In this document: positions 1-64,000 of the stretch, piece after piece
Layout: each line of letters begins with the position of its first letter
How positions within the stretch are numbered: the stretch's first letter is position 1
Translations under genes and position numbers: made by a program
Notes under the pieces: model-generated
What the model saw: the letters and a program-made list of their open reading frames with translations, nothing else
The model's database searches: none
What the model was told of the DNA's origin: nothing
Assembly (NCBI GenBank): GCA_947489315.1
Contig: CANLCX010000001.1
Location: 623,501-687,500 of the forward strand
Source of the DNA: an uncultured Sphingomonadaceae bacterium
GTDB lineage: Bacteria > Pseudomonadota > Alphaproteobacteria > Sphingomonadales > Sphingomonadaceae
DNA: 64,000 bases
Reading direction: 5' to 3'

Positions 1-796
1 TGTTGGCCGTCTCGATGGCCTGTGCGTTGGCCTGGAAATTACGCTGAGCGGAAATCAATGAGACCAGCTCTTCGGTTATATCCACGTTGGCGAGCTCCAG
101 AGAACCAGAGCGGACCTGACCCAGCGGGCCATTGGCTGCCTGGTTGATTTGCGCAGCACCAGAATCGCCAGTGGCCTGCCAATGGGCGTCACCGATGGGG
201 CGTAGGCCTTCGATGGCCGTGAAACTTGCCATGGCAAGGGCGCCAACATTGATTTGGTTGCCGTTAGAAAAAGTTGCGCTAACAACGCCTTCTCCGTTGA
301 TCGAGATATTCGCCAATATCGCGGCCGGATCGGCCGGATCAGCGTCCGGTAAAATGAAATCAAACATGTCAGCTACGTTGGTGGACGTGGCTACACCATT
401 AGCATCAACCGGCAACAGCTGGGCTTTGGCGCCAGTTGTATCGACCACTTCGCGATCAACATTGACGGCGAACGTTCCATTTCGGGTGAATGAAAGGTCT
501 TGCCGAGGCGGTTGACCGCGAACGGAGAAAAACCCGTCACCCGCAATGGCTAGATCCAACGTCTTGTCGGTCGCTTGCAATGTACCTTGGGTAAATTGCT
601 GGGTGATGCCGCTTAACCGAACGCCTTGACCAGCAACTGTTTTTGCCGATTGCGTGGGCGCAGCAGCAAACAAATCGCCAAACATCGCGCGACTTTTCTT
701 AAAGCCGGTTGAGTTTGTATTCGCGACATTGTTTGAAATCACATTCAAGTCGGATTGCGCGGCCTTCAGGCCACTAAGAGACGTAAAGAAAGACAT
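1..796 (-). CDS. flgE: Flagellar hook protein FlgE (3' end cut by window edge)
   Basis: Polymerises into the flagellar hook, the flexible joint between rod and filament, after export by the flagellar type III apparatus. The start at 796 reads MSFFTSLSGLKAAQSDLNV, followed by ISNNVANTNSTGFKKSRAMF, the rod/hook N-terminal signature. By residues 249-265 the protein already shows the C-terminal signature SAQRNFQANAQAIETAN. The whole protein should therefore be only about 280 residues, well below the roughly 400 of enteric FlgE, so the surface domain is reduced. It is the fourth gene of flgB-flgC-flgD-flgE, 42 bases after flgD. FlgF or FlgG is less likely because gene order and the N-terminus fit FlgE. 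Confidence 0.9.
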   Translation of the reverse strand, partial: MSFFTSLSGLKAAQSDLNVISNNVANTNSTGFKKSRAMFGDLFAAAPTQSAKTVAGQGVRLSGITQQFTQGTLQATDKTLDLAIAGDGFFSVRGQPPRQDLSFTRNGTFAVNVDREVVDTTGAKAQLLPVDANGVATSTNVADMFDFILPDADPADPAAILANISINGEGVVSATFSNGNQINVGALAMASFTAIEGLRPIGDAHWQATGDSGAAQINQAANGPLGQVRSGSLELANVDITEELVSLISAQRNFQANAQAIETAN

Positions 797-838
797 AATT
801 TCTTCTCCTGTTTGAAACTATTGTGGTGATGATTGTGC

Positions 839-1507
839 CTAACCGATGCGCAAGGCTTCGGATGGCAAGACATTTCCAATCGGGGTTACCAAAACGGTTG
901 GGCCATTGGCGTCTGAGGTTTGCACCGATGCGACCGGAACCCAGGTTGCGAGATTGGAAACCGCACCTCCATTTACACGCACCCGCAAACGTCCCAGATC
1001 TTGAGGCTCGCCAGCGGCATTTTTGCTGTCAAAGTTAAATTGGATCGGGCCCGCTTCCTGGCTACCCAGTTCTGCAAACATGATGATTTCGCCCGTATCG
1101 TTGAGCAGGTCGATCGATAGATTGTCGGTCGCTTGATCCAGCTCAAACTCGCCGGAATATTCACCCTTTTTGTCGACCACAGCAAAGTTGCCAGGCACTA
1201 ATAGCGAGTGACCAATCCATTCTTTAGCGTCGGATAGGCGGTTGTTACCAAGCATGGCTGCAATGTCGGTGAGCGACTGGCTCATTTCTGAAATACCGGC
1301 GACACTCGAAAATTGTGCGAGCTGGGCGACCATTGCCTGATTATCCAATGGATCAAAGGGATCTTGAAATTTTAACTGCGTTGTCATCAGGCGTAAAAAG
1401 GAATCCTGATTCAAGGTACTGTTACCAATCGCATCCGCGGGTTGAGCTATTCCAAGGCCCGCGATATTTGATGCCGGATTTTCAAAAACTTGTGGTGCGA
1501 TTTCCAT
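839..1507 (-). CDS. flgD: Hook cap / hook assembly protein FlgD
   Basis: Scaffold that caps the growing hook and guides FlgE assembly; it is exported and later discarded. The 222-residue protein has the N-terminal FlgD signature around residues 31-75 (LNQDSFLRLMTTQLKFQDPF and then a segment rich in QAMVAQLAQFSSV). This is followed by the beta-rich FlgD domain with the typical AKEWIGHSLL entry. Length is normal for the family. The start codon overlaps the flgC stop by one base (TAATG), indicating translational coupling. It lies inside the sigma-54-driven flgBCDE operon. Confidence 0.95.
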   Translation of the reverse strand: MEIAPQVFENPASNIAGLGIAQPADAIGNSTLNQDSFLRLMTTQLKFQDPFDPLDNQAMVAQLAQFSSVAGISEMSQSLTDIAAMLGNNRLSDAKEWIGHSLLVPGNFAVVDKKGEYSGEFELDQATDNLSIDLLNDTGEIIMFAELGSQEAGPIQFNFDSKNAAGEPQDLGRLRVRVNGGAVSNLATWVPVASVQTSDANGPTVLVTPIGNVLPSEALRIG

Positions 1508-1905
1508 TATTGGTTCCTTACTGTTTCTAGGATGAGTGATTTTGCGGTCTGTAAAACCTGTACGTTGTTCTTATAATTTCGGGCTGTTTCGAGCATGTCG
1601 ATGAGCTCCGCCGTTTCATCGACGGCGGCCTCCCAGACGAAACCTTCTTTATCTGCGATTGGATTGGACGGATCGTAACGTTTCTGGGGCTCCAGATCGG
1701 ATTGCACCACGCGGTCGACGTCCACGGTTGCCATATTGCCGTCCATCACCGATCGAAATACGGGACGCATGGCGCGATAGGCCTCGTCCTTGCTGGAATA
1801 ATCGGTGCGAGCGTTGGCCAAGTTGGAAGCAGTTGTATTGAGCCGAACCATTTGGGCTGACATTGCGCGTCCGGCGACATCAAAGACATTCATATTGCCA
1901 CTCAT
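1507..1905 (-). CDS. flgC: Proximal rod protein FlgC
   Basis: Builds the proximal rod with FlgB, FlgF and FliE. The protein has the rod-family N-terminus (MNVFDVAGRAMSAQMVRLNT followed by TASNLANA) and C-terminus (ARNYKNNVQVLQTAKSLI). Two ATGs lie two codons apart. The upstream one (1911) is only one base from the GGAG ribosome-binding site at 1913-1916, too close. The ATG at 1905 has a seven-base spacing and is chosen, giving 132 residues. The ribosome-binding site lies within the 3' end of flgB. Confidence 0.95.
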   Translation of the reverse strand: MSGNMNVFDVAGRAMSAQMVRLNTTASNLANARTDYSSKDEAYRAMRPVFRSVMDGNMATVDVDRVVQSDLEPQKRYDPSNPIADKEGFVWEAAVDETAELIDMLETARNYKNNVQVLQTAKSLILETVRNQ

Positions 1906-1907
1906 GA

Positions 1908-2261
1908 TCATTCTCCTTTCAAGGCGCGTTTCATTGAGGTGACCTGTCCCTGCAGAAAAGAGAGGGTCGTGCGATACTGAATCGCATTTTCGGCGAACAA
2001 GGCTTGTTCGACTGACAGCTCGACCGTGTTTCCATCAAGAGAAGGCTGCAGTGGAACGCGGAAGCCTGTATGATCGCTCATAGAATTTTCTATGGAGCTG
2101 CCTTTTTGGGCTTGCTGCATCGCGCGATCGAAATCGAGATCCTTTGCCTTATATCCGGGGGTGGAGGCATTGGCGATGTTTGACGCAAGCATGTTCAGGC
2201 GCTGCGAGCGCAACTGCAGCGCTCCACCGTTTAATGCAAATACCTGGTCTAAACTGGGCAT
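1908..2261 (-). CDS. flgB: Proximal rod protein FlgB
   Basis: First gene of the leftward rod/hook operon and a structural component of the proximal rod. The 117-residue protein contains LRSQRLNMLASNIANASTPG and then YKAKDLDFDRAM, which is the FlgB version of the rod N-terminal motif. The C-terminus (ALFAENAIQYRTTLSFLQGQ) is also typical. A strong sigma-54 -24/-12 element lies about 90 bases upstream (2351-2365), with tandem palindromes about 110 bases farther back. Confidence 0.95.
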   Translation of the reverse strand: MPSLDQVFALNGGALQLRSQRLNMLASNIANASTPGYKAKDLDFDRAMQQAQKGSSIENSMSDHTGFRVPLQPSLDGNTVELSVEQALFAENAIQYRTTLSFLQGQVTSMKRALKGE

Positions 2262-2350
2262 CGAAACTAAATCCTGTCTTAACTGTCCGGCCTAGCGACC
2301 GTCACTATTGCATAAGAAAAACCGGGATCGGCAATTCCGAATGATACTTA

Positions 2351-2365
2351 GCAAAGCGCGTGCCA
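2351..2365 (-). promoter_or_regulatory. Sigma-54 promoter of the flgBCDE operon
   Basis: On the minus strand the sequence reads TGGCAC-GCGCT-TTGCT, an exact match to the sigma-54 consensus TGGCAC-N5-TTGC(A/T). Transcription should start near 2338, leaving a leader of about 75 bases before flgB at 2261. Expected to need an enhancer-binding activator; two candidates are encoded in this window. Confidence 0.9.
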
Positions 2366-2450
2366 GTTTTTTGACACATGCTGGAAAATGGCAGTTTTCG
2401 GGGATTTCACATCCATGAGGGTAGAGATGAATTGGGACGATAATCCATAC

Positions 2451-2487
2451 CGGCAAGTTTTTGCCGCTTGCCGGCAAATCTTTGCCG
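2451..2487. promoter_or_regulatory. Tandem palindromes CGGCAA-N4-TTGCCG, likely activator sites
   Basis: Two perfect copies of CGGCAA-N4-TTGCCG lie at 2451-2466 and 2472-2487. Their centres are exactly 21 bp apart, two helical turns, so dimers would bind the same DNA face. They lie about 110 bp upstream of the flgB sigma-54 promoter, a usual enhancer position, and just before the mot-like gene at 2510. They resemble the palindromic sites of FlbD-type activators; that identity is inferred. Confidence 0.75.
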
Positions 2488-2509
2488 CCTTGCGACGGGC
2501 GGTGCTGTG

Positions 2510-3205
2510 ATGGACATTATATGGACCAATATTGGAAAATTTTTTGATCCTTTGACACTGGCTATGGTGCTCGGAAGTGTTCTGATCATGGCTTGGGTTC
2601 AAAATGGCAGAACCTCATTCGGACTTTCTTTCATGGCTCTGTTGAACTGCGGCAGGGATCCGTTTGCCGAAAGCGGTGAGAATGCCACGTTCACATGTCG
2701 CCGGATCGATTTCGTTCTCCGTGAGGATGGGTTTGTCGGATTGGAACGGGTCCGGAGCGAAGACATTTTCGTTCGGCGCGTGATCGCGGAACTGCTCAAT
2801 GCCAAGGATGCGAAGACATTTGAGGAATGGGCCAGACTGGAAGAAAATAAAGTTCAAAAAAATCAGAATATACCGGCAACTTATTGGAGTTCAGCGTCTG
2901 ACATTGCGCCCGCAATTGGTTTGATCGGCACCATTATGGGGCTGATCCAACTCTTCGCTACGGGCATCGATCCGCTCAAGATGGGCCCGGCGATGAGCTT
3001 TACGTTGCTGACCAGCCTGTACGGATTATTTGTTTCTCACATCATCGCGTTTCCAATTCATGTTCGCTTGCGAGCCAGGGCAGAGATATTAAACGCCTAT
3101 CGCGCCGCTGTGGTGCAACACACCATAGCCATTGCCAAACGGGAACTCATCACTATTGGCCCCGTCCATTTTTCTCCGGCTCAGCCCTTGCGGGCGGCGG
3201 GGTGA
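2510..3205 (+). CDS. MotA-like flagellar stator subunit
   Basis: Proton-channel family membrane protein (MotA/TolQ/ExbB). The 231-residue protein has an N-terminal hydrophobic helix (LTLAMVLGSVLIMAWV), a charged cytoplasmic region of about 100 residues, then two adjacent helices. The first begins SDIAPAIGLIGTIMGLIQLF and is followed by the DP..MGPAM..TLLTSLYG motif of MotA. The ATG at 2510 is preferred because codons upstream of it run through the palindromic sites. It is followed three bases later by a MotB-like partner and sits between flgB and flgA, so a flagellar stator role is more likely than a TonB/Tol role. It is shorter and more divergent than standard MotA, so no symbol is given. 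Confidence 0.75.
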   Translation: MDIIWTNIGKFFDPLTLAMVLGSVLIMAWVQNGRTSFGLSFMALLNCGRDPFAESGENATFTCRRIDFVLREDGFVGLERVRSEDIFVRRVIAELLNAKDAKTFEEWARLEENKVQKNQNIPATYWSSASDIAPAIGLIGTIMGLIQLFATGIDPLKMGPAMSFTLLTSLYGLFVSHIIAFPIHVRLRARAEILNAYRAAVVQHTIAIAKRELITIGPVHFSPAQPLRAAG

Positions 3206-3208
3206 GCA

Positions 3209-3697
3209 ATGAATGCCGGGCGGTCAACTTTATCGTTTCTTGATCTGGCGCTGATGTTGCTGAGCGCCTTTGCTTATGCGCATTTTGTGAACTTGGCTGA
3301 TCCCGAAACACGTAAGGCGATGACTGAGCAAGCCGTGGCTAAGTCGCCAGTACTGGGTTCGTACAGTTTTAAGACCACTGAATTTTTCGGTCGCAGCAAC
3401 GCGATGCTGACTGAATTTGCGCGAAACGAAATCCCCGAAATACTGATGAATCAGCAAAATCAGAAGCTCACAATATATGTGCCGGTTATGCCCGAAGCGG
3501 AAACCGGTGAGAGGTTAAGGCAGTGGGAAAAAGTGGCAGCACGGTCCGCTGCAATAGCAGATGCGTTTGAAAGGGCAGGGCAAGATGGCAAGATGATTGC
3601 ACTGAAAATGCCTGATAAGCTGGTTTCTGATATCAAAAAATCAAAGGATATTAGATTAGTTTTTGTCGCGCCCGACGATATTCTATTGCAAAATTGA
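3209..3697 (+). CDS. Short MotB-like stator partner
   Basis: Predicted stator partner of the preceding MotA-like protein. The 162-residue protein has one N-terminal membrane helix, LSFLDLALMLLSAFAYAHF, matching the MotB pattern in which a membrane aspartate (here Asp12) carries protons. The periplasmic part is only about 130 residues. It shows a faint OmpA-like segment (VAARSAAIADAFERAG) but not the usual N-x-x-L-S-x-x-R-A peptidoglycan-binding motif. Anchoring to the cell wall may therefore be altered or shared with another protein. The stop is followed closely by the flgA promoter. Confidence 0.65.
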   Translation: MNAGRSTLSFLDLALMLLSAFAYAHFVNLADPETRKAMTEQAVAKSPVLGSYSFKTTEFFGRSNAMLTEFARNEIPEILMNQQNQKLTIYVPVMPEAETGERLRQWEKVAARSAAIADAFERAGQDGKMIALKMPDKLVSDIKKSKDIRLVFVAPDDILLQN

Positions 3698-3712
3698 TCG
3701 ACGACGCTGATT

Positions 3713-3727
3713 TGGCACGAAACCTGC
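3713..3727 (+). promoter_or_regulatory. Sigma-54-like promoter of flgA
   Basis: TGGCAC-GAAAC-CTGC differs from the sigma-54 consensus by one base in the -12 element. The predicted transcription start near 3738 lies downstream of the possible start codon at 3734. This supports ATG 3764 as the flgA start. Confidence 0.75.
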
Positions 3728-3763
3728 TTAGTTTTGTTAAACCAAAGCGCACAGGAAAAATAT

Positions 3764-4273
3764 ATGCCCTATTATCGCCCACATTTTCGTATCGTCATTC
3801 CCATGCTGTCCGTTTTCGCGATGGCCGCGGCCTCCCCGTTTGAAGATACCGTTCGGCTCGATCAAAAGGTCGCTGTTCATTTAAACGCCGCAATAGGGGA
3901 TGTTGGAGGCGCGCGGGCGGCTATTGATGCCAAACTGAAACTGAAGCGGTGCCCCGGTGCTGTTCAATTTTCAAATACGAATAAGAATGCGCTATTGGTG
4001 AGCTGTCCGAATTTGGGATGGCGGATATTCGTTCCGGTGCAAGGTGGTCAATCACGGCAACCGGATCGGGCAACCCGTAAAGACGAATTCGTGGTTTTCC
4101 GAAATCAACCGCTGACGCTCGTTGTAAAGCGTCCAAGTTTTAGCATCAGCTATAATGTTGTGGCCCAGAAAAACGGCAAGATAGGGGATTTTATCCCGGT
4201 TCGCGCCAGCCGTAAATCGAAAATGCTGATGGCCCGCGTGTCGGAATCCGGCACCGTCGAACTGGCTCAATAA
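3764..4273 (+). CDS. flgA: Flagellar P-ring assembly chaperone FlgA
   Basis: Periplasmic chaperone for the FlgI P-ring. The 169-residue protein begins MPYYRPHFRIVIPML with a signal peptide ending near MAAASP. The C-terminal half has the FlgA SAF-type fold: VVFRNQPLTLVVKRPSFSIS, then NGKIGDFIPVRASRKSKML and a final V-x-x-S-G-T-V-E. The ATG at 3764 has an AGGA site seven bases upstream and lies just downstream of the sigma-54 start point. It stands alone between the mot-like pair and flgM. Confidence 0.88.
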   Translation: MPYYRPHFRIVIPMLSVFAMAAASPFEDTVRLDQKVAVHLNAAIGDVGGARAAIDAKLKLKRCPGAVQFSNTNKNALLVSCPNLGWRIFVPVQGGQSRQPDRATRKDEFVVFRNQPLTLVVKRPSFSISYNVVAQKNGKIGDFIPVRASRKSKMLMARVSESGTVELAQ

Positions 4274-4292
4274 TTTTATTTGCATAAATATA

Positions 4293-4318
4293 TTAATTTT
4301 TTCCGAACGCGCCGTAAA
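4293..4318 (+). promoter_or_regulatory. Sigma-28-like promoter of flgM-flgN
   Basis: TTAA (4293-4296), 14 bases, then GCCGTAAA (4311-4318). This is close to the flagellar sigma-28 consensus TAAA-N15-GCCGATAA and has the same form as the element upstream of fliC. It would place the anti-sigma factor under its own target sigma factor. Confidence 0.6.
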
Positions 4319-4405
4319 TTGTTATGAAAGAGAATATATCTGTTTTGACTGAGCATCAGAAAATCTTTCAAGATGTGACGTTGAACCGACGAAGGATAAA
4401 TTGAA

Positions 4406-4690
4406 ATGAAACCCGTAGAAAGCTACTCAGCTATTAACACGCGTCTGGATCGTCCGGTATTGCAAGAAGGCGTAGCGAAAAAAACTGATGCCGGTGCTGC
4501 CAAAACGAAAGAGGCGCCAGCGGTTAACACCACAGCGTCGCTTTTGGCCACGGACAAGGCACCTTTTGATGAGCAGAAGGTATCCGAAGTGCGTGAGAAG
4601 ATGGCTGCCGGCGATTATAGTGTGGACACTGATGCGCTGGCGAAAAAGATGCTCGATACCGGGGTCTTCGGTGTGGAATCGAAAAAATGA
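4406..4690 (+). CDS. flgM: Anti-sigma-28 factor FlgM
   Basis: Binds and inhibits FliA until the hook is complete, then is exported. The 94-residue protein is hydrophilic and disordered in its first half. The second half has the FlgM sigma-binding pattern KVSEVREKMAAGDYSVDTDA followed by LAKKML. Length is typical. An AAGGA site precedes the start. The stop overlaps the flgN start (ATGA), so the two are co-translated. The cognate sigma factor is at 8143. Confidence 0.88.
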   Translation: MKPVESYSAINTRLDRPVLQEGVAKKTDAGAAKTKEAPAVNTTASLLATDKAPFDEQKVSEVREKMAAGDYSVDTDALAKKMLDTGVFGVESKK

Positions 4691-4998
4691 ACCAGATAGT
4701 CGAGTCCTTTCGCCATTCGCAGGATATGCTGTTTTCCGCTTTGGACGGGCATGACAGTGATGCGATTTTTGAGGCAAGCCAGAAGCTTAGCAACGCGGCA
4801 ACCCAACTTGGCGCAATTGACAAGAAAGAACTCGAACCAAGCCTTCGTCCGCTTCTGTCAGAAGCAGATGAATTGATGCAGGCATCCATTTATCGGCTGC
4901 GTTTTTTGCGAGACCATAGTTCTACCCGCTTGCAGCTGCTGGCAGGTTGGCGCGAGAGTCAGGCAAACACCTATTCGGGTGCAACCAACGGCCGCTGA
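4687..4998 (+). CDS. flgN: FlgN-like flagellar export chaperone
   Basis: Probable chaperone for the hook-filament junction proteins FlgK and FlgL. The 103-residue, mostly helical protein follows flgM with an ATGA overlap, the usual flgM-flgN pairing. The C-terminal helix ASIYRLRFLRDHSSTRLQLL fits the FlgN amphipathic binding helix, though sequence conservation in this family is low. The call rests mainly on position, size and helical character. Confidence 0.65.
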   Translation: MNQIVESFRHSQDMLFSALDGHDSDAIFEASQKLSNAATQLGAIDKKELEPSLRPLLSEADELMQASIYRLRFLRDHSSTRLQLLAGWRESQANTYSGATNGR

Positions 4999-5063
4999 GG
5001 CCCTCTAAAACATCCTATAGATATAAACGAATGAACACTTGTTGGAGGGCCAATGAGTGTTTT
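4999..5063 (+). terminator. Interleaved inverted repeats after flgN, possible terminator
   Basis: GGCCCTC (4999-5005) pairs with GAGGGCC (5045-5051), and AACACT (5034-5039) pairs with AGTGTT (5056-5061), which runs into TTTT (5060-5063). The two pairings interleave, so they are either alternative hairpins or a pseudoknot. The second could terminate flgM-flgN transcripts. Confidence 0.45.
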
Positions 5064-5132
5064 CGTGCGTTTGCCCGATAGACCGCTGGCGCTGCTAATA
5101 AGATAGCAGCCTAAGCAATGATATCAATCGTT

Positions 5133-5147
5133 TGGCATGATCATTGC
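5133..5147 (+). promoter_or_regulatory. Sigma-54-like promoter of the flagellar transglycosylase
   Basis: TGGCAT-GATCA-TTGC differs from consensus by one base in the -24 element. The TTGC at 5144-5147 contains the TTG that could be mistaken for a start codon. Transcription should begin near 5158, so translation must start at ATG 5180. Confidence 0.75.
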
Positions 5148-5179
5148 TTATCTCCTCTGTAGGAGATTTTGAAACCACC

Positions 5180-6007
5180 ATGTCCAATATTTCAATCACT
5201 AACGCCATCGGTCCTCGCGACTTGCCAAGCGTTATTGCGCAATCTGCAGAGCGGACGGGCGTCGATTTTCAGTATCTGATTGCACAAGCGGAGCTTGAAA
5301 GCGGCATGCGCCCCGATGCAAAGGCGCAAACGTCTTCAGCGACCGGACTGTACCAGTTTATCGAACAAACTTGGCTCGGATTGGTCAAGGAAAATGGTGA
5401 TAAATATGGCGTAGGTTGGGCTCAAGATGCCATAGCAAAAAATGCTAACGGCAAGCTATCCGTCACTAATAACGCCCAGAAATCTGCTATATTATCACTC
5501 AGAAATAACGCCGAGTTGTCGGCAAATCTGGCTGGCGAGTTTGCTCGCGATAATGGTGCTTATCTCGAGCAAAAAACTGGTCGCAAGCCGGAGTCGGTAG
5601 ATCTTTATCTGGCGCACTTTCTCGGTCCAGCAGGCGCCGCAAAATTTCTCAATAACATGGGAAGCAACCCTGGCGGGCCAGCCGCTGCCAGCTTTCCGCA
5701 GGCCGCGCGGGCGAACCGCAATGTCTTTTTCGACGGCGCAGGTGAAGCTCAAAGCTTCGCAGCCATAAGAGGTCGTTTTGAGCAGAAGCTGTCTGCTGCT
5801 GCTGAACGGGTTGGAGGCGGCAATGGTTTGCCGAACCAAGGAAATATTTTGCCGCAATCCGGCGACGCAGCGAAGATGGTGCAGCCCGCCGATTATCTTC
5901 GGATCGCACAAGCCCATGCCAACAACGAAAACAATCTGAACATATCGAAGCCATTTAGTGAGCCAGCCCGTGCTGCCTACCTGATGCTCGCCACTCTGGG
6001 AATGTAA
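5180..6007 (+). CDS. Flagellum-associated lytic transglycosylase (SLT domain)
   Basis: Predicted murein hydrolase that opens the peptidoglycan for rod passage. The 275-residue protein (MSNISITNAIGPRDLPSVIA...) has an SLT-type domain near residues 20-170. The catalytic glutamate is in LIAQAELESGMRP, followed by the SATGLYQFIEQTW motif and the late DLYLAHFLGP motif of this branch. No classical signal peptide is visible, so it may be exported by the flagellar apparatus, as in the SltF type. ATG 5180 is chosen because the upstream TTG belongs to the promoter. It lies just before flhA. Confidence 0.85.
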   Translation: MSNISITNAIGPRDLPSVIAQSAERTGVDFQYLIAQAELESGMRPDAKAQTSSATGLYQFIEQTWLGLVKENGDKYGVGWAQDAIAKNANGKLSVTNNAQKSAILSLRNNAELSANLAGEFARDNGAYLEQKTGRKPESVDLYLAHFLGPAGAAKFLNNMGSNPGGPAAASFPQAARANRNVFFDGAGEAQSFAAIRGRFEQKLSAAAERVGGGNGLPNQGNILPQSGDAAKMVQPADYLRIAQAHANNENNLNISKPFSEPARAAYLMLATLGM

Positions 6008-6013
6008 CTTATA

Positions 6014-8125
6014 ATGAACCGACAATCTTTCTCCTTGGACCAATTGGCCAATCACTTGAAATCCGGGTTGCTCCCCATGGCGACCTTACTACTCGTGATT
6101 TTCATGGTGTTGCCGCTGCCAACCATCCTGCTGGATATCGGCTTCATTACCAATATCATGATATCGCTTGCGATATTGATGGTGGCGTTGAACGCGAATA
6201 AGCCATTGGACTTTTCGAGCTTTCCAACCGTTTTGCTGTTCGCCACTCTTATGCGCTTGGGATTGAACGTCGCATCAACCCGTGTGGTCCTGGTGCAGGG
6301 ACATGAAGGTGGCGATTCCGCTGGCCAGATTATTGAAGCCTTTGGCAGCCTGCTGCTCGGCGGCAACTATATTGTCGGTATATTCGTCTTCTCGATCCTG
6401 ATGATCATCAATCTGATTGTCATTACCAAGGGTGCCGGAAGGGTGTCGGAAGTTTCGGCGCGTTTCACCCTGGACGCGTTACCGGGCAAACAGATGGCGA
6501 TTGATGCCGATTTGAATGCTGGATTGATTGCCCCGGAAGAGGCCAAGGAACGCCGCGTGGAAGTCGCCACGGAGGCTGACTTTTATGGTTCAATGGATGG
6601 TGCATCGAAATTTGTCAAAGGCGATGCAGTCGCTGGCATATTGATCTTAGCGGTCAATATTATTGGCGGTATCGTTCTAGGCTCGACCGTTCATGGCTTG
6701 TCCTTTGCAGAAGCGGCCAGCACCTATTCCATGCTCGCTATTGGCGATGCGCTGGTTGCGCAGGTTCCTGCGTTGATACTCTCGATTGCTGCTGCGGCAA
6801 TTGTCACCCGTGTGTCCTCCAGCAAAAACCTTCCCGATCAGATTACGTCGCAATTCGGGTCGGGTGCGGCCTGGGTGCCAGTGGCGGTCATATTGACCAT
6901 ATTGGGTATTTTGCCAGGCATGCCGCATACCGTCGTGCTCTCTGCTGCTGCGGTGGCTGGCGGTATGGCCTTTTATCTGATCCGCAAACCAAAGCCGGTT
7001 GCGTCGGTTGCGGATCCCGAGCCTGAAAAACTGCCTGAACAGATTGACTGGGAGGACGTGTCTGAAAAAGCCCGCTTGGGTATCGAAATTGGCTATGGTC
7101 TGGTGACGATGGTCGAAGACCGCAAAGGCGCGCCGTTGATGAAACGGATCACCGGAATCCGGCGGCAGATTTCCAAGGAACTCGGTTTTGTCGTCCCGCT
7201 TGTGCGGATCAAAGATGATCTGGAACTGGAGCCCAATAGCTATCGTATCATGATGGGTGGCGTAGTGCTCGGAGAAGACACCGTATGGCCTAACGATTTT
7301 CTGGCGCTAGATGATGGGCATGTCGATGCCGTGATCGAAGGCCGCGCGTGCAAAGATCCGACATTCGGGATGGACGCGATCTGGATTGGAGCGGACAAAA
7401 AGTCGCAAGCTATTGCGGAAGGTTATACCGTCGTCGATGCGCCCACTGTCGTTGCAACGCACCTGAACGATGTTGTTCGCCGGAACGCAGCACAGCTATT
7501 CAGCATGGATGAAGCCCAAAAATTGCTCGACCTGCTGAAGGAAACGTCTCCGCAGCTGGTGGACAGTCTCACGCCGCAGCCATTGTCACTATTTGCCATT
7601 ACAGCGATTTGCCGAGAGCTTTTGGCGGAAAAAGTGCCGGTGAAGGATTTTCAGAAAATCTGTTTGGCGATGATGGATGCAGCCAGCAAGCATAGCGAAA
7701 CCGATCAAATTGTGGATGTCATCCGGCAGAATATCGGCAGCCTTATCATTCAGACGATGGTGCCGATGAACCTTCCTCTGCCTGTCGTTACATTGGATGC
7801 TGAGTTGGAAGGCTTGCTCGTGAAAGCCCTTAAAATAGGGGAAGACGCAAGCCATCCGATTGAACCGCAATTGGCCCAGCAGCTGGTGGAAGCGGTAGAC
7901 CAAACGGCCCGCACGCTGCCAATGGAAGCCCGCAATATTGCTTTGATTACCTCCCCCATTGTCCGGCGACCGCTGGGCGCCCTGCTCAAGAACAGGTTCC
8001 CGGATTTGACAGTGCTTTCCTATCAGGAACTGCCTGAAGACAAATCGATCGAGGTTTTGGCAAAAATCGGGGTGCCACAAACCCAGCCGGAAATACCCCG
8101 GGTCGAAGCAAACCAGATATTTTAA
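6014..8125 (+). CDS. flhA: Flagellar export gate protein FlhA
   Basis: Inner-membrane export-gate component that uses proton motive force and docks chaperone-cargo complexes. The 703-residue protein has about eight membrane helices in residues 18-320, with the conserved FHIPEP-type region (SFPTVLLFATLMRLGLNVAS, then VVITKGAGRVSEVSARFTLD-like sequence and ALPGKQMAIDADLNAGLI). A large cytoplasmic domain follows from about residue 345. Length is normal. It starts six bases after the transglycosylase stop and is followed 17 bases later by fliA. Confidence 0.97.
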   Translation: MNRQSFSLDQLANHLKSGLLPMATLLLVIFMVLPLPTILLDIGFITNIMISLAILMVALNANKPLDFSSFPTVLLFATLMRLGLNVASTRVVLVQGHEGGDSAGQIIEAFGSLLLGGNYIVGIFVFSILMIINLIVITKGAGRVSEVSARFTLDALPGKQMAIDADLNAGLIAPEEAKERRVEVATEADFYGSMDGASKFVKGDAVAGILILAVNIIGGIVLGSTVHGLSFAEAASTYSMLAIGDALVAQVPALILSIAAAAIVTRVSSSKNLPDQITSQFGSGAAWVPVAVILTILGILPGMPHTVVLSAAAVAGGMAFYLIRKPKPVASVADPEPEKLPEQIDWEDVSEKARLGIEIGYGLVTMVEDRKGAPLMKRITGIRRQISKELGFVVPLVRIKDDLELEPNSYRIMMGGVVLGEDTVWPNDFLALDDGHVDAVIEGRACKDPTFGMDAIWIGADKKSQAIAEGYTVVDAPTVVATHLNDVVRRNAAQLFSMDEAQKLLDLLKETSPQLVDSLTPQPLSLFAITAICRELLAEKVPVKDFQKICLAMMDAASKHSETDQIVDVIRQNIGSLIIQTMVPMNLPLPVVTLDAELEGLLVKALKIGEDASHPIEPQLAQQLVEAVDQTARTLPMEARNIALITSPIVRRPLGALLKNRFPDLTVLSYQELPEDKSIEVLAKIGVPQTQPEIPRVEANQIF

Positions 8126-8142
8126 TCGAGTGGAATGAACAT

Positions 8143-8862
8143 ATGTTGCAAGCGAAAAACAGAGCATCTCAGGCCTATGGTGCCATGCAGATTGATGAAG
8201 CCAGGCTGGTTAGAGAAAACCAAAGCCTAGTCAACAAGATCGCCTGGCAGATAAAATCATTCTCGCCAGACCAAGTTGAACTGGAGGATTTGATTCAGGT
8301 GGGCCTAGTCGCGATGGTCGAGGCGGCCGGAAAATATGAGGATCAGGGGCATAGCTTCAGCACCTATTTATATGTTCGCGTTCGTGGAGCGATGATAGAT
8401 TATTTAAGGACCACATGCAGTTTGCGGAGAAGCTCGGTTGATTGGAACAAAAGGCTACGGCGGGTTGGTGAACAGCTGGCTCAAGAAAACGGCCGTGAAC
8501 CCAATGAAGTCGAGCTTGCCGAAGCAATGGGTATGGATCAAGCCGAGTTTCGCAAAAATGCGGACCGAGCGATCGATATCCATGTGGATTCCTTGGACGA
8601 AGTCTATTCCGATTCCAGCAGCTGGTTCACCAATGACGACGACGATCAGCATGAAACGCTCGAAAAAAGCCAGATGATCGATCTTCTGTCCGCCAATTTG
8701 AAAAAGTTGAATGAACGAGAGCAGATGGTCCTCAATTGCTATTTTATTGAGGAGATGCAGCTGGACGAGATCGGAGCTCTGCTGGAAGTTTCTTCTGTGC
8801 GCGTCTGCCAGATCAAAAAGCGAGCGCTGGAAAAGTTACAAGCAGCGATGACGTCAGACTAG
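8143..8862 (+). CDS. fliA: Flagellar sigma factor FliA (sigma-28)
   Basis: Directs RNA polymerase to late flagellar genes such as flagellin. The 239-residue protein has sigma region 2 (LEDLIQVGLVAMVEAAGKYE and FSTYLYVRVRGAMIDYLRT), region 3 (LAEAMGMDQAEF) and region 4 (ISSVRVCQIKKRALEKL-like helix-turn-helix, here EVSSVRVCQIKKRALEKLQ). Length and the R-G-A-M-I-D-Y-L-R signature fit FliA/WhiG rather than a heat-shock sigma. Its antagonist FlgM is encoded nearby, and likely target promoters precede fliC and flgM. Confidence 0.95.
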   Translation: MLQAKNRASQAYGAMQIDEARLVRENQSLVNKIAWQIKSFSPDQVELEDLIQVGLVAMVEAAGKYEDQGHSFSTYLYVRVRGAMIDYLRTTCSLRRSSVDWNKRLRRVGEQLAQENGREPNEVELAEAMGMDQAEFRKNADRAIDIHVDSLDEVYSDSSSWFTNDDDDQHETLEKSQMIDLLSANLKKLNEREQMVLNCYFIEEMQLDEIGALLEVSSVRVCQIKKRALEKLQAAMTSD

Positions 8863-8907
8863 AGAACCAGTGGGTCCCAGTCGCCGGCAGCGTTTTTACC
8901 CAAAGAA

Positions 8908-8938
8908 AAAGCCTCCTCCCGTTTGGGGAAGAGGCTTT
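8908..8938. terminator. Bidirectional terminator between fliA and fliC
   Basis: AAAGCCTC (8908-8915) pairs with GAGGCTTT (8931-8938), with further inner pairing of CCC and GGG. It sits in the 99-base gap between the converging fliA and fliC genes. Short A/T runs on both sides allow use on either strand. Confidence 0.8.
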
Positions 8939-8961
8939 GTCATTTTCTCTGGTGTTACTAA

Positions 8962-9777
8962 TTACCGAAGGAGGCTTAGTACAGACTGCTGAGACTGGTT
9001 AGCCTGAGCGAGCATGGCGGATGAAGCCTGGCTCAGGATCTGGTTCTTAGCCAGTTCAGTGGTTTCTGCAGAGAAGTCTACATCCTGAATACGCGACCGT
9101 GATTCCGTAATGTTGGAAACGCGATCAGACAGGTTTGATACAGTGGTCTGCAGACGGTTCTGGTCAGCACCCAAAGAAGCCTGGGCGGTTGTGATTGTAT
9201 CCAAAGCAGTGTCCAGAGCGGTCAACGCTGCGGCAGCGCCGGCTTCGTTGCTGATATCCAGCGCGTCAACAGCGAGGGTAGCAGCAGATACATCGGTCAA
9301 CGTAACGGCGACCTGTTGACTGGCGTCGCTGCCGGTCTGAATGTTGATCGACGCGTTGGTGCCGTCAAGCAATGCAACATCGTTGAAGGTTGTACGTGAT
9401 GCAACGTCGCCGATCTGAGCGATCAGAGCGGTAACCTCGGTCTGAAGGTTGGTACGATCACCGCCAGAAAGCGTGCCGTTGGCAGATTGAACAGACAGTT
9501 CACGCATACGCTGCAACATGCTCGTAATTTCGTTCATGCCGCCTTCAGCGGTCTGAGCCAAAGAAATACCGTCATTAGAATTACGGATCGCCATGTTCAG
9601 GCCACGGACTTCAGAGGTCATCCGGGTTGCGATTGCGTTACCGGCGGCATCATCAGATGCAGAGTTAATACGACGACCTGTTGAAAGACGTTCGATAGAT
9701 TTTGCGAGGCCCATTTCAGCTTGGTTAGAAGCGTAGCTGGTGCGCATTGCTGTTACGTTAGTTCCTATTACAGTCAT
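8962..9777 (-). CDS. fliC: Flagellin FliC
   Basis: Filament subunit. The 271-residue protein has the conserved N-terminal ([20 protein letters not shown], then [20 protein letters not shown]) and C-terminal ([18 protein letters not shown] and [19 protein letters not shown]) coiled-coil D0/D1 regions. The variable centre is only about 90 residues, so this is a short flagellin without large outer domains. Its ribosome-binding site is AAAGGAAG. It is the only flagellin in the window and stands alone, facing fliA across a terminator. Confidence 0.97.
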
Positions 9778-9854
9778 GGTGACTTCCTTTTCACAATTTA
9801 CTTACACGATTGATACTGTGGGTCACCTCGTCTCCTGAAGCGGCCTCATTGGAG

Positions 9855-9880
9855 TTAACGGCGGACCTCGAATAAATTAA
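9855..9880 (-). promoter_or_regulatory. Sigma-28-like promoter of fliC
   Basis: On the minus strand: TTAA (9880-9877), 14 bases, then GCCGTTAA (9862-9855). The -10 part matches GCCGATAA at seven of eight bases. It has the same spacing as the flgM element and would give a leader of about 70 bases. Confidence 0.65.
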
Positions 9881-9891
9881 TGAAAAATATT

Positions 9892-9958
9892 TGTCGGTTC
9901 TCCGACAGGTACCCTGAAAAGCTGTCTGCTTTCCGACGACATTGTCGGAAAACCGACG
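9892..9958. promoter_or_regulatory. TGTCGG-N4-CCGACA palindromes between fliC and the FlbD-like gene
   Basis: One perfect palindrome, TGTCGG-TTCT-CCGACA, lies at 9892-9907. Two overlapping near-palindromes lie at 9933-9948 (CCGACG-ACAT-TGTCGG) and 9943-9958 (TGTCGG-AAAA-CCGACG). They are 45-110 bp upstream of the sigma-54 promoter at 10002, the usual place for enhancer sites, and also lie upstream of fliC. Probably bound by one of the two sigma-54 activators in the cluster. Confidence 0.7.
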
Positions 9959-10001
9959 ATTCCTAAATAAAATTTGCTGGTTTTCAGCCATTCGCCAAAA
10001 C

Positions 10002-10016
10002 TGGCACGCGGATTGC
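10002..10016 (+). promoter_or_regulatory. Sigma-54 promoter of the FlbD-like/fli operon
   Basis: TGGCAC-GCGGA-TTGC matches the sigma-54 consensus exactly. The expected start near 10028 gives a leader of about 48 bases before ATG 10076. The downstream gene is itself a sigma-54 activator, so the operon may be self-activated. Confidence 0.92.
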
Positions 10017-10075
10017 GAGGTGTCGGATGAGCACACAAAGGATCCCGTGCTCAGAGTAAAACGTGAGGGAATGAG

Positions 10076-11347
10076 ATGATCAACAACACAATTAAATCTA
10101 GCCTGGTCTCTAGGTTTCCAGAACTTGTTGATATGCTCGGGAGTGTTGAATCTTTCCACTCCAACCACACATTGTCATCTGCCGCTGCGCAACTACCCCA
10201 CATTGATGGCGCAGCAAAAGCAGGTGCTAATGGTGGTGCAAAAGATCCCGTCGTAATATATCGCGATGGCCCATTCCGTTTCGTTCCGGCTACCCTCAGC
10301 CAGCCCCCCCGCATTGAATTTGGTGAAGCAGACAAACTATTTGGTCTGTCGTGCATCATCGAATCCATGCGTGGGGGCAAAGGGCCTGCCTTTGCGGATC
10401 CCAAATCTATTGCCTTATATAAATATGCCGCCCGCGTAGCCCGCAGCGATGCCAATGTCATGATCACCGGTGAAACCGGGACCGGCAAAGAAGGCGTCGC
10501 CCGCTATATTCACGAACATAGCACCCGCGCTGACAAGCAGCTGGTTACCATCAATTGCGCGGCCATTACCGAAACGATGATCGAGTCCATTTTGTTCGGA
10601 CATAAGAAAGGCTCCTTTACTGGAGCCTATGCCAGCGCGGTTGGGCTGTTCAAGGAGGCCGATGGCGGAACCATCTTCCTCGACGAGATTACCGAGATGC
10701 CACTGGAGAGCCAGTCCAAACTACTGCGTGTGCTGCAGGAAGGCGAAATTCTTCCCGTTGGTGCAACCCGCCATGAGAAAATTGACGTCCGGATCATTTG
10801 CGCCGCCAACCGGAATTTCGCCGAAGAGGTTAAGGCCGGAAAATTCCGCGAAGACTTGTACTGGCGTTTAAATGTTATGCCTGTTGAGTTGGAGCCGCTC
10901 GCGGCACGCCCGGCTGACATTGTTGCCATCTCAACCTTCATGATGATGGACTTTCAAAAAGGTCACGAGAAATTTATATCGCTTTCGCAATGCTGCATCG
11001 AACGCCTGAAAGCCCATCATTGGCCCGGTAACGTTCGCGAGCTTGCTAATGTTTTGCAGCGCGCTTTGGTGATGTGTGACGGAGACCGTCTCGAAGCCCG
11101 CGACTTGATGTTTTCCGGTGACAGCCTGTCTGCCCAACCGAAACAGGATGCTGTGCAACCTGGTAGCTCGGCCCGGTTCGTTCGTGGCCGTGACCTGCAC
11201 TCCATTTCCAAAAGTGTCGAATATGATGCGATCAACAAAACTCTCGAACAAACCAACGGCAACCGCCGCGAAGCTGCCAAAGAACTTGGCATCTCCGAGC
11301 GGACGCTACGCTATCGGATGGCCGATATGCGTGCGTTGGCCGCGTGA
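10076..11347 (+). CDS. Sigma-54-dependent flagellar activator, FlbD-like
   Basis: AAA+ enhancer-binding protein expected to switch on flagellar sigma-54 promoters. The 423-residue protein has an N-terminal region of about 105 residues with no receiver-domain aspartate pattern. The AAA+ domain (about 110-345) shows Walker A GETGTGKE, the sigma-54 contact loop GSFTGA and Walker B GGTIFLDEI. A C-terminal Fis-type helix-turn-helix follows (NGNRREAAKELGISERTLRY). The HTH style (GNRxxAAxxLGISxRTLR) resembles Caulobacter FlbD. It has its own sigma-54 promoter and palindromes upstream, and heads the operon running into fliE. Confidence 0.88.
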   Translation: MINNTIKSSLVSRFPELVDMLGSVESFHSNHTLSSAAAQLPHIDGAAKAGANGGAKDPVVIYRDGPFRFVPATLSQPPRIEFGEADKLFGLSCIIESMRGGKGPAFADPKSIALYKYAARVARSDANVMITGETGTGKEGVARYIHEHSTRADKQLVTINCAAITETMIESILFGHKKGSFTGAYASAVGLFKEADGGTIFLDEITEMPLESQSKLLRVLQEGEILPVGATRHEKIDVRIICAANRNFAEEVKAGKFREDLYWRLNVMPVELEPLAARPADIVAISTFMMMDFQKGHEKFISLSQCCIERLKAHHWPGNVRELANVLQRALVMCDGDRLEARDLMFSGDSLSAQPKQDAVQPGSSARFVRGRDLHSISKSVEYDAINKTLEQTNGNRREAAKELGISERTLRYRMADMRALAA

Positions 11348-11361
11348 GCAGGAGATAGATT

Positions 11362-11724
11362 ATGTCTTCCGTCAACATGAATAGCCTGATGGCGGCGCGC
11401 AACGCCATCCTGACCCGCAATAATGCGTTGCAAGATATTGCCAGCAAAACATCCAACCTGTCTGGGCCAGGTCAAATCCAGCAACCCGAGAAAACAACTG
11501 GGCCGACCGGTTTTGCCGATCAGCTGACCGATGCCATTCAGGAAGTGAATAGGCTGCAAGCGACAGCAAAGGCCAATACAACCGCCTATCAAATGGGCGA
11601 GACCAATGACGTCGCAGCGGTGATGCTGTCCAAGCATAAAGCATCACTAGGCTTTGAATCCACTTTGCAAGTCCGCAACAAGCTCTTGTCTGCGTACAAA
11701 GACATCATGAATATGTCGGTGTGA
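11362..11724 (+). CDS. fliE: Flagellar basal-body protein FliE
   Basis: Links the MS-ring to the proximal rod. The 120-residue protein has the FliE C-terminal half: FADQLTDAIQEVNRLQATAK, a DVAAVMLSKHKASLGFESTL segment, and a final VRNKLLSAYKDIMNM. These match the usual 'sFxevLkdai..vN..q' and 'vRnKLv.AYqeImrM' patterns. AGGAG precedes the ATG. It is three bases before fliF. Confidence 0.95.
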   Translation: MSSVNMNSLMAARNAILTRNNALQDIASKTSNLSGPGQIQQPEKTTGPTGFADQLTDAIQEVNRLQATAKANTTAYQMGETNDVAAVMLSKHKASLGFESTLQVRNKLLSAYKDIMNMSV

Positions 11725-11727
11725 TAG

Positions 11728-13491
11728 ATGGCTGAAGAAACACCCCTTGGCCAGAATCTCGCGCCTGTTGCTCCAACGGGCGGACAGTCGTTTCCGATGA
11801 ATGGCGCTGGCTCTGGCGGTTTATTTGGGCCAATCCAAGATTTAATAAAACAACCGGCCATTGCCAGGGCAATGCCGCTTATCATCTTATCGGCCGTGAT
11901 CGTTGCGGCATTATCTGCCTGGCTTGTTTTACGGGAACCGCCGCAGCGTGATTTGTTCCGCGGATTACCGGACAATGACAAAGCCGCCGTGATGCAATCT
12001 CTGCAAAGCGCGAATATCCCTTATCAGGTTGATGATGTAACCGGCACTTTGACGGTCAGCAACGAAGATTATCATACCGCCAAGATCGAGCTCGCTGGCC
12101 AAGGGCTTCCTCGCACGGCTCCTAGCGGTGATACGATCATGTCGAGTATGCCGATGGGTGCCAGCCGGGCTGTTGAATCCGAAAAATTACGTTCGGCCAG
12201 AGAAATGGATCTGGCGCGTTCTATAGAGGCGCTTGATAATGTAATTTCCGCGCGGGTTCATTTGGCTGTTGAACAGCCGAGCATCTTTTTGCGTGACAGA
12301 AATGAACCGGGCGCTTCGGTAATCTTGCAACTGGCTGGTTCCAGCGCGCTGGATGAAAAGCAAACCCAGGCGATTTTGAACCTTGTCGCCAGTTCTGTGC
12401 CGGGCCTCTCTGCTTCCAATGTATCAGTGATTGACCAAAATGGTAGGTTGCTGTCCCGTCGTGAAGGCGCTGAATCCAACGAGAATGACACACAGCTGAA
12501 AATAAAATCAGCGATTGAAGACCGCTATCGCCAATCCCTAGCAAGCCTTTTGACGCCCATTGTTGGTCCCGGCAATTTTGTTGCCGAAGTGACCGCAGAT
12601 GTGAACTTTGATGAGAAGCAGGCCACCAGTGAAATCTATCCAACTGATGGTTCGGTGTTGCGATCAGAGCAGGGGATGCGTTCCGAAGAGCCGATTGGCG
12701 GTGCACAGGCTGGTGGTATACCCGGAGCGCTTGCCAATCGACCGCCCGCCGCTGCGGAACTTGAGGATCAGCCTGAAGGCCAGGAAGAGCAAGGTGGGGC
12801 GCAAGCCCAACAGCTTAGAACCAATGAAGAATATAAACGGAATTTCGAGCTGGCCCGGGAAATTGCCGTAACCAATCAGGCAACCGGTCAGGTGTCTCGT
12901 TTGTCGGTTGCCGTTGCGATTGATGACAAGGCGTTAAAAAATGCCAAGTCGCCCAAGGAAATTCAGGACATAGAAAAGCTAGTGAAAGGCACAATTGGTT
13001 TTAATGCCGAACGAGGCGATCAGATCGCCGTTTCCGCGAGCCAGTTTCGGCCAGTAACAGAAAGTGAAGTGGCTGAGGCGTGGTATGAATCGCCTTGGTT
13101 TGGCATCATAGCCAGAAATGCAACGGCGCTTATTGTTTCTTTGCTGATCCTCCTCTTCATTGCTCGGCCGATTTTGAAGCGGTGGTTGAATGCAGAGAAA
13201 GACCGCAAAGCAGAATTGGCTGCCAGTGCCAATATTCCAGCTGATCTGATGATGCAGAATCGGAGTCTGCCGAACGCAACGTCAGCAAATGGCAATACTG
13301 GAAATGGCTCCGGATCAGCTGCGCAATATGAAGGTGGCCCCATTACCATCGATATGATTCAGGCCGCTCCTAGCTATCAGGAACGCGCTTTGCTGACCCA
13401 GAATTTTGTTCGGCAAAACCCGGATCACGCCGCGCTCGTTGTCAAAGAACTTTTGAAAGAAACGGACGAGTTGGAGGAAGCTGATGGCTGA
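11728..13491 (+). CDS. fliF: MS-ring protein FliF
   Basis: Forms the inner-membrane MS-ring on which the basal body is built. The 587-residue protein has a first membrane helix around residues 47-67 (PLIILSAVIVAALSAWLVL), ring-building motif domains containing the conserved RSAREMDLARSIEALDNV and ARVHLAVEQPSIFLRD, and a second helix near 457-477. The short cytoplasmic tail ends with a FliG-binding acidic helix (LVVKELLKETDELEEA). It overlaps fliG by eight bases. Confidence 0.96.
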   Translation: MAEETPLGQNLAPVAPTGGQSFPMNGAGSGGLFGPIQDLIKQPAIARAMPLIILSAVIVAALSAWLVLREPPQRDLFRGLPDNDKAAVMQSLQSANIPYQVDDVTGTLTVSNEDYHTAKIELAGQGLPRTAPSGDTIMSSMPMGASRAVESEKLRSAREMDLARSIEALDNVISARVHLAVEQPSIFLRDRNEPGASVILQLAGSSALDEKQTQAILNLVASSVPGLSASNVSVIDQNGRLLSRREGAESNENDTQLKIKSAIEDRYRQSLASLLTPIVGPGNFVAEVTADVNFDEKQATSEIYPTDGSVLRSEQGMRSEEPIGGAQAGGIPGALANRPPAAAELEDQPEGQEEQGGAQAQQLRTNEEYKRNFELAREIAVTNQATGQVSRLSVAVAIDDKALKNAKSPKEIQDIEKLVKGTIGFNAERGDQIAVSASQFRPVTESEVAEAWYESPWFGIIARNATALIVSLLILLFIARPILKRWLNAEKDRKAELAASANIPADLMMQNRSLPNATSANGNTGNGSGSAAQYEGGPITIDMIQAAPSYQERALLTQNFVRQNPDHAALVVKELLKETDELEEADG

Positions 13492-14536
13492 AGCAGCGCC
13501 CAAGAAAGACCAGGCCGCCGAACAGGATGGCCAGCAATTGGAATTGATCACCGGTCGTCAGACCGCGGCGATCTTGATGCTGTTATTCGATGACGAAGAA
13601 GCAGCCAAGATTCTCGAACGTCTCGAACCAGAGGAAGCAGAATTGCTTGGCGAGGCCATGTTCAGCGTTGCTGATGTTGATGCCATTCAGATTGACGGGT
13701 CGCTGGATAAATTTCTGCAGTTGACCAAAAATCAGACGATGGTGGCCTATAAGTCAGATGAAAAAGTCAGCCGGGTTTTCCGGCAGGCCCTAGGCACCTC
13801 GCGTGCAGAAACGATGATGAATCGCTTTGCGCCGAAAAGGCCGAGCAATATCGCCGAACTTCTGAAATGGGTTCCGCTAAAGGATCTTGCGGAACTGGTA
13901 TCAAGCGAACCACCGCAGATTGCAGCCGTGTTAATCTCGTTCATGACGCCAGAGGCTGCCGCAGAGATGTTGCAGCTGGTGCCCTCGGAATTACTGGATG
14001 AGTTGGTCTACCGTGTCGCGACATTGGGACCAGTCAGCGCGCATGCTTTGGCTCAAATCCACGGGCTACTTGAAAACAAAACGCCCTCGGCAGAGGAGCT
14101 TGCGCCACCGATGGCAATTGGCGGCGTCATGGATAGCGCCTCTATAGTCAATAATCTTCCCAAGCAAATTGGCCAGGCCGTGCTGAAAGGCGTTACCCGC
14201 CGCGACAAGAAAATCGCAAAACTGATTGAAGATGAGATGTTCGTATTTGCAGATCTGATCAACTTGTCGAAAAAGGATATTGGTACGGTTGCCCGCAAGG
14301 TGGATTCCAGCATTTTGGTTCCAGCCCTCCGTGGCGCATCAAGCGAGCTCAAAGCCAAGATTTTCGAATCTATGTCGCAGCGCGCCGCTGAAACCATTCA
14401 AGATGAAATGGATGAAGCACCGCCATTGCCGATGGAAGCCGTGATTGATGCACAGAGAGGCGTCATTGCAGTGGCCAAATTGATGCTGGACAATGGTGAA
14501 ATCACAATGTCCGCTGGCGGCGCTGATTATGTCTGA
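13484..14536 (+). CDS. fliG: Motor switch protein FliG
   Basis: C-ring protein that contacts the stator and generates torque. The 350-residue protein has all three FliG parts. The middle domain's usual EHPQ motif reads EPPQ here (SSEPPQIAAVLISFM). The C-terminal torque helix region reads MFVFADLINLSKKDIGTVAR and then VPALRGASSELKAKIFESMS. Length is normal. The His-to-Pro change at the FliM-contact motif may reflect the atypical FliM in this cluster. It overlaps both neighbours by eight bases. Confidence 0.96.
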   Translation: MAEAAPKKDQAAEQDGQQLELITGRQTAAILMLLFDDEEAAKILERLEPEEAELLGEAMFSVADVDAIQIDGSLDKFLQLTKNQTMVAYKSDEKVSRVFRQALGTSRAETMMNRFAPKRPSNIAELLKWVPLKDLAELVSSEPPQIAAVLISFMTPEAAAEMLQLVPSELLDELVYRVATLGPVSAHALAQIHGLLENKTPSAEELAPPMAIGGVMDSASIVNNLPKQIGQAVLKGVTRRDKKIAKLIEDEMFVFADLINLSKKDIGTVARKVDSSILVPALRGASSELKAKIFESMSQRAAETIQDEMDEAPPLPMEAVIDAQRGVIAVAKLMLDNGEITMSAGGADYV

Positions 14537-15212
14537 CCTGCATTCAGAAAAAAGTCTCCACGGTGATGATGTTGTCCCGCTCTGGCGTATGCCGATCGAA
14601 CAGAAAGAATTTTCTGCATGGTCAGGCAGTCTGGCTCCTGATGCCAGTGGGGGTGGCGGCAATCAGTTTCAAAGCTTCGAAGGACAGGATGCTGCTGCAA
14701 ATCCGATGCCCACGGGCAACGAGGAAGAGGATATATTCGAAGCGGCCTATCGTAAAGGTTGGGAAGATGGCCAAGCCGCCATTGCTGCAGAGCAGGCGCA
14801 AGATGATCAAACGGCTGCCAATATCGCAGACGCTATACGCCATTTGAACGACCTTCATTCCACGGGCAGTTTTGCCCTGATCCTCAACGCGATTGAATCG
14901 CTCTTTCGGCGCTGTTCTGAGCTTGCTGTTCCGGATCCCGTGCTGCTGCAGGCCTGGGCCACCCAATTGGCTGACAAAATTGATCAAGATCAGAAAGGTG
15001 CGAGCCTGTTTTTGCATCCTGATGATGTGGCATTGATCGATCAGAGCGCTTGTAAATTGCCGCTGCGACCCGACCCATCGATGCTGCGCGGCAATCTGAA
15101 ACTCAGTCATGCCGGTGGTTGGATCGAAAAAGGGTCCGAAGTCGTGCTGGACGAATTGCATGCGCTGATTGACGAATTTAGCGGCCCGCAGTCGGATTCC
15201 GATCATGAGTGA
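14529..15212 (+). CDS. fliH: Flagellar export stator protein FliH
   Basis: Regulates and anchors the export ATPase FliI. The 227-residue protein starts at ATG 14529 (MSDLHSEKSLHGDDVV), overlapping the fliG stop by eight bases. An upstream in-frame start would sit deep inside fliG and is not used. The central segment (YRKGWEDGQAAIAAEQAQ) is the FliH linker with alternating small and charged residues. The C-terminal part fits the V/A-ATPase peripheral-stalk-like fold. The family diverges strongly, so the call leans on position between fliG and fliI. Confidence 0.85.
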   Translation: MSDLHSEKSLHGDDVVPLWRMPIEQKEFSAWSGSLAPDASGGGGNQFQSFEGQDAAANPMPTGNEEEDIFEAAYRKGWEDGQAAIAAEQAQDDQTAANIADAIRHLNDLHSTGSFALILNAIESLFRRCSELAVPDPVLLQAWATQLADKIDQDQKGASLFLHPDDVALIDQSACKLPLRPDPSMLRGNLKLSHAGGWIEKGSEVVLDELHALIDEFSGPQSDSDHE

Positions 15213-16563
15213 CGAACACGCAGGTTTCGTCAGCGATCCGAATAGCGGGAAGGGTATCCAGGGCCTGTTGGCGCGGATCGAGCATATTAGCAACGAACCG
15301 CGCTATGTCGGCAAATTGTCAGCCCATGATAATGGCATGCTGGAAGTGACCGGCTTCGCCTATCCTTTGGGTTATTCCGGTCGCGTCATTGCGACGGATG
15401 GCCGTGAGATCAGCGCGGAGGTGGTTGGCTTCAAGGGGTCACGAGCGCTCATGATCCCGATGGTCCAGGATGCACCGCTGCGCAGCGGAAGCCGCGTATT
15501 GCCTTATCTCAAATCAAACGAAGCTGCCGTTGGTGACGCACTATTTGGCCGGATTGTTGGTCCGATGGGCGAACCGATTGATGGCAAGGGGCCGATATTA
15601 GCAACAGAAAGTGTGCCGCTATCGGGTCTTGAAGGCAATGTCATGCGCCGTGCGAGCGTCACCAAACCGATTGATATGGGGATCAGAGCGCTCAATGGTT
15701 TGTTGACCTTTGGGCAGGGCCAGCGGGTTGCTGTCATTGCTGGCTCCGGTGTCGGAAAATCGATGCTGATCAATCAAATTTTAGACGGCGTGGTGGCCGA
15801 TGTCGTGGTCGTTGGCCTGATCGGCGAGCGCGGCCGTGAGGTGAATGATTTCGTCAATCGCCGCAATGCGAAAAAAGATGCTGTCCCGACGATAACGGTA
15901 GCTGTCCCGGCGGATCATTCGCCCTCGTCTCGGTTAAAGGCTGCTCACCGGGCCACCGCTATTGCCGAGCATTTCCGCTCGCAGGGTAAATCGGTCGTGC
16001 TGGTGATTGATAGTTTGACCCGCGTTGCCCACGCCCAGCGGGAAATTGGATTGGCGGCAGGGGAACCTCCGACAATGAAAGGCTATCCGCCCTCTGCCTT
16101 GTCGATGATCCCGCGGCTCATAGAGCGGGCGGGCAATGACAGTCACACGGGCGGTTCGATTACCGCCATATATACCGTTCTTGCGGACGGAGATGATCTG
16201 GATGACCCGGTCGTCGATAGCGCGCGTGCGATTGCCGATGGTCATATCATATTGTCTCGTTCGTTGGCTGAGCAGGGTATTTTCCCGGCTATTGATGTCG
16301 GTAAATCGATCAGCCGGGTCGCGGTCGATATTATCGATGATCATCATCATGCGGCACAGACCCATTTCAGGCGGCTCTGGTCTATCTATGAAGAGAATAG
16401 AGACCTGGTCTTGATGGGAGCGTACCAGGCAGGAAGCGATCCCAATATCGATGAGGCGCTCGCGCAATGGCCGATCATCGTGGACTATATCAAGCAGAAG
16501 CCCCGCGAGCTTATTAATTTCCAGAAAAGCATAAGCGACCTGTCCGCCCTGTTTGAGTCATGA
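15205..16563 (+). CDS. fliI: Flagellar export ATPase FliI
   Basis: Hexameric ATPase energising and ordering flagellar protein export. The 452-residue protein has Walker A GSGVGKSM at residues 181-188, the GLIGERGREVNDFV motif, Walker B VVLVIDSLTR near 264-273, and PPTMKGYPPSALSMIPRLIE. The arginine-containing DGDDLDDPVVDSARAI segment is also present. ATG 15205 overlaps the fliH stop by eight bases and is preferred over an upstream in-frame start. Confidence 0.97.
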   Translation: MSDEHAGFVSDPNSGKGIQGLLARIEHISNEPRYVGKLSAHDNGMLEVTGFAYPLGYSGRVIATDGREISAEVVGFKGSRALMIPMVQDAPLRSGSRVLPYLKSNEAAVGDALFGRIVGPMGEPIDGKGPILATESVPLSGLEGNVMRRASVTKPIDMGIRALNGLLTFGQGQRVAVIAGSGVGKSMLINQILDGVVADVVVVGLIGERGREVNDFVNRRNAKKDAVPTITVAVPADHSPSSRLKAAHRATAIAEHFRSQGKSVVLVIDSLTRVAHAQREIGLAAGEPPTMKGYPPSALSMIPRLIERAGNDSHTGGSITAIYTVLADGDDLDDPVVDSARAIADGHIILSRSLAEQGIFPAIDVGKSISRVAVDIIDDHHHAAQTHFRRLWSIYEENRDLVLMGAYQAGSDPNIDEALAQWPIIVDYIKQKPRELINFQKSISDLSALFES

Positions 16564-17006
16564 AACGAAAAGTGAAGGGGCTGCAGCGCATTTTGAAGGT
16601 GCGCGATACCCAGAAAAAACTGAAAGAAAGTGCACTTGCCAAAGCCGCCAATCGTTGTGCCTCGCTGCAGGACAGTGCGGACAGGATCAGGGGGCTGCAA
16701 ACGGAGATATTTTCTGACGTTGAAGCCATTAGCGCGGACATGTTGTCGGCGAGAATGGAGCTTTCAGGACGATTGGTTGATGCGGAACGGTCGATAGAAG
16801 CATCTATCGAAACGGCACGGCAAGAATTTGCCCATGCAGAGCGGCAAAGCCTTGCCGCCCGGTCGACCTATGAGGGTACCGGGAAGCTGTTGCAGTCGAA
16901 CCTTCGCAAGGCCCGAAAAGCAGAAATTTTCAAAACGGATATCAAGCATAACATATTGTATAATATCGGTAATAATAAGAAAAAGGATCGCCGCGATGAT
17001 CGGTAA
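16560..17006 (+). CDS. fliJ: Flagellar export protein FliJ
   Basis: Small coiled-coil protein of the export ATPase complex (the counterpart of F1 gamma) and a chaperone escort. The 148-residue protein is almost entirely charged helix, typical of FliJ, starting MKRKVKGLQRILKVRDTQKK. It overlaps the fliI stop by four bases. The C-terminus runs into the fliK start with an 11-base overlap. Position and coiled-coil character support the call more than sequence. Confidence 0.82.
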   Translation: MKRKVKGLQRILKVRDTQKKLKESALAKAANRCASLQDSADRIRGLQTEIFSDVEAISADMLSARMELSGRLVDAERSIEASIETARQEFAHAERQSLAARSTYEGTGKLLQSNLRKARKAEIFKTDIKHNILYNIGNNKKKDRRDDR

Positions 17007-18714
17007 AATCATGTCAGAAGCCTCTCATTCCATAATTGGCACGCTTTCTGCAAAGCCTTCGGACATGGAAACACGCACAACACATAATGAGTTTAGCTCC
17101 CTTCTGGCTCCCGGCGAAGACCGGTCGCGCCCGATGTCCGGTGATGGCACGGAAGACACGCGCAATGAGCAGTTTCTGGAGCAGTATATTACAACTGATT
17201 CTAAATCTGCGCCGACAACCATTGGGCCTGATATTCCGAAAACGATAGCGTTTACGACCTCCGTTGACGGCAGTCGCAGCGATGCCGAATTGCCCTCAGA
17301 TGCCTCTTCTTCGACATCTGACTCGGAAATGGACCGCTTCATTTCGCATCTGCTGCCAACAGCGACAGAGACCGCTAACGCGAACGTGCACAAAAATGCT
17401 CCATTGGCTGCAAGACCGTCAACGGTCGGGCAAATTCTATCGGGAATTAGTACCGATGAACCAGCCACATCAAATCGCTCATATCCGAATGGAAGAGGCC
17501 CGCGTACGTCAGAACTGCCAATGGTCGATAATGGCGTGGATAAGCCAAAGCGTGAATTGGGCAATGTAAGCAAGGTTACTTCTATACCATTGATTTTCGT
17601 CGATGGCCCGACCACAAATGAAGTGACAACGCCAGCTAGCGATCTGGATCAAAAACTAGCCATGGGTGCTAAGGTTCAAAACGCACCGGTTGTTGCAGAT
17701 AAAAACCTCTCCACATTTTCGGACGAACCTGTTTCGGAAGGTTTGAAAATAACGCCTGCAGAAAATAAGCAGTCAGTAGAGAGCAAATCTCCAGCGGCGT
17801 TTAAACCTGAGATGGAAAGCACGCAAAAGATCGACGGCAAGCCACAGGATAGATCCGCAGCCATTGATCTGCCGATTCAGAGCCTGAGCGCAAAAATGCC
17901 AACCGATATCCCGTCGAGGGGCAGCAGAGCAAAAACCCAGGTCACAAAAACGACTCTATCAGGTGCTGGGCCATTATTGGCATCATCAACGCTGCAAGCG
18001 ACTGGTTCAGGACCCAAAATACAAGACCTGCTCGATCTTCGGTCAAACAGCAAAACTAGAGTAGCGGCATCTTCATCACGCCAGTTCGCCGAAATTGAAA
18101 CGCGTGAAACGGTGATTGCAGCGGACAAGCCTATCAAGATCGAAACCAAAGCATCGATCGTGGAAATGGAAAACCTTCCAACCGCCGCGCCTTTGGATGG
18201 AAGTGTTGAGACGGTTATGCCGGCGCATCCAACCACCGTACCCGGCGGCCAGAGTAGCATGCAAAAGACCGTGAATTTCGACTGGAATGCACCGCAATTT
18301 GCTGAGCGTTTCGCCTCTGAAATTGGCGATCTTAGAATCAACGGCGACCTGAAGAAATTCGAGATAAATCCCAGAAATATGGGTCGCCTGGAAATATCCT
18401 TGCTCGCACAGGGACCGAATGAAATTATCCAGATTGAAGCCGAAAACCAGGCTGCACGCGATGTAATTGCGCAGCATAGTCAGGCGATTCAGGAGATGCT
18501 GAAGGCGCAAGGGCGCTCAGATTTGCTCCTGCGTGTCGATCTGAAAGAGAATATGCTTTCGGCAGGGCCTAACGACAACATGAATTTTGAGCAGCAAGAT
18601 AGCGCAAATGCGCAGCAGGAACGCTCGGCTCGATCTCCAAGCCATAGATCCGCGATGGCATCCGGAAGTGAGGTTGAGCCTCAGAATTCCGACGATAACG
18701 GCCGCTACGCCTGA
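16996..18714 (+). CDS. fliK: Hook-length control protein FliK
   Basis: Molecular ruler that stops hook growth and switches export to filament proteins. The 572-residue protein has a long polar, Ser/Thr/Pro-rich N-terminal region (about 1-430) and the conserved FliK C-terminal domain (LKKFEINPRNMGRLEISLLA, then VIAQHSQAIQEMLKAQG). ATG 16996 is chosen because AAGGA lies eight bases upstream. Alternative upstream codons lie inside fliJ. The usual ruler-length relation is of interest given the short hook protein in this cluster. Confidence 0.9.
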   Translation: MIGKIMSEASHSIIGTLSAKPSDMETRTTHNEFSSLLAPGEDRSRPMSGDGTEDTRNEQFLEQYITTDSKSAPTTIGPDIPKTIAFTTSVDGSRSDAELPSDASSSTSDSEMDRFISHLLPTATETANANVHKNAPLAARPSTVGQILSGISTDEPATSNRSYPNGRGPRTSELPMVDNGVDKPKRELGNVSKVTSIPLIFVDGPTTNEVTTPASDLDQKLAMGAKVQNAPVVADKNLSTFSDEPVSEGLKITPAENKQSVESKSPAAFKPEMESTQKIDGKPQDRSAAIDLPIQSLSAKMPTDIPSRGSRAKTQVTKTTLSGAGPLLASSTLQATGSGPKIQDLLDLRSNSKTRVAASSSRQFAEIETRETVIAADKPIKIETKASIVEMENLPTAAPLDGSVETVMPAHPTTVPGGQSSMQKTVNFDWNAPQFAERFASEIGDLRINGDLKKFEINPRNMGRLEISLLAQGPNEIIQIEAENQAARDVIAQHSQAIQEMLKAQGRSDLLLRVDLKENMLSAGPNDNMNFEQQDSANAQQERSARSPSHRSAMASGSEVEPQNSDDNGRYA

Positions 18715-18759
18715 GCCGATACCAGATAATCGAAACCCATAGAAATTTCAGAGGTCAAT

Positions 18760-19332
18760 ATGTCAGATACCAATCCAGAAGAAGAAAAGCCCAAAAAGAA
18801 AAAGGGTAAGATGAAGGGGCTCATCGTCGGTCTTGTCGCAGTAGCCGTACTGGGCGGCGGTGGTGCTGCCGGCGGATTTTATGTGGCTGGCACGATGGGC
18901 GGTGAAGGCGAAGAGCCGGAAGACCCCAACAAGCCGAAGATCATATTGAAAGATGGATCGGCTGTCAGTGAAAAAGAAGCCAAAGCCGCCATGCCTAGCG
19001 AAGACGCGAGCAAGTTTACGATAACTTATCATCAGATTGAACAGCCGTTCACTTCGAACCTCTATAATTCCGCCAGCTTTGCGCAATTGTCGCTCGCCAT
19101 TTCAACCTATTATGATGAACGCGTGTTCGAGAATGTGGCCGCCCATGAAATCGCTATTCGGTCGGCTGTGCTGATGGAGCTGGGGCAACAGAACGCGGTC
19201 GAGTTGGAGACACCAGAAGGCAAGCTCCTGCTCAAGAAAAAATTGCGAGATGTGATTAACGCAACGCTCAGAGAAAAGAGCGGATTTGGCGGGATTGAGG
19301 ACGTCTATTTCACCAGCCTGGTCGTTCAGTAG
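18760..19332 (+). CDS. fliL: Basal-body associated protein FliL
   Basis: Single-span membrane protein that rings the stator and supports torque. The 190-residue protein has a lysine-rich N-terminus (KPKKKKGKMKG), one membrane helix (LIVGLVAVAVLGGGGAAGGF), and the periplasmic FliL domain (LAISTYYDERVFENVAAHEI and then the RDVINATL region). It begins 45 bases after fliK and leads the fliL-M-N-O-P-Q-R-flhB run. Confidence 0.93.
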   Translation: MSDTNPEEEKPKKKKGKMKGLIVGLVAVAVLGGGGAAGGFYVAGTMGGEGEEPEDPNKPKIILKDGSAVSEKEAKAAMPSEDASKFTITYHQIEQPFTSNLYNSASFAQLSLAISTYYDERVFENVAAHEIAIRSAVLMELGQQNAVELETPEGKLLLKKKLRDVINATLREKSGFGGIEDVYFTSLVVQ

Positions 19333-19353
19333 ATAATAGAGAAGGCCAAACTC

Positions 19354-20277
19354 ATGTCCAATCCATCCCCTGATGTTATGCAATCCCCTGATGCTGCCGC
19401 ACAGACAGCGCGCGCTCCTGTAGAGCACAGCTTACTGAAAAAAAGCGGCCCGGACGATATGCTTTTGACGGTGTATCGCAAGGTTGAGAAAAAGCTGGCC
19501 AGTCAATTGACGGGCCGCTTGATGAATATCATCGGATGTGAATTAGCAGTGGAAATGGCCAGCAGCGATACGGTTCAATATGCCGAGTGGCATGCCGGCC
19601 AAGAAGCCGATGCCGTTTATCTGCAATATCAGTTTGGTGTTTCTGCCACTCCGATATGGGTTCGTATTTCGCGTTTATTTTTAACCGCATGTGTTGACTG
19701 TTTCTTCGGCGGAAATTTTGACGGCAAAACATGTGCCGAAGGAAATCTCACGCGGTCTGAAACGAGCATGATTGACCGGTTAGCCGCAGCCATCGGTGAA
19801 GGCTTGTCCGAAGGATGGTCTGTCGTTTTTGAAACCAAAATTCGCTATGTCGGGTTTGTCCACGATAAGCACGACATCGAGATGGAGCTGGATGATCCGA
19901 ATATTCTGGTGGGATCGGCTCGAGTAGCCCTATCCGGCCATGCCATAGAAGCAATGGACTTTATTCAATCCATCGACGGGTTGGTATCAATCGAACCACA
20001 ACTCCATCGTCCGTTGAACCGCGAAACCAGCGTGATTGATCCTGCCTGGCAGCAATCTCTGAAAGAATCTTTGGATCAGGTTTACATGCCGGTCCGCTCT
20101 GTATTGGCGCGCCCGACAATGGAATTGTCGCAATTATCCAGGCTCGCCGTCGGCGATATTTTACCCGTCTCGCCAACCGATAACGTGCCGCTGATCATCG
20201 GAGACCGCGTCTTCGCACATGGTTGCATTGGTGAACAAAATGGCGGTGTCGCCTTCAAAATCAAATATTTTTTATAG
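19354..20277 (+). CDS. fliM: Motor switch protein FliM, lacking the canonical CheY-binding N-terminus
   Basis: C-ring switch protein between FliG and FliN. The 307-residue protein has the FliM middle domain (RLFLTACVDCFFGGNFDG, LTRSETSMIDRLAAAIGEGL, then WSVVFETKIRY) and the C-terminal SpoA-like domain (LSQLSRLAVGDILPVS). Its first 28 residues (MSNPSPDVMQSPDAAAQTAR...) do not contain the usual L-S-Q-x-E-I-D-A-L-L motif that binds phosphorylated CheY. Directional switching may therefore use another input, or the motor may not switch. Confidence 0.88.
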   Translation: MSNPSPDVMQSPDAAAQTARAPVEHSLLKKSGPDDMLLTVYRKVEKKLASQLTGRLMNIIGCELAVEMASSDTVQYAEWHAGQEADAVYLQYQFGVSATPIWVRISRLFLTACVDCFFGGNFDGKTCAEGNLTRSETSMIDRLAAAIGEGLSEGWSVVFETKIRYVGFVHDKHDIEMELDDPNILVGSARVALSGHAIEAMDFIQSIDGLVSIEPQLHRPLNRETSVIDPAWQQSLKESLDQVYMPVRSVLARPTMELSQLSRLAVGDILPVSPTDNVPLIIGDRVFAHGCIGEQNGGVAFKIKYFL

Positions 20278-20286
20278 GACCGGACA

Positions 20287-20628
20287 ATGAACGATATGAC
20301 TCATGACAGCGAGGCTCTTGGAGCCGCAGAGCCGGCTAGCGTTAACATCAGCCAGCCTCAGGATCACTATGCATTTCTTGCCGATATCAAAGTCCGGCTA
20401 TCGGTCGAGGTTGGCAGTGTGTCGATGACTGTGTCCGAAATAATGGACCTGAAAGAAGGCTCCATTGTCGAGTTGGATCGTCAAGTCGATCAGTTGATTG
20501 ATATCAATGTCAACGGAACGCTGGTCGCCCGCGGCGAGGTCGTTCCGGTCAAGAATAAATTCGGTGTGCGTATCGCAGAAATCGTATCGAACGGTATGGC
20601 CCGAGCCCGTGTGGAAAGGCGCAACTGA
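20287..20628 (+). CDS. fliN: Motor switch protein FliN
   Basis: Lowest C-ring component, also a docking site for FliH. The 113-residue protein is essentially one SpoA domain: LADIKVRLSVEVGSVSMTVS, IMDLKEGSIVELDRQVDQLI, VNGTLVARGEVVPVKNKFGV, RIAEIV. It starts nine bases after fliM; its stop codon overlaps the fliO start. Confidence 0.96.
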   Translation: MNDMTHDSEALGAAEPASVNISQPQDHYAFLADIKVRLSVEVGSVSMTVSEIMDLKEGSIVELDRQVDQLIDINVNGTLVARGEVVPVKNKFGVRIAEIVSNGMARARVERRN

Positions 20629-20882
20629 TGACCTTCTACATCGTCAAACTGCTCATCATGCTGCCGCTGATCGGCTTGCTGATTTACGGATCGCTCTGGC
20701 TTTATCGCAAATATCAGCCGCAATCGATGATGCGCCAAAATACGAACAGCCTGAATATCGTGGAAGTGCTTCCGATAGGCGTGAACAATAAATTGGCAGT
20801 GGTCGATTTTGAGGGGCGCAAAATTCTCCTCTCCGTCACGCGCAACGGCGTTGCAAAGATTGATACCAAAAATGCGGATTAA
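20628..20882 (+). CDS. fliO: Flagellar biosynthesis protein FliO
   Basis: Membrane assembly factor for the FliP ring. The 84-residue protein has one N-terminal helix ([20 protein letters not shown]) and a short cytoplasmic part with the FliO-type segment [20 protein letters not shown]. It is short but within the range of this variable family. It lies exactly between fliN and fliP and overlaps both. Confidence 0.82.
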
Positions 20883-21657
20883 CTTCACATATATATGGGC
20901 AATTATTGCGCTTGCGGCTTCCGTGTTTGTTGCGGACCCAGCTTTCGCACAGGCCCCCGCTGCTCCGCCACCAGGCGCCTCTGCAGCGCTCGAACGGGCT
21001 CTGGATGACGTATCGGGCGATGGCCAGCCATTGAGCGCCACGTTGCAAATACTCATCGTCATGGGATTGTTGACGGTATTGCCGTCCATTGTCCTGATGA
21101 TGACGAGTTTTACCCGGATCATCATTGTCTTGTCGATATTGCGTCACGCCCTGGGTTTGCAACAGTCACCCCCTAATCAGGTCTTGATCGGACTGTCCCT
21201 TTTTCTGTCCATGTTCGTCATGGCGCCGAGTATCGAGCAGATCAATCAGCAGGCTATCGAACCTTATTCCGCCGACGAGATCACATTGACGGAGGCTATC
21301 GATAGATCGGGCAAGGTCATGCATAGCTTCATGGCGAAACAGACCCGTCAAAGTGATCTCAGGTTGTTCATGGACCTTGCCAATGAGGAAGGTTTCGAAA
21401 CCACCGAAGATATCCCTTTTTCCATCATGTTGCCGGCATTTGTGACCAGCGAACTCAAAACGGCCTTTCAGATTGGTTTCCTTATATTTCTGCCATTTTT
21501 GATCATCGATCTCGTGGTAGCAGCGGTGCTGATGGCCTTGGGTATGATGATGCTTTCGCCGGTCATTATATCGATGCCCTTTAAATTATTACTGTTCGTT
21601 TTGGTGGATGGCTGGGCCTTAACCATGGGTTCTCTCGCAGCCTCGTTTGCGCGATAG
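20872..21657 (+). CDS. fliP: Flagellar export gate protein FliP
   Basis: Core pore component of the export gate. The 261-residue protein starts at ATG 20872 with a signal peptide ([24 protein letters not shown]). The conserved FliP parts follow: [40 protein letters not shown], and [18 protein letters not shown]-like sequence reading [20 protein letters not shown]. The upstream in-frame extension lies inside fliO and is rejected. Confidence 0.96.
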
Positions 21658-21660
21658 ATC

Positions 21661-21936
21661 ATGGCGGACAATACAGATTTCTTTGTCGGAATTGCCCAGC
21701 AAGCATTGTGGATCACCGCACTTGCGGCCGCACCCTTGCTCATTCCTGCGCTTCTTGTCGGTCTTCTGCTCGGCATGGTGCAAGCGGCAACATCGATCAA
21801 TGAGCAAACATTGAGCTTTGTTCCCAAGCTGGTCATCGTGGCTGCAGTTGCTGCAGTTTTCGGCGGGTCGATCCTTGTCTTGATCGTTGATTTTACCAGA
21901 GAGATTTTTGACCGCATTCCGGACTTGTTGCTATGA
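21661..21936 (+). CDS. fliQ: Flagellar export gate protein FliQ
   Basis: Two-helix component of the export gate. The 91-residue protein shows the FliQ pattern (PALLVGLLLGMVQAATSINE, QTLSFVPKLVIV). Length is typical. It overlaps fliR by four bases (ATGA). Confidence 0.95.
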   Translation: MADNTDFFVGIAQQALWITALAAAPLLIPALLVGLLLGMVQAATSINEQTLSFVPKLVIVAAVAAVFGGSILVLIVDFTREIFDRIPDLLL

Positions 21937-22715
21937 TAGCGCCGGGCTTTGCAGATGTTGAAGCACAGATGTGGCTATGGATGATGGCCATGATCCGCCC
22001 CGGCGCGGCGATGGTCGTCACGCCCATTTTCGGGGCTGCGAATGTACCCATTCAGGTCCGTATCATTTTGGCGTTCATGATCGGCATGGTGGCGACAAAC
22101 AGCGCCAGTTTTGATTTGCCCACCGACACAGCCATCAGCCTGAGCAACATGATTTTTGTTTTGGGCGAGGTGTTAGTCGGCGTGGCGATCGGTTTTTCGC
22201 TACAGCTTGGATATTCTAGTGTGGTCATAGCTGGCGAGACGATAAGCAACGCAATGGGTCTTGGTTTTGCGAGCATGTCCGATCCACAGACAGGGCAGTC
22301 GACGCCAGTTATTGGCCAGTTTTTAACAATTTTAGCGACTTTGCTGCTGTTGGCCATTGATGGTCATTTGATGCTGCTGGCGGTCATAGTGAAGAGCTAT
22401 TCCGCCTTGCCACCGGGATATGCATTTCTTGGCGCGGAATTGGCATGGGGCATTGTGCAATTTGGCGGCACTTTATTCTCGATGGGTTTGCTAATTGCTC
22501 TTCCCGTCGGTGGCGCGCTTATTCTCATCCAGCTTATCATGGGTTTTCTGGCCCGCACGGCACCAGCGATGAACCTCTTTGCTGTCGGTATCCCGGTCAC
22601 AATTTCCGCTGGCCTGGTCTTGCTCGCCATTACCGCTCCCATCATGGCAGATACGGTCATTCGGTCGCTGACTATGGGGCTTGAACAAGCGACCATGATT
22701 GCGGGAGGCAAATAG
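21933..22715 (+). CDS. fliR: Flagellar export gate protein FliR
   Basis: Multi-helix export-gate protein closing the FliP5-FliQ4-FliR1 assembly. The 260-residue protein has six predicted helices and the family segments MMAMIRPGAAMVVTPIFGA, VLVGVAIGFSLQLGYSSVVI, AGETISNAMGLGFASMSDP. It overlaps fliQ by four bases and flhB by one. Confidence 0.96.
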   Translation: MIAPGFADVEAQMWLWMMAMIRPGAAMVVTPIFGAANVPIQVRIILAFMIGMVATNSASFDLPTDTAISLSNMIFVLGEVLVGVAIGFSLQLGYSSVVIAGETISNAMGLGFASMSDPQTGQSTPVIGQFLTILATLLLLAIDGHLMLLAVIVKSYSALPPGYAFLGAELAWGIVQFGGTLFSMGLLIALPVGGALILIQLIMGFLARTAPAMNLFAVGIPVTISAGLVLLAITAPIMADTVIRSLTMGLEQATMIAGGK

Positions 22716-23857
22716 TGGCGGAAGAAACCCCCGGCGGCGGTGAAAAGACCGAAGCACCAACACCGAAGAAACTGAAGGATAGCTCGGAAAAGGGCGATGT
22801 TCTTAAGTCGCAGGATCTTGGCGGCGCGATGGTCATATTTGTCGGTACTGCTGCCATGTTCACATTTGGCGGTACGCTTTTTCAAGCTTTGGCCGACATG
22901 CTCACAAGCGCGTTGGTTTTCGATAGCCGGGATGTCGAAATGTTCGATATCGGTGGGCGCAGTTCTTCGCTCGTATCCAGTCTTCTTCCCGAATTTATGA
23001 GCCTGTTTGCCATTTTGTTGGCGGCGGCAATTGCTACCCCGGCAATGCTCGGTTCCTTGGGCTGGCGTTGGTCAGCGATGAAACCCAAGCCGTCCAAAAT
23101 GGATCCGATCAAGGGCATGGGAAAGATATTTGGCACCAATGGCGTGATGGAATTAGGCAAGTCGATCATGAAAGTATTGCTGATCGGGACTGTCGGCGGT
23201 GTTATCATGTTCATGCATCTCGGCGATCTCGCTCAGCTTGGCGCGCAGGATTTGAACATCGCGGTGACCAGCTATGCCTCTCTTTTTCTCAAGTTGCTTG
23301 TCGGGATAACCATAAGCCTGATGCTGATCGCCATGATTGATGTGCCGATCCAGTTGTTCCAGCGGGGCAAGCGATTGAAAATGTCGAAACAGGAAGTCAA
23401 AGACGAGCATAAGCAGACCGAAGGTTCGCCCGATACGCGGGCGCTCCAGCGCCAGCGCCGCAGCGAAATGCTCGGTGATTCCACTCGTAAAGCTGTTGCC
23501 GATGCCACCGTAATATTAGTCAATCCGACCCATTTCGCCGTTGCTTTGCGATATGACCGGGATCAGGATCATGCGCCCGTGGTATTGGGTAAAGGCTGTG
23601 ATGCGATCGCCTTGGCCATGCGTGAAATGGCGGCGGAAATAGGGACTCCGGTGATGGAATATCCAGAGCTCACCCGGTCGGTATATTTCACATCAGAAGC
23701 GGGAGAGGTGATTGATGATCGCCTATTCGCTCCGATTGCGGCGCTCCTAAGCTTCCTTATTCAGCTCGATGCAAAAATGGTCAGTCCGTTGAGCAAGCCA
23801 AGATTAAATCCGCCCGACGATATGCAGTTTTCTGCCGATGGAAGCCGGCTCGCATGA
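22715..23857 (+). CDS. flhB: Export specificity switch protein FlhB
   Basis: Membrane protein that switches export from hook to filament substrates after self-cleavage. The 380-residue protein has the ETPGGGEKTEAPTPKKLKDS N-terminus, four membrane helices, and the self-cleaving NPTH tetrad at residues 270-273 (VILVNPTHFAVALRYD). The start is GTG at 22715, preceded by GGGAGG and overlapping the fliR stop by one base. FliK, the partner for the switch, is encoded in the same cluster. Confidence 0.97.
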   Translation: MAEETPGGGEKTEAPTPKKLKDSSEKGDVLKSQDLGGAMVIFVGTAAMFTFGGTLFQALADMLTSALVFDSRDVEMFDIGGRSSSLVSSLLPEFMSLFAILLAAAIATPAMLGSLGWRWSAMKPKPSKMDPIKGMGKIFGTNGVMELGKSIMKVLLIGTVGGVIMFMHLGDLAQLGAQDLNIAVTSYASLFLKLLVGITISLMLIAMIDVPIQLFQRGKRLKMSKQEVKDEHKQTEGSPDTRALQRQRRSEMLGDSTRKAVADATVILVNPTHFAVALRYDRDQDHAPVVLGKGCDAIALAMREMAAEIGTPVMEYPELTRSVYFTSEAGEVIDDRLFAPIAALLSFLIQLDAKMVSPLSKPRLNPPDDMQFSADGSRLA

Positions 23858-23875
23858 TAAAAAAAGAAAAGCCTC

Positions 23876-23902
23876 TTAATCCGTCCTAAAAATTGCCGTC
23901 CA
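23876..23902 (+). promoter_or_regulatory. Possible sigma-28-like promoter of fliD-fliS
   Basis: TTAA (23876-23879), 15 bases, then GCCGTCCA (23895-23902), in the 67-base gap between flhB and fliD. It is weaker than the fliC and flgM elements but of the same layout; fliD and fliS are usually late genes. Confidence 0.4.
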
Positions 23903-23924
23903 CCCCTTCAAAGGTGAAATAACT

Positions 23925-25295
23925 ATGTTCTCAAATGTCATAAATAGCATAGGCGCTGGTTCAGGCCTTAACAGTGCGCAGCTGGTGGCAGACCTGGTCG
24001 CCGCATCAACGGGCGCGAAGCTGGGACAGCTCAACGAGCGCGATCAGTTGAATAGCACGCGAATATCCGCGATGGCAGCAACCGCATCGGCATTGAGCAC
24101 CTTTGCTGCGGCTGTAAAAGAAACTTTGAATGGGCAAGGTTTTGTTGGCGAGCTTATCTCAACCAGAACCGATTTAGCCAATGCAACGGTCGTCGAAGGT
24201 GGAAGACCCGAAGGTTTGCCTGCTTCGATCGAAGTTGTGCAGCTTGCTGCCGCACAGCGTGAAATGACTGATGTTTACGCCAGTGCATCTGATCCAGTGG
24301 GTGAGCGTACGCTGACGATCAACAATAGCGGAGGCAGTTTTGATGTCGTGATCGACAGCGCGAATGATAGTCTCGCCGGTATGAGAGATGCGATTAATGC
24401 CAGTAACAGCGGTGTAACGGCATCCATTATAACCGATAACGCGGGGGCGAGGCTGGTGATGGAATCGCAAGAAGGCGTGGAAAGCGCTTTTACCGTATCC
24501 GATAGTCCAGTTGGTGGCCCTATTCTCGGGGTGCCCTTGAACTTTACAAATATTGACCAGGCGGAAGACAGCATCATCCGGGTAGATGGTATTGAATTGA
24601 CCAACAGCAGCAATAGCGTCTTGGGTGCGATACCGGGCGTCCAGATATCGCTATTGGCAGCAGAACCGGGTACAAATTTAACGATAAATGGCGATTCTGA
24701 ACCGCTCGATGTTCGTAGTCTGGTGACGGAATTTGTTACCGCCTATAACGAACTGCGGTCTTCTCTGAACGATGCTACTGCTCCAGGATTAGCTGGTGCA
24801 AGTGGTGGTCCGCTGGCCGGGGATCGCGGTGCGCGCGAAGTGATTAGACAGCTGAGCCAGTTGACGTCGACACGGTTGAACGACACCGGCGATTTCAACA
24901 CATTGGCCGATATTGGTCTCCGGACAGAGAGTGATGGTACGTTGAGCATCGACGAGACCCGTCTGGACGCGGCTCTCGAGCTTGATAGCGGTGCGATCAA
25001 ATTGATGCTGGAGCCTGCGATCATAACCGAAACGAATATCGGGCTATCCGGTGCTCTGGATAAAATTGCGACAGCTTTACAGGATGAAAATGGAGCGCTT
25101 GGCCAAGCCCAGGAACGGCTGGATAGTATCCGTGAATCCATCGCGGAGCGACGCGTGAAGATTACCGACGAAGGCGATCGCTTGCAGGAGCAATTGCAAA
25201 GCACTTTTGCTGGTTTGGAGCGGCAACTTTCCGTGCTGCGCGCGACCCAATCCTATGTCGAACAGCAATTCGCATCCTTTAATGATAATAACTGA
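23925..25295 (+). CDS. fliD: Filament cap protein FliD
   Basis: Caps the filament tip and folds flagellin into place. The 456-residue protein has FliD_N features (NSAQLVADLVAASTGAKLGQ, RISAMAATASALSTFAAAVK), a flagellin-IN-like segment near residue 140 (GMRDAINASNSGVTASIITD), and FliD_C (TEFVTAYNELRSSLND, LADIGLRTESDGTLSIDETR). The C-terminal coiled coil ends in LRATQSYVEQQFASF. Length is typical. It is followed 19 bases later by fliS. Confidence 0.94.
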   Translation: MFSNVINSIGAGSGLNSAQLVADLVAASTGAKLGQLNERDQLNSTRISAMAATASALSTFAAAVKETLNGQGFVGELISTRTDLANATVVEGGRPEGLPASIEVVQLAAAQREMTDVYASASDPVGERTLTINNSGGSFDVVIDSANDSLAGMRDAINASNSGVTASIITDNAGARLVMESQEGVESAFTVSDSPVGGPILGVPLNFTNIDQAEDSIIRVDGIELTNSSNSVLGAIPGVQISLLAAEPGTNLTINGDSEPLDVRSLVTEFVTAYNELRSSLNDATAPGLAGASGGPLAGDRGAREVIRQLSQLTSTRLNDTGDFNTLADIGLRTESDGTLSIDETRLDAALELDSGAIKLMLEPAIITETNIGLSGALDKIATALQDENGALGQAQERLDSIRESIAERRVKITDEGDRLQEQLQSTFAGLERQLSVLRATQSYVEQQFASFNDNN

Positions 25296-25314
25296 CGTTA
25301 GAAAGCCATAGAGA

Positions 25315-25740
25315 ATGACATTCCAATCGAATATCCGCCGCGCATCAAGCTATAAATCTATCCAGAAGGACAGCCGCGTTTTGTCGGCAAATCCCTATGA
25401 TTTGGTTGCGGTACTTTTTTCTGAACTGCGCGATAGTCTGGATCTCATGATCGAGAACGCCCGCCGGAATGACAGGGCTAGAGTGTTTGAATGTAGAGCA
25501 AAAGCGCTGTCCATTTTAAATGGGTTGGATGAATCGCTTGATTTTGATGCAGCGGGCGATTTGGCGCAGACGCTGCACACCATCTATACGGAAGCAGCGC
25601 GGCGCATTCAGGCGGAAATCGGCGTGTCCTTTATCGAACGCGTGGAATCAGCGCGAGAAATGCTTTACGAAATAGAGAAAGCCTGGATGGCGATTGCGCC
25701 AGGAACACAACAGGCCGGTTCATTACGCCAGGCCAGTTAA
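25315..25740 (+). CDS. fliS: Flagellin export chaperone FliS
   Basis: Cytoplasmic chaperone that keeps flagellin monomeric before export. The 141-residue helical protein has the FliS-like region NPYDLVAVLFSELRDSLDLM, with the L-x-x-L-Y-D pattern reading VAVLFSEL, and further helices (RARVFECRAKALSILNGLDE). It pairs with fliD as usual. The last four bases overlap the end of the convergent activator gene. Confidence 0.85.
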   Translation: MTFQSNIRRASSYKSIQKDSRVLSANPYDLVAVLFSELRDSLDLMIENARRNDRARVFECRAKALSILNGLDESLDFDAAGDLAQTLHTIYTEAARRIQAEIGVSFIERVESAREMLYEIEKAWMAIAPGTQQAGSLRQAS

Positions 25741-26969
25741 AAGCCAGCGGCCATGGCAACATTATTTTCAAAATGCTTGTCGAGATTATGCTTGCGCATT
25801 TTATCAATGAATGTCGTGCGTTTGATGTTGATCGAGCGAGCCGCCTTTGAAACCACGCCATGCGATGTATTAAGAGCATGCATGATTATCCGGCGCTCCT
25901 CACTTTGAAGATGGGCGTTTAGATCCACCACATTGCTCGTTTGATGCCCAAGAGCCGATGAAAGCATACCTGCAAATGGTGTCGCTCGATCGTTTGTTGG
26001 GAAGTCTTCAGTGAACCGGCTTGGTCCATCGATCGGCTGAGCGGCGAAGGGACGGGATGGTTCCATATTAGCGCTGGGGACAGCCGGAGCAATGTCTGAC
26101 TTAACCAGGGCCGCAATATCGTGCGCTTGAACAAGCTGGCCAGCAAAAAACACTGTGGCCCGTTCGACAACATTGCGCAATTCACGCACGTTGCCTGGCC
26201 AGTCATAGCTCTGCAGGGCAGCATAGGCCTCTGGCGTGAATATTGGCGACGGAGCATTGTCTGATTGATGTTTCAGGAAATGTTCGACTAATGCCGGAAT
26301 ATCTTCGGTCCGCTCATTGAGGGCAGGGACTTCGATGGGGACAACGCAAAGCCGATAGAACAGGTCTTCGCGAAAAGATCCGCGCTGGATCGCCTCGCCA
26401 AGGTTTTTGTGCGACGCTGCAACGACTCTGACGTCGATAGGAATATTTTCATTGCCGCCGACCCGGTTTACAATCCGTGATTCCAAGACCCGCAATAGTT
26501 TAACCTGCATATTGAGTGGCATGTCGCCGATCTCATCGAGGAAAATTGTGCCGTTGTTAGACTGTTCAAATAAGCCAACATGTTGTTTGAAAGCGCCGGT
26601 AAAACTGCCTTTTTCATGGCCAAATAATTCTGATTCAATCAATTGTTCAGGTAACGCGCCACAATTGACCGTGATATTCGGAGCGTCGGCTCGTTGTGAA
26701 ATAGTGTGGATGGCATCAGCGACAACTTCCTTACCGCTACCGGAAGGACCAGAAATCATGATCGAAGAATTGCAACGGCCTGCAAATTTTACCAGCATCC
26801 GCAGTTGCTGCATTTTCGGGCTATTGCCGATCAGCTTTGCAGCAAGCAGCGTTTCTATATTTACGTCGTTCATTAAACTACCCAGATGACTAACCACATT
26901 GTCCGGCACTGCCGGGGAAAGGTGGTTCGAAGATCCCGCAATCTTCGAACCGTCACCTGGTAAATTCAT
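25737..26969 (-). CDS. Second sigma-54-dependent activator, FleQ-like
   Basis: AAA+ enhancer-binding protein, probably a second flagellar regulator. The 410-residue protein has a short N-terminal tail (about 45 residues, no receiver domain). An AAA+ domain follows with Walker A GPSGSGKE, loop GSFTGA, Walker B NGTIFLDEI and the VRVVAASHKNL sensor. A linker leads to a C-terminal helix-turn-helix reading GVVSKAARSINIKRTTFIDK, then MRKHNL, very like the FleQ DNA-binding domain. ATG 26969 and an in-frame ATG at 26873 are both possible starts. It converges on fliS with a four-base overlap. Confidence 0.85.
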   Translation of the reverse strand: MNLPGDGSKIAGSSNHLSPAVPDNVVSHLGSLMNDVNIETLLAAKLIGNSPKMQQLRMLVKFAGRCNSSIMISGPSGSGKEVVADAIHTISQRADAPNITVNCGALPEQLIESELFGHEKGSFTGAFKQHVGLFEQSNNGTIFLDEIGDMPLNMQVKLLRVLESRIVNRVGGNENIPIDVRVVAASHKNLGEAIQRGSFREDLFYRLCVVPIEVPALNERTEDIPALVEHFLKHQSDNAPSPIFTPEAYAALQSYDWPGNVRELRNVVERATVFFAGQLVQAHDIAALVKSDIAPAVPSANMEPSRPFAAQPIDGPSRFTEDFPTNDRATPFAGMLSSALGHQTSNVVDLNAHLQSEERRIIMHALNTSHGVVSKAARSINIKRTTFIDKMRKHNLDKHFENNVAMAAGF

Positions 26970-27067
26970 AAATGAACAAAGATGGTTAAGTTCGAGTTAA
27001 CGGCATGGGGCTGTGTTAGAAAACATGTCCGTTATGATCGTTTCACAACGATGGAGTAGCAGCTCGG

Positions 27068-27547
27068 TCAGCTCATATTTTGCAGGATCAGCGCCATTTT
27101 GTCCTTGCAGAACGTGGATGTTGAAATGAATATCATGCGGTTATCTGAAGGATTAGGGGATTTTTCCAAAAGCCCTTCTTCGGCCATGACGTTGATATAT
27201 CTCATCGCCGTGGTCATCGGAATGCCCGAACTATGAGCGATGGAAGAAACGGTTATCTTCTCACCCTTGAGATCACAAATGTAAATATCGAGGCACATGT
27301 TCCAACAGGAATCAGTGAATAATCCAGCGTCGAGATTGAGTATATTGGCTTTTAGTCGGCTCCATCTCAGCATTGTCTCAGCGCGATCTATCAGCCCGGA
27401 GCGGTCCATCTCTTCAGAGATTGCACTATTGTTTGCAATGTCCTGATGGCCAGAAACAGCGATTAACTGACTTAGCGTGTCAATTTTTTCGGCTGCTAAG
27501 GCCATTGCATTTTTAATTGCAGTAATCTCGACACTGACTTCGTCCAT
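27068..27547 (-). CDS. Winged-helix transcriptional regulator, MarR-like
   Basis: Probable DNA-binding regulator of unknown target. The 159-residue protein has an N-terminal helical segment and a C-terminal winged-helix domain. Its helix-turn-helix and wing read VSSIAHSSGIPMTTAMRYIN, VMAEEGLLEKSPNPSDNR and MIFISTS. The tail helix FCKDKMALILQNM would serve dimerisation. It lies leftward at the edge of the flagellar cluster with about 230 AT-rich bases upstream, where its promoter should be. A regulatory role in motility is possible but not shown. Confidence 0.7.
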   Translation of the reverse strand: MDEVSVEITAIKNAMALAAEKIDTLSQLIAVSGHQDIANNSAISEEMDRSGLIDRAETMLRWSRLKANILNLDAGLFTDSCWNMCLDIYICDLKGEKITVSSIAHSSGIPMTTAMRYINVMAEEGLLEKSPNPSDNRMIFISTSTFCKDKMALILQNMS

Positions 27548-27584
27548 TTTCGTACGGAATACTCCATGACAACATCGGAGGATA

Positions 27585-29585
27585 AATCACCCTGCTACAA
27601 CTATTTACACTATTACATTGTCACGTAAACCTATTCAGGCTTTTCTTGCAAACATAACAATCTCTAGCAACTTGTAATATAATGTAAATTTAGAGATGGT
27701 ATTTCTGATATATTTCCCTGAAACGTAAAGTTCAGAAGCAGCCAAGGTTGAAAAATATTTTCCAAAACCGGCCTGTTCAGACCGTATGTAATTGCCGGTC
27801 TTCAGCCTGTCGCCGCCACATATCTGCATAAAGCCCTTGCTTGGCCAGCAAAATGTGATGACTGCCGCGTTCCGCAATGCGGCCTTCGTTCAGGACAATA
27901 ATTTCGTCTGCATGGGTGATGGTTGATAACCGGTGGGCGATGATCAATGTCGTGCGTCGTTCCGAAATTTTGGCAAGCGTCGCCTGAATTTCATCTTCTG
28001 TCCGGCTATCAAGCGCTGACGTTGCTTCATCCAATATCAGGATCGGCGGGTTTTTGAGCAAAGTCCGCGCAATTGCCACGCGTTGCTTTTCGCCGCCGGA
28101 GAGTTTCAGTCCGCGCTCGCCGACTTGTGTGTCATACCCGTCTGGCAGCTTGGCGATAAAGCCATCCAGTGCCGCGCCACGGGCGGCGGCTTCGATTTCC
28201 GCCTGGGTTGCGCCATTGCGGCCATAGCCGATATTATAACCGATCGTGTCGTTAAACAGCACACTGTCCTGCGGCACGATGCCGATGGCGCCGCGCAAGC
28301 TGTTCTGGGTCACATCAGATATGTCCTGACCATCGATCAGGATGCGCCCGGCTTGCGGGTCATAGAAACGGAACAAGAGTCGCGCGAGGGTGGATTTACC
28401 GGCACCGGAAGGCCCAACAATAGCCAGCGTGCCATCTGGCGGCACGGCAAAGCTCAGACCATTGAGTATCGCGCGATCTTCATCATAGGAAAAGGCGACA
28501 TCTTCAAACGCCACCTGTCCGGTGCTGACATTCAGTGTTGCAGCGTCCGGCTTGTCCTTGATCTCCGGATCGGTGTCGATCAGTCTGAACATTGCGTCCA
28601 TATCGACCAGACCCTGACGGATGGTGCGATAGACCATGCCGAGCAGATCCAGCGGCCGGAATAACTGCATCAATAGTGCGTTGACCAGCACCAGATCACC
28701 GACGGTCAATTGTCCCTGGCTCCAGCCGTAGACGCTGTAACTCATAGCGCCGAACATCGTCAGATTGGTAATCAGCGATTGGCCGATGTTGAGCATGCCG
28801 AGTGAATTTTCCGATTTCACAGCGGCATTGGCCCAATCCTGCATAGCGCGATTATAACGTGCCGCTTCACGGTCTTCGGCGGTGAAATATTTCACCGTCT
28901 CATAATTGAGCAACGCATCAACCGACCGGCCAATGGCGCGGGTGTCCATGTCATTCATTTCAGCGCGTAAGGCGTTGCGCCAGTCTGTGACCTTGCGGGT
29001 GAAGAATATATAGACGACCACCATCGCCATGGTTGCCGCCACCAAACCAAAGCCGAATTTGACCTGAAAAATGACTAGTACGGCGATAAGCTCGATCAGC
29101 GTCGGGGCGATATTGAACAGTAGGAAATAGAGCATGATGTCGATGCTCTTGGTCCCGCGCTCGATGACTTTCGTGATTTCGCCGGTGCGGCGACCCAGAT
29201 GAAAGCGCAGCGAGAGGTTGTGTAGGTGCGTGAAAACATTGCTCGCCAGACGCCGCGCTGCTTCTTGACCCACTTTTTCGAACACGATGTTTCGTAAATT
29301 GTCGAACATCACCTGGCCAAAACGCGCCAATCCATAGGAGGCAACCAAGGCTAACAGCACAGTAAGCGCCGCTTCGGTGCCAGCGGTCATGCCATCGACC
29401 ACTGCCTTATAGGCAAAGGGCATGGACAGCACTGCCGCCTTGGCACAGAGCACGAGTATGCCAGCAATTACGATCCGCAAGCGCAAAGACGGCTCACCTT
29501 TTGGCCACAAATAAGGCAGGAAGCGCTTAAGCGTGGGGATCATCGGTGGGTCGATCTGACCCTTGGTGCTATAATCTGGCGGCAT
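27585..29585 (-). other. Note region: 27548-27776 AT-rich gap leading into ABC exporter
   Basis: The 229 bases at 27548-27776 separate the winged-helix gene from the end of the ABC exporter. They are AT-rich and hold no supported gene or clear terminator; the regulator's promoter should lie there. This entry spans into the neighbouring gene only to mark the boundary. Confidence 0.3.
27777..29585 (-). CDS. ATM1/HMT1-type ABC exporter
   Basis: Inner-membrane half-transporter with a membrane domain followed by an ATPase. From ATG 29585 it is 602 residues; a GTG at 29609 would add eight. Six helices occupy about residues 30-310. The ATPase has Walker A GPSGAGKST, the LSGGEKQRVAIAR signature, Walker B ILILDEATSALDS and the H-loop IIAHRLST. 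The EVGQEAARRLASNVFTHLHN and SLRFHLGRRTGEITKVIERG pattern (here with KVGQEAARR) is typical of the ATM1/HMT1 branch, which exports glutathione-linked metals or sulfur compounds. It follows a TonB receptor by about 50 bases, so metal or metallophore traffic is likely. Confidence 0.88.
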   Translation of the reverse strand: MPPDYSTKGQIDPPMIPTLKRFLPYLWPKGEPSLRLRIVIAGILVLCAKAAVLSMPFAYKAVVDGMTAGTEAALTVLLALVASYGLARFGQVMFDNLRNIVFEKVGQEAARRLASNVFTHLHNLSLRFHLGRRTGEITKVIERGTKSIDIMLYFLLFNIAPTLIELIAVLVIFQVKFGFGLVAATMAMVVVYIFFTRKVTDWRNALRAEMNDMDTRAIGRSVDALLNYETVKYFTAEDREAARYNRAMQDWANAAVKSENSLGMLNIGQSLITNLTMFGAMSYSVYGWSQGQLTVGDLVLVNALLMQLFRPLDLLGMVYRTIRQGLVDMDAMFRLIDTDPEIKDKPDAATLNVSTGQVAFEDVAFSYDEDRAILNGLSFAVPPDGTLAIVGPSGAGKSTLARLLFRFYDPQAGRILIDGQDISDVTQNSLRGAIGIVPQDSVLFNDTIGYNIGYGRNGATQAEIEAAARGAALDGFIAKLPDGYDTQVGERGLKLSGGEKQRVAIARTLLKNPPILILDEATSALDSRTEDEIQATLAKISERRTTLIIAHRLSTITHADEIIVLNEGRIAERGSHHILLAKQGLYADMWRRQAEDRQLHTV

Positions 29586-29639
29586 CCCTCGGATGTAAGG
29601 ACGCCGCACCCAATTGTCTATGCGCAGTGCTGTGTGGCT

Positions 29640-31751
29640 TTAGAAACTACCGCTGATGGTGAGTCGATAAATAAGACCGAATTTACGGCTACGGTTCTCG
29701 ACAAATCCGACCGGACCGTCGCGACGTCCTCTGGTAAATTCGCCAGTGCCTTCATCCAGCACACCATAGGCGGTGCGCACGAAGCGGTCGCTGCGATCAA
29801 ACAGATTGCCGAGATTGGCGTTTACGGTCAGCCCGAATACATCCTTGTGCTCGACAAAAATCCATGAATAAGGCGCGCGTGTGTCGAAATCCGCGATCTG
29901 ATCCAGACGGATATTCCCGACATCATCAAAATCTTCAATGCCAGCGCCCCAAGCCCAATCGGTATTCGGAATATCGTGTCGCAAGGTAATCTCGTAACTG
30001 TAGATATCATCCTGCCCGATCCGCCTGGTCCGTCCGGTAAGTGGGTCGCGGAGGCTGCTTTTGACAGCCTCGGCCTCTATATCGATTTTTGCTCCCTGCC
30101 AACCAATCGGATCGAGCAACAATGTCGACACCAGCGAAAGTCCGTAACGGTCAGCGCTATCGAGATTGCCGCGCGCTTCAGTGGTGGGGCTGGTAGGAAT
30201 CGTGTCGACGATGTCGCTGATCTTTTCTCCGAACAAGGTCACTGTAGCGGACCCGAAAGCACCCAGTTTTTTCGTTGCCTCCAATTCGGCGCGCCATTTC
30301 TGCGGCGGCACCAAATTCGGATTACCGGCGTTGACAACGTCATTTGAAACTTCAACCGACGCGACGAAATCGAAAAAGTCGAGTTGGTCTACTTCTCGGG
30401 ATAGTTTGAAGCTAAGGTCAAAATCGTCGGTTGGCTTCCAAGCCAGAGTGACTGACCCTTTTGGGCGAACGAAAGAGCGGCTCTGATCGCCTTGGCTAAT
30501 CTCACTATATTCACCGCCAAGAGCGGCTTGCAGTGTCAGTTTATCGGATAGTGGGCGTCCATAAGTTGTTATGAATTCGCCTCTTTTTTCTTCGACCTTG
30601 GTGTTGGAGTTGTCCAAATCTCCGCCGGATAATTGGGCTTCGCTTTCAAGGAAGTTATAGGCGCCTTCAAGGCTAAATCCCCAATCCGTACCGCCAGCGG
30701 TTTTCCAGCCATATTCCGCGCGAAGCACAGATTCCCCTTCATCGACTATCCGGTCAAACCCGCTTGAAAAAGTCGGTGTGACGCCGTCTGTAAATGTGCG
30801 ACTGAAAAAATCCTGGGTCGGGCTATGCTCCAGCCGTTGCAGCCCGATCAGCTTCAAACGGCCGCCGCCCAAAGCAAATTCATAGTCAGCACTAAACTCT
30901 GCGTTCCACTCGCGCTCGCGGCCCGTGAACAGCTCGATTATATCCGACCCTCCCTCTTCCGTTCGCAGCGTATCGACCCGTTGGAAAAAACGATTGAGTC
31001 CATATTCTCCAGTAATGTTGAACACAGAACCGGCGGCACTTGTGCGGCTATAAGATGCGTTGATCGAAGGCACGTCACCGCGTGTCCGCGCAACTTCATC
31101 TCGCATGAACAGCAAATCGCCTGACCCGTTGGTAATTCGCTCCGGTCCCTGCGCGCCATTGCGAAAGGCGTCATTTTCGACTGCAATGGTGAAATCGCCG
31201 TTGAATAGCTTGCCGCTAATTGATGCTTCGCCAGCAAACCAGTTGTCGCCAGCCCGGCGCCATTGTGGGCGCCATTTGAAATTGCCGGTAATGCCTGTGG
31301 CTTCATCGCTATTGGTGACCAGATTGAGCACCTGACCGGACAAGCCTGAAATGCTCAGCGTCGCGCCATCGACAATTTCGACCCTTAGGACATTGGCTGC
31401 CGAAATACGGCCCAACACAGTGAAGGCATCATTATTTTTACCGGCAATCCGGGCACCGTTGATCAGCACATTTTCATCGGCCTGACCCAAGCCGCGGGCA
31501 TTGTCGTCACCGGTATCAATGATGAAACCGGGAACTTGGTTGACGATGTCGAGGGCGGTGCGGGGATTGAAACGCGAAAATTGCGCAGCATCATAGATCT
31601 GCCGGCTATTTTCCGTGCGGGGCTGCAGGTTGTTGTTAACGGCAGTTGGGATCGCCGTTTCAGTTTGCGCCGACGCGGAGGACGGGATTAGAAATGATGT
31701 GGTCAGCGCAGAAACAGCAACACTAATGCATAACCAATTGGTTTTGATCAA
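29640..31751 (-). CDS. TonB-dependent outer-membrane receptor
   Basis: Outer-membrane active transporter. The 703-residue protein has a signal peptide (ending SSASAQ), a plug domain around residues 50-160 (TALDIVNQVPGFIIDTGDDN, GNVLRVEIVDGATL-type strands) and a 22-strand barrel ending in YRLTISGSF with a terminal phenylalanine. The plug is short and no clear TonB box is visible, so the substrate is not apparent. It lies directly upstream of the ATM1-type exporter on the same strand, suggesting a metal-linked pair. A palindrome of BlaI/CopY type lies about 100 bases upstream. Confidence 0.88.
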   Translation of the reverse strand: MIKTNWLCISVAVSALTTSFLIPSSASAQTETAIPTAVNNNLQPRTENSRQIYDAAQFSRFNPRTALDIVNQVPGFIIDTGDDNARGLGQADENVLINGARIAGKNNDAFTVLGRISAANVLRVEIVDGATLSISGLSGQVLNLVTNSDEATGITGNFKWRPQWRRAGDNWFAGEASISGKLFNGDFTIAVENDAFRNGAQGPERITNGSGDLLFMRDEVARTRGDVPSINASYSRTSAAGSVFNITGEYGLNRFFQRVDTLRTEEGGSDIIELFTGREREWNAEFSADYEFALGGGRLKLIGLQRLEHSPTQDFFSRTFTDGVTPTFSSGFDRIVDEGESVLRAEYGWKTAGGTDWGFSLEGAYNFLESEAQLSGGDLDNSNTKVEEKRGEFITTYGRPLSDKLTLQAALGGEYSEISQGDQSRSFVRPKGSVTLAWKPTDDFDLSFKLSREVDQLDFFDFVASVEVSNDVVNAGNPNLVPPQKWRAELEATKKLGAFGSATVTLFGEKISDIVDTIPTSPTTEARGNLDSADRYGLSLVSTLLLDPIGWQGAKIDIEAEAVKSSLRDPLTGRTRRIGQDDIYSYEITLRHDIPNTDWAWGAGIEDFDDVGNIRLDQIADFDTRAPYSWIFVEHKDVFGLTVNANLGNLFDRSDRFVRTAYGVLDEGTGEFTRGRRDGPVGFVENRSRKFGLIYRLTISGSF

Positions 31752-31850
31752 GATAATCCCCCCTTAACGGAATTAAATTTTATATTTTTCGTCTTATTCT
31801 TGCCCGCCTGCTATGTCCGGTTGGTTGCATGTGATACCGGCTTTCGACAA

Positions 31851-31864
31851 ACTACATTTGTAGT
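31851..31864. promoter_or_regulatory. ACTACATTTGTAGT palindrome, BlaI/CopY-type operator
   Basis: A perfect 14-bp palindrome with the core TACA-N2-TGTA, the known operator core of BlaI/MecI/CopY repressors. It lies 100 bases upstream of the leftward TonB receptor gene. No such repressor is encoded in the window, so the link is inferred. Confidence 0.55.
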
Positions 31865-31920
31865 CGGATCAACAACTTTACAGTCCGAATCCATGATCCA
31901 GCTCTATAAACTCTTCTATC

Positions 31921-32199
31921 TTAATGTTTGTTTGAAAATAGGACGTAAGCGCCCGCGCCGTTGGCCAAGGTATAGATGCCATAAAAGATTACAGCACTGA
32001 GCATTCCCATATTGGCGAAGACCAGAGCGGCGGCGAGCATGAAAAATTCCAGTATATAGCTGCCATAAGGCCCTAGTATCTTGGAAAAACTTCCGCGTGC
32101 CTCGGTGATCATGGGATGATTGCTCTCCATCATCGCCTTGTGCATGGCGAAATTTCCTATCCCGCAGATAAAGATGATAAAAACATACATGCACTGCAT
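31921..32199 (-). CDS. Small integral membrane protein, unrecognised
   Basis: A 92-residue protein with a hydrophobic N-terminus (MYVFIIFICGIGNFAMH), a short loop rich in polar residues, and two further helices (ILEFFMLAAALVFANMGML and FYGIYTLANGAGAYVLF). The frame stays open upstream into the divergent dehydrogenase gene, but that part is not protein-like; ATG 32199 or 32190 is the probable start. No strong ribosome-binding site is seen. It is upstream of the TonB receptor on the same strand, 170 bases away. Function unknown. Confidence 0.6.
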   Translation of the reverse strand: MQCMYVFIIFICGIGNFAMHKAMMESNHPMITEARGSFSKILGPYGSYILEFFMLAAALVFANMGMLSAVIFYGIYTLANGAGAYVLFSNKH

Positions 32200-32290
32200 A
32201 TAGGGTTTTTTGATGCACTTGTCAGTTGCCGTGGGTGATATATTCGCCAAGGTGGCTTTCAGGTGACAGTCGAAAGGTTGGGAGTGTGAA

Positions 32291-33109
32291 ATGGAATTTG
32301 CAGGCAAGACAACGGTTATAACCGGTGGAGCAACCGGTATCGGATTTGCTCTGGCGAAGCAGATCGGCAAAGCTGGTGGCAAGATCATCTTGTTTGAGCC
32401 ACGCGCAAATCGACTGCAGGAAGCGGTTGCCAATTTGGCCAACGAAGACATTGATGCCAACTATATGGTCGGCGACGTCGCCAAGCCGGAAGATATTGAA
32501 GCCTTGGCAGACTTTGCATGGGCGGAAAATGGCCGGGCCGACATATTGATCAACAATGCTGGCGTGAGCGGTGGTCGTAATTCGGTGATCGATATGGACA
32601 TGGAAGAAGCGCGGCGGCTTTATGATGTCAATTTCTGGGGGGTTTGGAACGGTATTTCGACCTTTGCCAAACGCTTTCGCGAAGACGGGCAGCCTTCGGC
32701 TATTTACACAACGGCATCTGAAAACAGCCTGTTCAATGCGCTACCTCGCACGGGCGGTGCTTATGTATCCAGCAAACAGGGGTTGCTCGGCCTGATGGAT
32801 GTGCTGCGCCGCGAAGCGCCGGATAACATCGAACTGGGGGTGATTATTCCCGGCTGGGTCAAATCGGAATTGTCGGAATTGCAGGCTGACGAAGCCATGG
32901 ATACCGATGAATTTGCAGAGATTATCTTCAAGCAAATGCAAGCGGGCGAATATTATCTCGTCAGCCATCCCTATAATGTTGTGCGGATGGAAGAGCGCTG
33001 GGCGGAGGTCTATGCCGCGTTCGAAAAATATGCGCCGCGCCATGAGGGCGATGACGTTGGCGATGTACAGCTTTGGTTTGATCGGATGCGGGCGGCGCGA
33101 AAAGGGTGA
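32291..33109 (+). CDS. Short-chain dehydrogenase/reductase
   Basis: NAD(P)-dependent oxidoreductase of the classical SDR family. The 272-residue protein has the cofactor motif TGGATGIG near residue 11, the NNAG motif (ILINNAGVSG), and the catalytic pair in YVSSKQG (Y-x-x-x-K). The region preceding the active Tyr reads TASENSLFNA. The substrate cannot be read from sequence. It is transcribed toward, and ends at, a convergent EamA transporter gene. Confidence 0.88.
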   Translation: MEFAGKTTVITGGATGIGFALAKQIGKAGGKIILFEPRANRLQEAVANLANEDIDANYMVGDVAKPEDIEALADFAWAENGRADILINNAGVSGGRNSVIDMDMEEARRLYDVNFWGVWNGISTFAKRFREDGQPSAIYTTASENSLFNALPRTGGAYVSSKQGLLGLMDVLRREAPDNIELGVIIPGWVKSELSELQADEAMDTDEFAEIIFKQMQAGEYYLVSHPYNVVRMEERWAEVYAAFEKYAPRHEGDDVGDVQLWFDRMRAARKG

Positions 33110-34027
33110 CTATAGACTGGAAGCCAGCGCCATGATGACGCCGATGCCGACCAAGATGATACCGGTCACCTCATTTTGACCCAGCGGTTCCTTCAAATAA
33201 AAGCGTCCAAAGCCAAGCGTATATAATATCTGGGTTTGACCAAGGATGCCGACGAGAGCGACTGGACCATGAGCATAGGCGATAAACCAGCCTGCCGATG
33301 CGGTTGCGGCCAGCAATCCGACTTGGGCTGTTACCCGCCATCGCACCAGCATGGCGCGAAACTGGTCCGGTTCGCGAATGATGACATAGGCACCCTGCAT
33401 CAATGCCTGAAAGCCTAGCACCGCCGTGAGCACAGTTAATCCGGCATAAGTTCGCTCGACATCGACAATGGCATTGGCGGATTGCTTGATGAAAATCGCG
33501 GTGAGTGCAAAGAGGAAGCCGGCGCTGAGCCCGGTCAGTGCCGCCGGTTTTTTCAAGCCGCGCAGCCATTGCAGCAAGCCACGTGCGCCCCCCTCTACTG
33601 ATACGAATAATATGCCCATAAAGGCGATGCCAATCCCCAGCCATGCCAACGGGGCCAGCGTTTCGCCGAGGATCAGCCAACCGAGCAGAGCGACAATCAG
33701 CGTTTCGGTTTTCATATAGGCGGTGCCGCTGACGAGATTGCGAAAGCCAAAGGACATGATGATCAAATTTGTTGCCAGCATCTGGGCAAATCCGGCGAGC
33801 CAGGCGAATAACCAAAAAGAGCCGCCGAGGTCGGGCAGGGCAGCCCTGCCGGTGACCAGCATATAGCCCGCCAGCATCATGCAAGCGATCGGCCAGCCAA
33901 AGAAGAAGCGCGACAGGGCCGCTGCATTGACCGACATTTCCGCACGGATACGCTGCTGCACTGCCATCCGCCAAGCAAGGAACAGGGCAGCCAGCAAAGC
34001 GGCGGGTATCCAAATGGGGAAGGTCAA
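33110..34027 (-). CDS. EamA/DMT-family transporter
   Basis: Inner-membrane metabolite exporter of the drug/metabolite family. The 305-residue protein has ten predicted helices in two repeats of five. The first repeat ends near LGWLILGETLAPLAWLGIGI and the second near RFYLKEPLGQNEVTGIILVG, the conserved EamA repeat ends. The substrate is unknown. It overlaps the end of the upstream small membrane-protein gene by four bases, so the two are probably co-translated. Confidence 0.85.
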   Translation of the reverse strand: MTFPIWIPAALLAALFLAWRMAVQQRIRAEMSVNAAALSRFFFGWPIACMMLAGYMLVTGRAALPDLGGSFWLFAWLAGFAQMLATNLIIMSFGFRNLVSGTAYMKTETLIVALLGWLILGETLAPLAWLGIGIAFMGILFVSVEGGARGLLQWLRGLKKPAALTGLSAGFLFALTAIFIKQSANAIVDVERTYAGLTVLTAVLGFQALMQGAYVIIREPDQFRAMLVRWRVTAQVGLLAATASAGWFIAYAHGPVALVGILGQTQILYTLGFGRFYLKEPLGQNEVTGIILVGIGVIMALASSL

Positions 34028-34515
34028 AGAGGCCGCGCGTCCACTGTCTCAGAGAGGAAATCCAATATCTTCTGCGGCGTACCGGAATCTTCCGGTGGGT
34101 CGTTGCGAGTTTTATAGGCCGCCGTCAGGCCAATGGCGAGCATCACTGCCGGAATTCCCGAGAAGATGAGATTGAAAAATAGCGGTGCCGCATCAACGAA
34201 CCATAATGATAAAGAGAATAGAAAAAACGCACCCACAAATCCATTCCAGAACAGAAAAAATGGAATGCCTTTGCCTTGACTGATTGTGCCCTCGATCAAA
34301 GTGCCGCCATCATGTTCCCGCATCTTCGCCTTTAAATTGGGTTCTGATCCATTGTTAAAACCTCGGCGCCGATAAGTCAGCGCCATTTTCGCTTCCGTCC
34401 CCCCGCCAAAGACATGATAACCCTTGCGCCTCTTGCGCTTCTTCATCTCCGCTTTCAGTTTCAGCGCGAGCGCAATCGGATCAAGCGGGGAATAGAGTTT
34501 GATATCTTCTTTCAT
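34024..34515 (-). CDS. Hypothetical membrane protein (two TM segments)
   Basis: A 163-residue protein with a basic N-terminal half (KAEMKKRKRRKG) and two hydrophobic segments in the C-terminal half (FFLFWNGFVGAFFLFSLSLW and FFNLIFSGIPAVMLAIGLTA). It lies between fumarase (12 bases upstream) and the EamA transporter (four-base overlap). No family recognised. Confidence 0.7.
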   Translation of the reverse strand: MKEDIKLYSPLDPIALALKLKAEMKKRKRRKGYHVFGGGTEAKMALTYRRRGFNNGSEPNLKAKMREHDGGTLIEGTISQGKGIPFFLFWNGFVGAFFLFSLSLWFVDAAPLFFNLIFSGIPAVMLAIGLTAAYKTRNDPPEDSGTPQKILDFLSETVDARPL

Positions 34516-34527
34516 ATGGAAAGCCGA

Positions 34528-36054
34528 TCAAACGCCTTCGAGCAATTTCTCCCGCTTGATCTTCTCTTGCCAAACCAACGGTGCTAGATGATGCACGCTT
34601 TGCCCCTCGGCATCGACCGCAACCGTGACAGGCATATCCTGCACTTCAAACTCATAAATCGCTTCCATGCCAAGGTCTTCAAAACCAACGACTTTGGAAC
34701 CCTTGATCGCTCGGCTGACCAGATAGGCGCTGCCGCCTACGGCCATCAGATAGGCGCTTTTGTGTTTCTTGATCGAGCCGACAGTATCCAGCCCGCGTTC
34801 CGCCTTGCCGACCATGGCGAGCAAGCCCTGTTCCAGCATCATGTCAGTAAACTTGTCCATCCGCGTGGCGGTGGTCGGGCCAGCGGGGCCGACCACTTCC
34901 TCGCCGACCGGATCAACCGGACCGACATAATAGATAACGCGACCTTTAAACTCGACTGGAAGCTCTTCGCCCTTGTCGAGCATATCCTTGATCCGCTTAT
35001 GCGCGGCATCGCGGCCGGTCAGCATCTTGCCGTTGAGCAGCAGGCGGTCGCCATGTTTCCATGTTGCGACTTCAGCAGCATCAAGCTGGTCGAGATGGAC
35101 GCGCTTGGCTTCGGATGACGGGGTCCAGTTCACGTCCGGCCATTCATCGAGTTTCGGTGCTTCGAGATAGGCGGGGCCACTGCCGTCCAGCGTGAAATGC
35201 GCATGGCGGGTGGCGGCGCAATTGGGAATCATCGCAACCGGTTTGCCCGCGGCATGGCAGGGCCAATCGTTGATTTTGACATCCAATATGGTGGATAATC
35301 CGCCAAGCCCCTGCGCGCCAATGCCGAGCGCATTGACCTTGTCGAAAATTTCGATGCGCAGTTCCTCAATATCATTGCGCGGCCCACGTTGTTTGAGCTG
35401 CCCCATATCAATCGGATCCATCAGCGATTGCTTGGCAAGTAGCACCGCGCGTTCCGCAGTGCCGCCAATACCGATGCCGAGCATGCCTGGTGGGCACCAG
35501 CCCGCACCCATTTGGGGAATCATATCGAGCACCCAATCGACGATATTGTCGCTCGGGTTCATCATCTTGAATTTGGATTTATTCTCCGACCCGCCGCCTT
35601 TGGCCGCGACATCAACAGACACGCTATTGCCGGGTACCATTTCGACATGGAGTACAGAGGGCGTGTTATCCTTGGTATTGCGCCGCGTAAAAGCGGGATC
35701 GGTCAGGATCGAGGCGCGCAGCTTGTTTTCCGGATGGAGATAGGCGCGGCGGACACCTTCATCGACAATTTCCTGCATGGACTGGGATGTTTCGTCGAGC
35801 CGGCAATCCATGCCCCATTTGACGAAAATATTCACAATGCCAGTATCCTGACAAATCGGCCGGTGCCCTTCGGCGCACATTTTCGAATTGGTCAATATCT
35901 GTGCAATCGCGTCCTTGGCTGCTGGCGATTTCTCTGCCTCATAGGCGTCTCCCAGCGCCCGGATATAGTCCATCGGATGATAGTAAGAGATAAATTGCAG
36001 CGCGTCGGCGACGCTCTCAATCAGGTCGGCGGTTTTAATGGTGACTGTCATCAT
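34528..36054 (-). CDS. Class I fumarate hydratase (4Fe-4S)
   Basis: Interconverts fumarate and malate in the TCA cycle using an oxygen-sensitive iron-sulfur cluster. The 508-residue protein is the single-chain class I form. Likely cluster cysteines are in GHRPICQDTGI, GAGWCPPGMLGIGIGGT and PVAMIPNCAATRHAHF. The C-terminal beta domain has the VGPAGPTTATRMDKFTDMML motif. Length is typical. Oxygen sensitivity is of interest next to a locus with many redox genes, but the enzyme is common in aerobic sphingomonads. Confidence 0.95.
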   Translation of the reverse strand: MMTVTIKTADLIESVADALQFISYYHPMDYIRALGDAYEAEKSPAAKDAIAQILTNSKMCAEGHRPICQDTGIVNIFVKWGMDCRLDETSQSMQEIVDEGVRRAYLHPENKLRASILTDPAFTRRNTKDNTPSVLHVEMVPGNSVSVDVAAKGGGSENKSKFKMMNPSDNIVDWVLDMIPQMGAGWCPPGMLGIGIGGTAERAVLLAKQSLMDPIDMGQLKQRGPRNDIEELRIEIFDKVNALGIGAQGLGGLSTILDVKINDWPCHAAGKPVAMIPNCAATRHAHFTLDGSGPAYLEAPKLDEWPDVNWTPSSEAKRVHLDQLDAAEVATWKHGDRLLLNGKMLTGRDAAHKRIKDMLDKGEELPVEFKGRVIYYVGPVDPVGEEVVGPAGPTTATRMDKFTDMMLEQGLLAMVGKAERGLDTVGSIKKHKSAYLMAVGGSAYLVSRAIKGSKVVGFEDLGMEAIYEFEVQDMPVTVAVDAEGQSVHHLAPLVWQEKIKREKLLEGV

Positions 36055-36157
36055 GGCTCCGGAAATAATCTAAGGATGCGATCCGGGAGCCTTTTGGCTG
36101 ATATGTGTCAAACGGGCAAGTTTTTGTGATTGCGGACGAATGTTCCTTTGCCGGTTT

Positions 36158-37285
<1,128 letters not shown>

Positions 37286-37389
37286 CTAGTCGGATCGTGC
37301 CTAAAATGGGTCTGGTTCTGATCGTTTGCCAATCTGGTAATAGTGGTTCAGCATTAAAGCACGCGAAGCAATTGCAACGGAGATCATAT

Positions 37390-38346
37390 ATGCGAATCTT
37401 TATAACTGGCGCATCCGGTTTTGTTGGGGGAGCGGCCACCCGGTCGCTGATCGAGGCCGGACATCAAGTTTTAGCCATGTCGCGCAGTGAGACATCCGAT
37501 GGGGTGATCCGCGATCTTGGGGCGGAACCGGTTCGTTGTGATCTGGAAAAGATCACTCCGGAGCATATTGGCGATGCCGAGATAGTGATCCATAGCGCCG
37601 CCTTTGTTGAGGACTGGGGCCCTAAAGACGCTTGGTATAAATATAATGTGCTGGGAACCCAATCGACGCTCAAGGCTGCCGAGGCAGCTGGCGTGCGGCG
37701 CTTCATTCATATCGGTACAGAAGCGGCAATCTGTCATGGTCAGCATGTTCGAGACGCGGACGAGACGGTGCCGCTCGCGCCGGATTCGCCTTATCCCTAT
37801 TGCGCGACCAAGGCACAGGCGGAGAAATTGGTGCGCGACGCCAATCGTGCCGGAGCATTTGAAACGATCGTTTTGCGGCCGCGTTTCATCTGGGGGCCGG
37901 GGGATACGACCTTACTGCCGTTAGTCGAGGCGATGGCCAAGAGCGGCAAGTGGATGTGGATTGACGGCGGCAAGGCGATGACATCGACAACCCATATTGC
38001 CAATCTGGTGCATGCGATAAGCTTGGCGCTAGACAAGGGCAGGGCTGGCGAGGCCTATTTCATATTGGATGACGGAACAATCAGCCTGAAGGATATGATC
38101 GGCAACATGGCAAGTGCTCGCGATCTGGCATTGTCGGAAAAATCCATTGCACCGGGGCTCGCGGAATTTGTCGGTCGGGCGTCCGAAAAAATATGGCGAA
38201 CATTCGGTTTGAAAGGCGCGCCGCCGCTGACCGCTCATGCCGCCATGGTTATGTCTCACGATTGCACGCTCAACGGATCAAAAGCGGCGGCGGATCTCGG
38301 CTATCAACCCGTCATCAGTCGAGAGGAAGGATGGGCGGCTCTATAA
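37390..38346 (+). CDS. NAD-dependent epimerase/dehydratase family protein
   Basis: Extended SDR enzyme, nearest in style to 3-beta-hydroxysteroid dehydrogenase/dihydroflavonol reductase-like proteins. The 318-residue protein starts MRIFITGASGFVGGAATRSL, giving the GASGFVGG cofactor motif. The active-site pair is in PYPYCATKAQAEKLV (Y-x-x-x-K) and the later PRFIWGPGDTTLL motif is typical. ATG 37390 has GGAG ten bases upstream. Divergent from mreB. The substrate is not known. Confidence 0.87.
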   Translation: MRIFITGASGFVGGAATRSLIEAGHQVLAMSRSETSDGVIRDLGAEPVRCDLEKITPEHIGDAEIVIHSAAFVEDWGPKDAWYKYNVLGTQSTLKAAEAAGVRRFIHIGTEAAICHGQHVRDADETVPLAPDSPYPYCATKAQAEKLVRDANRAGAFETIVLRPRFIWGPGDTTLLPLVEAMAKSGKWMWIDGGKAMTSTTHIANLVHAISLALDKGRAGEAYFILDDGTISLKDMIGNMASARDLALSEKSIAPGLAEFVGRASEKIWRTFGLKGAPPLTAHAAMVMSHDCTLNGSKAAADLGYQPVISREEGWAAL

Positions 38347-38458
38347 TCGCAAATTGCGCTCCGGAGGATCAACGGAAAATAATCCTCTGGGTTGTGCATT
38401 GGACAAGTGGATTCTCTATTCGCTGTGGAATAAAATTTCACGGCTTTGAATCATTCCA

Positions 38459-38474
38459 ACACCATATCTAGTGT
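38459..38474. promoter_or_regulatory. NrdR box upstream of nrdA
   Basis: ACACCATATCTAGTGT fits the 16-bp NrdR consensus (ACAC-N-ATAT-N-T-N-GTGT). NrdR represses ribonucleotide reductase genes when dATP is high. A clear second box at the usual spacing of about 31 bp is not seen; the ACACCTGTGCAT sequence at 38491 is at most a weak half. Confidence 0.8.
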
Positions 38475-38484
38475 CATAAATATG

Positions 38485-38515
38485 TCATCCACACCTGTGC
38501 ATGAATTGTGGATAA
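38485..38515. promoter_or_regulatory. Inverted pair of DnaA boxes upstream of nrdA
   Basis: TCATCCACA (38485-38493, one mismatch to TTATNCACA) and TGTGGATAA (38507-38515, exact consensus on the minus strand). DnaA boxes in the nrd promoter are known from E. coli nrdAB, where they tie dNTP supply to replication initiation. The same role is inferred here. Confidence 0.65.
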
Positions 38516-38691
38516 TTTATTTGTAAAATTTGATCCACCCTATTGCGTTATGCCCAAGGCTTAGCAGGTCCACGCGTCGCTGCGCTGCAGCATGAATCGG
38601 CCGTCGACGAAGCGATTCATTTATGCGACGAACGGAGTCGTTAAAATGTCATTTACCCTCTTGCATATAATTCTGATTCAGCCACTATAGG

Positions 38692-38793
38692 TTGTGGTTA
38701 GGCCAAGGGGGCACACCAACGTATAGTATTACTCGCCAGTAACGCCGACTCGGTGGATGGCTCCCTTTGGCTTGTACCACAAGCGATTTTTTT
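38692..38793 (+). ncRNA. Large structured RNA element with T-run before nrdA
   Basis: TTGTGGT (38692-38698) pairs with ACCACAA (38776-38782). GCCAAGGGGGC (38702-38712) pairs with GCTCCC-T-TTGGC (38760-38771) with one bulge. CACC (38714-38717) pairs with GGTG (38752-38755), and TTACT-CGCC-AGTAA (38729-38742) forms the apical hairpin. T7 follows at 38787-38793. TATAAT at 38666 could start a short RNA there. It may be a nrdA leader attenuator or a separate small RNA. It matches no RNA family I recognise. Confidence 0.55.
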
Positions 38794-38977
38794 GGGTTTT
38801 TGGGCAAAAATAAATGCCCGTCCAGGTTGTAAAAATGTTATGTTCATGGGCTTCGACTTCAGGCCATTGTCCGAGTCGAACAATACAAGAACAAATGACC
38901 CGGTATTAAACCCACCAGAAGGCTGGTCGATTGGCTGGTAAATATGAATGGTTTGGTAGTTTGATTAGGGGGCTTTG

Positions 38978-41035
38978 ATGGATTTTAGAGATAGCCGGGA
39001 TGATTCCGGGAATAGTGATAAAGATATGAGTGAGAGTGAAATGGGCGCCGAAGTTTTGGACACGCCAAAAGATAAATCTAAAAGCACCGCAAAAAAGGCC
39101 CCGGTGAAAGAGCCGGAGATCAGTAAAAAAGCTGCGTCTGAAGCGGCTGCGGAAAAGCAAAATGACGAGAATGAGCTGAAAGCGGAACGCGACAGCCATA
39201 GCGTCGAAAAGCGCCGGTTTAAAATTGTACAGGATGATTCGCGCGATGCGCTGCTCACCGACTTTGGCAAGGAAACGCTGAAAGATCGCTACCTGCTTCC
39301 TGAAGAGAGTTTCCAGGATCTATTCTCTCGCGTGGCGGATGCTTATGCGGATGATCAGGAGCATGCGCAGCGGCTCTATGATTACATCTCCAAACTCTGG
39401 TTCATGCCAGCGACGCCGGTATTGTCCAATGGCGGCACCGGTCGCGGTTTGCCGATCTCTTGCTATCTCAATAGCGTGGATGACAGCCTCGGCGGGATCG
39501 TTAAAACCTGGAACGAAAATGTATGGCTCGCATCCAAGGGCGGCGGCATCGGCACCTATTGGGGCAGCGTAAGAGGCATTGGTGAGCCAGTTGGCCTCAA
39601 TGGTAAAACCTCTGGCATCATTCCGTTCGTGCGCGTGATGGACAGTCTGACACTAGCGATTTCGCAAGGCAGCTTGCGCCGCGGGTCTGCGGCTTGCTAT
39701 CTCGATGTTGATCATCCGGAAATCGAAGAATTTCTTGAAATCAGAAAGGCTTCCGGCGACTTTAACCGGAAAGCTCTGAACCTGCACCACGGCGTTCTCC
39801 TGACCGACGAGTTTATGGAAGCGGTGCGTGACGGCGCGGAATTTAATCTCAAATCACCGAAAGACGGTTCAGTGCGCAGCACAGTAGATGCGCGGAGCCT
39901 GTTCCAGAAATTGGTCGAGACACGTCTCGCCACCGGTGAACCTTATATTATTTTCAACGATACGGTGAACCGGACGATGCCCAAGCATCACCGCGAGCTG
40001 GGTCTGAAAGTTTCCACATCCAACCTATGTTCCGAGATCACTCTGCCAACGGGTCGCGATCACTTGGGCGAGGACAGGACGGCAGTGTGTTGCCTGTCCT
40101 CGCTGAACCTGGAAACATGGGATCAGTGGAGCGGCGACAAGGACTTTATCGAGGATATCATGCGTTTCCTCGACAATGTTCTGCAGGATTATATTGACCG
40201 CGCGCCGGACGAAATGGCGCGCGCCAAATATAGCGCCAGCCGCGAACGCAGTGTCGGTCTGGGTGTCATGGGCTATCACAGCTTCTTGCAAGCCCGTGGC
40301 CTCGGCTTTGAAAGCGCGCTGGCAAAATCGTGGAATATGAAGATCTTCAAGCATATTTCCGCCAAAGCGTCCGAAGCCAGCATGATGCTCGCCCATGAAC
40401 GCGGCCCTTGCCCCGATGCAGCAGATCAAGGCGTGATGGAGCGCTTCTCCTGCAAAATGGCAATCGCGCCAACCGCGTCGATTTCGATCATTTGCGGTGG
40501 AGCGTCAGCCTGTATCGAGCCAATCCCGGCGAATATTTACACGCACAAAACGCTCTCGGGCAGCTTTGTCGTTAAAAACCCGCATCTGGAAAAACTGCTT
40601 CAGGAAAAATCGAAAGACAGCAATAATGTCTGGAACTCGATCCTGGAACAGGGTGGCAGCGTTCAGCATCTCGACTTCCTCTCAGCCGAGGAAAAAGACA
40701 CCTATAAAACCAGCTTCGAGATTGACCAGCGCTGGCTGCTTGAACTCGCAGCCGATCGTACCCCGTTTATTGATCAGGCACAGTCACTGAACCTGTTCAT
40801 TCCGGCCGATGTCGATAAATGGGATCTGCTAATGCTGCACTTCCGCGCATGGGAATTGGGCATTAAGTCGCTCTACTACCTGCGGTCGAAATCAATCCAG
40901 CGCGCTGGTTTTGCCAGCAGCGATGATGCTGTGAATAGCGGTGTTGAGGCGGACAATACGCTCGATCCCAAAACGGTCGAACTCATGACCACCGCTGGCA
41001 CCACCGACTATGACGAGTGTCTGGCCTGTCAATAA
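38978..41035 (+). CDS. nrdA: Ribonucleotide reductase class I, large subunit
   Basis: Reduces ribonucleotides to deoxyribonucleotides with the NrdB radical subunit. The 685-residue protein starts at ATG 38978 after an AGGGGG site. Residues 1-80 are charged and disordered, with no ATP-cone. The catalytic barrel includes LPISCYLNS (redox cysteine), LRRGSAACYLD, the finger-loop STSNLCSEITLP, VCCLSSLNLE (second redox cysteine), MAIAPTASISIICGG, and the tyrosine pair in IKSLYYLRSKS. The C-terminal shuttle cysteines are in ECLACQ. Lack of the ATP-cone suggests that dATP cannot shut it off in the usual way. Confidence 0.95.
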   Translation: MDFRDSRDDSGNSDKDMSESEMGAEVLDTPKDKSKSTAKKAPVKEPEISKKAASEAAAEKQNDENELKAERDSHSVEKRRFKIVQDDSRDALLTDFGKETLKDRYLLPEESFQDLFSRVADAYADDQEHAQRLYDYISKLWFMPATPVLSNGGTGRGLPISCYLNSVDDSLGGIVKTWNENVWLASKGGGIGTYWGSVRGIGEPVGLNGKTSGIIPFVRVMDSLTLAISQGSLRRGSAACYLDVDHPEIEEFLEIRKASGDFNRKALNLHHGVLLTDEFMEAVRDGAEFNLKSPKDGSVRSTVDARSLFQKLVETRLATGEPYIIFNDTVNRTMPKHHRELGLKVSTSNLCSEITLPTGRDHLGEDRTAVCCLSSLNLETWDQWSGDKDFIEDIMRFLDNVLQDYIDRAPDEMARAKYSASRERSVGLGVMGYHSFLQARGLGFESALAKSWNMKIFKHISAKASEASMMLAHERGPCPDAADQGVMERFSCKMAIAPTASISIICGGASACIEPIPANIYTHKTLSGSFVVKNPHLEKLLQEKSKDSNNVWNSILEQGGSVQHLDFLSAEEKDTYKTSFEIDQRWLLELAADRTPFIDQAQSLNLFIPADVDKWDLLMLHFRAWELGIKSLYYLRSKSIQRAGFASSDDAVNSGVEADNTLDPKTVELMTTAGTTDYDECLACQ

Positions 41036-41041
41036 GGGTTT

Positions 41042-41064
41042 CGATCAAAGTGGTACTTTGATCG
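41042..41064 (+). other. Perfect hairpin just after nrdA
   Basis: CGATCAAAG (41042-41050), loop TGGTA, CTTTGATCG (41056-41064), starting six bases after the nrdA stop. No T-run follows, so it is more likely an RNA-stability or processing hairpin than a terminator. Confidence 0.5.
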
Positions 41065-41079
41065 AGTTGGAGTAGAGTT

Positions 41080-41379
41080 TTGATTTTGGGCATTGAGTAT
41101 CGCTGGCTTTTAATTGGGATAGCAACAATAATGTCCGTCTTCGTTTTTTTGAACGGTCGTAAGCTTTCCCAAGCAGAAACCAATCCGGTGAAGGATATGG
41201 AGGATAAGCTAAAACAAAAATGGTCTTTGTTCAAAGTGATTGGAATACGGGGGTCTGAATATGAGGCGAAGCATATTCGGTTTATGGGAAAGCTCCATAT
41301 GATCTCTGCGCCTATATTTTGGATAATTTTTGTTTCTGTGATCTGGTCGATGAATAGCGGAATTGAATCGATGAATTAA
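41080..41379 (+). CDS. Small membrane protein between nrdA and nrdB
   Basis: A 99-residue protein with two hydrophobic segments (YRWLLIGIATIMSVFVFL near the N-terminus and MISAPIFWIIFVSVIWSM near the C-terminus) joined by a charged loop (VKDMEDKLKQKWSLFKVIG). The start is a TTG or nearby codon, so the N-terminus is uncertain. It follows nrdA by about 45 bases and ends just before a strong terminator, so it may share the nrdA transcript. No family recognised. Confidence 0.6.
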   Translation: MILGIEYRWLLIGIATIMSVFVFLNGRKLSQAETNPVKDMEDKLKQKWSLFKVIGIRGSEYEAKHIRFMGKLHMISAPIFWIIFVSVIWSMNSGIESMN

Positions 41380-41391
41380 AGTTTGCCCACT

Positions 41392-41434
41392 GCCTCCTCC
41401 CTTTGCTCCTTTTGGGAGGAGGCCGTTTTCTTTT
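41392..41434 (+). terminator. Intrinsic terminator after the nrdA-side genes
   Basis: GCCTCCTCCC (41392-41401) and GGGAGGAGGC (41414-41423) form a perfect 10-bp stem followed by CGTTTTCTTTTA. This separates nrdA transcription from the acyltransferase and nrdB. Confidence 0.9.
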
Positions 41435-41491
41435 ACCAGAAGGTTGGACAATCGTGAAAAGCCTGAACAATTAAGGTTCCAAATTTATTTG

Positions 41492-42544
41492 ATGTTAAAA
41501 GTGCCAACCACCAATCCGTCTGCCGCACCGGTAGACCCGACGCTGTCAGCGGGGGAAAACCGGCTGGCCGTGCTGGATGGCTGGCGGGCATTGTGCATAT
41601 TGATGGTATTGGCGGGCCATTTGCTGCCGATTAACCCCATTCTACCGGGCGGCAATGAAGCCTCGGCGGCAGGTGGCATGGCGATTTTCTTCGTGCTCTC
41701 CGGCTTTCTCATCACGCGCTTCCTGTTCGACCGGCCTGAGCCAATGCCGTTCCTGATCCGTCGGATTCTCCGCATCGTACCGCTGGCGTGGTTGGCGATG
41801 ATCATTCTTTATCTGGCGGCCGGTGATAGTCGCAGCACCAGCGACCTGTTTGGCAATTTGTTCTTCACCGCCAATCTTCCGCCCAGCAGTTTGATGACCG
41901 CAGGCGAGCATCTTTGGAGCCTGTGTGTCGAAGCGCAATTCTATCTCGCCGCGGCATTGATCGTGGCGTTATTTGGCAAGCGGGGGCTTTATTTGCTACC
42001 AGTTGCCGCGTTGCTGGTTACCGGTCTGCGCATCATTGCGGGCGAAACAATCAGCATAGTGACCTGGCACCGGGTCGATGAAATTCTTGCCGGCGCGACC
42101 GTGGCGCTGATTTATCTCGGCGCCTTTGGTCCCAAGCTCGCCAGCCTCTTCTCGCAGGTCAATTTTTACGTTGCAGTGATCCTCGCGGTCCTTTGCACCT
42201 ATTTTCTCGACACCCCGCTGGCTTATGCCCGGCCCTATGCGATAGCGCTGATGGTTGGGGTGACATTATGGCATGCGCCGGTCTGGGCGCGCTATTTGCT
42301 CTGCTCTCGCCCCGCCGCTTATATTGCTAAAATATCCTATGCGCTCTATGTCTTTCACGTGATGCTTGATCATACGTGGTTGGGCTCAGGCGAGCTGCTG
42401 GAAAAATATCTCAAGCGGCCGCTGCTTTTTGCGGCCACTTTTGCCCTTGCGCACGTATCGACATATCATTTCGAACAGCGCTTTATCAACCTCGCCAAGC
42501 GGATGACGCCACGCGCGCAACCCGTACCTGTTCCAATTAGTTAA
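41492..42544 (+). CDS. Acyltransferase-3 family membrane protein (OafA/YrhL-like)
   Basis: Inner-membrane O-acyltransferase that modifies surface sugars or other acceptors. The 350-residue protein has about ten helices and the family motifs RLAVLDGWRALCILMVLAGH (His active-site region) and GGMAIFFVLSGFLITRFLFD. Then come RRILRIVPL and EHLWSLCVEAQFYLAAALIV (the SLxVEeqFY motif). ATG 41492 is the likely start; an upstream TTG overlaps the terminator tail. It lies between the two reductase genes with no obvious functional link. Confidence 0.85.
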   Translation: MLKVPTTNPSAAPVDPTLSAGENRLAVLDGWRALCILMVLAGHLLPINPILPGGNEASAAGGMAIFFVLSGFLITRFLFDRPEPMPFLIRRILRIVPLAWLAMIILYLAAGDSRSTSDLFGNLFFTANLPPSSLMTAGEHLWSLCVEAQFYLAAALIVALFGKRGLYLLPVAALLVTGLRIIAGETISIVTWHRVDEILAGATVALIYLGAFGPKLASLFSQVNFYVAVILAVLCTYFLDTPLAYARPYAIALMVGVTLWHAPVWARYLLCSRPAAYIAKISYALYVFHVMLDHTWLGSGELLEKYLKRPLLFAATFALAHVSTYHFEQRFINLAKRMTPRAQPVPVPIS

Positions 42545-42566
42545 TCGCCGACCCAAGGAGTTATTT

Positions 42567-43625
42567 ATGTCACTTTTAGAAGCACGCTCAACCTACAAGC
42601 CCTTTGAATATCCTTGGGCCTATGACTTCTGGAAGCGTCAGCAACAGATTCACTGGATGCCGGAAGAAGTGCCCTTGGGCGAGGATTGCCGCGATTGGGC
42701 GCAGAAGCTGACCGATCATGAGCGCAACCTGCTCACCCAGATTTTCCGTTTCTTCACCCAGGCCGATGTCGAGGTGCAGGATTGCTATCACGACAAATAT
42801 GGCCGCGTGTTCAAACCGACCGAAATCAAGATGATGCTGACCGCCTTTTCCAACATGGAAACCGTCCACATCGCCGCTTATTCGCATCTGCTCGACACGA
42901 TCGGCATGCCCGAAAGCGAATATTCGATGTTCCTCGAATATGAAGCGATGAAGGACAAGCATGACTATATGGGCACATTCGGCGTCGATACCGACGAAGA
43001 TATTGCCAAGACGCTGGCGATGTTCGGCGGCTTTACCGAAGGGCTGCAACTCTTCGCCAGCTTCGCGATGCTGATGAACTTCCCGCGCTTCAACAAGATG
43101 AAGGGCATGGGACAGATTGTCTCCTGGTCCGTCCGCGATGAAACCCTCCACTGCGAGGGCATTGTCAAAATGTTCCACACATTTGTGCAGGAACGCGATT
43201 GCCTGACCAAGAATGTCAAAGAAGAAATTATCGACTGCTGCCAGAAAACCGTGCGGCTGGAAGATGCGTTTATCGATCTGGCGTTTAGCGACGGTCCGGT
43301 GACCGGCATGACCGCGAAAGAGATTAAGAAATATGTCCGCTATATTGCCGACTGGCGTCTGGGACAGCTGGGCTTTCAACCGATTTACATGATCGAAGAC
43401 CACCCGCTGCCATGGCTCTCTCCGCTCCTCAACGGTGTCGAGCATGCCAACTTCTTCGAAACCCGCGCCACCGAATATTCCAAAGGCACCACCACCGGCA
43501 AATGGAACGAAGTCTGGGACAGCTTTGACAAGCGCAAAGGCAATAAAATTATCGGCATCGAACCGATGGATAATGATGAAGATGGCGAAGATATGTTTGA
43601 AGCGGCGGGGGTTGCTGCGGAGTAG
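42567..43625 (+). CDS. nrdB: Ribonucleotide reductase class I, radical subunit
   Basis: Diiron-tyrosyl radical protein that starts NrdA catalysis. The 352-residue protein has the metal-ligand pattern TQADVEVQDCY, NMETVHIAAYSHLLDTIG (Glu, His and the radical Tyr), FTEGLQLFASFA and VRDETLHCEGIVKMF. A strong AAGGAG site precedes the ATG. No N-terminal ATP-cone is present. It ends at a clear terminator. It is split from nrdA by about 1.5 kb. Confidence 0.95.
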   Translation: MSLLEARSTYKPFEYPWAYDFWKRQQQIHWMPEEVPLGEDCRDWAQKLTDHERNLLTQIFRFFTQADVEVQDCYHDKYGRVFKPTEIKMMLTAFSNMETVHIAAYSHLLDTIGMPESEYSMFLEYEAMKDKHDYMGTFGVDTDEDIAKTLAMFGGFTEGLQLFASFAMLMNFPRFNKMKGMGQIVSWSVRDETLHCEGIVKMFHTFVQERDCLTKNVKEEIIDCCQKTVRLEDAFIDLAFSDGPVTGMTAKEIKKYVRYIADWRLGQLGFQPIYMIEDHPLPWLSPLLNGVEHANFFETRATEYSKGTTTGKWNEVWDSFDKRKGNKIIGIEPMDNDEDGEDMFEAAGVAAE

Positions 43626-43631
43626 GAATCT

Positions 43632-43672
43632 AAGAGCCTTTCTATAAGTAATATTATTTATAGGAAGGCTCT
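43632..43672 (+). terminator. Terminator after nrdB
   Basis: AAGAGCCTTTCTATAA (43632-43647) pairs with TTATAGGAAGGCTCTT (43657-43672) with one mismatch, directly after nrdB and followed by GTTGATTAT. Confidence 0.85.
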
Positions 43673-43728
43673 TGTTGATTATACATTGAATTTATTCTAG
43701 AAAACCCCCCAATCTTTGGGGGACATCT

Positions 43729-44709
43729 ATGAAACACAATGAACTTTCGTTCGCAAACTTTATTTGTACATTCGGTGAAAACAAATATTTACTCGATTTT
43801 GCTAAAGAGATTGTACTTCCCGCATTTTTGAACGATGCACTTGTTCGTAAATATGGTGATACTCACTATTACTATTACGACACAAAATTATCGGTGCGGA
43901 AATTTGGAGATGCTACCCCTCTTTTAATTCTTTCAGGGCATTTTGTAAAAGATACAGTCTTAAAGAGAGAGCAGATATTTGATGCTCGAAAGGGACTGGT
44001 CTCGGATTACGAGCAGATGCGATCTGCCCCCTCAGCCTATTTTATTCTTATACTAAACAACCATAGATTGTTATATTTTCCGGAGACGTCCTATGCTCCT
44101 TCACTTTCCAATTTCCAATCAACAACCGAGCACTTCATGCGCAAGGTCTGGCGCAAGGAAATTGCAACGCTGAACAAGGAAAATGGAGTTTCGATCAAAG
44201 AGCTTCGAAAGTCCTTTCCGCAACCTCGCTTGAAGGTGATTCCAACAGCTGGTGAGCAAAAAATCACTGATGTTATGGACGCTTTTGATTTAATAAAAGA
44301 AATCAAATTGCGTTTGATAAAACCTAATCATGAGGTCAGCGCGTCGGATGCTCTGCAATCAGTCGAAGATACATTTCGTCCGCTTAATCCGAAGAGGCTC
44401 GATATAATTGTCGCGGAAGGCGATGGCCTTGAAAATGATGAAAGCATACAGTTAGTCGCAGAGGCAGCGGAGACTGACAATACAGAGATTTTGGTCAAAG
44501 GTGTTGATGAGTATGGCAATCGCCTTAAGGCAGAAAATTCGGAGTTTGCATTAACTACGAAAATCGATGATGTTCCCGACGATGATGATCAATTGATAGA
44601 GGTGCTAATGAAAAAGTACGAAGGGTTAGCGGCTGACGAGATAGTAAAGCCTATAAAGACCTCGGAACATTCTAAGGGGATCATAGCTAAGCTGATGTCG
44701 CTTCTGTGA
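43729..44709 (+). CDS. Unrecognised soluble protein of an AT-rich two-gene module
   Basis: A 326-residue protein with no family I recognise. The N-terminal third is mixed alpha/beta, with a tyrosine run (THYYYYDTKLSVRKFGD) and a hydrophobic strand (AYFILILNNHRLLYFPE). The middle has a basic segment (MRKVWRKEI) and the C-terminal third is acidic and probably flexible (PDDDDQLIEVL). Base composition is visibly richer in A/T than the flanking genes, a sign of transfer. The stop overlaps the GTG start of the downstream multi-TM protein by four bases, so the two are coupled. The sensor-plus-membrane-effector layout recalls phage-defence pairs such as RexA-RexB, but no homology is claimed. Confidence 0.75.
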   Translation: MKHNELSFANFICTFGENKYLLDFAKEIVLPAFLNDALVRKYGDTHYYYYDTKLSVRKFGDATPLLILSGHFVKDTVLKREQIFDARKGLVSDYEQMRSAPSAYFILILNNHRLLYFPETSYAPSLSNFQSTTEHFMRKVWRKEIATLNKENGVSIKELRKSFPQPRLKVIPTAGEQKITDVMDAFDLIKEIKLRLIKPNHEVSASDALQSVEDTFRPLNPKRLDIIVAEGDGLENDESIQLVAEAAETDNTEILVKGVDEYGNRLKAENSEFALTTKIDDVPDDDDQLIEVLMKKYEGLAADEIVKPIKTSEHSKGIIAKLMSLL

Positions 44710-45323
44710 GTGAAATTTTTGAATGGAAAAAAGAACTTCTAAAGGAAGACAGTTTACACGACGTCTATAAATCTAGTCGTTCTTTTAATGATAAGAATTC
44801 AAACGAAAATGCCATTGCAGTGATGTTGGTGCTTTCACTCGCAGTAGCCATTTTTGTCTTTTTTCAACTTAACAACCTTCAAATGATTGAGCTTCAGAAT
44901 AAACTGTCTGGGAATCTATTTGCTCTGACAATAGCAATTCTAGGTTTTTTGATTGCAGGGTTTTCGATTTTTGCAACCGTAACGGACAATAAACTTCTAG
45001 TGAAATTGGCTAAAGCAGAGCACGACGAAACCGGTCAATCGGTTTTCAAGTATATTTTCTTTAGCTTTCTTTCGGTTTTCATAGTGTATCTAATTTCGCT
45101 TAGCTTTTCAGTGACCTTGCTTTTCCTTAGCTACGTGCAGCCAACTTTTTTTGTTCCTACAGATCAAGTCTCTTCTCCAAATTTAGAAAATTTTGCTAAA
45201 GTATTGAATTCACTGGGCATTGGTATGATTATATTTGCATTTATGTTTTGCATTCTGAGGCTAAAAACATTTATTTGGAGTATTTATCAGGGGTTTTTGC
45301 TTTTCGTTATTTTGTCAGAATAG
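44706..45323 (+). CDS. Multi-TM membrane protein of the AT-rich module
   Basis: A 205-residue protein starting at GTG 44706, overlapping the previous stop. Four hydrophobic stretches are visible: IAVMLVLSLAVAIFVFF, LFALTIAILGFLIAGFSIFA, FFSFLSVFIVYLISLSFSVT and a C-terminal pair around IGMIIFAFMFCILRL and GFLLFVILS. The N-terminus is charged and cytoplasmic-like. It shares the AT-rich composition of its partner. Likely a membrane effector or anchor for it; the function is not known. Confidence 0.75.
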   Translation: MSEIFEWKKELLKEDSLHDVYKSSRSFNDKNSNENAIAVMLVLSLAVAIFVFFQLNNLQMIELQNKLSGNLFALTIAILGFLIAGFSIFATVTDNKLLVKLAKAEHDETGQSVFKYIFFSFLSVFIVYLISLSFSVTLLFLSYVQPTFFVPTDQVSSPNLENFAKVLNSLGIGMIIFAFMFCILRLKTFIWSIYQGFLLFVILSE

Positions 45324-45471
45324 GGGCTCTGACGACAGTTTTTTAAATGTACTAATCATTGGAAGGCACGGTATCATATCGCCATCTAGAATGACGGTGT
45401 CAGTCCACCAAATCCAGCAAACCCCCTCCGCATAACCAAATGTTCACTGCTGCCATGGTAAAAGCCCTTGC

Positions 45472-45831
45472 ATGATCAGGAGCAAGACATTTGGTAAGCT
45501 GGGCAAGCGCGCGGTTCCGCGGTTTGATATCGCTATCGAAGGCGGGCTGGCAACGACCGGCTATTCGGAGAAATGCCGGGTCGAAAATGTCTCGCGTACC
45601 GGATGCCGCCTGCATCTGGATCGCGAACCCCGCCTTGGAACGACCGTCATGATACGCATCGAGCGGATCGAGACGCTGGGTGATGTCACCTGGGTCAGAA
45701 ATGGCCGCTGCGGCGTGACATTTGCCGACCCGCTGAAACCGCGTGAACTGGAGCGGCTGCTTTGGATCGTCAAACATACCGAAAAACATGAGAATAACGT
45801 GGTGAACTCCGCCACCGCAATGTGGCGTTAG
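45472..45831 (+). CDS. PilZ-domain c-di-GMP binding protein
   Basis: A 119-residue stand-alone PilZ domain. The ligand-binding parts are visible: KRAVPRFDIAIEG (R-x-x-x-R) and VENVSRTGCRL (N-x-S-x-x-G). Later strands read VMIRIERIETLGDVTWVRNG. Such proteins turn c-di-GMP levels into changes in motility, surface polymers or cell cycle. The flagellar cluster is about 18 kb away, so a link to it is possible but not shown. Confidence 0.85.
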   Translation: MIRSKTFGKLGKRAVPRFDIAIEGGLATTGYSEKCRVENVSRTGCRLHLDREPRLGTTVMIRIERIETLGDVTWVRNGRCGVTFADPLKPRELERLLWIVKHTEKHENNVVNSATAMWR

Positions 45832-46032
45832 TCGCGTTGGATTGATGCCGACCATGATGGTATCGCTTGCGAGCCCTATTATGGGCGATAGGCGTCAGCG
45901 TCCATAACCATCCCGCTCGGTTCCGTCATAGCGACTGGAACGCCGTGTGCCCTTAATCTGTGACCCGCGGCATAGACAGAACGGCCGAAAGCGACCTATC
46001 ACGCTGTAACACGGGTTAAAGGGAGTGGATTT

Positions 46033-46809
46033 GTGAGCCGTTTCAAATTTCTGGCCGGCATGGCTGTCATATTTTTCATGGGCCTCGGGGCGCCCGCCGC
46101 AGCGCAGGATTGCGACATCATGCACGCGCTGCAAATCGATGTGAAGGATGGCCGTTTCAAAGTCTATCTCAACGATGTCTATGTCTATGAAGATGATGAC
46201 AAATTGATCAAACATTCCAGAGGGTTCAGCGACTGGCTGGTGCAGGGTGAAAATCTTGTCCGGGTTGAGTTTGACGGCAAAGCCGGCGATTTTTCGGTGA
46301 TCCGGGTCTGCAAAGGCGCTTTCCCTGATGAAAAGGGTGATTTTCCGGATGCTGATACGGTTGCCAAGGCAAAATTCGCTGGCACCGCGAGCAAGGATAT
46401 GCGGTTCCATCGGGAGGCTCCGGTTGCGGCAGAATATATGAAAGCCGAAATTGCCGGTGACGAGGGATTGATGGAGGCGGTCAGGACATTGCAGGACGCG
46501 GCGGCCAGCGGCGATGTGGACGGCGTGCTCGCCATGCACGCACCCATGTTTCGCGACGCGGAGCGGCAGGGCGTGTCCCTGGATTGGCTCACCACCTATA
46601 TGCGCGATATCCTGTCCAACAATCCGGTCAATATAGCGACAGGTCTGGTCGCCAAGCCGATTATGGGCGGCCGGGCCTATCAGGTGCTAGGCGCAGAGCA
46701 GAAGTCAGCCATATCGCTAAACGCGGTCTATGAAGACACAAAGGTCTTTTGGCACAGCGGCACATTCTGGGCCCGTTTCGACGGTGAATGGTTTATTCTG
46801 GCGTTGTAG
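46033..46809 (+). CDS. Secreted hypothetical protein
   Basis: A 258-residue protein starting at GTG 46033 with a clear signal peptide (FKFLAGMAVIFFMGLGAPAA, cleavage near AAAQ). The mature part begins DCDIMHALQIDVKDG and contains beta-rich segments and a C-terminal region reading FWARFDGEWFILAL. Two cysteines are near the start. No family recognised. The neighbours are also small sphingomonad-type proteins. Confidence 0.7.
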   Translation: MSRFKFLAGMAVIFFMGLGAPAAAQDCDIMHALQIDVKDGRFKVYLNDVYVYEDDDKLIKHSRGFSDWLVQGENLVRVEFDGKAGDFSVIRVCKGAFPDEKGDFPDADTVAKAKFAGTASKDMRFHREAPVAAEYMKAEIAGDEGLMEAVRTLQDAAASGDVDGVLAMHAPMFRDAERQGVSLDWLTTYMRDILSNNPVNIATGLVAKPIMGGRAYQVLGAEQKSAISLNAVYEDTKVFWHSGTFWARFDGEWFILAL

Positions 46810-46848
46810 GGCGGGGTGCCGTGGCACAGCGCTTTTTTCCGAAAAATG

Positions 46849-46869
46849 CCAAAAAACCGCTTTCCTACA
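46849..46869 (+). repeat. 21-bp dispersed repeat, copy 1
   Basis: CCAAAAAACCGCTTTCCTAC followed by A, identical to 50517-50537. It lies about 30 bases upstream of the start at 46898. A shorter match, CCGCTTTCCTA, is found near 51968. Confidence 0.65.
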
Positions 46870-46897
46870 CAGCCCGCTTTATGCCTTAATCGGGCCC

Positions 46898-47419
46898 ATG
46901 AAGAACCATCGCCCCCATAGCCCGTCCGGCCCCAAACCCGATCCGCGCAGCGCCGCTGTCCAGAACCGCCGCATCTCGCGCATCCCCGCCTTTACCCCTG
47001 CCGAGCTGCGCGCGCGGCGGGATGGGTGGACGCCGTTGCGACAGGCAGAGTTCATTGGCTATCTCGCCGAAACGCGCTGCGTCAAAAAGGCGGCGGAGCG
47101 TGTGGGAATGAGCCGGGAGAGCGCCTATCGCCTGCGCCGCAAGCCTAATGCCAAGAGCTTTGCCGCCGTCTGGGATGCCATATTGGGCGCGCCGGGTACG
47201 CCCAGAGCAAAGGTCACACTCGACGGGCTGTTCCAGCGCATCCGGCAGGGTAGCTACCGCCCCGTCATGCGCAGCGGAAAATATGTCGGAACGCAGAAAA
47301 AGCCTGATAATACAGCGCTTTTGTCTGCCCTATCGCATCTCGACCGGGTCGCCCCGGCCGAGGAGGATAGGGGCTATGGCGCGGAAGGTCACAGAAAAGA
47401 AAAAGGGCCTTTGCTGTGA
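46898..47419 (+). CDS. Helix-turn-helix protein, unrecognised
   Basis: A 173-residue basic protein with an HTH-like segment (CVKKAAERVGMSRESAYRLR) preceded by TPLRQAEFIGYLAETR. The pattern resembles the HTH of phage terminase small subunits or transposase-like regulators, but no partner is present. ATG 46898 is chosen over an upstream codon because the repeat and promoter-like sequence lie between. The stop overlaps the next GTG by four bases. Confidence 0.65.
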   Translation: MKNHRPHSPSGPKPDPRSAAVQNRRISRIPAFTPAELRARRDGWTPLRQAEFIGYLAETRCVKKAAERVGMSRESAYRLRRKPNAKSFAAVWDAILGAPGTPRAKVTLDGLFQRIRQGSYRPVMRSGKYVGTQKKPDNTALLSALSHLDRVAPAEEDRGYGAEGHRKEKGPLL

Positions 47420-47817
47420 CCCCGGGTTCGAAATTTATCGCTCGGGCTGTCTTTGCGCTCGCCGCGCTTTACGGCATTCCGGTGCTGCTGCTCGGCCTGT
47501 TCGGCGAGGCACAGTTTAACGCGGCGATGCCGCCGGCGATCACCCATCCCGAATTTTACTATGGCTTTCACGGGGTCGCGCTGGTGTTCCAATTGGTCTT
47601 TGTCCTGATCACCATGGACCCGGAGCGCTATCGCCCGCTGATGCTGGTGGCGCTGCTCGAAAAGCTCGCCTTTTTCGGCCCCGCACTGTGGCTCTATAGT
47701 GGCGGCAGACTGACGGAGGGTGGGCCGTTTTACGGCGCGATGATTGATGGGGTCTGGGCGCTGCTGTTCTTGCTGGCGTGGTGGTTGACGCGACCGGAAA
47801 AGAAGGGGGTGTCTTAG
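47416..47817 (+). CDS. Four-TM hypothetical membrane protein
   Basis: A 133-residue protein starting at GTG 47416 (GTGA overlap). Four hydrophobic segments: FIARAVFALAALYGIPVLLL, VALVFQLVFVLITM, LMLVALLEKLAFFGPALWLY, GVWALLFLLAWWL. No family is firmly recognised. Coupled to the HTH protein. Confidence 0.65.
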   Translation: MTPGSKFIARAVFALAALYGIPVLLLGLFGEAQFNAAMPPAITHPEFYYGFHGVALVFQLVFVLITMDPERYRPLMLVALLEKLAFFGPALWLYSGGRLTEGGPFYGAMIDGVWALLFLLAWWLTRPEKKGVS

Positions 47818-47911
47818 GGCAATGACTGGATCGGCGCTACCTGCTAAGCCTATCTTCATAATTCTCCCCTAAGTTTCTCTCCGATATTGGACGAAATAAG
47901 AGGATGCCATC

Positions 47912-48514
47912 ATGCGGATCGTTCCTATCCTATTGGCGATTATTGGCTTTGCGTTGCTCGCAACACCTGCCGACGCGCGGCGGGGTGTCGCTTTCGGTGG
48001 TAGCGGGGAACAGATTGAGCTGGTCAAGGATCTGCCAGATACCAAAGCCTTTTCCGATGACGATGGGCCACTTGATCTCGGCTATCTCCACACGGAATAT
48101 AGCTTTCTCTTCATGCCGATAGCGGCAACCGGCACGGACGGGAGGTTCGTCTTCTATCGCGGCGACAGCTATTATGAGATGACGGATGAATTGCACTCTC
48201 TCGTCAAACGGGAAACCGGCAGTGATCCGACCAAGGATTATGAATTTGGCGACATGCGCTTTCGCTGGGGCATTTTCGGGCTATTGGGTTTCATCGCCTT
48301 TGGCGTCGTCGGTAACTTTATCCGCAAGGCGATGCAGGAAAGCACAGACGATCTGCGCCAAATGGAGGCTGCCGTTGCGCGCGGGGCGAACCCGATGGAG
48401 CGGCCAACACCACCCGCGCCGCAAAGGCTCATGAATCAGCAAGCAGCCGCGCCATCGATATCGTCCGCCGCCGCGCCAGCGATCCAGCGCCCGGTCTTTG
48501 GCCGCAAGAAATAG
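47912..48514 (+). CDS. Membrane/secreted hypothetical protein with C-terminal linker
   Basis: A 200-residue protein with a signal-like N-terminus (IVPILLAIIGFALLATPADA), a periplasmic part of about 90 residues, one internal membrane helix (WGIFGLLGFIAFGVVGNFI) and a Pro/Ala-rich C-terminal tail. AGAGGA precedes the ATG. No family recognised. Confidence 0.7.
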   Translation: MRIVPILLAIIGFALLATPADARRGVAFGGSGEQIELVKDLPDTKAFSDDDGPLDLGYLHTEYSFLFMPIAATGTDGRFVFYRGDSYYEMTDELHSLVKRETGSDPTKDYEFGDMRFRWGIFGLLGFIAFGVVGNFIRKAMQESTDDLRQMEAAVARGANPMERPTPPAPQRLMNQQAAAPSISSAAAPAIQRPVFGRKK

Positions 48515-48642
48515 GGTTGCTATCGATGCAATCCATCGCGCCTAGTTTCACGGTTCATCCTAATGAGCGAAGAAGTCGTCTTGCTCCACTGGCCATCGTT
48601 CTATAGACCTAACGAAACGAGACCAGCCGACCCACCGGACCA

Positions 48643-49698
48643 ATGTTCCTCAAGCGGAACGAACAAAAGATAGGCCAAAGTTTGAGTTTTTCGGAATTTG
48701 CGATTGCGATGGCGCTAGTGAATGCGCCGGTAAGCGCGCCACCCCCGCCGACGATTGCCACTCTAGGCTTTGATGCCGCTGCAGCGGATGTCCAAGATGT
48801 GGTTATGCCCGCGCCGCTGGTTGCTTTGTCGGCCAGTGAGCAAATATTTGGCTCTATCGCCGCCGCGACTTGGCAATCTGAACCGGCCGCGGAAACAGAC
48901 GGGCCGGCGCCCCTGCCGTGGCCGGTGCCTTTGGAGCCGGCGGCAGAACCTGAACCTTTTCCATTAGATGATCCGTTTTTGCAGGCTGATCCCAATGCTG
49001 CTGATCCCGCGCTTGATGAAGCAGACGGCAATGAGATTGTCGTAACCGCCCGTCCGCGCGCGCCCAAAAGTGATCCGTTACAGGGCCTGAACGCGGAGAC
49101 ATTCGGTGCCATTCAGAGTGTCGATGACGCGGTAGTGGGTCCGGTTGCGAAGGTTTATGAAAAGGCCTTGCCCAGTCCGGTGCGGACCGGGTTGATTAAT
49201 TTTCTCAGCAATTTGGGCGAACCCGTCAACTTCCTGAACTATCTGTTACAGCTCAAACCGGGCAAGGCGATGGAGACGCTAGGCCGTTTCGCCATCAATT
49301 CGACTATTGGGGTCGCCGGCTTTGTTGATGTCGCCAAAAAACCGCCGTTTAACTTGCCCCGGCGCTTAAATGGCTTTGCCAATACGCTGGGCTATTATGG
49401 GGTGAAACAGGGGGCTTTCCTGTTTTTGCCGTTGATCGGCCCCACGACGGTCCGCGATATGTTCGGCCGTGTCGTCGATCTGTCGGTATTGCCCTTCGCC
49501 ATCGGCAAGCCGTTTAACCAGCTGGCCTATACGCTGCCGTCCGGCATTATCACCTCGCTCGATTTCCGCGTCGAGCAGGACGAGCAGTTGCAAGAATTGC
49601 GCGACGCCAACGATCCCTACACCGCGACGCGCGAGCTTTACTTGCAGAAACGGCAAGCGGAAATTGACGCGCTGCGCGGGAAGAGCCCTGAGGAATAG
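48643..49698 (+). CDS. MlaA-like outer-membrane lipid asymmetry protein
   Basis: Member of the MlaA/VacJ family that removes misplaced phospholipid from the outer leaflet. The 351-residue protein has about 145 Pro/Ala/Glu-rich N-terminal residues, then the MlaA domain: DPLQGLNAETFGAIQSVDDA, INFLSNLGEPVNFLNYLLQL, GRFAINSTIGVAGFVDVAKK and the glycine-rich LGYYGVKQGAFLFLPLIGPT. The family usually carries a lipobox cysteine; none is visible here, and the N-terminal signal is weak. Other mla genes are absent from the window. Confidence 0.85.
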   Translation: MFLKRNEQKIGQSLSFSEFAIAMALVNAPVSAPPPPTIATLGFDAAAADVQDVVMPAPLVALSASEQIFGSIAAATWQSEPAAETDGPAPLPWPVPLEPAAEPEPFPLDDPFLQADPNAADPALDEADGNEIVVTARPRAPKSDPLQGLNAETFGAIQSVDDAVVGPVAKVYEKALPSPVRTGLINFLSNLGEPVNFLNYLLQLKPGKAMETLGRFAINSTIGVAGFVDVAKKPPFNLPRRLNGFANTLGYYGVKQGAFLFLPLIGPTTVRDMFGRVVDLSVLPFAIGKPFNQLAYTLPSGIITSLDFRVEQDEQLQELRDANDPYTATRELYLQKRQAEIDALRGKSPEE

Positions 49699-49717
49699 GG
49701 GGTAGACGCTAGTAATA

Positions 49718-49745
49718 GCCACCCTCTCTATGACAAGAGGGTGGC
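49718..49745 (+). other. Strong hairpin after the MlaA-like gene
   Basis: GCCACCCTCT (49718-49727) pairs perfectly with AGAGGGTGGC (49736-49745). No T-run follows, so termination would need another factor. Confidence 0.5.
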
Positions 49746-49929
49746 CATATAGCGGGTTATCTAATCCAGTGGGCCGCCCCTTGAACCGTTCCGCTATCAT
49801 CAGTTCCAAATGTAAAATTGCTCAGATTGACGCGGCTGTCGCCTCCATTGACATCAACTGTATTATCGTTACAAAACACCAATACAGCATGGCTATTTTT
49901 GGTCCTGCATTTTCACGGGGATCAACGCC

Positions 49930-50442
49930 ATGACACGCACGCAAAAAATTCTCTCTACCGCAGCTCTAGCCTCTGGGGCCCTATCCGCTGGGGTCAATGC
50001 TCAGACCAAGCCAGCAGAAACGCAAGAGTCAGTAGCAGCCGATCTCGCGGCGCTTGATGCGCGACTGTTCAAGGCGGCGTTTGAGGATTGCGATATGTCT
50101 GTGCTGGAAGAATTGCTCGCCGAGGATCTGGAGTTTTATCATGATCGCGACGGACTATCCTACACCACTGGCGCCGCGTTTATTGCGGATGTGAAGAAAG
50201 ATTGTGGCAGCGGTTCCTCGGGCGGAAAGCGTGTGCTGGTCCCTGACAGTATGACCACCCATATGATGGGCGATTTTGGCGCGATGCAAATCGGCCGGCA
50301 TGAATTTCATGAAGTCGTGCCAGACGGCCCCAGCATCGCCCGCGAAAAAGGCGTGTTCATGCATATGTGGAAACGAACGACTGCCAACGCCGCAGGATGG
50401 CAGATCACCAGGGTTATCAGCTATGATCATGAGGGGATGTAG
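49930..50442 (+). CDS. Secreted NTF2-like (DUF4440-type) protein
   Basis: A 170-residue protein with a signal peptide (ILSTAALASGALSAGVNA, cleavage before QTKP). Then comes a single NTF2-like fold: LDARLFKAAFEDCDMSVLEE, LLAEDLEFYHDRDGLSYTTG, and the final strands GVFMHMWKRT and GWQITRVISYDHE. Such domains bind small ligands or act as weak enzymes; the specific role is unknown. Confidence 0.75.
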   Translation: MTRTQKILSTAALASGALSAGVNAQTKPAETQESVAADLAALDARLFKAAFEDCDMSVLEELLAEDLEFYHDRDGLSYTTGAAFIADVKKDCGSGSSGGKRVLVPDSMTTHMMGDFGAMQIGRHEFHEVVPDGPSIAREKGVFMHMWKRTTANAAGWQITRVISYDHEGM

Positions 50443-50755
50443 GGGGCTGCAGGTTTCCGTTTCCAGTCTCAACACTGGGAGCCGGTGGTGGCCCATATAA
50501 CGGCCGTCTCTGCTCCCCAAAAAACCGCTTTCCTACAGGATCCTCTTTCGGATAAACTGCGTCTCATCCATTTTTTGTGCAATCGGAAAGGGGGACATTT
50601 ATTTAGTCGATTCAGTGTATAATCTGTATAAACTGGCGGAAAGTTAGTTTTCTGGCGGGATAAAATCGGTTAAAATGGGGCCGCTTCAGGGTGACTCCCG
50701 GTAATTCGCGCCACCGCTGGTTTACATTTCATAAAACTGTCACGAAACTGTTCCG
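50443..50755 (+). other. 313-base intergenic region with 21-bp repeat
   Basis: Apart from the repeat at 50517-50537, this stretch contains A/T-rich promoter-like sequence (GTGTATAATCTGTATAAAC near 50610-50630) but no gene, RNA or terminator that I can support. Confidence 0.5.
50517..50537 (+). repeat. 21-bp dispersed repeat, copy 2
   Basis: Identical to 46849-46869. Here it lies about 220 bases upstream of the next gene rather than close to a start codon. Confidence 0.65.
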
Positions 50756-51409
50756 ATGATTGCATTGAGACACGAGCTGGCGGTTTACGCTGCCTCTGGG
50801 CTGGGCGTTCTGATGCTGGCCATCTGGTCGGCGGACTTTCGTCATGGGCCATTTTTCAAGGAAGATGGCGTGGTCGAAATGGCGGCCGCCATGTTGTTTT
50901 TGGCGGCGCTGATTATCGGGCTATGCCGGCGGCTGTATCAAACAGCGATCGGTTTCGCGTTATGCTGCCTAGCTCTCTTGGCTTGTTTGAGCGAGATTAG
51001 TTTTGGTGCGCGCCATCTGGGCTTTGCAATGCCTGCGATGGCAGGTGGTGGAGAGTTAGACGGGGTCCAGGATCTGGTGATGCTCGCGTATCGCATGTTG
51101 GTTGCGCAGGGTATTTTACCGGTGATCGGAGTGGCATTGCTCGCCTTGCCCATATTGACCGGCATATGGGCTTATCGCACTGGCCATGCGGCACGGCTGC
51201 TTGCTTGGTTCAAGGCTGATGACGGCCGGTCGACCATTGCTGCGGCCTTGGCGGTGATCGGCCTGGCGGTGGTGCTAGATGTTGTCGAAGCGGCGCGCTT
51301 TGCCGAAGAAACGTTGGAGCTATTTGGCGCGGCGTTGTTGGTGACTGCGGCGTTGAGATTGGATGTTAGATTTGAAAGGGTGAGAGCTCGCGGTAGGTCT
51401 ACGGAATGA
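50756..51409 (+). CDS. Multi-TM hypothetical membrane protein
   Basis: A 217-residue protein with six predicted helices (for example AAAMLFLAALIIGLCRR, AIGFALCCLALLACLSEI, ILPVIGVALLALPILTGIWA and AAALAVIGLAVVLDVVEAA). A polar loop FGARHLGFAMPAMAGGGE lies in the middle. No family recognised. It converges on the tandem peptide genes. Confidence 0.7.
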   Translation: MIALRHELAVYAASGLGVLMLAIWSADFRHGPFFKEDGVVEMAAAMLFLAALIIGLCRRLYQTAIGFALCCLALLACLSEISFGARHLGFAMPAMAGGGELDGVQDLVMLAYRMLVAQGILPVIGVALLALPILTGIWAYRTGHAARLLAWFKADDGRSTIAAALAVIGLAVVLDVVEAARFAEETLELFGAALLVTAALRLDVRFERVRARGRSTE

Positions 51410-51419
51410 GCTATTCTGG

Positions 51420-51539
51420 TTAAATGATCAGTGCGGCGGCATTCTGGGTTGCTGGAACTACGCTGGCACCAATCAAAACGGCAGAGCAGATAAAAGCGGC
51501 GATGGCGGCGGTGATTTGGGCGGAGTAATTACGGGGCAT
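51420..51539 (-). CDS. Tandem hydrophobic microprotein, copy 3
   Basis: A 39-residue peptide: a short polar N-terminus (MPRNYSAQITAAIAA), one hydrophobic helix (FICSAVLIGASVV) and a conserved PATQNAA tail. The AAAGGA ribosome-binding site is seven bases upstream. It shares the A-A-(F/I)-A-A...GASV/SASV-x-P-A-x-Q-N-x-A pattern with the two upstream copies. Function unknown. Confidence 0.75.
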   Translation of the reverse strand: MPRNYSAQITAAIAAFICSAVLIGASVVPATQNAAALII

Positions 51540-51574
51540 GTTACAATCCTTTGGGTTTGAGGTCGATTGCGGGT

Positions 51575-51691
51575 TTAGGCGATCAAAGATGCTGCATTTT
51601 GCGCGGCAGGACCGACACTGGCGCTGATCATGATTGCGGCGGAAAAGACGGCTGCGAAAGCGGCGAGAACTTGGTTTTGAACTTGTGTCAT
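51575..51691 (-). CDS. Tandem hydrophobic microprotein, copy 2
   Basis: A 38-residue peptide (MTQVQNQVLAAFAAVFSA...) with the same layout as its neighbours: QNQ near the start, a hydrophobic helix, then SASVGPAAQNAASLIA at the end. AAAGGA lies nine bases upstream. It is 32 bases after copy 1 and 35 bases before copy 3. Confidence 0.8.
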   Translation of the reverse strand: MTQVQNQVLAAFAAVFSAAIMISASVGPAAQNAASLIA

Positions 51692-51723
51692 AATGGAATA
51701 TCCTTTGAAAATTGAGTTCGTGA

Positions 51724-51846
51724 TTAGGCGATGAAAGAAGCGGTGTTCTGAATTGCTGGACCAACGCTTGCGCTGATCAAAACAGCAGCAGAGATTAGAG
51801 CGGCGAAAGCAGCGAGAGCCTGGTTTTGGATATTTGCGTTCAACAT
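51724..51846 (-). CDS. Tandem hydrophobic microprotein, copy 1
   Basis: A 40-residue peptide (MLNANIQNQALAAFAALISA...) ending SASVGPAIQNTASFIA. It is first in the run of three and nearest the sigma-54-like promoter at 51911-51925. AAAGGA lies ten bases upstream. The three copies diverge in DNA but keep the protein pattern, which shows selection on the peptide. Secreted or membrane-inserted peptide of unknown role. Confidence 0.8.
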   Translation of the reverse strand: MLNANIQNQALAAFAALISAAVLISASVGPAIQNTASFIA

Positions 51847-51910
51847 TTTAAATTCCTTTTTGTTTAATTTGGTCCTTCGCGGTTGTATTAGCGAAGATGT
51901 CTGTAGCTCT

Positions 51911-51925
51911 GCATAGCCCGTGCCA
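51911..51925 (-). promoter_or_regulatory. Sigma-54-like promoter of the microprotein run
   Basis: On the minus strand TGGCAC-GGGCT-ATGC, one base from consensus in the -12 element. It shares the longer AAAACTGGCACG block with the flgB promoter. Predicted start near 51899, about 53 bases before copy 1. Confidence 0.65.
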
Positions 51926-52010
51926 GTTTTGATAAATATTTATATAACAATGAGTTAGGTGAAATTCCGCTTTCCTATACTCAGCATAAAAACCGATAAA
52001 TGGGAAAAAT

Positions 52011-52025
52011 AACCAATAGTTGGTT
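52011..52025. promoter_or_regulatory. AACCAA-TAG-TTGGTT palindrome upstream of the microproteins
   Basis: A perfect 6-3-6 inverted repeat centred about 98 bp upstream of the sigma-54-like promoter, the common distance for an enhancer-binding site. The binding protein is unknown. Confidence 0.5.
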
Positions 52026-52105
52026 TTGGATGATGGAAATTCCTTTACTGGCAAGGCTGGGAAGCACCTACACAATGTTAACAGTGATGGTTTAAGCCCG
52101 ATGAT

Positions 52106-52333
52106 ATGTTTGGACCTCGCCTCTCGCGCGTCTTTGCCAGTCGCAACAATGCTCTTTGGTGGTCAGCCATGGTGTTGGTTACAGCTTATTGTGTCGCGGC
52201 CGAACCACCTGCGACACCGATGAACGGTTCTCAAGATCGCGCTGCTACCGAAATTAAAGGACAGGAAAAATCCACTGATCCATGGGCAGACATGAAGGGT
52301 TTAGCCAAAAAACGGCAGGAAATCCTGCCTTAA
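52106..52333 (+). CDS. Small hypothetical protein with one TM segment
   Basis: A 75-residue protein with a possible signal anchor (NALWWSAMVLVTAYCVAA) and a polar C-terminus (DPWADMKGLAKKRQEILP). There is no strong ribosome-binding site. It is divergent from the microprotein run. The call rests on protein-like composition only. Confidence 0.5.
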   Translation: MFGPRLSRVFASRNNALWWSAMVLVTAYCVAAEPPATPMNGSQDRAATEIKGQEKSTDPWADMKGLAKKRQEILP

Positions 52334-52369
52334 GCTAATAGTTGGGCGGTGTATCAGCAACCTGCCTGT

Positions 52370-52762
52370 TTATCGTTCACCATGACCGCTCGGCATCTCG
52401 ATCTGATCTACAAAGGCATGAGCCTCAGCCAGGTTCATATTCGTGCTTTGTCTAACCCGTGCAATCGCCTCGATCTTCTTGCCGCGATGAAGGGCAGCCC
52501 GAACGTCGCGCATCATCAATTCTTCCTCGCTATAGTCACTTTCATTTCTAACCGTCCCTGCCGATGCTTCCGGGTTGATTTTTGCCTCAGTGGCAAGTTT
52601 CGGTTTCATAGCTGGTTCGATGCCCGCGGCATCATTCCTAACGGTGAAATCTTTCGGCGGCGTAGTAAGGTTTGGACGATCGTGGCTGGGCCATAGCCAC
52701 CATATGACAAGCAGTAGCAATATGGTCGCGCCGACAGTCAGCTCGAGCGCACCGATCGTCAT
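52370..52762 (-). CDS. Membrane-anchored protein with L7/L12-like C-terminal domain
   Basis: A 130-residue protein with an N-terminal membrane helix (LELTVGATILLLLVIWWLW), a flexible Pro/Thr/Ala-rich middle, and a C-terminal segment KKIEAIARVRQSTNMNLAEA followed by HAFVDQI. This fits the ribosomal L7/L12 C-terminal pattern (KIxxIKxVRxxT...LxEAKxxV). Such domains appear outside ribosomes as small protein-binding units. It converges on the upstream dehydrogenase's direction of reading and lies 27 bases beyond its end. Confidence 0.7.
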   Translation of the reverse strand: MTIGALELTVGATILLLLVIWWLWPSHDRPNLTTPPKDFTVRNDAAGIEPAMKPKLATEAKINPEASAGTVRNESDYSEEELMMRDVRAALHRGKKIEAIARVRQSTNMNLAEAHAFVDQIEMPSGHGER

Positions 52763-52789
52763 TTGTGCAGGACTTTCATGGCCGCATTA

Positions 52790-53566
52790 TTAATATTGCG
52801 CTGTGCCCCCGTCAACGCTGAGCATCGCTCCGGTAATACCGGCACCTGCATCAGAAGCAAGAAGCAAAGCCATGGCCGCGATTTCTTCCACGGTATTAGG
52901 TCGCTTGAGAGCGCTCTCTTGCGCAAACATATCGATCATCTCTTCAAAGGTCATACCAAGACCTTTGGCTGTAGTTGGGCCGTTGTCGAGGATCAAATCT
53001 GTAAGCACCAGCCCGGGACAGATGGAATTGACGGTAATGCCCATTGTCCCTACTTCCTGCGCCACCGCCTTGGTCATGCCGTTGATACCATGTTTGGCAA
53101 TCGTATAAGGAGCGAAGGTTGGCTTGCCCATCTTGCCCTCGGTCGAGCTGATGTTGATGACGCGGCCTGATTGCTGCGCAATCATCGGTTTCAGCGCCCG
53201 GCGTGTCGCCCAGAATGTCGAGTAGATATTCCACTTCATTGCCTCGTCAAAAGCCTCGTCGGTCAGGTCCACAAGCGGAGCGAGCGCGCCAGCGCCGCCC
53301 GCATTGTTGACCAATATGTCTACCGTCCCGTATTTCTCGACCGTCTGGTCAATAAAGCCTTCAACCGAATCCTGCTGCATAACATCGCCGGCGACAAAGA
53401 TAGCGCGATCCCCAACATCCAGTTCGTCGAGCACTTTGGCTCCTTTTTCAGGATTGCGCGCCATTAATGCGACATTAGCGCCCTGAGCCAGAAAGGTTTC
53501 GGCAATTGCGCGTCCGATGCCTGCAGTGCCGCCTGTGATAGCTGCTGTTTTACCTTCAAGTTGCAT
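52790..53566 (-). CDS. Short-chain dehydrogenase/reductase
   Basis: A 258-residue classical SDR starting at ATG 53566 (MQLEGKTAAITGGTAGIGRA) with GGGAGA upstream. Motifs: TGGTAGIG cofactor loop, ILVNNAGGAGAL, the INISSTEGKMGKPTFAPYTI segment with YTIAKHG (Y-x-x-x-K), and a final GAMLSVDGG. Fits 3-oxoacyl-ACP reductase-like enzymes, but the substrate is unknown. Confidence 0.88.
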   Translation of the reverse strand: MQLEGKTAAITGGTAGIGRAIAETFLAQGANVALMARNPEKGAKVLDELDVGDRAIFVAGDVMQQDSVEGFIDQTVEKYGTVDILVNNAGGAGALAPLVDLTDEAFDEAMKWNIYSTFWATRRALKPMIAQQSGRVINISSTEGKMGKPTFAPYTIAKHGINGMTKAVAQEVGTMGITVNSICPGLVLTDLILDNGPTTAKGLGMTFEEMIDMFAQESALKRPNTVEEIAAMALLLASDAGAGITGAMLSVDGGTAQY

Positions 53567-53829
53567 GATCTTCTCCCGATTTATGTTTGATTCAGAGCTA
53601 TCGATAGCGAGTGAGCGCGGCAATCACTTAAAAGAGTAGGAACTCGGTAGTCAGCTATCTAAAATACTGGAGGATAAGAAAAACTTTCAAATCATTCATA
53701 AAAAGCACTCCGAATATGAACCTAAGATAAAATCAACATTCAGCAAAAGGAAAAGCGGTGATGCCTAAAACGATTCTTGTCGGGCATCAAACGAGTCGGA
53801 TCGCGACAGATCCTTTTGGAGTAGAAGCA

Positions 53830-54234
53830 ATGATCAACAAGGTTTTAGGAACACTCGCCATAACCACCGCTGCTATTTCGGCGATGGCATTCGCAACGCC
53901 TGCTGAAGCACGGGGCGGATATTATAAAGGTTATAATGACGGCTATTATCAGAAGATCGGTGACGATGACCGTCGTCGCTATCGTCGCGGTGACTATTAT
54001 CGGGGTGATCGCTATCATGATCGCCGGGACCGTCGCTATTACCGTGAAAAGCGTCGCTATCGTAACGATCGTCGTCGTGGCTGTGACCGCGGTACAGGCG
54101 GAACTATTATCGGTGCGATTGCAGGCGGACTGCTTGGTAACGAAGTCGCTGGCCGCGGTGACAAGACCGAAGGTACGATCATCGGTGGTGCCGTTGGAGC
54201 ACTGGCTGGCCGCGCGATTGATGGCAACTGCTAA
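53830..54234 (+). CDS. Secreted glycine-zipper protein
   Basis: A 134-residue protein with a signal peptide (VLGTLAITTAAISAMAFATP, AEA), a Tyr/Arg/Asp-rich low-complexity centre (repeated RR, YYR and DRR), and a C-terminal glycine zipper (GGTIIGAIAGGLLGNEVAGR, TIIGGAVGALAGRAIDG). Glycine-zipper-2TM proteins sit in the cell envelope. GGAG lies nine bases upstream. It ends before a strong terminator. Confidence 0.8.
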   Translation: MINKVLGTLAITTAAISAMAFATPAEARGGYYKGYNDGYYQKIGDDDRRRYRRGDYYRGDRYHDRRDRRYYREKRRYRNDRRRGCDRGTGGTIIGAIAGGLLGNEVAGRGDKTEGTIIGGAVGALAGRAIDGNC

Positions 54235-54262
54235 GGCGACGCCATATAGATATTAAAGCTAA

Positions 54263-54298
54263 GCCCTCTGTATTCCGTTTTGAATACAGAGGGCCTTT
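54263..54298. terminator. Terminator between the glycine-zipper gene and the cytochrome operon
   Basis: CCCTCTGTATTC, loop CGTTTT, GAATACAGAGGG, then CCTTTCATT. The 12-bp stem is perfect and separates two converging transcripts. Confidence 0.88.
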
Positions 54299-54379
54299 CA
54301 TTCCTCGTGTTGCGTATTGAGGAAAGGGGGCCGTGGTCGCAAGCTCCGGTCCCCGCCTTATTTCAGCATATCATCTAGA

Positions 54380-57300
54380 TCAGCGCCGCGCTAGCATCGG
54401 TGGCACCGGACCAACCCAATCCGACAGATTGGCCTTGTCATTCACGAAATAGGGCTTGCCCTGACTGTTGAGATAGAAGCGCTGCATTTCGCTGCGGCTA
54501 AAGGGCCGGGAGCCCAGCCGCCCGAATACAGCCATCTGACCGCCGGTTTCATCCACCGCCCGGTCACGATCCAATCCTTTGGACAATGCCAAGGCTGGTT
54601 TCGGGGTGCGGGCAAAGGCAATGAGTTCTGGCATCGGTGGTGGCGAGAAGCCGTAGTAATTGGGCTGGCTGTCCGGCGATGTAAGCTGGATGACTTTCAA
54701 TCCGTTACGACCATCAGCAACATAGGCAAATAAGGTGGCGTTAGTCGAACCAACAATCACGTCTTCGGCATCGTTCATTTGGCCGCCAAATGTCTCTTTG
54801 CGGTAAATGACTGGTGCTTCCGGCTTGGTGATGTTGGCAATGACCAGCCCCTCATCCTTGGCCGCAATATAAGCATATGTCCTCGCCAGATAGAGCCGCC
54901 GCGCATTTTTCAACGGGATTGTTCCCGATTCTACAGCAACGGGTTTTTCCATCTCTGTGATATCGAACAGTTTCACGCCCTCGGCATCCGTAACCCAAAT
55001 ATAGCGGAACTGCAGAGCAGAGGCCCGTGCATCCGTCATTGGCATCGTGATAACGTGACGCGGTTTCAGCGGATCGTCGAGGTCGATAACGACTAGACCG
55101 CTTGTCGCCGTGATATAGGCGAAATGCCCGGCCAGTGTGACATGATTGGCCCCGTCCAAGACGCCTTCTGCATTCCAAGTAACGGCCCTTTTGAAGAAGT
55201 TGTTACGGAATTCGCCATCGGCCAGCGTGTTCACATTGACGAGGATCAAGCCTTCTTCGCTGTCGGTGACGACTGCATAGTTATAGATCGGATGGAAAGC
55301 CTGCTCTTCATTAATCTCGCGCAATTCCTTGGTATTGCGCTCGGGAGCAATGGGCTGGTTGGTCGACAATGCCATGCAGGTCGCATTTTTCGTATCGACA
55401 TGGGTATCATGACCCAGCGAAGAGAATGGCGCTTTGACGATACGTTCAGAGAAGCCCTTATTGCCAATTGATGCGACATCATAAGCGCGGAACCCGCCTT
55501 TGCCCTCGGCGACAAACATATATTCGCCGCGCAGTTGCAGACAGCGGACGCTGTCTCCCGTTCCCTGTACGACATTGGCAAATTCTTCGAGTGCCTTGGT
55601 TTCGCCGGACAGATCATCATCCAGTCTCTCACCACGCACCCAGTTGATTAGCTCTCGCCCATTATCTTCGACATGCATCCGCCAATAGTCGGGATAAGCA
55701 TATTTTTGCAGGTAGGAACCGATAACCGCTTGTGGTTCATCCCATTCGGTAACGCGGACGGCTTCAAAGCCCTTGTCCATGCCGACCCAAGCATGCAGGC
55801 CAACAAAGTTTACGAAATTGGTACCCTGCAACAAGAGCTGAGACATGATCGCATTATTGTCATTGGCTTCGCTCAAGTGACAATCAGAACATTGCTTCGT
55901 CTCTGTTTTACGAACCGTGTGCGGGAAATGTGGTGCAAAGGCCTGACTGGAGAAGCCGATCGAAGAAATAGGTGCTTGCTGCACATAGATGCGTTCGCGG
56001 TTGATATTGGTGGATGACAATACCAGTGCGGAGGTGGACCGAACCGGCGCGATGATGCTGCCCTTGGTCGTTTGGTGACGACCGAGTTGGAACATCTGAT
56101 CACGGGCAACTTGCGGATTATAGGTCGCATAGTTTCGCGTCGTGCCGCCCTCATATTTATGGCTTTCTGCCTGCCAGTTGGCCTCGATCGGCAAATGACA
56201 GCCGCCGCAACTGGTCGTCCAGCTCAGGTGGCAGGTGAAGCAGACCATATTCTCATCTTTATGGGCGCGGTCATCCATGGGCACGCCACTACCAAAGGTG
56301 AATTTTCCTGTGTCCGCACCGCTTTTCGACATGAGCTTGGCTCGTGCAGCTTTCAGGTTGAAGTCGGGATGAGAGCGATCAACGGCGTCTTTGACCAAGC
56401 TAACCCGCCAGCTAATTTTAGGGTCAACAATGGAGCGTTGGATCAAAATACGCTTTCCGCCGGGCTCCTGCATCCATTCAAAGCGGCGCTGACCATCAGC
56501 ATTGCGCAACAGGCCGAGGTTATTACCCTTTGGCCGTGCTGCAACATTGGACGTCATGAGTGTCGGATAGGCGTCAGCCGTGCCGTGGCAGTCCTTACAA
56601 TTAATCTCAACGGCGTTGGCCACCTCTCCGTAGATCAGACCATTACCATGACTGTCCTGAGCGAAATGGCAATCGGCGCATTGCATACCAACTTCGGCAT
56701 GAATGCTCATCATATGGACGGACTTGCCGGGGTTGATACCGGGTTCGACAAATTTCGGTTCGTCATCTTTGCGGAATTTCTCGGGATCATCATTGTCGAC
56801 AATATCACCATCCTCGTCGAGCAGATTGCCATCGCGGTCGCGCTTCAGGATCGCCCGGAAATTCCAGCCATGGCCGTGATAGTCGGCAAATTGTGTGTCC
56901 TTGGCTTCGCTGTTGAGATCATAGACATTGCGCAAGAAATCGAGATCGCCCCACAAGCCTTTGGGCGAAGCCGCTTCCGGGTTGCGATCGAGAATTTTGC
57001 GAACTTCTTCGGCATCGGGATATTTCTGTTGCTTATAGGTTTTTTGATATTCCTCGTCACTCATGCCTTCTGGTCTGGGTGTCGTGTTATCCGGTCCGGG
57101 CCACATTAGCGGAGCATCGGATTCATAGTCCCACATCGTGTACCCAAGGAAGCTATTCAGGAAAATATTGGGTTGGTGCATGTGACAGTTCATGCATTGC
57201 GCAGTTGGAATGGCGCGTGTGAAAGCATGCTGAATCGGATGGCCTTTTTCGCGATCCTCTGGCGCTATATCTGCGCTGTGATCATCGCCATGACCGTCAT

Positions 57301-58552
57301 CATGCTTATCTCCATGTCCCTCACCATGATCGCCCTTTTTGCCATGGGCCGCATCATAGGTTCCGAATTTTCCGACGCGTTTTTCACCCTTTTTGAGGTT
57401 GCGGATCGTGGGATCTTTTGTCTGGGTTTGCCCATCGCGGCCATATTTGGCCCAGATCAGGCTATGGCGCGGTTCGCGATCATTGGCATAGACCACGTGA
57501 CAACTGGCACAGCCGGACTGGCGGTAATCGCCGGGCTGATCATTGGTGCCCATGAACCAGGTGAAAGGGTCGTTCAGTCTGGTTTTATGGATGTTCAGGG
57601 CCGGAATGGCGACACGCAAGCCCGTGCCGGGACCGCGGTTGGATTGTTTCAGATCGGGTCGACCGGGTTCTTCCAGCCGTTGGATGATCCCGCCAATATT
57701 GGGCAAACCAATTTCAGGAAACTGTGTGTTGACGTTGCGTCCACCGCGTTCAAACACACGAAAGACATCGCCTGGTGCTATCGTATGCCAAGTAGGCAGG
57801 GGATAAAGAATGGGCAGGGCGCCGCGCTTTTTCTGTTCTTCTGTCACCGTGCCATGCGGGCTACCGGGTGATTTGATCGTCGCGGGCAGCCCTTTGCGTG
57901 TATAGGCTTCGCCAAAGATGTAATTTTTGAACGGTACGATACCATTATTATAAGCGGCTCCGCCCCATAGCATGGCGCCGGTTGCCATCAGCGATCGCTC
58001 AGACGCCTCGATAATTTCCATATGACAAGCGCCACAGGATTCGCGTGCGACACGATAATCAGAAGGATTGACGAAGCGAACAAATTCCGGGGATTCCTTG
58101 TTCAGCAAGGTGTAGCTGCGTTTGGGATTAGCGGACGAAGGCCAATGCCAGGTTTCCGGATATTTGGGGAGGACATGCGCCTTTTTGAGTGCATGCATAT
58201 ATTGCGGGCTTTTTTTGCCCCAATCATTGTCGCCATTGACGCTGGCATCGCCGCCATGACAATCGACACAACCGAGTACCACTGCGGGCGTCTCGTGCAT
58301 GGTTTTCTGGTCGCTGTCAGTATGACAAGAAACACAGCCAGTGCTTTTGGCATTGGCCGCATCCCATGTCTGGTTCTGCGGCGCTGGCGGCGTAAATGTA
58401 TAGTCTATCTTTTGCGGCTTTTCTTTGCCCGCAGCAAAGGCCTGAGACGAACCAAAAACAAGCAATAGAGCAGCAAAAACAATCGCTACCCCGCTCCGCA
58501 TCACGTGCGGTGCACATGATATTGACGACTGAATGGGAGAGGAAAGCTGCAT
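54380..58552 (-). CDS. Secreted decahaem cytochrome with C-terminal LVIVD beta-propeller
   Basis: A 1390-residue exported protein, last gene of the operon. The signal peptide ends near SQAFA (about residue 40). Ten CXXCH haem motifs begin at Cys73, 95, 173, 348, 453, 625, 652, 771, 782 and 888. A His/Asp/Gly-rich stretch lies at about 404-425 (HGKKGDHGEGHGDKHDDGHG). From about residue 1000 to 1310 there are five or six LVIVD-type repeats, for example HFAYITATSGLVVIDLDDP and RYIWVTDAEGVKLFDITE, forming a beta-propeller. The size, signal and neighbours suggest an extracellular or surface electron-transfer protein. It follows the barrel gene by one base. I know of no characterised protein joining these two parts. 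Confidence 0.88.
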   Translation of the reverse strand: MQLSSPIQSSISCAPHVMRSGVAIVFAALLLVFGSSQAFAAGKEKPQKIDYTFTPPAPQNQTWDAANAKSTGCVSCHTDSDQKTMHETPAVVLGCVDCHGGDASVNGDNDWGKKSPQYMHALKKAHVLPKYPETWHWPSSANPKRSYTLLNKESPEFVRFVNPSDYRVARESCGACHMEIIEASERSLMATGAMLWGGAAYNNGIVPFKNYIFGEAYTRKGLPATIKSPGSPHGTVTEEQKKRGALPILYPLPTWHTIAPGDVFRVFERGGRNVNTQFPEIGLPNIGGIIQRLEEPGRPDLKQSNRGPGTGLRVAIPALNIHKTRLNDPFTWFMGTNDQPGDYRQSGCASCHVVYANDREPRHSLIWAKYGRDGQTQTKDPTIRNLKKGEKRVGKFGTYDAAHGKKGDHGEGHGDKHDDGHGDDHSADIAPEDREKGHPIQHAFTRAIPTAQCMNCHMHQPNIFLNSFLGYTMWDYESDAPLMWPGPDNTTPRPEGMSDEEYQKTYKQQKYPDAEEVRKILDRNPEAASPKGLWGDLDFLRNVYDLNSEAKDTQFADYHGHGWNFRAILKRDRDGNLLDEDGDIVDNDDPEKFRKDDEPKFVEPGINPGKSVHMMSIHAEVGMQCADCHFAQDSHGNGLIYGEVANAVEINCKDCHGTADAYPTLMTSNVAARPKGNNLGLLRNADGQRRFEWMQEPGGKRILIQRSIVDPKISWRVSLVKDAVDRSHPDFNLKAARAKLMSKSGADTGKFTFGSGVPMDDRAHKDENMVCFTCHLSWTTSCGGCHLPIEANWQAESHKYEGGTTRNYATYNPQVARDQMFQLGRHQTTKGSIIAPVRSTSALVLSSTNINRERIYVQQAPISSIGFSSQAFAPHFPHTVRKTETKQCSDCHLSEANDNNAIMSQLLLQGTNFVNFVGLHAWVGMDKGFEAVRVTEWDEPQAVIGSYLQKYAYPDYWRMHVEDNGRELINWVRGERLDDDLSGETKALEEFANVVQGTGDSVRCLQLRGEYMFVAEGKGGFRAYDVASIGNKGFSERIVKAPFSSLGHDTHVDTKNATCMALSTNQPIAPERNTKELREINEEQAFHPIYNYAVVTDSEEGLILVNVNTLADGEFRNNFFKRAVTWNAEGVLDGANHVTLAGHFAYITATSGLVVIDLDDPLKPRHVITMPMTDARASALQFRYIWVTDAEGVKLFDITEMEKPVAVESGTIPLKNARRLYLARTYAYIAAKDEGLVIANITKPEAPVIYRKETFGGQMNDAEDVIVGSTNATLFAYVADGRNGLKVIQLTSPDSQPNYYGFSPPPMPELIAFARTPKPALALSKGLDRDRAVDETGGQMAVFGRLGSRPFSRSEMQRFYLNSQGKPYFVNDKANLSDWVGPVPPMLARR

Positions 58553-58553
58553 A

Positions 58554-60740
58554 TCAGAAGGCCAATATTGCGTTAAAGAGAATGGAATAGTGGAAATCGC
58601 GCTTGTCGGTCTGGTCGAACAAATCCCTAAAGCCTTTTCCGGGAAGCAGGGCCGCGCCAGATAGGCGGAAAACGATATTTTGGGTAGCCTTTGGCCGATA
58701 AATAGCGGCGGCGGACAAGTCCCAGCCGATGTCCTTGGGAATCGAGCCTTCTACGCGCAACGCTTCTAGGCTTTCGGTCTTGTGGAACCACAAATGGTTG
58801 GCATTGGCCGATATCCGAAAATCAGGCGTCAGGTCGGCATCAACGCCAACACCCGCCAATATGGTACCAGGATTGTTAAAATTGCTCTGTCCTTGCTCTT
58901 TGGAAGACCGCAGTGAGTTTAATATGCCATTGCGTCCGTTGATACTGATCACGCGTCCGCCGCCAGCAAACGGTATGGTTTGCCGGATCCAATAGCTGGT
59001 ATCAGCACCAGCAAAAATGGGGTTCTCAAAAATGGAGTCAAAACCGGCTTCCGTGTTGTTGTACGGATTGCCATCACCGCTAGCGAACAGACCGGATGCC
59101 CGGAAACGCAAGAAGTCGACATCATAGCTGGCTTCTGCCGCCGCAAAATAGGCAGCAATTTTAGCGGGTTCGCTAGTAAAAATGCTATTGCGGTCTTCGC
59201 CAAAGGCTCCGTAAATCTGACCGGTGACATTAATCCGTCCAATCCGACCATCCACCGCATAGCCGGGATAGACCACGTCATAGGCCCGGCCTCTAAGGTC
59301 ACCAATTAGGGCAGGGCGAACCGGAAAGCCATTATCGTCAATCTCGATATCGTTCTTTTCGCGGTTCATATTATAGGTGACGCTGAACTGGCTGGTCAGG
59401 CCGACAAAGGGCAGATCCTGACGATAGAGATTAGCAAAGAATATGTAGCTTTCGCGCGGCGTTTGAAAAATATCATTCAGGCCGCTATTTGTATCTTTTT
59501 CGAGCTGTACAAACGCCCCGAGATTATATTGCACGCGGTTGTTGTCGCGTGTGCCAAACAGGCGAAAGCCGAGCTGATTATCCTGAAACAGGAAGCCACG
59601 AAAATCAGCCTGCATTGGCTGGATACCGATGCGGAAACTATCAAAGTCATAGCGCGCGGAAGTGTTGCGGATATGATAATCGAAAAATGCCTCCTGCACG
59701 CCCACAAAATAATCGGTGCGGTTGGATGTTTTGGATGGCTCGACAAACAGCACCCGACGCTCTGGCACATTTACATGATTGATTTGCGTCGCCAGGGTTA
59801 GCCGATATTCGACATCAGGCGGCTTATAAGCCGTGGAGCCCTTGATCAGCGCAAAGCCGGTAATGAAAGTCTGCGCATAGACTTCCGATCCCGAGCGGCC
59901 AAATACATCGATGCTACCGGATCGTTCCGTTGTCTGCACGCCTACTGGGATAGGAAAGCTGCGCGGTTCGATGATCGTATCGGAAATCGCGTTGACGACG
60001 AAGAACCAGTCATCGCCTTTCAGAAAGGATGGTTTCTTGTCCTCGGGAATAGGCTTGTCGCCCTTTAGAACATTTTGGCCATAGGGATCGGAAGTTGGGC
60101 GGCAATTGGCCCGCAGACCTCCGAAAACTTTAAAAATGGATTGGTCACTGCCTTTTTGCGGACACAGCGTTTGCAATATCCGCCAGCGGTCAGGGACCGG
60201 AAACTCGTCTGTTGGAAAGGCCTCGGGCGGCGGGGCGCTTATCGCGCCGGGGTTATTCTGGGTCACGCGATCCGGCAGCTCTTTTGGTACGCCAGGACGG
60301 CGGCGGCCATCAATCAGCGCTTCGTCTGCTTCCAGACCGTCAAAATCCATCTCCAGCTGCTCGGGCTCCGCCGCTGCCGGTTCCGTCCTATCGCTTTCCG
60401 CAACCGGTGGTTGGGGCGCGTCGAGGACAGCTTCTTCTTCCGGGTCGGGGCCGCCAACAGCCAGATTATCAGTCCCTACAGCGTCGGTGCTGACAGCCAA
60501 AACAGCATTGCTTGCGACTATCGATCCCGCGCCTGCATTTAGGGCAGCAAGATCAAAATCAGAATTCTCGACGCGCATCCAGTCAAAGTTATCGCCAGCC
60601 AGCAAAGCCGTGAGCGAGCTTTCCATTTCTTCAATGGACAGGCGCTGCAGCTCCATCTGCTCTGCTTGACCAGACATCACCGTCATGATCGGCAAGAAAG
60701 AGGAAGATACAGCGGGCACTTGCTTTACAGTCCCTCGCAA
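58554..60740 (-). CDS. Outer-membrane beta-barrel of the multiheme operon
   Basis: A 728-residue protein with a weak signal-like N-terminus (VPAVSSSFLPIMTVMSGQA, possible cleavage before EQ). About 130 acidic, Pro-rich residues follow, then a long region of alternating beta strands ending RDFHYSILFNAILAF with the terminal phenylalanine typical of barrel proteins. Strand-like pieces include SFRIGIQPMQADFRGFLFQD and QLGFRLFGTRDNNRVQYNLG. It contains no CXXCH. The start overlaps the upstream lipoprotein gene by 16 bases. In the operon it would be the pore that holds or passes cytochromes across the outer membrane, comparable in role to MtrB; sequence homology is not claimed. Confidence 0.78.
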   Translation of the reverse strand: MRGTVKQVPAVSSSFLPIMTVMSGQAEQMELQRLSIEEMESSLTALLAGDNFDWMRVENSDFDLAALNAGAGSIVASNAVLAVSTDAVGTDNLAVGGPDPEEEAVLDAPQPPVAESDRTEPAAAEPEQLEMDFDGLEADEALIDGRRRPGVPKELPDRVTQNNPGAISAPPPEAFPTDEFPVPDRWRILQTLCPQKGSDQSIFKVFGGLRANCRPTSDPYGQNVLKGDKPIPEDKKPSFLKGDDWFFVVNAISDTIIEPRSFPIPVGVQTTERSGSIDVFGRSGSEVYAQTFITGFALIKGSTAYKPPDVEYRLTLATQINHVNVPERRVLFVEPSKTSNRTDYFVGVQEAFFDYHIRNTSARYDFDSFRIGIQPMQADFRGFLFQDNQLGFRLFGTRDNNRVQYNLGAFVQLEKDTNSGLNDIFQTPRESYIFFANLYRQDLPFVGLTSQFSVTYNMNREKNDIEIDDNGFPVRPALIGDLRGRAYDVVYPGYAVDGRIGRINVTGQIYGAFGEDRNSIFTSEPAKIAAYFAAAEASYDVDFLRFRASGLFASGDGNPYNNTEAGFDSIFENPIFAGADTSYWIRQTIPFAGGGRVISINGRNGILNSLRSSKEQGQSNFNNPGTILAGVGVDADLTPDFRISANANHLWFHKTESLEALRVEGSIPKDIGWDLSAAAIYRPKATQNIVFRLSGAALLPGKGFRDLFDQTDKRDFHYSILFNAILAF

Positions 60741-62719
60741 ACATTCTGGTCGTCCGTGTCGAGAAACGGCGCAAATGGGCAGTTCACATAGCGCAAACGT
60801 ACCTGTGCATCCCCGAGATCAACCACCACATTATCGGCGCGAATGGCCTTTGGTGCGTTACCGATGCTGCCAACTCGCAGTCCTGCGTTGTGCAAGCCAA
60901 GGAAACTGATCATGTCATCCTGATCAATACCATCGCCCGATACGCCAAGGCCGCCAATTAGCTGGTCCCCACGATAGATCGGGACACTACCTGGGAAAAT
61001 CTGGATGCCATTTTCAAGCCGGTTCTGTCCCGCTACTGCATCTGGTGTATTGGTGCAGCGCATGGGTGTATCCATCGCTGATGCTCCGGTTACAAAGGCG
61101 AGATGCTGTCCCAGATTAGGGAAGATCAAAGCCGCCTGAAGTCCGGTAGCCAGTGGGTTAAAATCCTCAATCGGGCGCGACAAAGGTCCGGGAGGACGTC
61201 CTAGTTCTCCATCTGGAAAATAGGGCCGAGAGAGATTGCCGCCGGAGCGATCAGCAAAAGCAACCGTTCCTGTTAACGCATTGGGGTCGTTTAGGAATGT
61301 CCGGACGCGCTGAACGAAGGCGGCAACATCGGTGTCGGGATTGCCGAGCAAATCGGATGCCGCAACGCTGTTGGAAAAGAAGGATGCTGTCCGGGCTTTT
61401 TGTAGTGAAACATCGGTTCCAAAAATCGGTGCATCGGGCGACCGAACAATGCCTAGTATTTCGCCATGGGTATCGACGACCGAAATGGAGACCTGTGCAC
61501 GGCTGTCCAGTGGTTGCCGGATTTGCGCGCGGGCGCGGCTCATGATGATGAACGCTTCTTCCAAGATGGCCCGGGTTTCGGTTGCTGTTAACGGGGTGGC
61601 GACATCCGCTCCATCCGTTGCTGCCCGGATTGGGAAGCGGTTCGCGCCAGTGCCGTCGGACAGCACAAAGGCATCGCGGTTTTTGAATTCCGCAGCGGTT
61701 GAAGCCCGGATGCCTGAGTTTTCAGTACCATAAGCTGAACCGGCGATGATTGTGGCGGTGGAATAGCCGGTCACCGCAATCAAATTGCCGGAGGTGACGT
61801 TAATGGCTGCGAAATTATTTTGGAGCGGGGACAGATCGTTCACGACCATATCGCTGAACCGCAACGAGGTGCCATCAACCGAAATGCGGTTAGCCGTGAT
61901 CGCAGCGGACGGCGCAAATCCCTGAATTCCCGCTAGAGCGATGGCTTCTTCATCGTCGACATCAACATCGAGAATATTGGAATCGAAGCCATAATCCCCG
62001 TCACCCATGACACCGATTGCACCAACGACAACGCCGTTTTTGTAAAGCGGCAATCCACCGGGGTCGGCAGACAGACCAAGAGGAGACCGTTTAGGACCTA
62101 TCAGGGCAGCAGCGCCGGCATTACCGAACCGCTGATTGAGATCAGAGCAAGGTAGCTGACTGAACTGAACTCCAAATAGCGGACCGCTTTCCAAACCTGC
62201 CGCGGTTGGCGCAGGAGGGAAATGTTCCTGCACGATCTGACTGGCGGTACGAGATGAAAAAGCGTTGCCTGAACTCGACAGATAGGCGCCGGTCACGGCT
62301 TTGGCGATGGCTCCTGCCGCTGCCGGTACAACCACGCCCTGTACGTCTATACCGGGATTGTTGATGGTTCCCATCGCGGTTCGCGCGCTGGTGGTGGCAG
62401 TAGCGCGCGCGCCGTTCATTTCAAAAACAGCAAGCACGTTACCAACGCGGTCAGTCACAGCAATAACGGAGGGCAAATTGCGCGCAGTTGCTTCGCCGAC
62501 CGCTTGGGCAATAATCGTCTGTACGTCCGTTACACTGAGCGATTCTTGCGCGGGAGGCGTAAAGGCACCGCCATTGCCGTCTACCGGTGATGGTGAAGGC
62601 GTTGGAGCAGGCGAGGGTGACGGTGTGCCGCCAAAATCATTACTGTCTCCGCCGCCGCCACAAGACGTCAGAAGCAAGGCAGCTGCTGAAACCGCAGCGG
62701 TAAAACGGGGAAGACGCAT
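60725..62719 (-). CDS. Lipoprotein with two HbpS/GlcG-type domains
   Basis: A 664-residue predicted lipoprotein: signal AAVSAAALLLTSCGGGGD with lipobox cysteine 20, then a Pro/Ser linker (SPSPAPTPSPSP). Two repeated HbpS/GlcG-like domains follow. The first runs from about 60 to 285 (VTDVQTIIAQAVGEATARNL, GGLPLYKNGVVVGAIGVMGD). The second runs from about 375 to 640 (LTATETRAILEEAFIIMSRA, GSVPIYRGDQLIGGLGVSGD). The family includes haem-binding HbpS and GlcG. Duplication in one lipoprotein is unusual. It shares one base with the end of the upstream cytochrome gene. It may handle haem for, or sense redox state of, the conduit. Confidence 0.82.
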   Translation of the reverse strand: MRLPRFTAAVSAAALLLTSCGGGGDSNDFGGTPSPSPAPTPSPSPVDGNGGAFTPPAQESLSVTDVQTIIAQAVGEATARNLPSVIAVTDRVGNVLAVFEMNGARATATTSARTAMGTINNPGIDVQGVVVPAAAGAIAKAVTGAYLSSSGNAFSSRTASQIVQEHFPPAPTAAGLESGPLFGVQFSQLPCSDLNQRFGNAGAAALIGPKRSPLGLSADPGGLPLYKNGVVVGAIGVMGDGDYGFDSNILDVDVDDEEAIALAGIQGFAPSAAITANRISVDGTSLRFSDMVVNDLSPLQNNFAAINVTSGNLIAVTGYSTATIIAGSAYGTENSGIRASTAAEFKNRDAFVLSDGTGANRFPIRAATDGADVATPLTATETRAILEEAFIIMSRARAQIRQPLDSRAQVSISVVDTHGEILGIVRSPDAPIFGTDVSLQKARTASFFSNSVAASDLLGNPDTDVAAFVQRVRTFLNDPNALTGTVAFADRSGGNLSRPYFPDGELGRPPGPLSRPIEDFNPLATGLQAALIFPNLGQHLAFVTGASAMDTPMRCTNTPDAVAGQNRLENGIQIFPGSVPIYRGDQLIGGLGVSGDGIDQDDMISFLGLHNAGLRVGSIGNAPKAIRADNVVVDLGDAQVRLRYVNCPFAPFLDTDDQNVCEGL

Positions 62720-64000
62720 TATCGTAAGGCCCTTATGGTTCTGACCGCACTGCCAAGTGCACGGCGGAATTGCAGGGGCTTGTAGCTATTTGGTTCGTCC
62801 ACCGCTTTATAAGCGACGTTGATCTGGCCGCGCAGGCTGGCAGCAGCAGCTTCGCTAACCTGGCCGCTGTTGACCAAGCCGTTGAGCAAAGTATCAATCG
62901 CCATGACGGCCTGAACGCTGCCTTCATAATCGGTGAAGCGAGGGGAGATGGCTTGTCCGGCGATTGTCTCCATGATCTGGAAAGTTTGATCACGGCCAAA
63001 GCTGGCGCGGGAGAAACGATCCGCCAGGGTCGTCGCGGTTTGGCGCAAGCGCGCTGCGGCCTGAACCGCTGGTCCGCGGCCTTGTCCCATCGCAGCGTGG
63101 AATGCCTTGGACCGGGCATTGAACTGACCGGCCAGATCAGGTGCAGCCACTTTAATGGCGGCGCTCAGCATGATCATATTTTCGTCATTATAAGGCGGCA
63201 TGCCTTCCGGGATCGGACGCCCGGGATTATTGATGGATGTGGGCCTTGCAGAGGCTTCATCATAGATCTGGCGATGACAGCTATGGCAATCATAGAAATA
63301 GAATTCAGGGAACAAGCCTTCCTGCGCCAAGGCTGGTTTCGAGAAGAGATTGAGGGAACGTTCCAGCGCCATGGATTGACCGACAGCCCAGAAACGGACG
63401 CCGTTGGTCTTGCCCTTGCGGCGAACATAATCGATGTCTTCATCATGATGTTGTTGCAGCGTTGAGAATAGATCGAGCTCAAAGGAAATCCGGGGATGCC
63501 CGGCAGCCATGATCCGATGATCAACAAATTGGCCTTTTTTCGCGCTGCCAAAATGGCAATCGAGACAAGTGCTGGCCCGCGTTTTCGGATTGTCGAGCGG
63601 CGCCAGGCCGAGCGAAACATTCTTCGCATGGTTTGCGCCAACAGCATAATGGGCAGAGAGCCAACCGGAGGATGCGCCGTGACAGGCTTCACAGCCTACG
63701 CCATCGCTGACTTGGAAACGGGGGCCCTTCTTCGCTGCTGGCGTGCTGTGACAGCCCAGGCATTGATCGGAAGACGCAGCATCTTTGATGCCAAGTCGTT
63801 TCGCTATCGCGATACTGCGGGGTTCACGAAGCACGCGGAAAGCGCGGCTATGAGCACCACCGGGTGTCGATTCTTCCTGCCAACGCATGAGTTCATCTTG
63901 GCGAACAACTTCACCATCAGCTTCTTGCCGCCCGTGGCAAGTGGTTCCACCGCAGCTTGCAACACCCATATGCGTTCCGCTTGCCAAATCTTGTGCCGCT
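62719..64000 (-). CDS. Multiheme cytochrome, c554-like (5' end beyond window)
   Basis: At least 427 residues; the frame runs off the right edge at 64000, probably within the signal peptide (AAQD-LASG). Haem motifs visible: an unusual CGGTTCH (C-x4-C-H) near the start, then CLGCH, CEACH, CLDCH and CHSCH. The pattern and spacing resemble the cytochrome c554 family. A helical C-terminal half of about 180 residues lacks motifs. First visible gene of the operon, overlapping the lipoprotein gene by one base. Likely periplasmic electron carrier feeding the outer-membrane complex. Confidence 0.85.
   Translation of the reverse strand, partial: AAQDLASGTHMGVASCGGTTCHGRQEADGEVVRQDELMRWQEESTPGGAHSRAFRVLREPRSIAIAKRLGIKDAASSDQCLGCHSTPAAKKGPRFQVSDGVGCEACHGASSGWLSAHYAVGANHAKNVSLGLAPLDNPKTRASTCLDCHFGSAKKGQFVDHRIMAAGHPRISFELDLFSTLQQHHDEDIDYVRRKGKTNGVRFWAVGQSMALERSLNLFSKPALAQEGLFPEFYFYDCHSCHRQIYDEASARPTSINNPGRPIPEGMPPYNDENMIMLSAAIKVAAPDLAGQFNARSKAFHAAMGQGRGPAVQAAARLRQTATTLADRFSRASFGRDQTFQIMETIAGQAISPRFTDYEGSVQAVMAIDTLLNGLVNSGQVSEAAAASLRGQINVAYKAVDEPNSYKPLQFRRALGSAVRTIRALR

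Follow-up and report, generated by a model that had tools for sequence, protein, structure and literature searches.

Two of the systems closest to the locus described here come from a paper on porin-cytochrome clusters that we take to be the work of He et al. The available sections of that paper (PMC5566968, 2017) describe PCC4, a predicted porin-cytochrome cluster that combines a decahaem cytochrome, a four-haem cytochrome and a porin, with published haem numbers of 4, 5 and 10. Its inner-membrane protein has five transmembrane segments, with WX3HX13H on segments 3 and 5 and SGXXG on segment 4, and in subgroup II an Fe-S (pfam13247) gene lies upstream of the gene for this protein. A comparison with the transmembrane domain of ferric reductases and NOX is made in the same sections. 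In the available parts of the literature searched, no experimental test of the PCC4 type was found. For Shewanella, the accessible text gives the tetrahaem CymA as the point of electron entry.

Layout and conservation of the four-gene cluster

The window, i.e. the whole stretch of 64,000 nucleotides that was analysed, carries on its minus strand four tightly packed genes in the order g1-g2-g3-g4, which encode a c554-type cytochrome, an HbpS lipoprotein, a barrel-like protein and a ten-haem cytochrome. g1 and g2 overlap by one base (TAATG), and g3 and g4 are spaced by a single base. Between g2 and g3 there is a 16-base overlap if g3 starts at TTG 60740 and a 5-base gap if it starts at GTG 60719. 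The GTG is more likely the true start, since it fits the starts of the homologues in the alignment more closely.

Such a packed set of a five-motif cytochrome, a lipoprotein, a barrel-like protein and a ten-haem cytochrome had been put forward by an earlier, sequence-only reading and is confirmed here. Of the 66 named loci with 6 kb or more of sequence upstream of g4, 65 keep the gene order and L125 departs from it. The earlier reading had also proposed to look for the four genes as a block kept across genomes, apart from mtr/pio loci, and this search was positive in genome and locus scans. Two features had been missed, the start of g1 beyond the window and a partner operon elsewhere in the genome. 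In 21 of 61 loci the DNA upstream of g1 carries an aldehyde dehydrogenase gene, mostly together with an acetolactate-synthase-like gene, the count requiring the dehydrogenase only. As a functional part this neighbour was set aside as probable neighbourhood inheritance.

The second operon

The second operon lies 133 kb from g1-g4 in this genome and encodes four proteins, imF, imB, imC and imP. Of the 67 loci with 9 kb or more available downstream, 45 have all four genes next to g4. imF combines flavin and cyclic-nucleotide-binding parts with four [4Fe-4S] clusters (PF13247, 4.7e-11), and its gene directly precedes imB. The flavin part of imF belongs to the pyridine-nucleotide-disulphide type and is fused with the Fe-S clusters; 16 Cys are invariant over 52 rows, and both cNMP domains keep their phosphate-binding cassettes in the alignment. 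imB is a di-haem b membrane protein with five hydrophobic segments, in which W-x3-H-x13-H occurs twice together with SGxxG. W94, H98, H112, S135, G136, G139, W267, H271 and H285 are invariant in 8 rows, and the four haem His were present in 55 of 55 rows. imC is a membrane-anchored decahaem with an FHA-like domain (20 Cys invariant, 52 rows), and imP is a phosphodiesterase-like protein. A CHASE2 cyclase gene adjoins in some loci, and imF is flanked by a CcmH-like cytochrome-maturation gene in this genome.

Co-occurrence of the two operons

The ten-haem gene g4 is present in 119 of the 298 family genomes. Both g4 and a strong imC match were found in 118 genomes, g4 alone in one, strong imC alone in none and neither in 179, this last number being a subtraction from 298 after g4 and imC scans that each covered 298 genomes with coinciding handles. 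The sole genome with g4 but without imC is 67% complete. A Fisher test on this table ignores the relatedness of the genomes. Beforehand, seven weak imC matches with E values from 9.4e-12 to 6.9e-4 had been removed, and they count as absent. The weak match of G176, a 43-residue fragment of 56% identity in a genome that is 70% complete, could be a genuine case of imC with no g4.

Of 398 genomes sampled across the phylum, 12 have g3, each of them together with imC and imB; 15 have imC, and in 3 of these the inner operon stands without g3. Within the Sphingomonadaceae, carriers include records under the names Erythrobacter, Novosphingobium, Sphingobium, Sphingopyxis and others. On a Sphingobium plasmid all eight genes lie inside 16.3 kb, and in a locus from another class (L047) seven of the eight stand together, with no imP. 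Of the four loci from beyond the family, three gave no imP in the sequence fetched. What is directly observed is the gene content, the synteny, the co-occurrence and the conservation of redox motifs.

Since g1-g4 co-occur almost perfectly with an inner-membrane electron-entry operon, we favour the reading that they are an electron conduit, as had been suggested from the sequence before, though the tests for MtrCAB and PioAB gave negative results (see below). They probably form the outer-membrane half of an eight-gene trans-envelope conduit that runs from cytoplasm to surface. Loci beyond the family that gave no imP would have a seven-gene version. Against this reading count the genomes with the inner operon but no g3, the negative comparison of g3 with MtrB, the weak Alginate_exp matches of a few g3 homologues, the low frequency of a lipobox pattern in g4 and the lipobox pattern hits in g1.

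Products of g1, g2 and g3

g1 (62719..64000, minus strand, continuing to L002:626 (G000:C1:687625), 125 bases past the window end) encodes a c554-type five-haem cytochrome of 468 aa with an N-terminal signal or anchor segment. Its haem motifs are four CxxCH and one CX4CH, and the ten haem Cys are invariant in 70 rows, from an alignment run that excluded hits with stops or with less than 85% cover. A sequence search of the PDB gave cytochrome c554 as the sole match (E 0.006). A lipobox pattern matches g1 in 46 of 66 loci, which makes a periplasmic place for it less certain.

g2 (60725..62719, minus strand) encodes a lipoprotein of 664 aa with a duplicated HbpS/GlcG-like domain (PF03928, 5.9e-24, four stretches). 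Its lipobox is LLTSC, and the loose pattern occurs in 63 of 67 loci. The product of g3 (58554..60740, minus strand; 728 aa from the TTG) is a predicted outer-membrane beta-barrel. Its C-terminal residue is aromatic, and a crude strand scan yielded 21 candidate amphipathic strands. Searches of Pfam, NCBIfam and the PDB returned no family or match for g3, for the PDB both with the single sequence and with a profile. The g3 alignment covers 70 of 80 loci, nine being without a full-length hit and L063 having an in-frame stop. Weak matches to Alginate_exp, presumably a narrower porin type, appeared among the homologues (1 of 16 in one search, 2 of 71 in another).

The HbpS-like family name refers to haem degradation, and one could imagine haem or iron acquisition, with the lipoprotein binding haem, the barrel importing it and the cytochromes reducing ferric iron. 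We hold this to be highly improbable: no TonB-dependent-receptor or plug domain was matched in g3 or its homologues, five- and ten-haem cytochromes have an iron cost of their own, and the linked operon is a redox chain.

The ten-haem cytochrome g4

g4 (54380..58552, minus strand) encodes 1390 aa with an N-terminal signal sequence, a ten-haem region with 10 CxxCH (residues 73-892; 55877..58336, minus strand) and a C-terminal LVIVD propeller (54593..55555, minus strand, limits approximate; PF08309, 4.4e-10, three stretches). The 10 CxxCH are invariant in 11 aligned rows, and ten were counted in all 80 retained g4 loci, one of which has an in-frame stop; the g4 alignment covers 73 of the 80. Single-sequence and profile searches of the PDB gave no match. 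MtrA-like kinship of g4 is unsupported, one MtrA-like protein having matched over 34 columns of haem motifs only. A match to the ExtM selenite/tellurite operon (68 bits against a cut-off of 800) was read as general multihaem similarity, and a link was rejected.

The loose lipobox pattern was seen in g4 from only 6 of 78 loci, and because no lipobox is conserved g4 may be periplasmic instead of at the surface. It would then reduce a substrate that enters via g3 as a nutrient porin, with g2 as an accessory binding protein. The weak Alginate_exp matches of some g3 homologues point the same way, as does the c554 type of g1, whose known members are periplasmic. However, g4 is almost always coupled to a dedicated inner-membrane electron-entry operon, ten haems and a propeller are large for a periplasmic reductase, and Pfam and NCBIfam gave no catalytic family in g4, such that a periplasmic end of the chain appears distinctly unlikely.

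Proposed route of the electrons

For the conduit from cytoplasm to surface, we infer the order of the carriers, the outward direction, the crossing of the outer membrane and the gating as follows. Electrons from NAD(P)H would be taken up by the FAD and the four [4Fe-4S] clusters of cytoplasmic imF and passed to the two b haems of the five-helix inner-membrane protein imB. From there they would reach imC, the decahaem anchored in the inner membrane, and then g1 as the periplasmic c554-type cytochrome. At the outer membrane, g1 would hand them to the predicted barrel g3 with its lipoprotein g2 and to the decahaem-propeller protein g4, and this unit would deliver them to an extracellular acceptor. 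No physiological data on the eight-gene cluster were found in the literature searched.

The same chain could run inward: Mn(II), Fe(II) or another donor outside the cell would be oxidised, and its electrons would enter the membrane or reduce NAD(P)+. In its available sections, PMC5566968 draws both PCC3 and PCC4 with inward flow, which for PCC4 leads from a donor outside the cell into the quinone pool, and names a Mn(II)-oxidising Erythrobacter sp. with a PCC3 cluster. The input subunit imF, however, has a fused pyridine-nucleotide flavoprotein domain, which suits NAD(P)H as the donor. NAD+ reduction from Mn or Fe is moreover uphill and needs extra energy, which we count against inward flow, and we consider this direction unlikely.

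In the outward conduit, a cyclic nucleotide may control whether electrons enter at imF. This is suggested by the two cyclic-nucleotide-binding domains of imF with imP adjoining, as well as by the FHA-like domain of imC and the CHASE2 cyclase nearby in some loci. In its full form the idea would be that a second messenger from the linked CHASE2 cyclase, removed by imP, binds imF and gates NAD(P)H-driven export through a non-MtrB unit in aerobic sphingomonads. We put this forward tentatively and with some doubt, and it is weakened by the three loci outside the family in which imP was not found.

If the outward conduit is real, many Sphingomonadaceae, a group seldom studied for extracellular electron transfer, hold a complete route from cytoplasm to surface. 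Its input enzyme would carry its own cyclic-nucleotide sensors, making enzyme-level control of extracellular electron transfer testable in culturable strains, and the predicted PCC4 type would gain a widespread relative in culturable genera.

Comparison with known systems

With MtrCAB, MtoAB and PioAB the locus shares the general plan of a periplasmic multihaem protein, an outer-membrane barrel and a second multihaem protein. The barrel family of MtrB/PioB (PF11854) was matched neither in g3 nor in its homologues, and no MtrB/PioB match above the cut-off was found in the own genome. As hhalign also gave g3 against MtrB a probability of 0.7% with shallow profiles, this kinship was rejected. In place of an MtrA/DmsE decahaem plug there is g1 with five motifs, which scores 19.4 bits against the DmsE-family cut-off of 192.2. 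g4 has ten haems, like the MtrCAB surface lipoprotein, but only rarely a lipobox pattern. Electron entry would be via a di-haem b protein, in contrast to the tetrahaem CymA given for Shewanella in the accessible text. On these tests, the g1-g4 system stands outside MtrCAB/PioAB.

Going by the available sections of PMC5566968, imB resembles ferric reductases and NOX in its two HX13H on segments 3 and 5, its two b haems and its supply by a flavin protein. Here, in contrast, multihaem c cytochromes and an outer-membrane unit would be next to receive the electrons, and imF has a flavin domain of the pyridine-nucleotide-disulphide type combined with Fe-S clusters. PCC3, as given in those sections, shares the motif type of the inner-membrane protein and also has a porin and multihaem cytochromes, but its median haem numbers are 34 and 21, whereas the maximum here is 10.

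The inner core resembles PCC4 as those sections describe it. imB has the five hydrophobic segments, both WX3HX13H and SGXXG, and imF (PF13247) is encoded directly before it. The haem numbers differ from 4, 5 and 10, being 4 CxxCH (plus one CX4CH), 10 and 10, and the HbpS lipoprotein, the propeller and the FHA domain are unmentioned for PCC4 there. In L201, a locus that we matched to this description, cNMP-binding domains are likewise present in the Fe-S protein, the b protein aligns with imB at an hhalign probability of 98.3% and the four-CxxCH cytochrome matches the g1 profile (E 4.7e-14). Its presumed porin, assigned by place only and with no Pfam family, gave 0.5% against g3, and its pentahaem gave 23% against g4, which is no match, both with single sequences. 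The FAD/NAD part is a separate protein in L201 but fused in imF. Judged by sequence comparison, g1 and the inner half are relatives of proteins that fit the predicted PCC4 type, which qualifies the earlier suggestion of a possible new conduit. The outer unit, the FHA domain and the flavin fusion differ from PCC4 as far as the available sections describe it.

Structure and conservation of the outer operon

The window occupies G000:C1:623501-687500 of a 3.88 Mb genome. Re-reading its sequence bore out the earlier description of four minus-strand genes, g1 to g4. In Pfam searches g1 was assigned to Cytochrome_C554, g2 to HbpS-like and g4 to LVIVD repeats together with multihaem families; no Pfam family was found for the predicted barrel g3. 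The gene g1 extends 125 bases beyond the window end. Its whole product has 468 aa with a hydrophobic segment at the N-terminus, four CxxCH motifs and one CX4CH motif, the cysteines of which were invariant in 70 aligned rows. Among the named-record matches listed, the nearest relative of g4 was from an uncultured Sphingomonadaceae bacterium (98%); the nearest with a genus name, among the matches listed, was from Sphingorhabdus sp. EL138 (92%).

Within the family g4 was present in 119 of 298 sampled genomes, spanning 42 of 96 genera. In the phylum sample the barrel g3 was present in 12 of 398 genomes, including two in other families of the class and two beyond the class (53-67% identity for these four). 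The sequence-only reading had called for a search for a conserved four-gene block, and such a block was indeed found. Scanning named species genomes with two peptide patterns provided at least 594 relatives, of which the best 80 were used. The order g1-g2-g3-g4 occurred in 65 of the 66 loci from this set that had at least 6 kb upstream; at the sole exception, L125, other genes occupy the places of g1 and g2 before g3-g4. The same order was seen in 13 of 15 further neighbourhoods (11 from the family, 4 from outside it), among them L055, where g1 is split over two frames. Locus L047, from outside the class, has the order g2-g3-g4-g1, L046 meets a contig edge after g3, and L045 carries a glutamate-dehydrogenase-like gene between g1 and g2.

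An inner operon accompanies the outer operon

Another ten-haem protein, its N-terminus FHA-like, was recurrent in g4 neighbourhoods. In the window genome a gene of this type, imC, lies at C1:544944, 133 kb from g4, in the plus-strand operon imF-imB-imC-imP outside the window (L060:7598-13689, equal to G000:C1:541597-547688). The product of imF (816 aa) has Pyr_redox, two cNMP-binding and Fer4 domains, imB encodes 293 aa, and imC encodes 622 aa with one TM segment and ten CxxCH motifs. The last gene, imP, encodes a calcineurin-like phosphoesterase whose best NCBIfam matches were cyclic-nucleotide phosphodiesterases, with scores under their cut-offs. A CcmH-like TPR gene lies beside imF on the minus strand (L060:6326-7321). 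In the Pfam search the window's own imC did not reach E 0.001 for an FHA domain; we call the domain because relatives show it and a G-R pair is kept in 52/52 rows. At L166:4850-8206 and at L167:3052-6423 a single frame of roughly 1120 codons covers both imF and imB, and an imC-like gene comes after it; the fetched stretches of these two loci hold no relatives of g1, g2, g3 or g4.

The protein imB has five hydrophobic segments, with W-x3-H-x13-H on the third and fifth and SGxxG on the fourth, and its four histidines are kept in 55/55 rows. In ferric reductases, according to PMC5566968, two b haems are held by this arrangement. The protein imF keeps 16 cysteines invariant across 52 rows, a number sufficient for four [4Fe-4S] clusters. 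It also has two glycine motifs of the nucleotide-binding kind and a pair of phosphate-binding cassettes: in the first cassette G-E and R are kept in 52/52 rows, and in the second G, E and R are kept in 52, 51 and 52 of 52 rows, respectively. Judged from these motifs, imF, imB and the rest of the set would provide an unbroken cofactor series linking NAD(P)H with the outer membrane.

Across the 298 family genomes, 118 had g4 and a strong imC match, one had g4 only, none had a strong imC match only and 179 had neither, with seven weak imC matches set aside and scored absent. The single genome with g4 alone (G022) is 67% complete. At least five genera (g15, g29, g35, g79, g80) mix members having both halves with a member having neither, such that the co-occurrence does not stem from one inheritance alone. 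Among the 398 genomes of the phylum sample, the 12 bearing g3 all had imB and an imC match at E 1e-20 or better. Three further genomes (G298, G330, G446) had imC and imB without g3, and two of these three have imF and imB in one open frame. Within these samples of 298 and 398 genomes the outer unit thus accompanies the inner unit, while the reverse does not always hold.

Among the 67 named loci in which 9 kb or more follows g4 (from the best 80 of at least 594 relatives), 45 have all four im genes adjoining the outer operon; in the other 22 none of the four lies beside it. In the window's genus (the window's genome and five others) the halves are widely spaced or on separate contigs in G000, G243, G153, G278 and G089, and on different contigs in G203. 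The gene imP was found in the family loci and L044. No imP was seen in the sequence retrieved for L045, L046 and L047, which for two of the three is incomplete.

Thirteen plasmid records matched the haem part of g4, 12 from Sphingobium and one from Sphingopyxis. Plasmid pMSHV of Sphingobium herbicidovorans (L213, NZ_CP020539.1) carries all eight genes within 16.3 kb, annotated as hypothetical or with general domain names. Since this plasmid is typed conjugative, the eight-gene system may move between sphingomonads.

Possible control by cyclic nucleotides

Upstream of the outer operon in the window genome, on the same strand and past four other genes by g1, lie genes for a CHASE2-class III cyclase, a small protein with no Pfam match, a ShlB/FhaC transporter and an exoprotein of 2781 aa (L002:6599-19707). 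We compared the 61 named loci in which 3.5 kb or more lies upstream of g1 (from the best 80 of at least 594 relatives). In 16 of them relatives of the cyclase and the small gene immediately precede g1 in the same orientation, which could represent one inherited arrangement. In 8/61 the upstream region encodes a protein related to the exoprotein or to the long protein that precedes g1 on pMSHV, and 17/61 showed none of the neighbours tested for. Taken together, this cyclase linkage, the cNMP domains in imF and the presence of a phosphodiesterase-like imP suggest that the putative electron conduit may be gated by cyclic nucleotide.

Comparison with known systems

For comparison we used the available text of PMC5566968, PMC13322032, PMC10734462, PMC11475568 and PMC8805035. 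A search of the main texts of open-access journal papers gave no paper on multiheme proteins with LVIVD, on Sphingomonadaceae porin-cytochromes or on sphingomonad multihemes, and none pairing multihemes with an FHA domain and extracellular electron transfer or with FHA and cyclic nucleotide-binding domains. The main texts of PMC5566968, PMC8805035 and PMC11475568 use no word that starts with "Sphingo". A search on porins and multiheme proteins of the predicted porin-cytochrome cluster types PCC3 and PCC4 gave PMC5566968 only.

On barrel, plug and surface lipoprotein the system does not belong with MtrCAB. PCC4, as described in the available text of PMC5566968, comprises a porin, multihaem proteins with 4, 5 and 10 haems, an inner-membrane protein with characteristic motifs and an Fe-S protein; these motifs are the same as in imB, and an Fe-S protein is common to both. 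A profile search with imB found distant loci fitting this description in part. The fullest, L201, has a five-haem protein, a presumed porin, a NAD/FAD/2Fe-2S protein, a four-CxxCH c554-type protein (E 4.7e-14 against the g1 profile), a cNMP/Fe-S protein, a b protein (98.3% hhalign probability against imB) and a ten-haem protein. We match L201 to PCC4 by the published description, not by published sequences. Its presumed porin did not match g3, nor its pentahaem protein g4, in comparisons of single sequences, which have little power for barrels. At L206:8327-13117 a distant imB-type protein adjoins a frame with 24 CxxCH motifs, like the PCC3 type in the available description. Measured against the published description of PCC4 rather than its sequences, g1 and the inner core group with PCC4, whereas the system appears to differ from it in its outer unit, FHA domain and flavin fusion.
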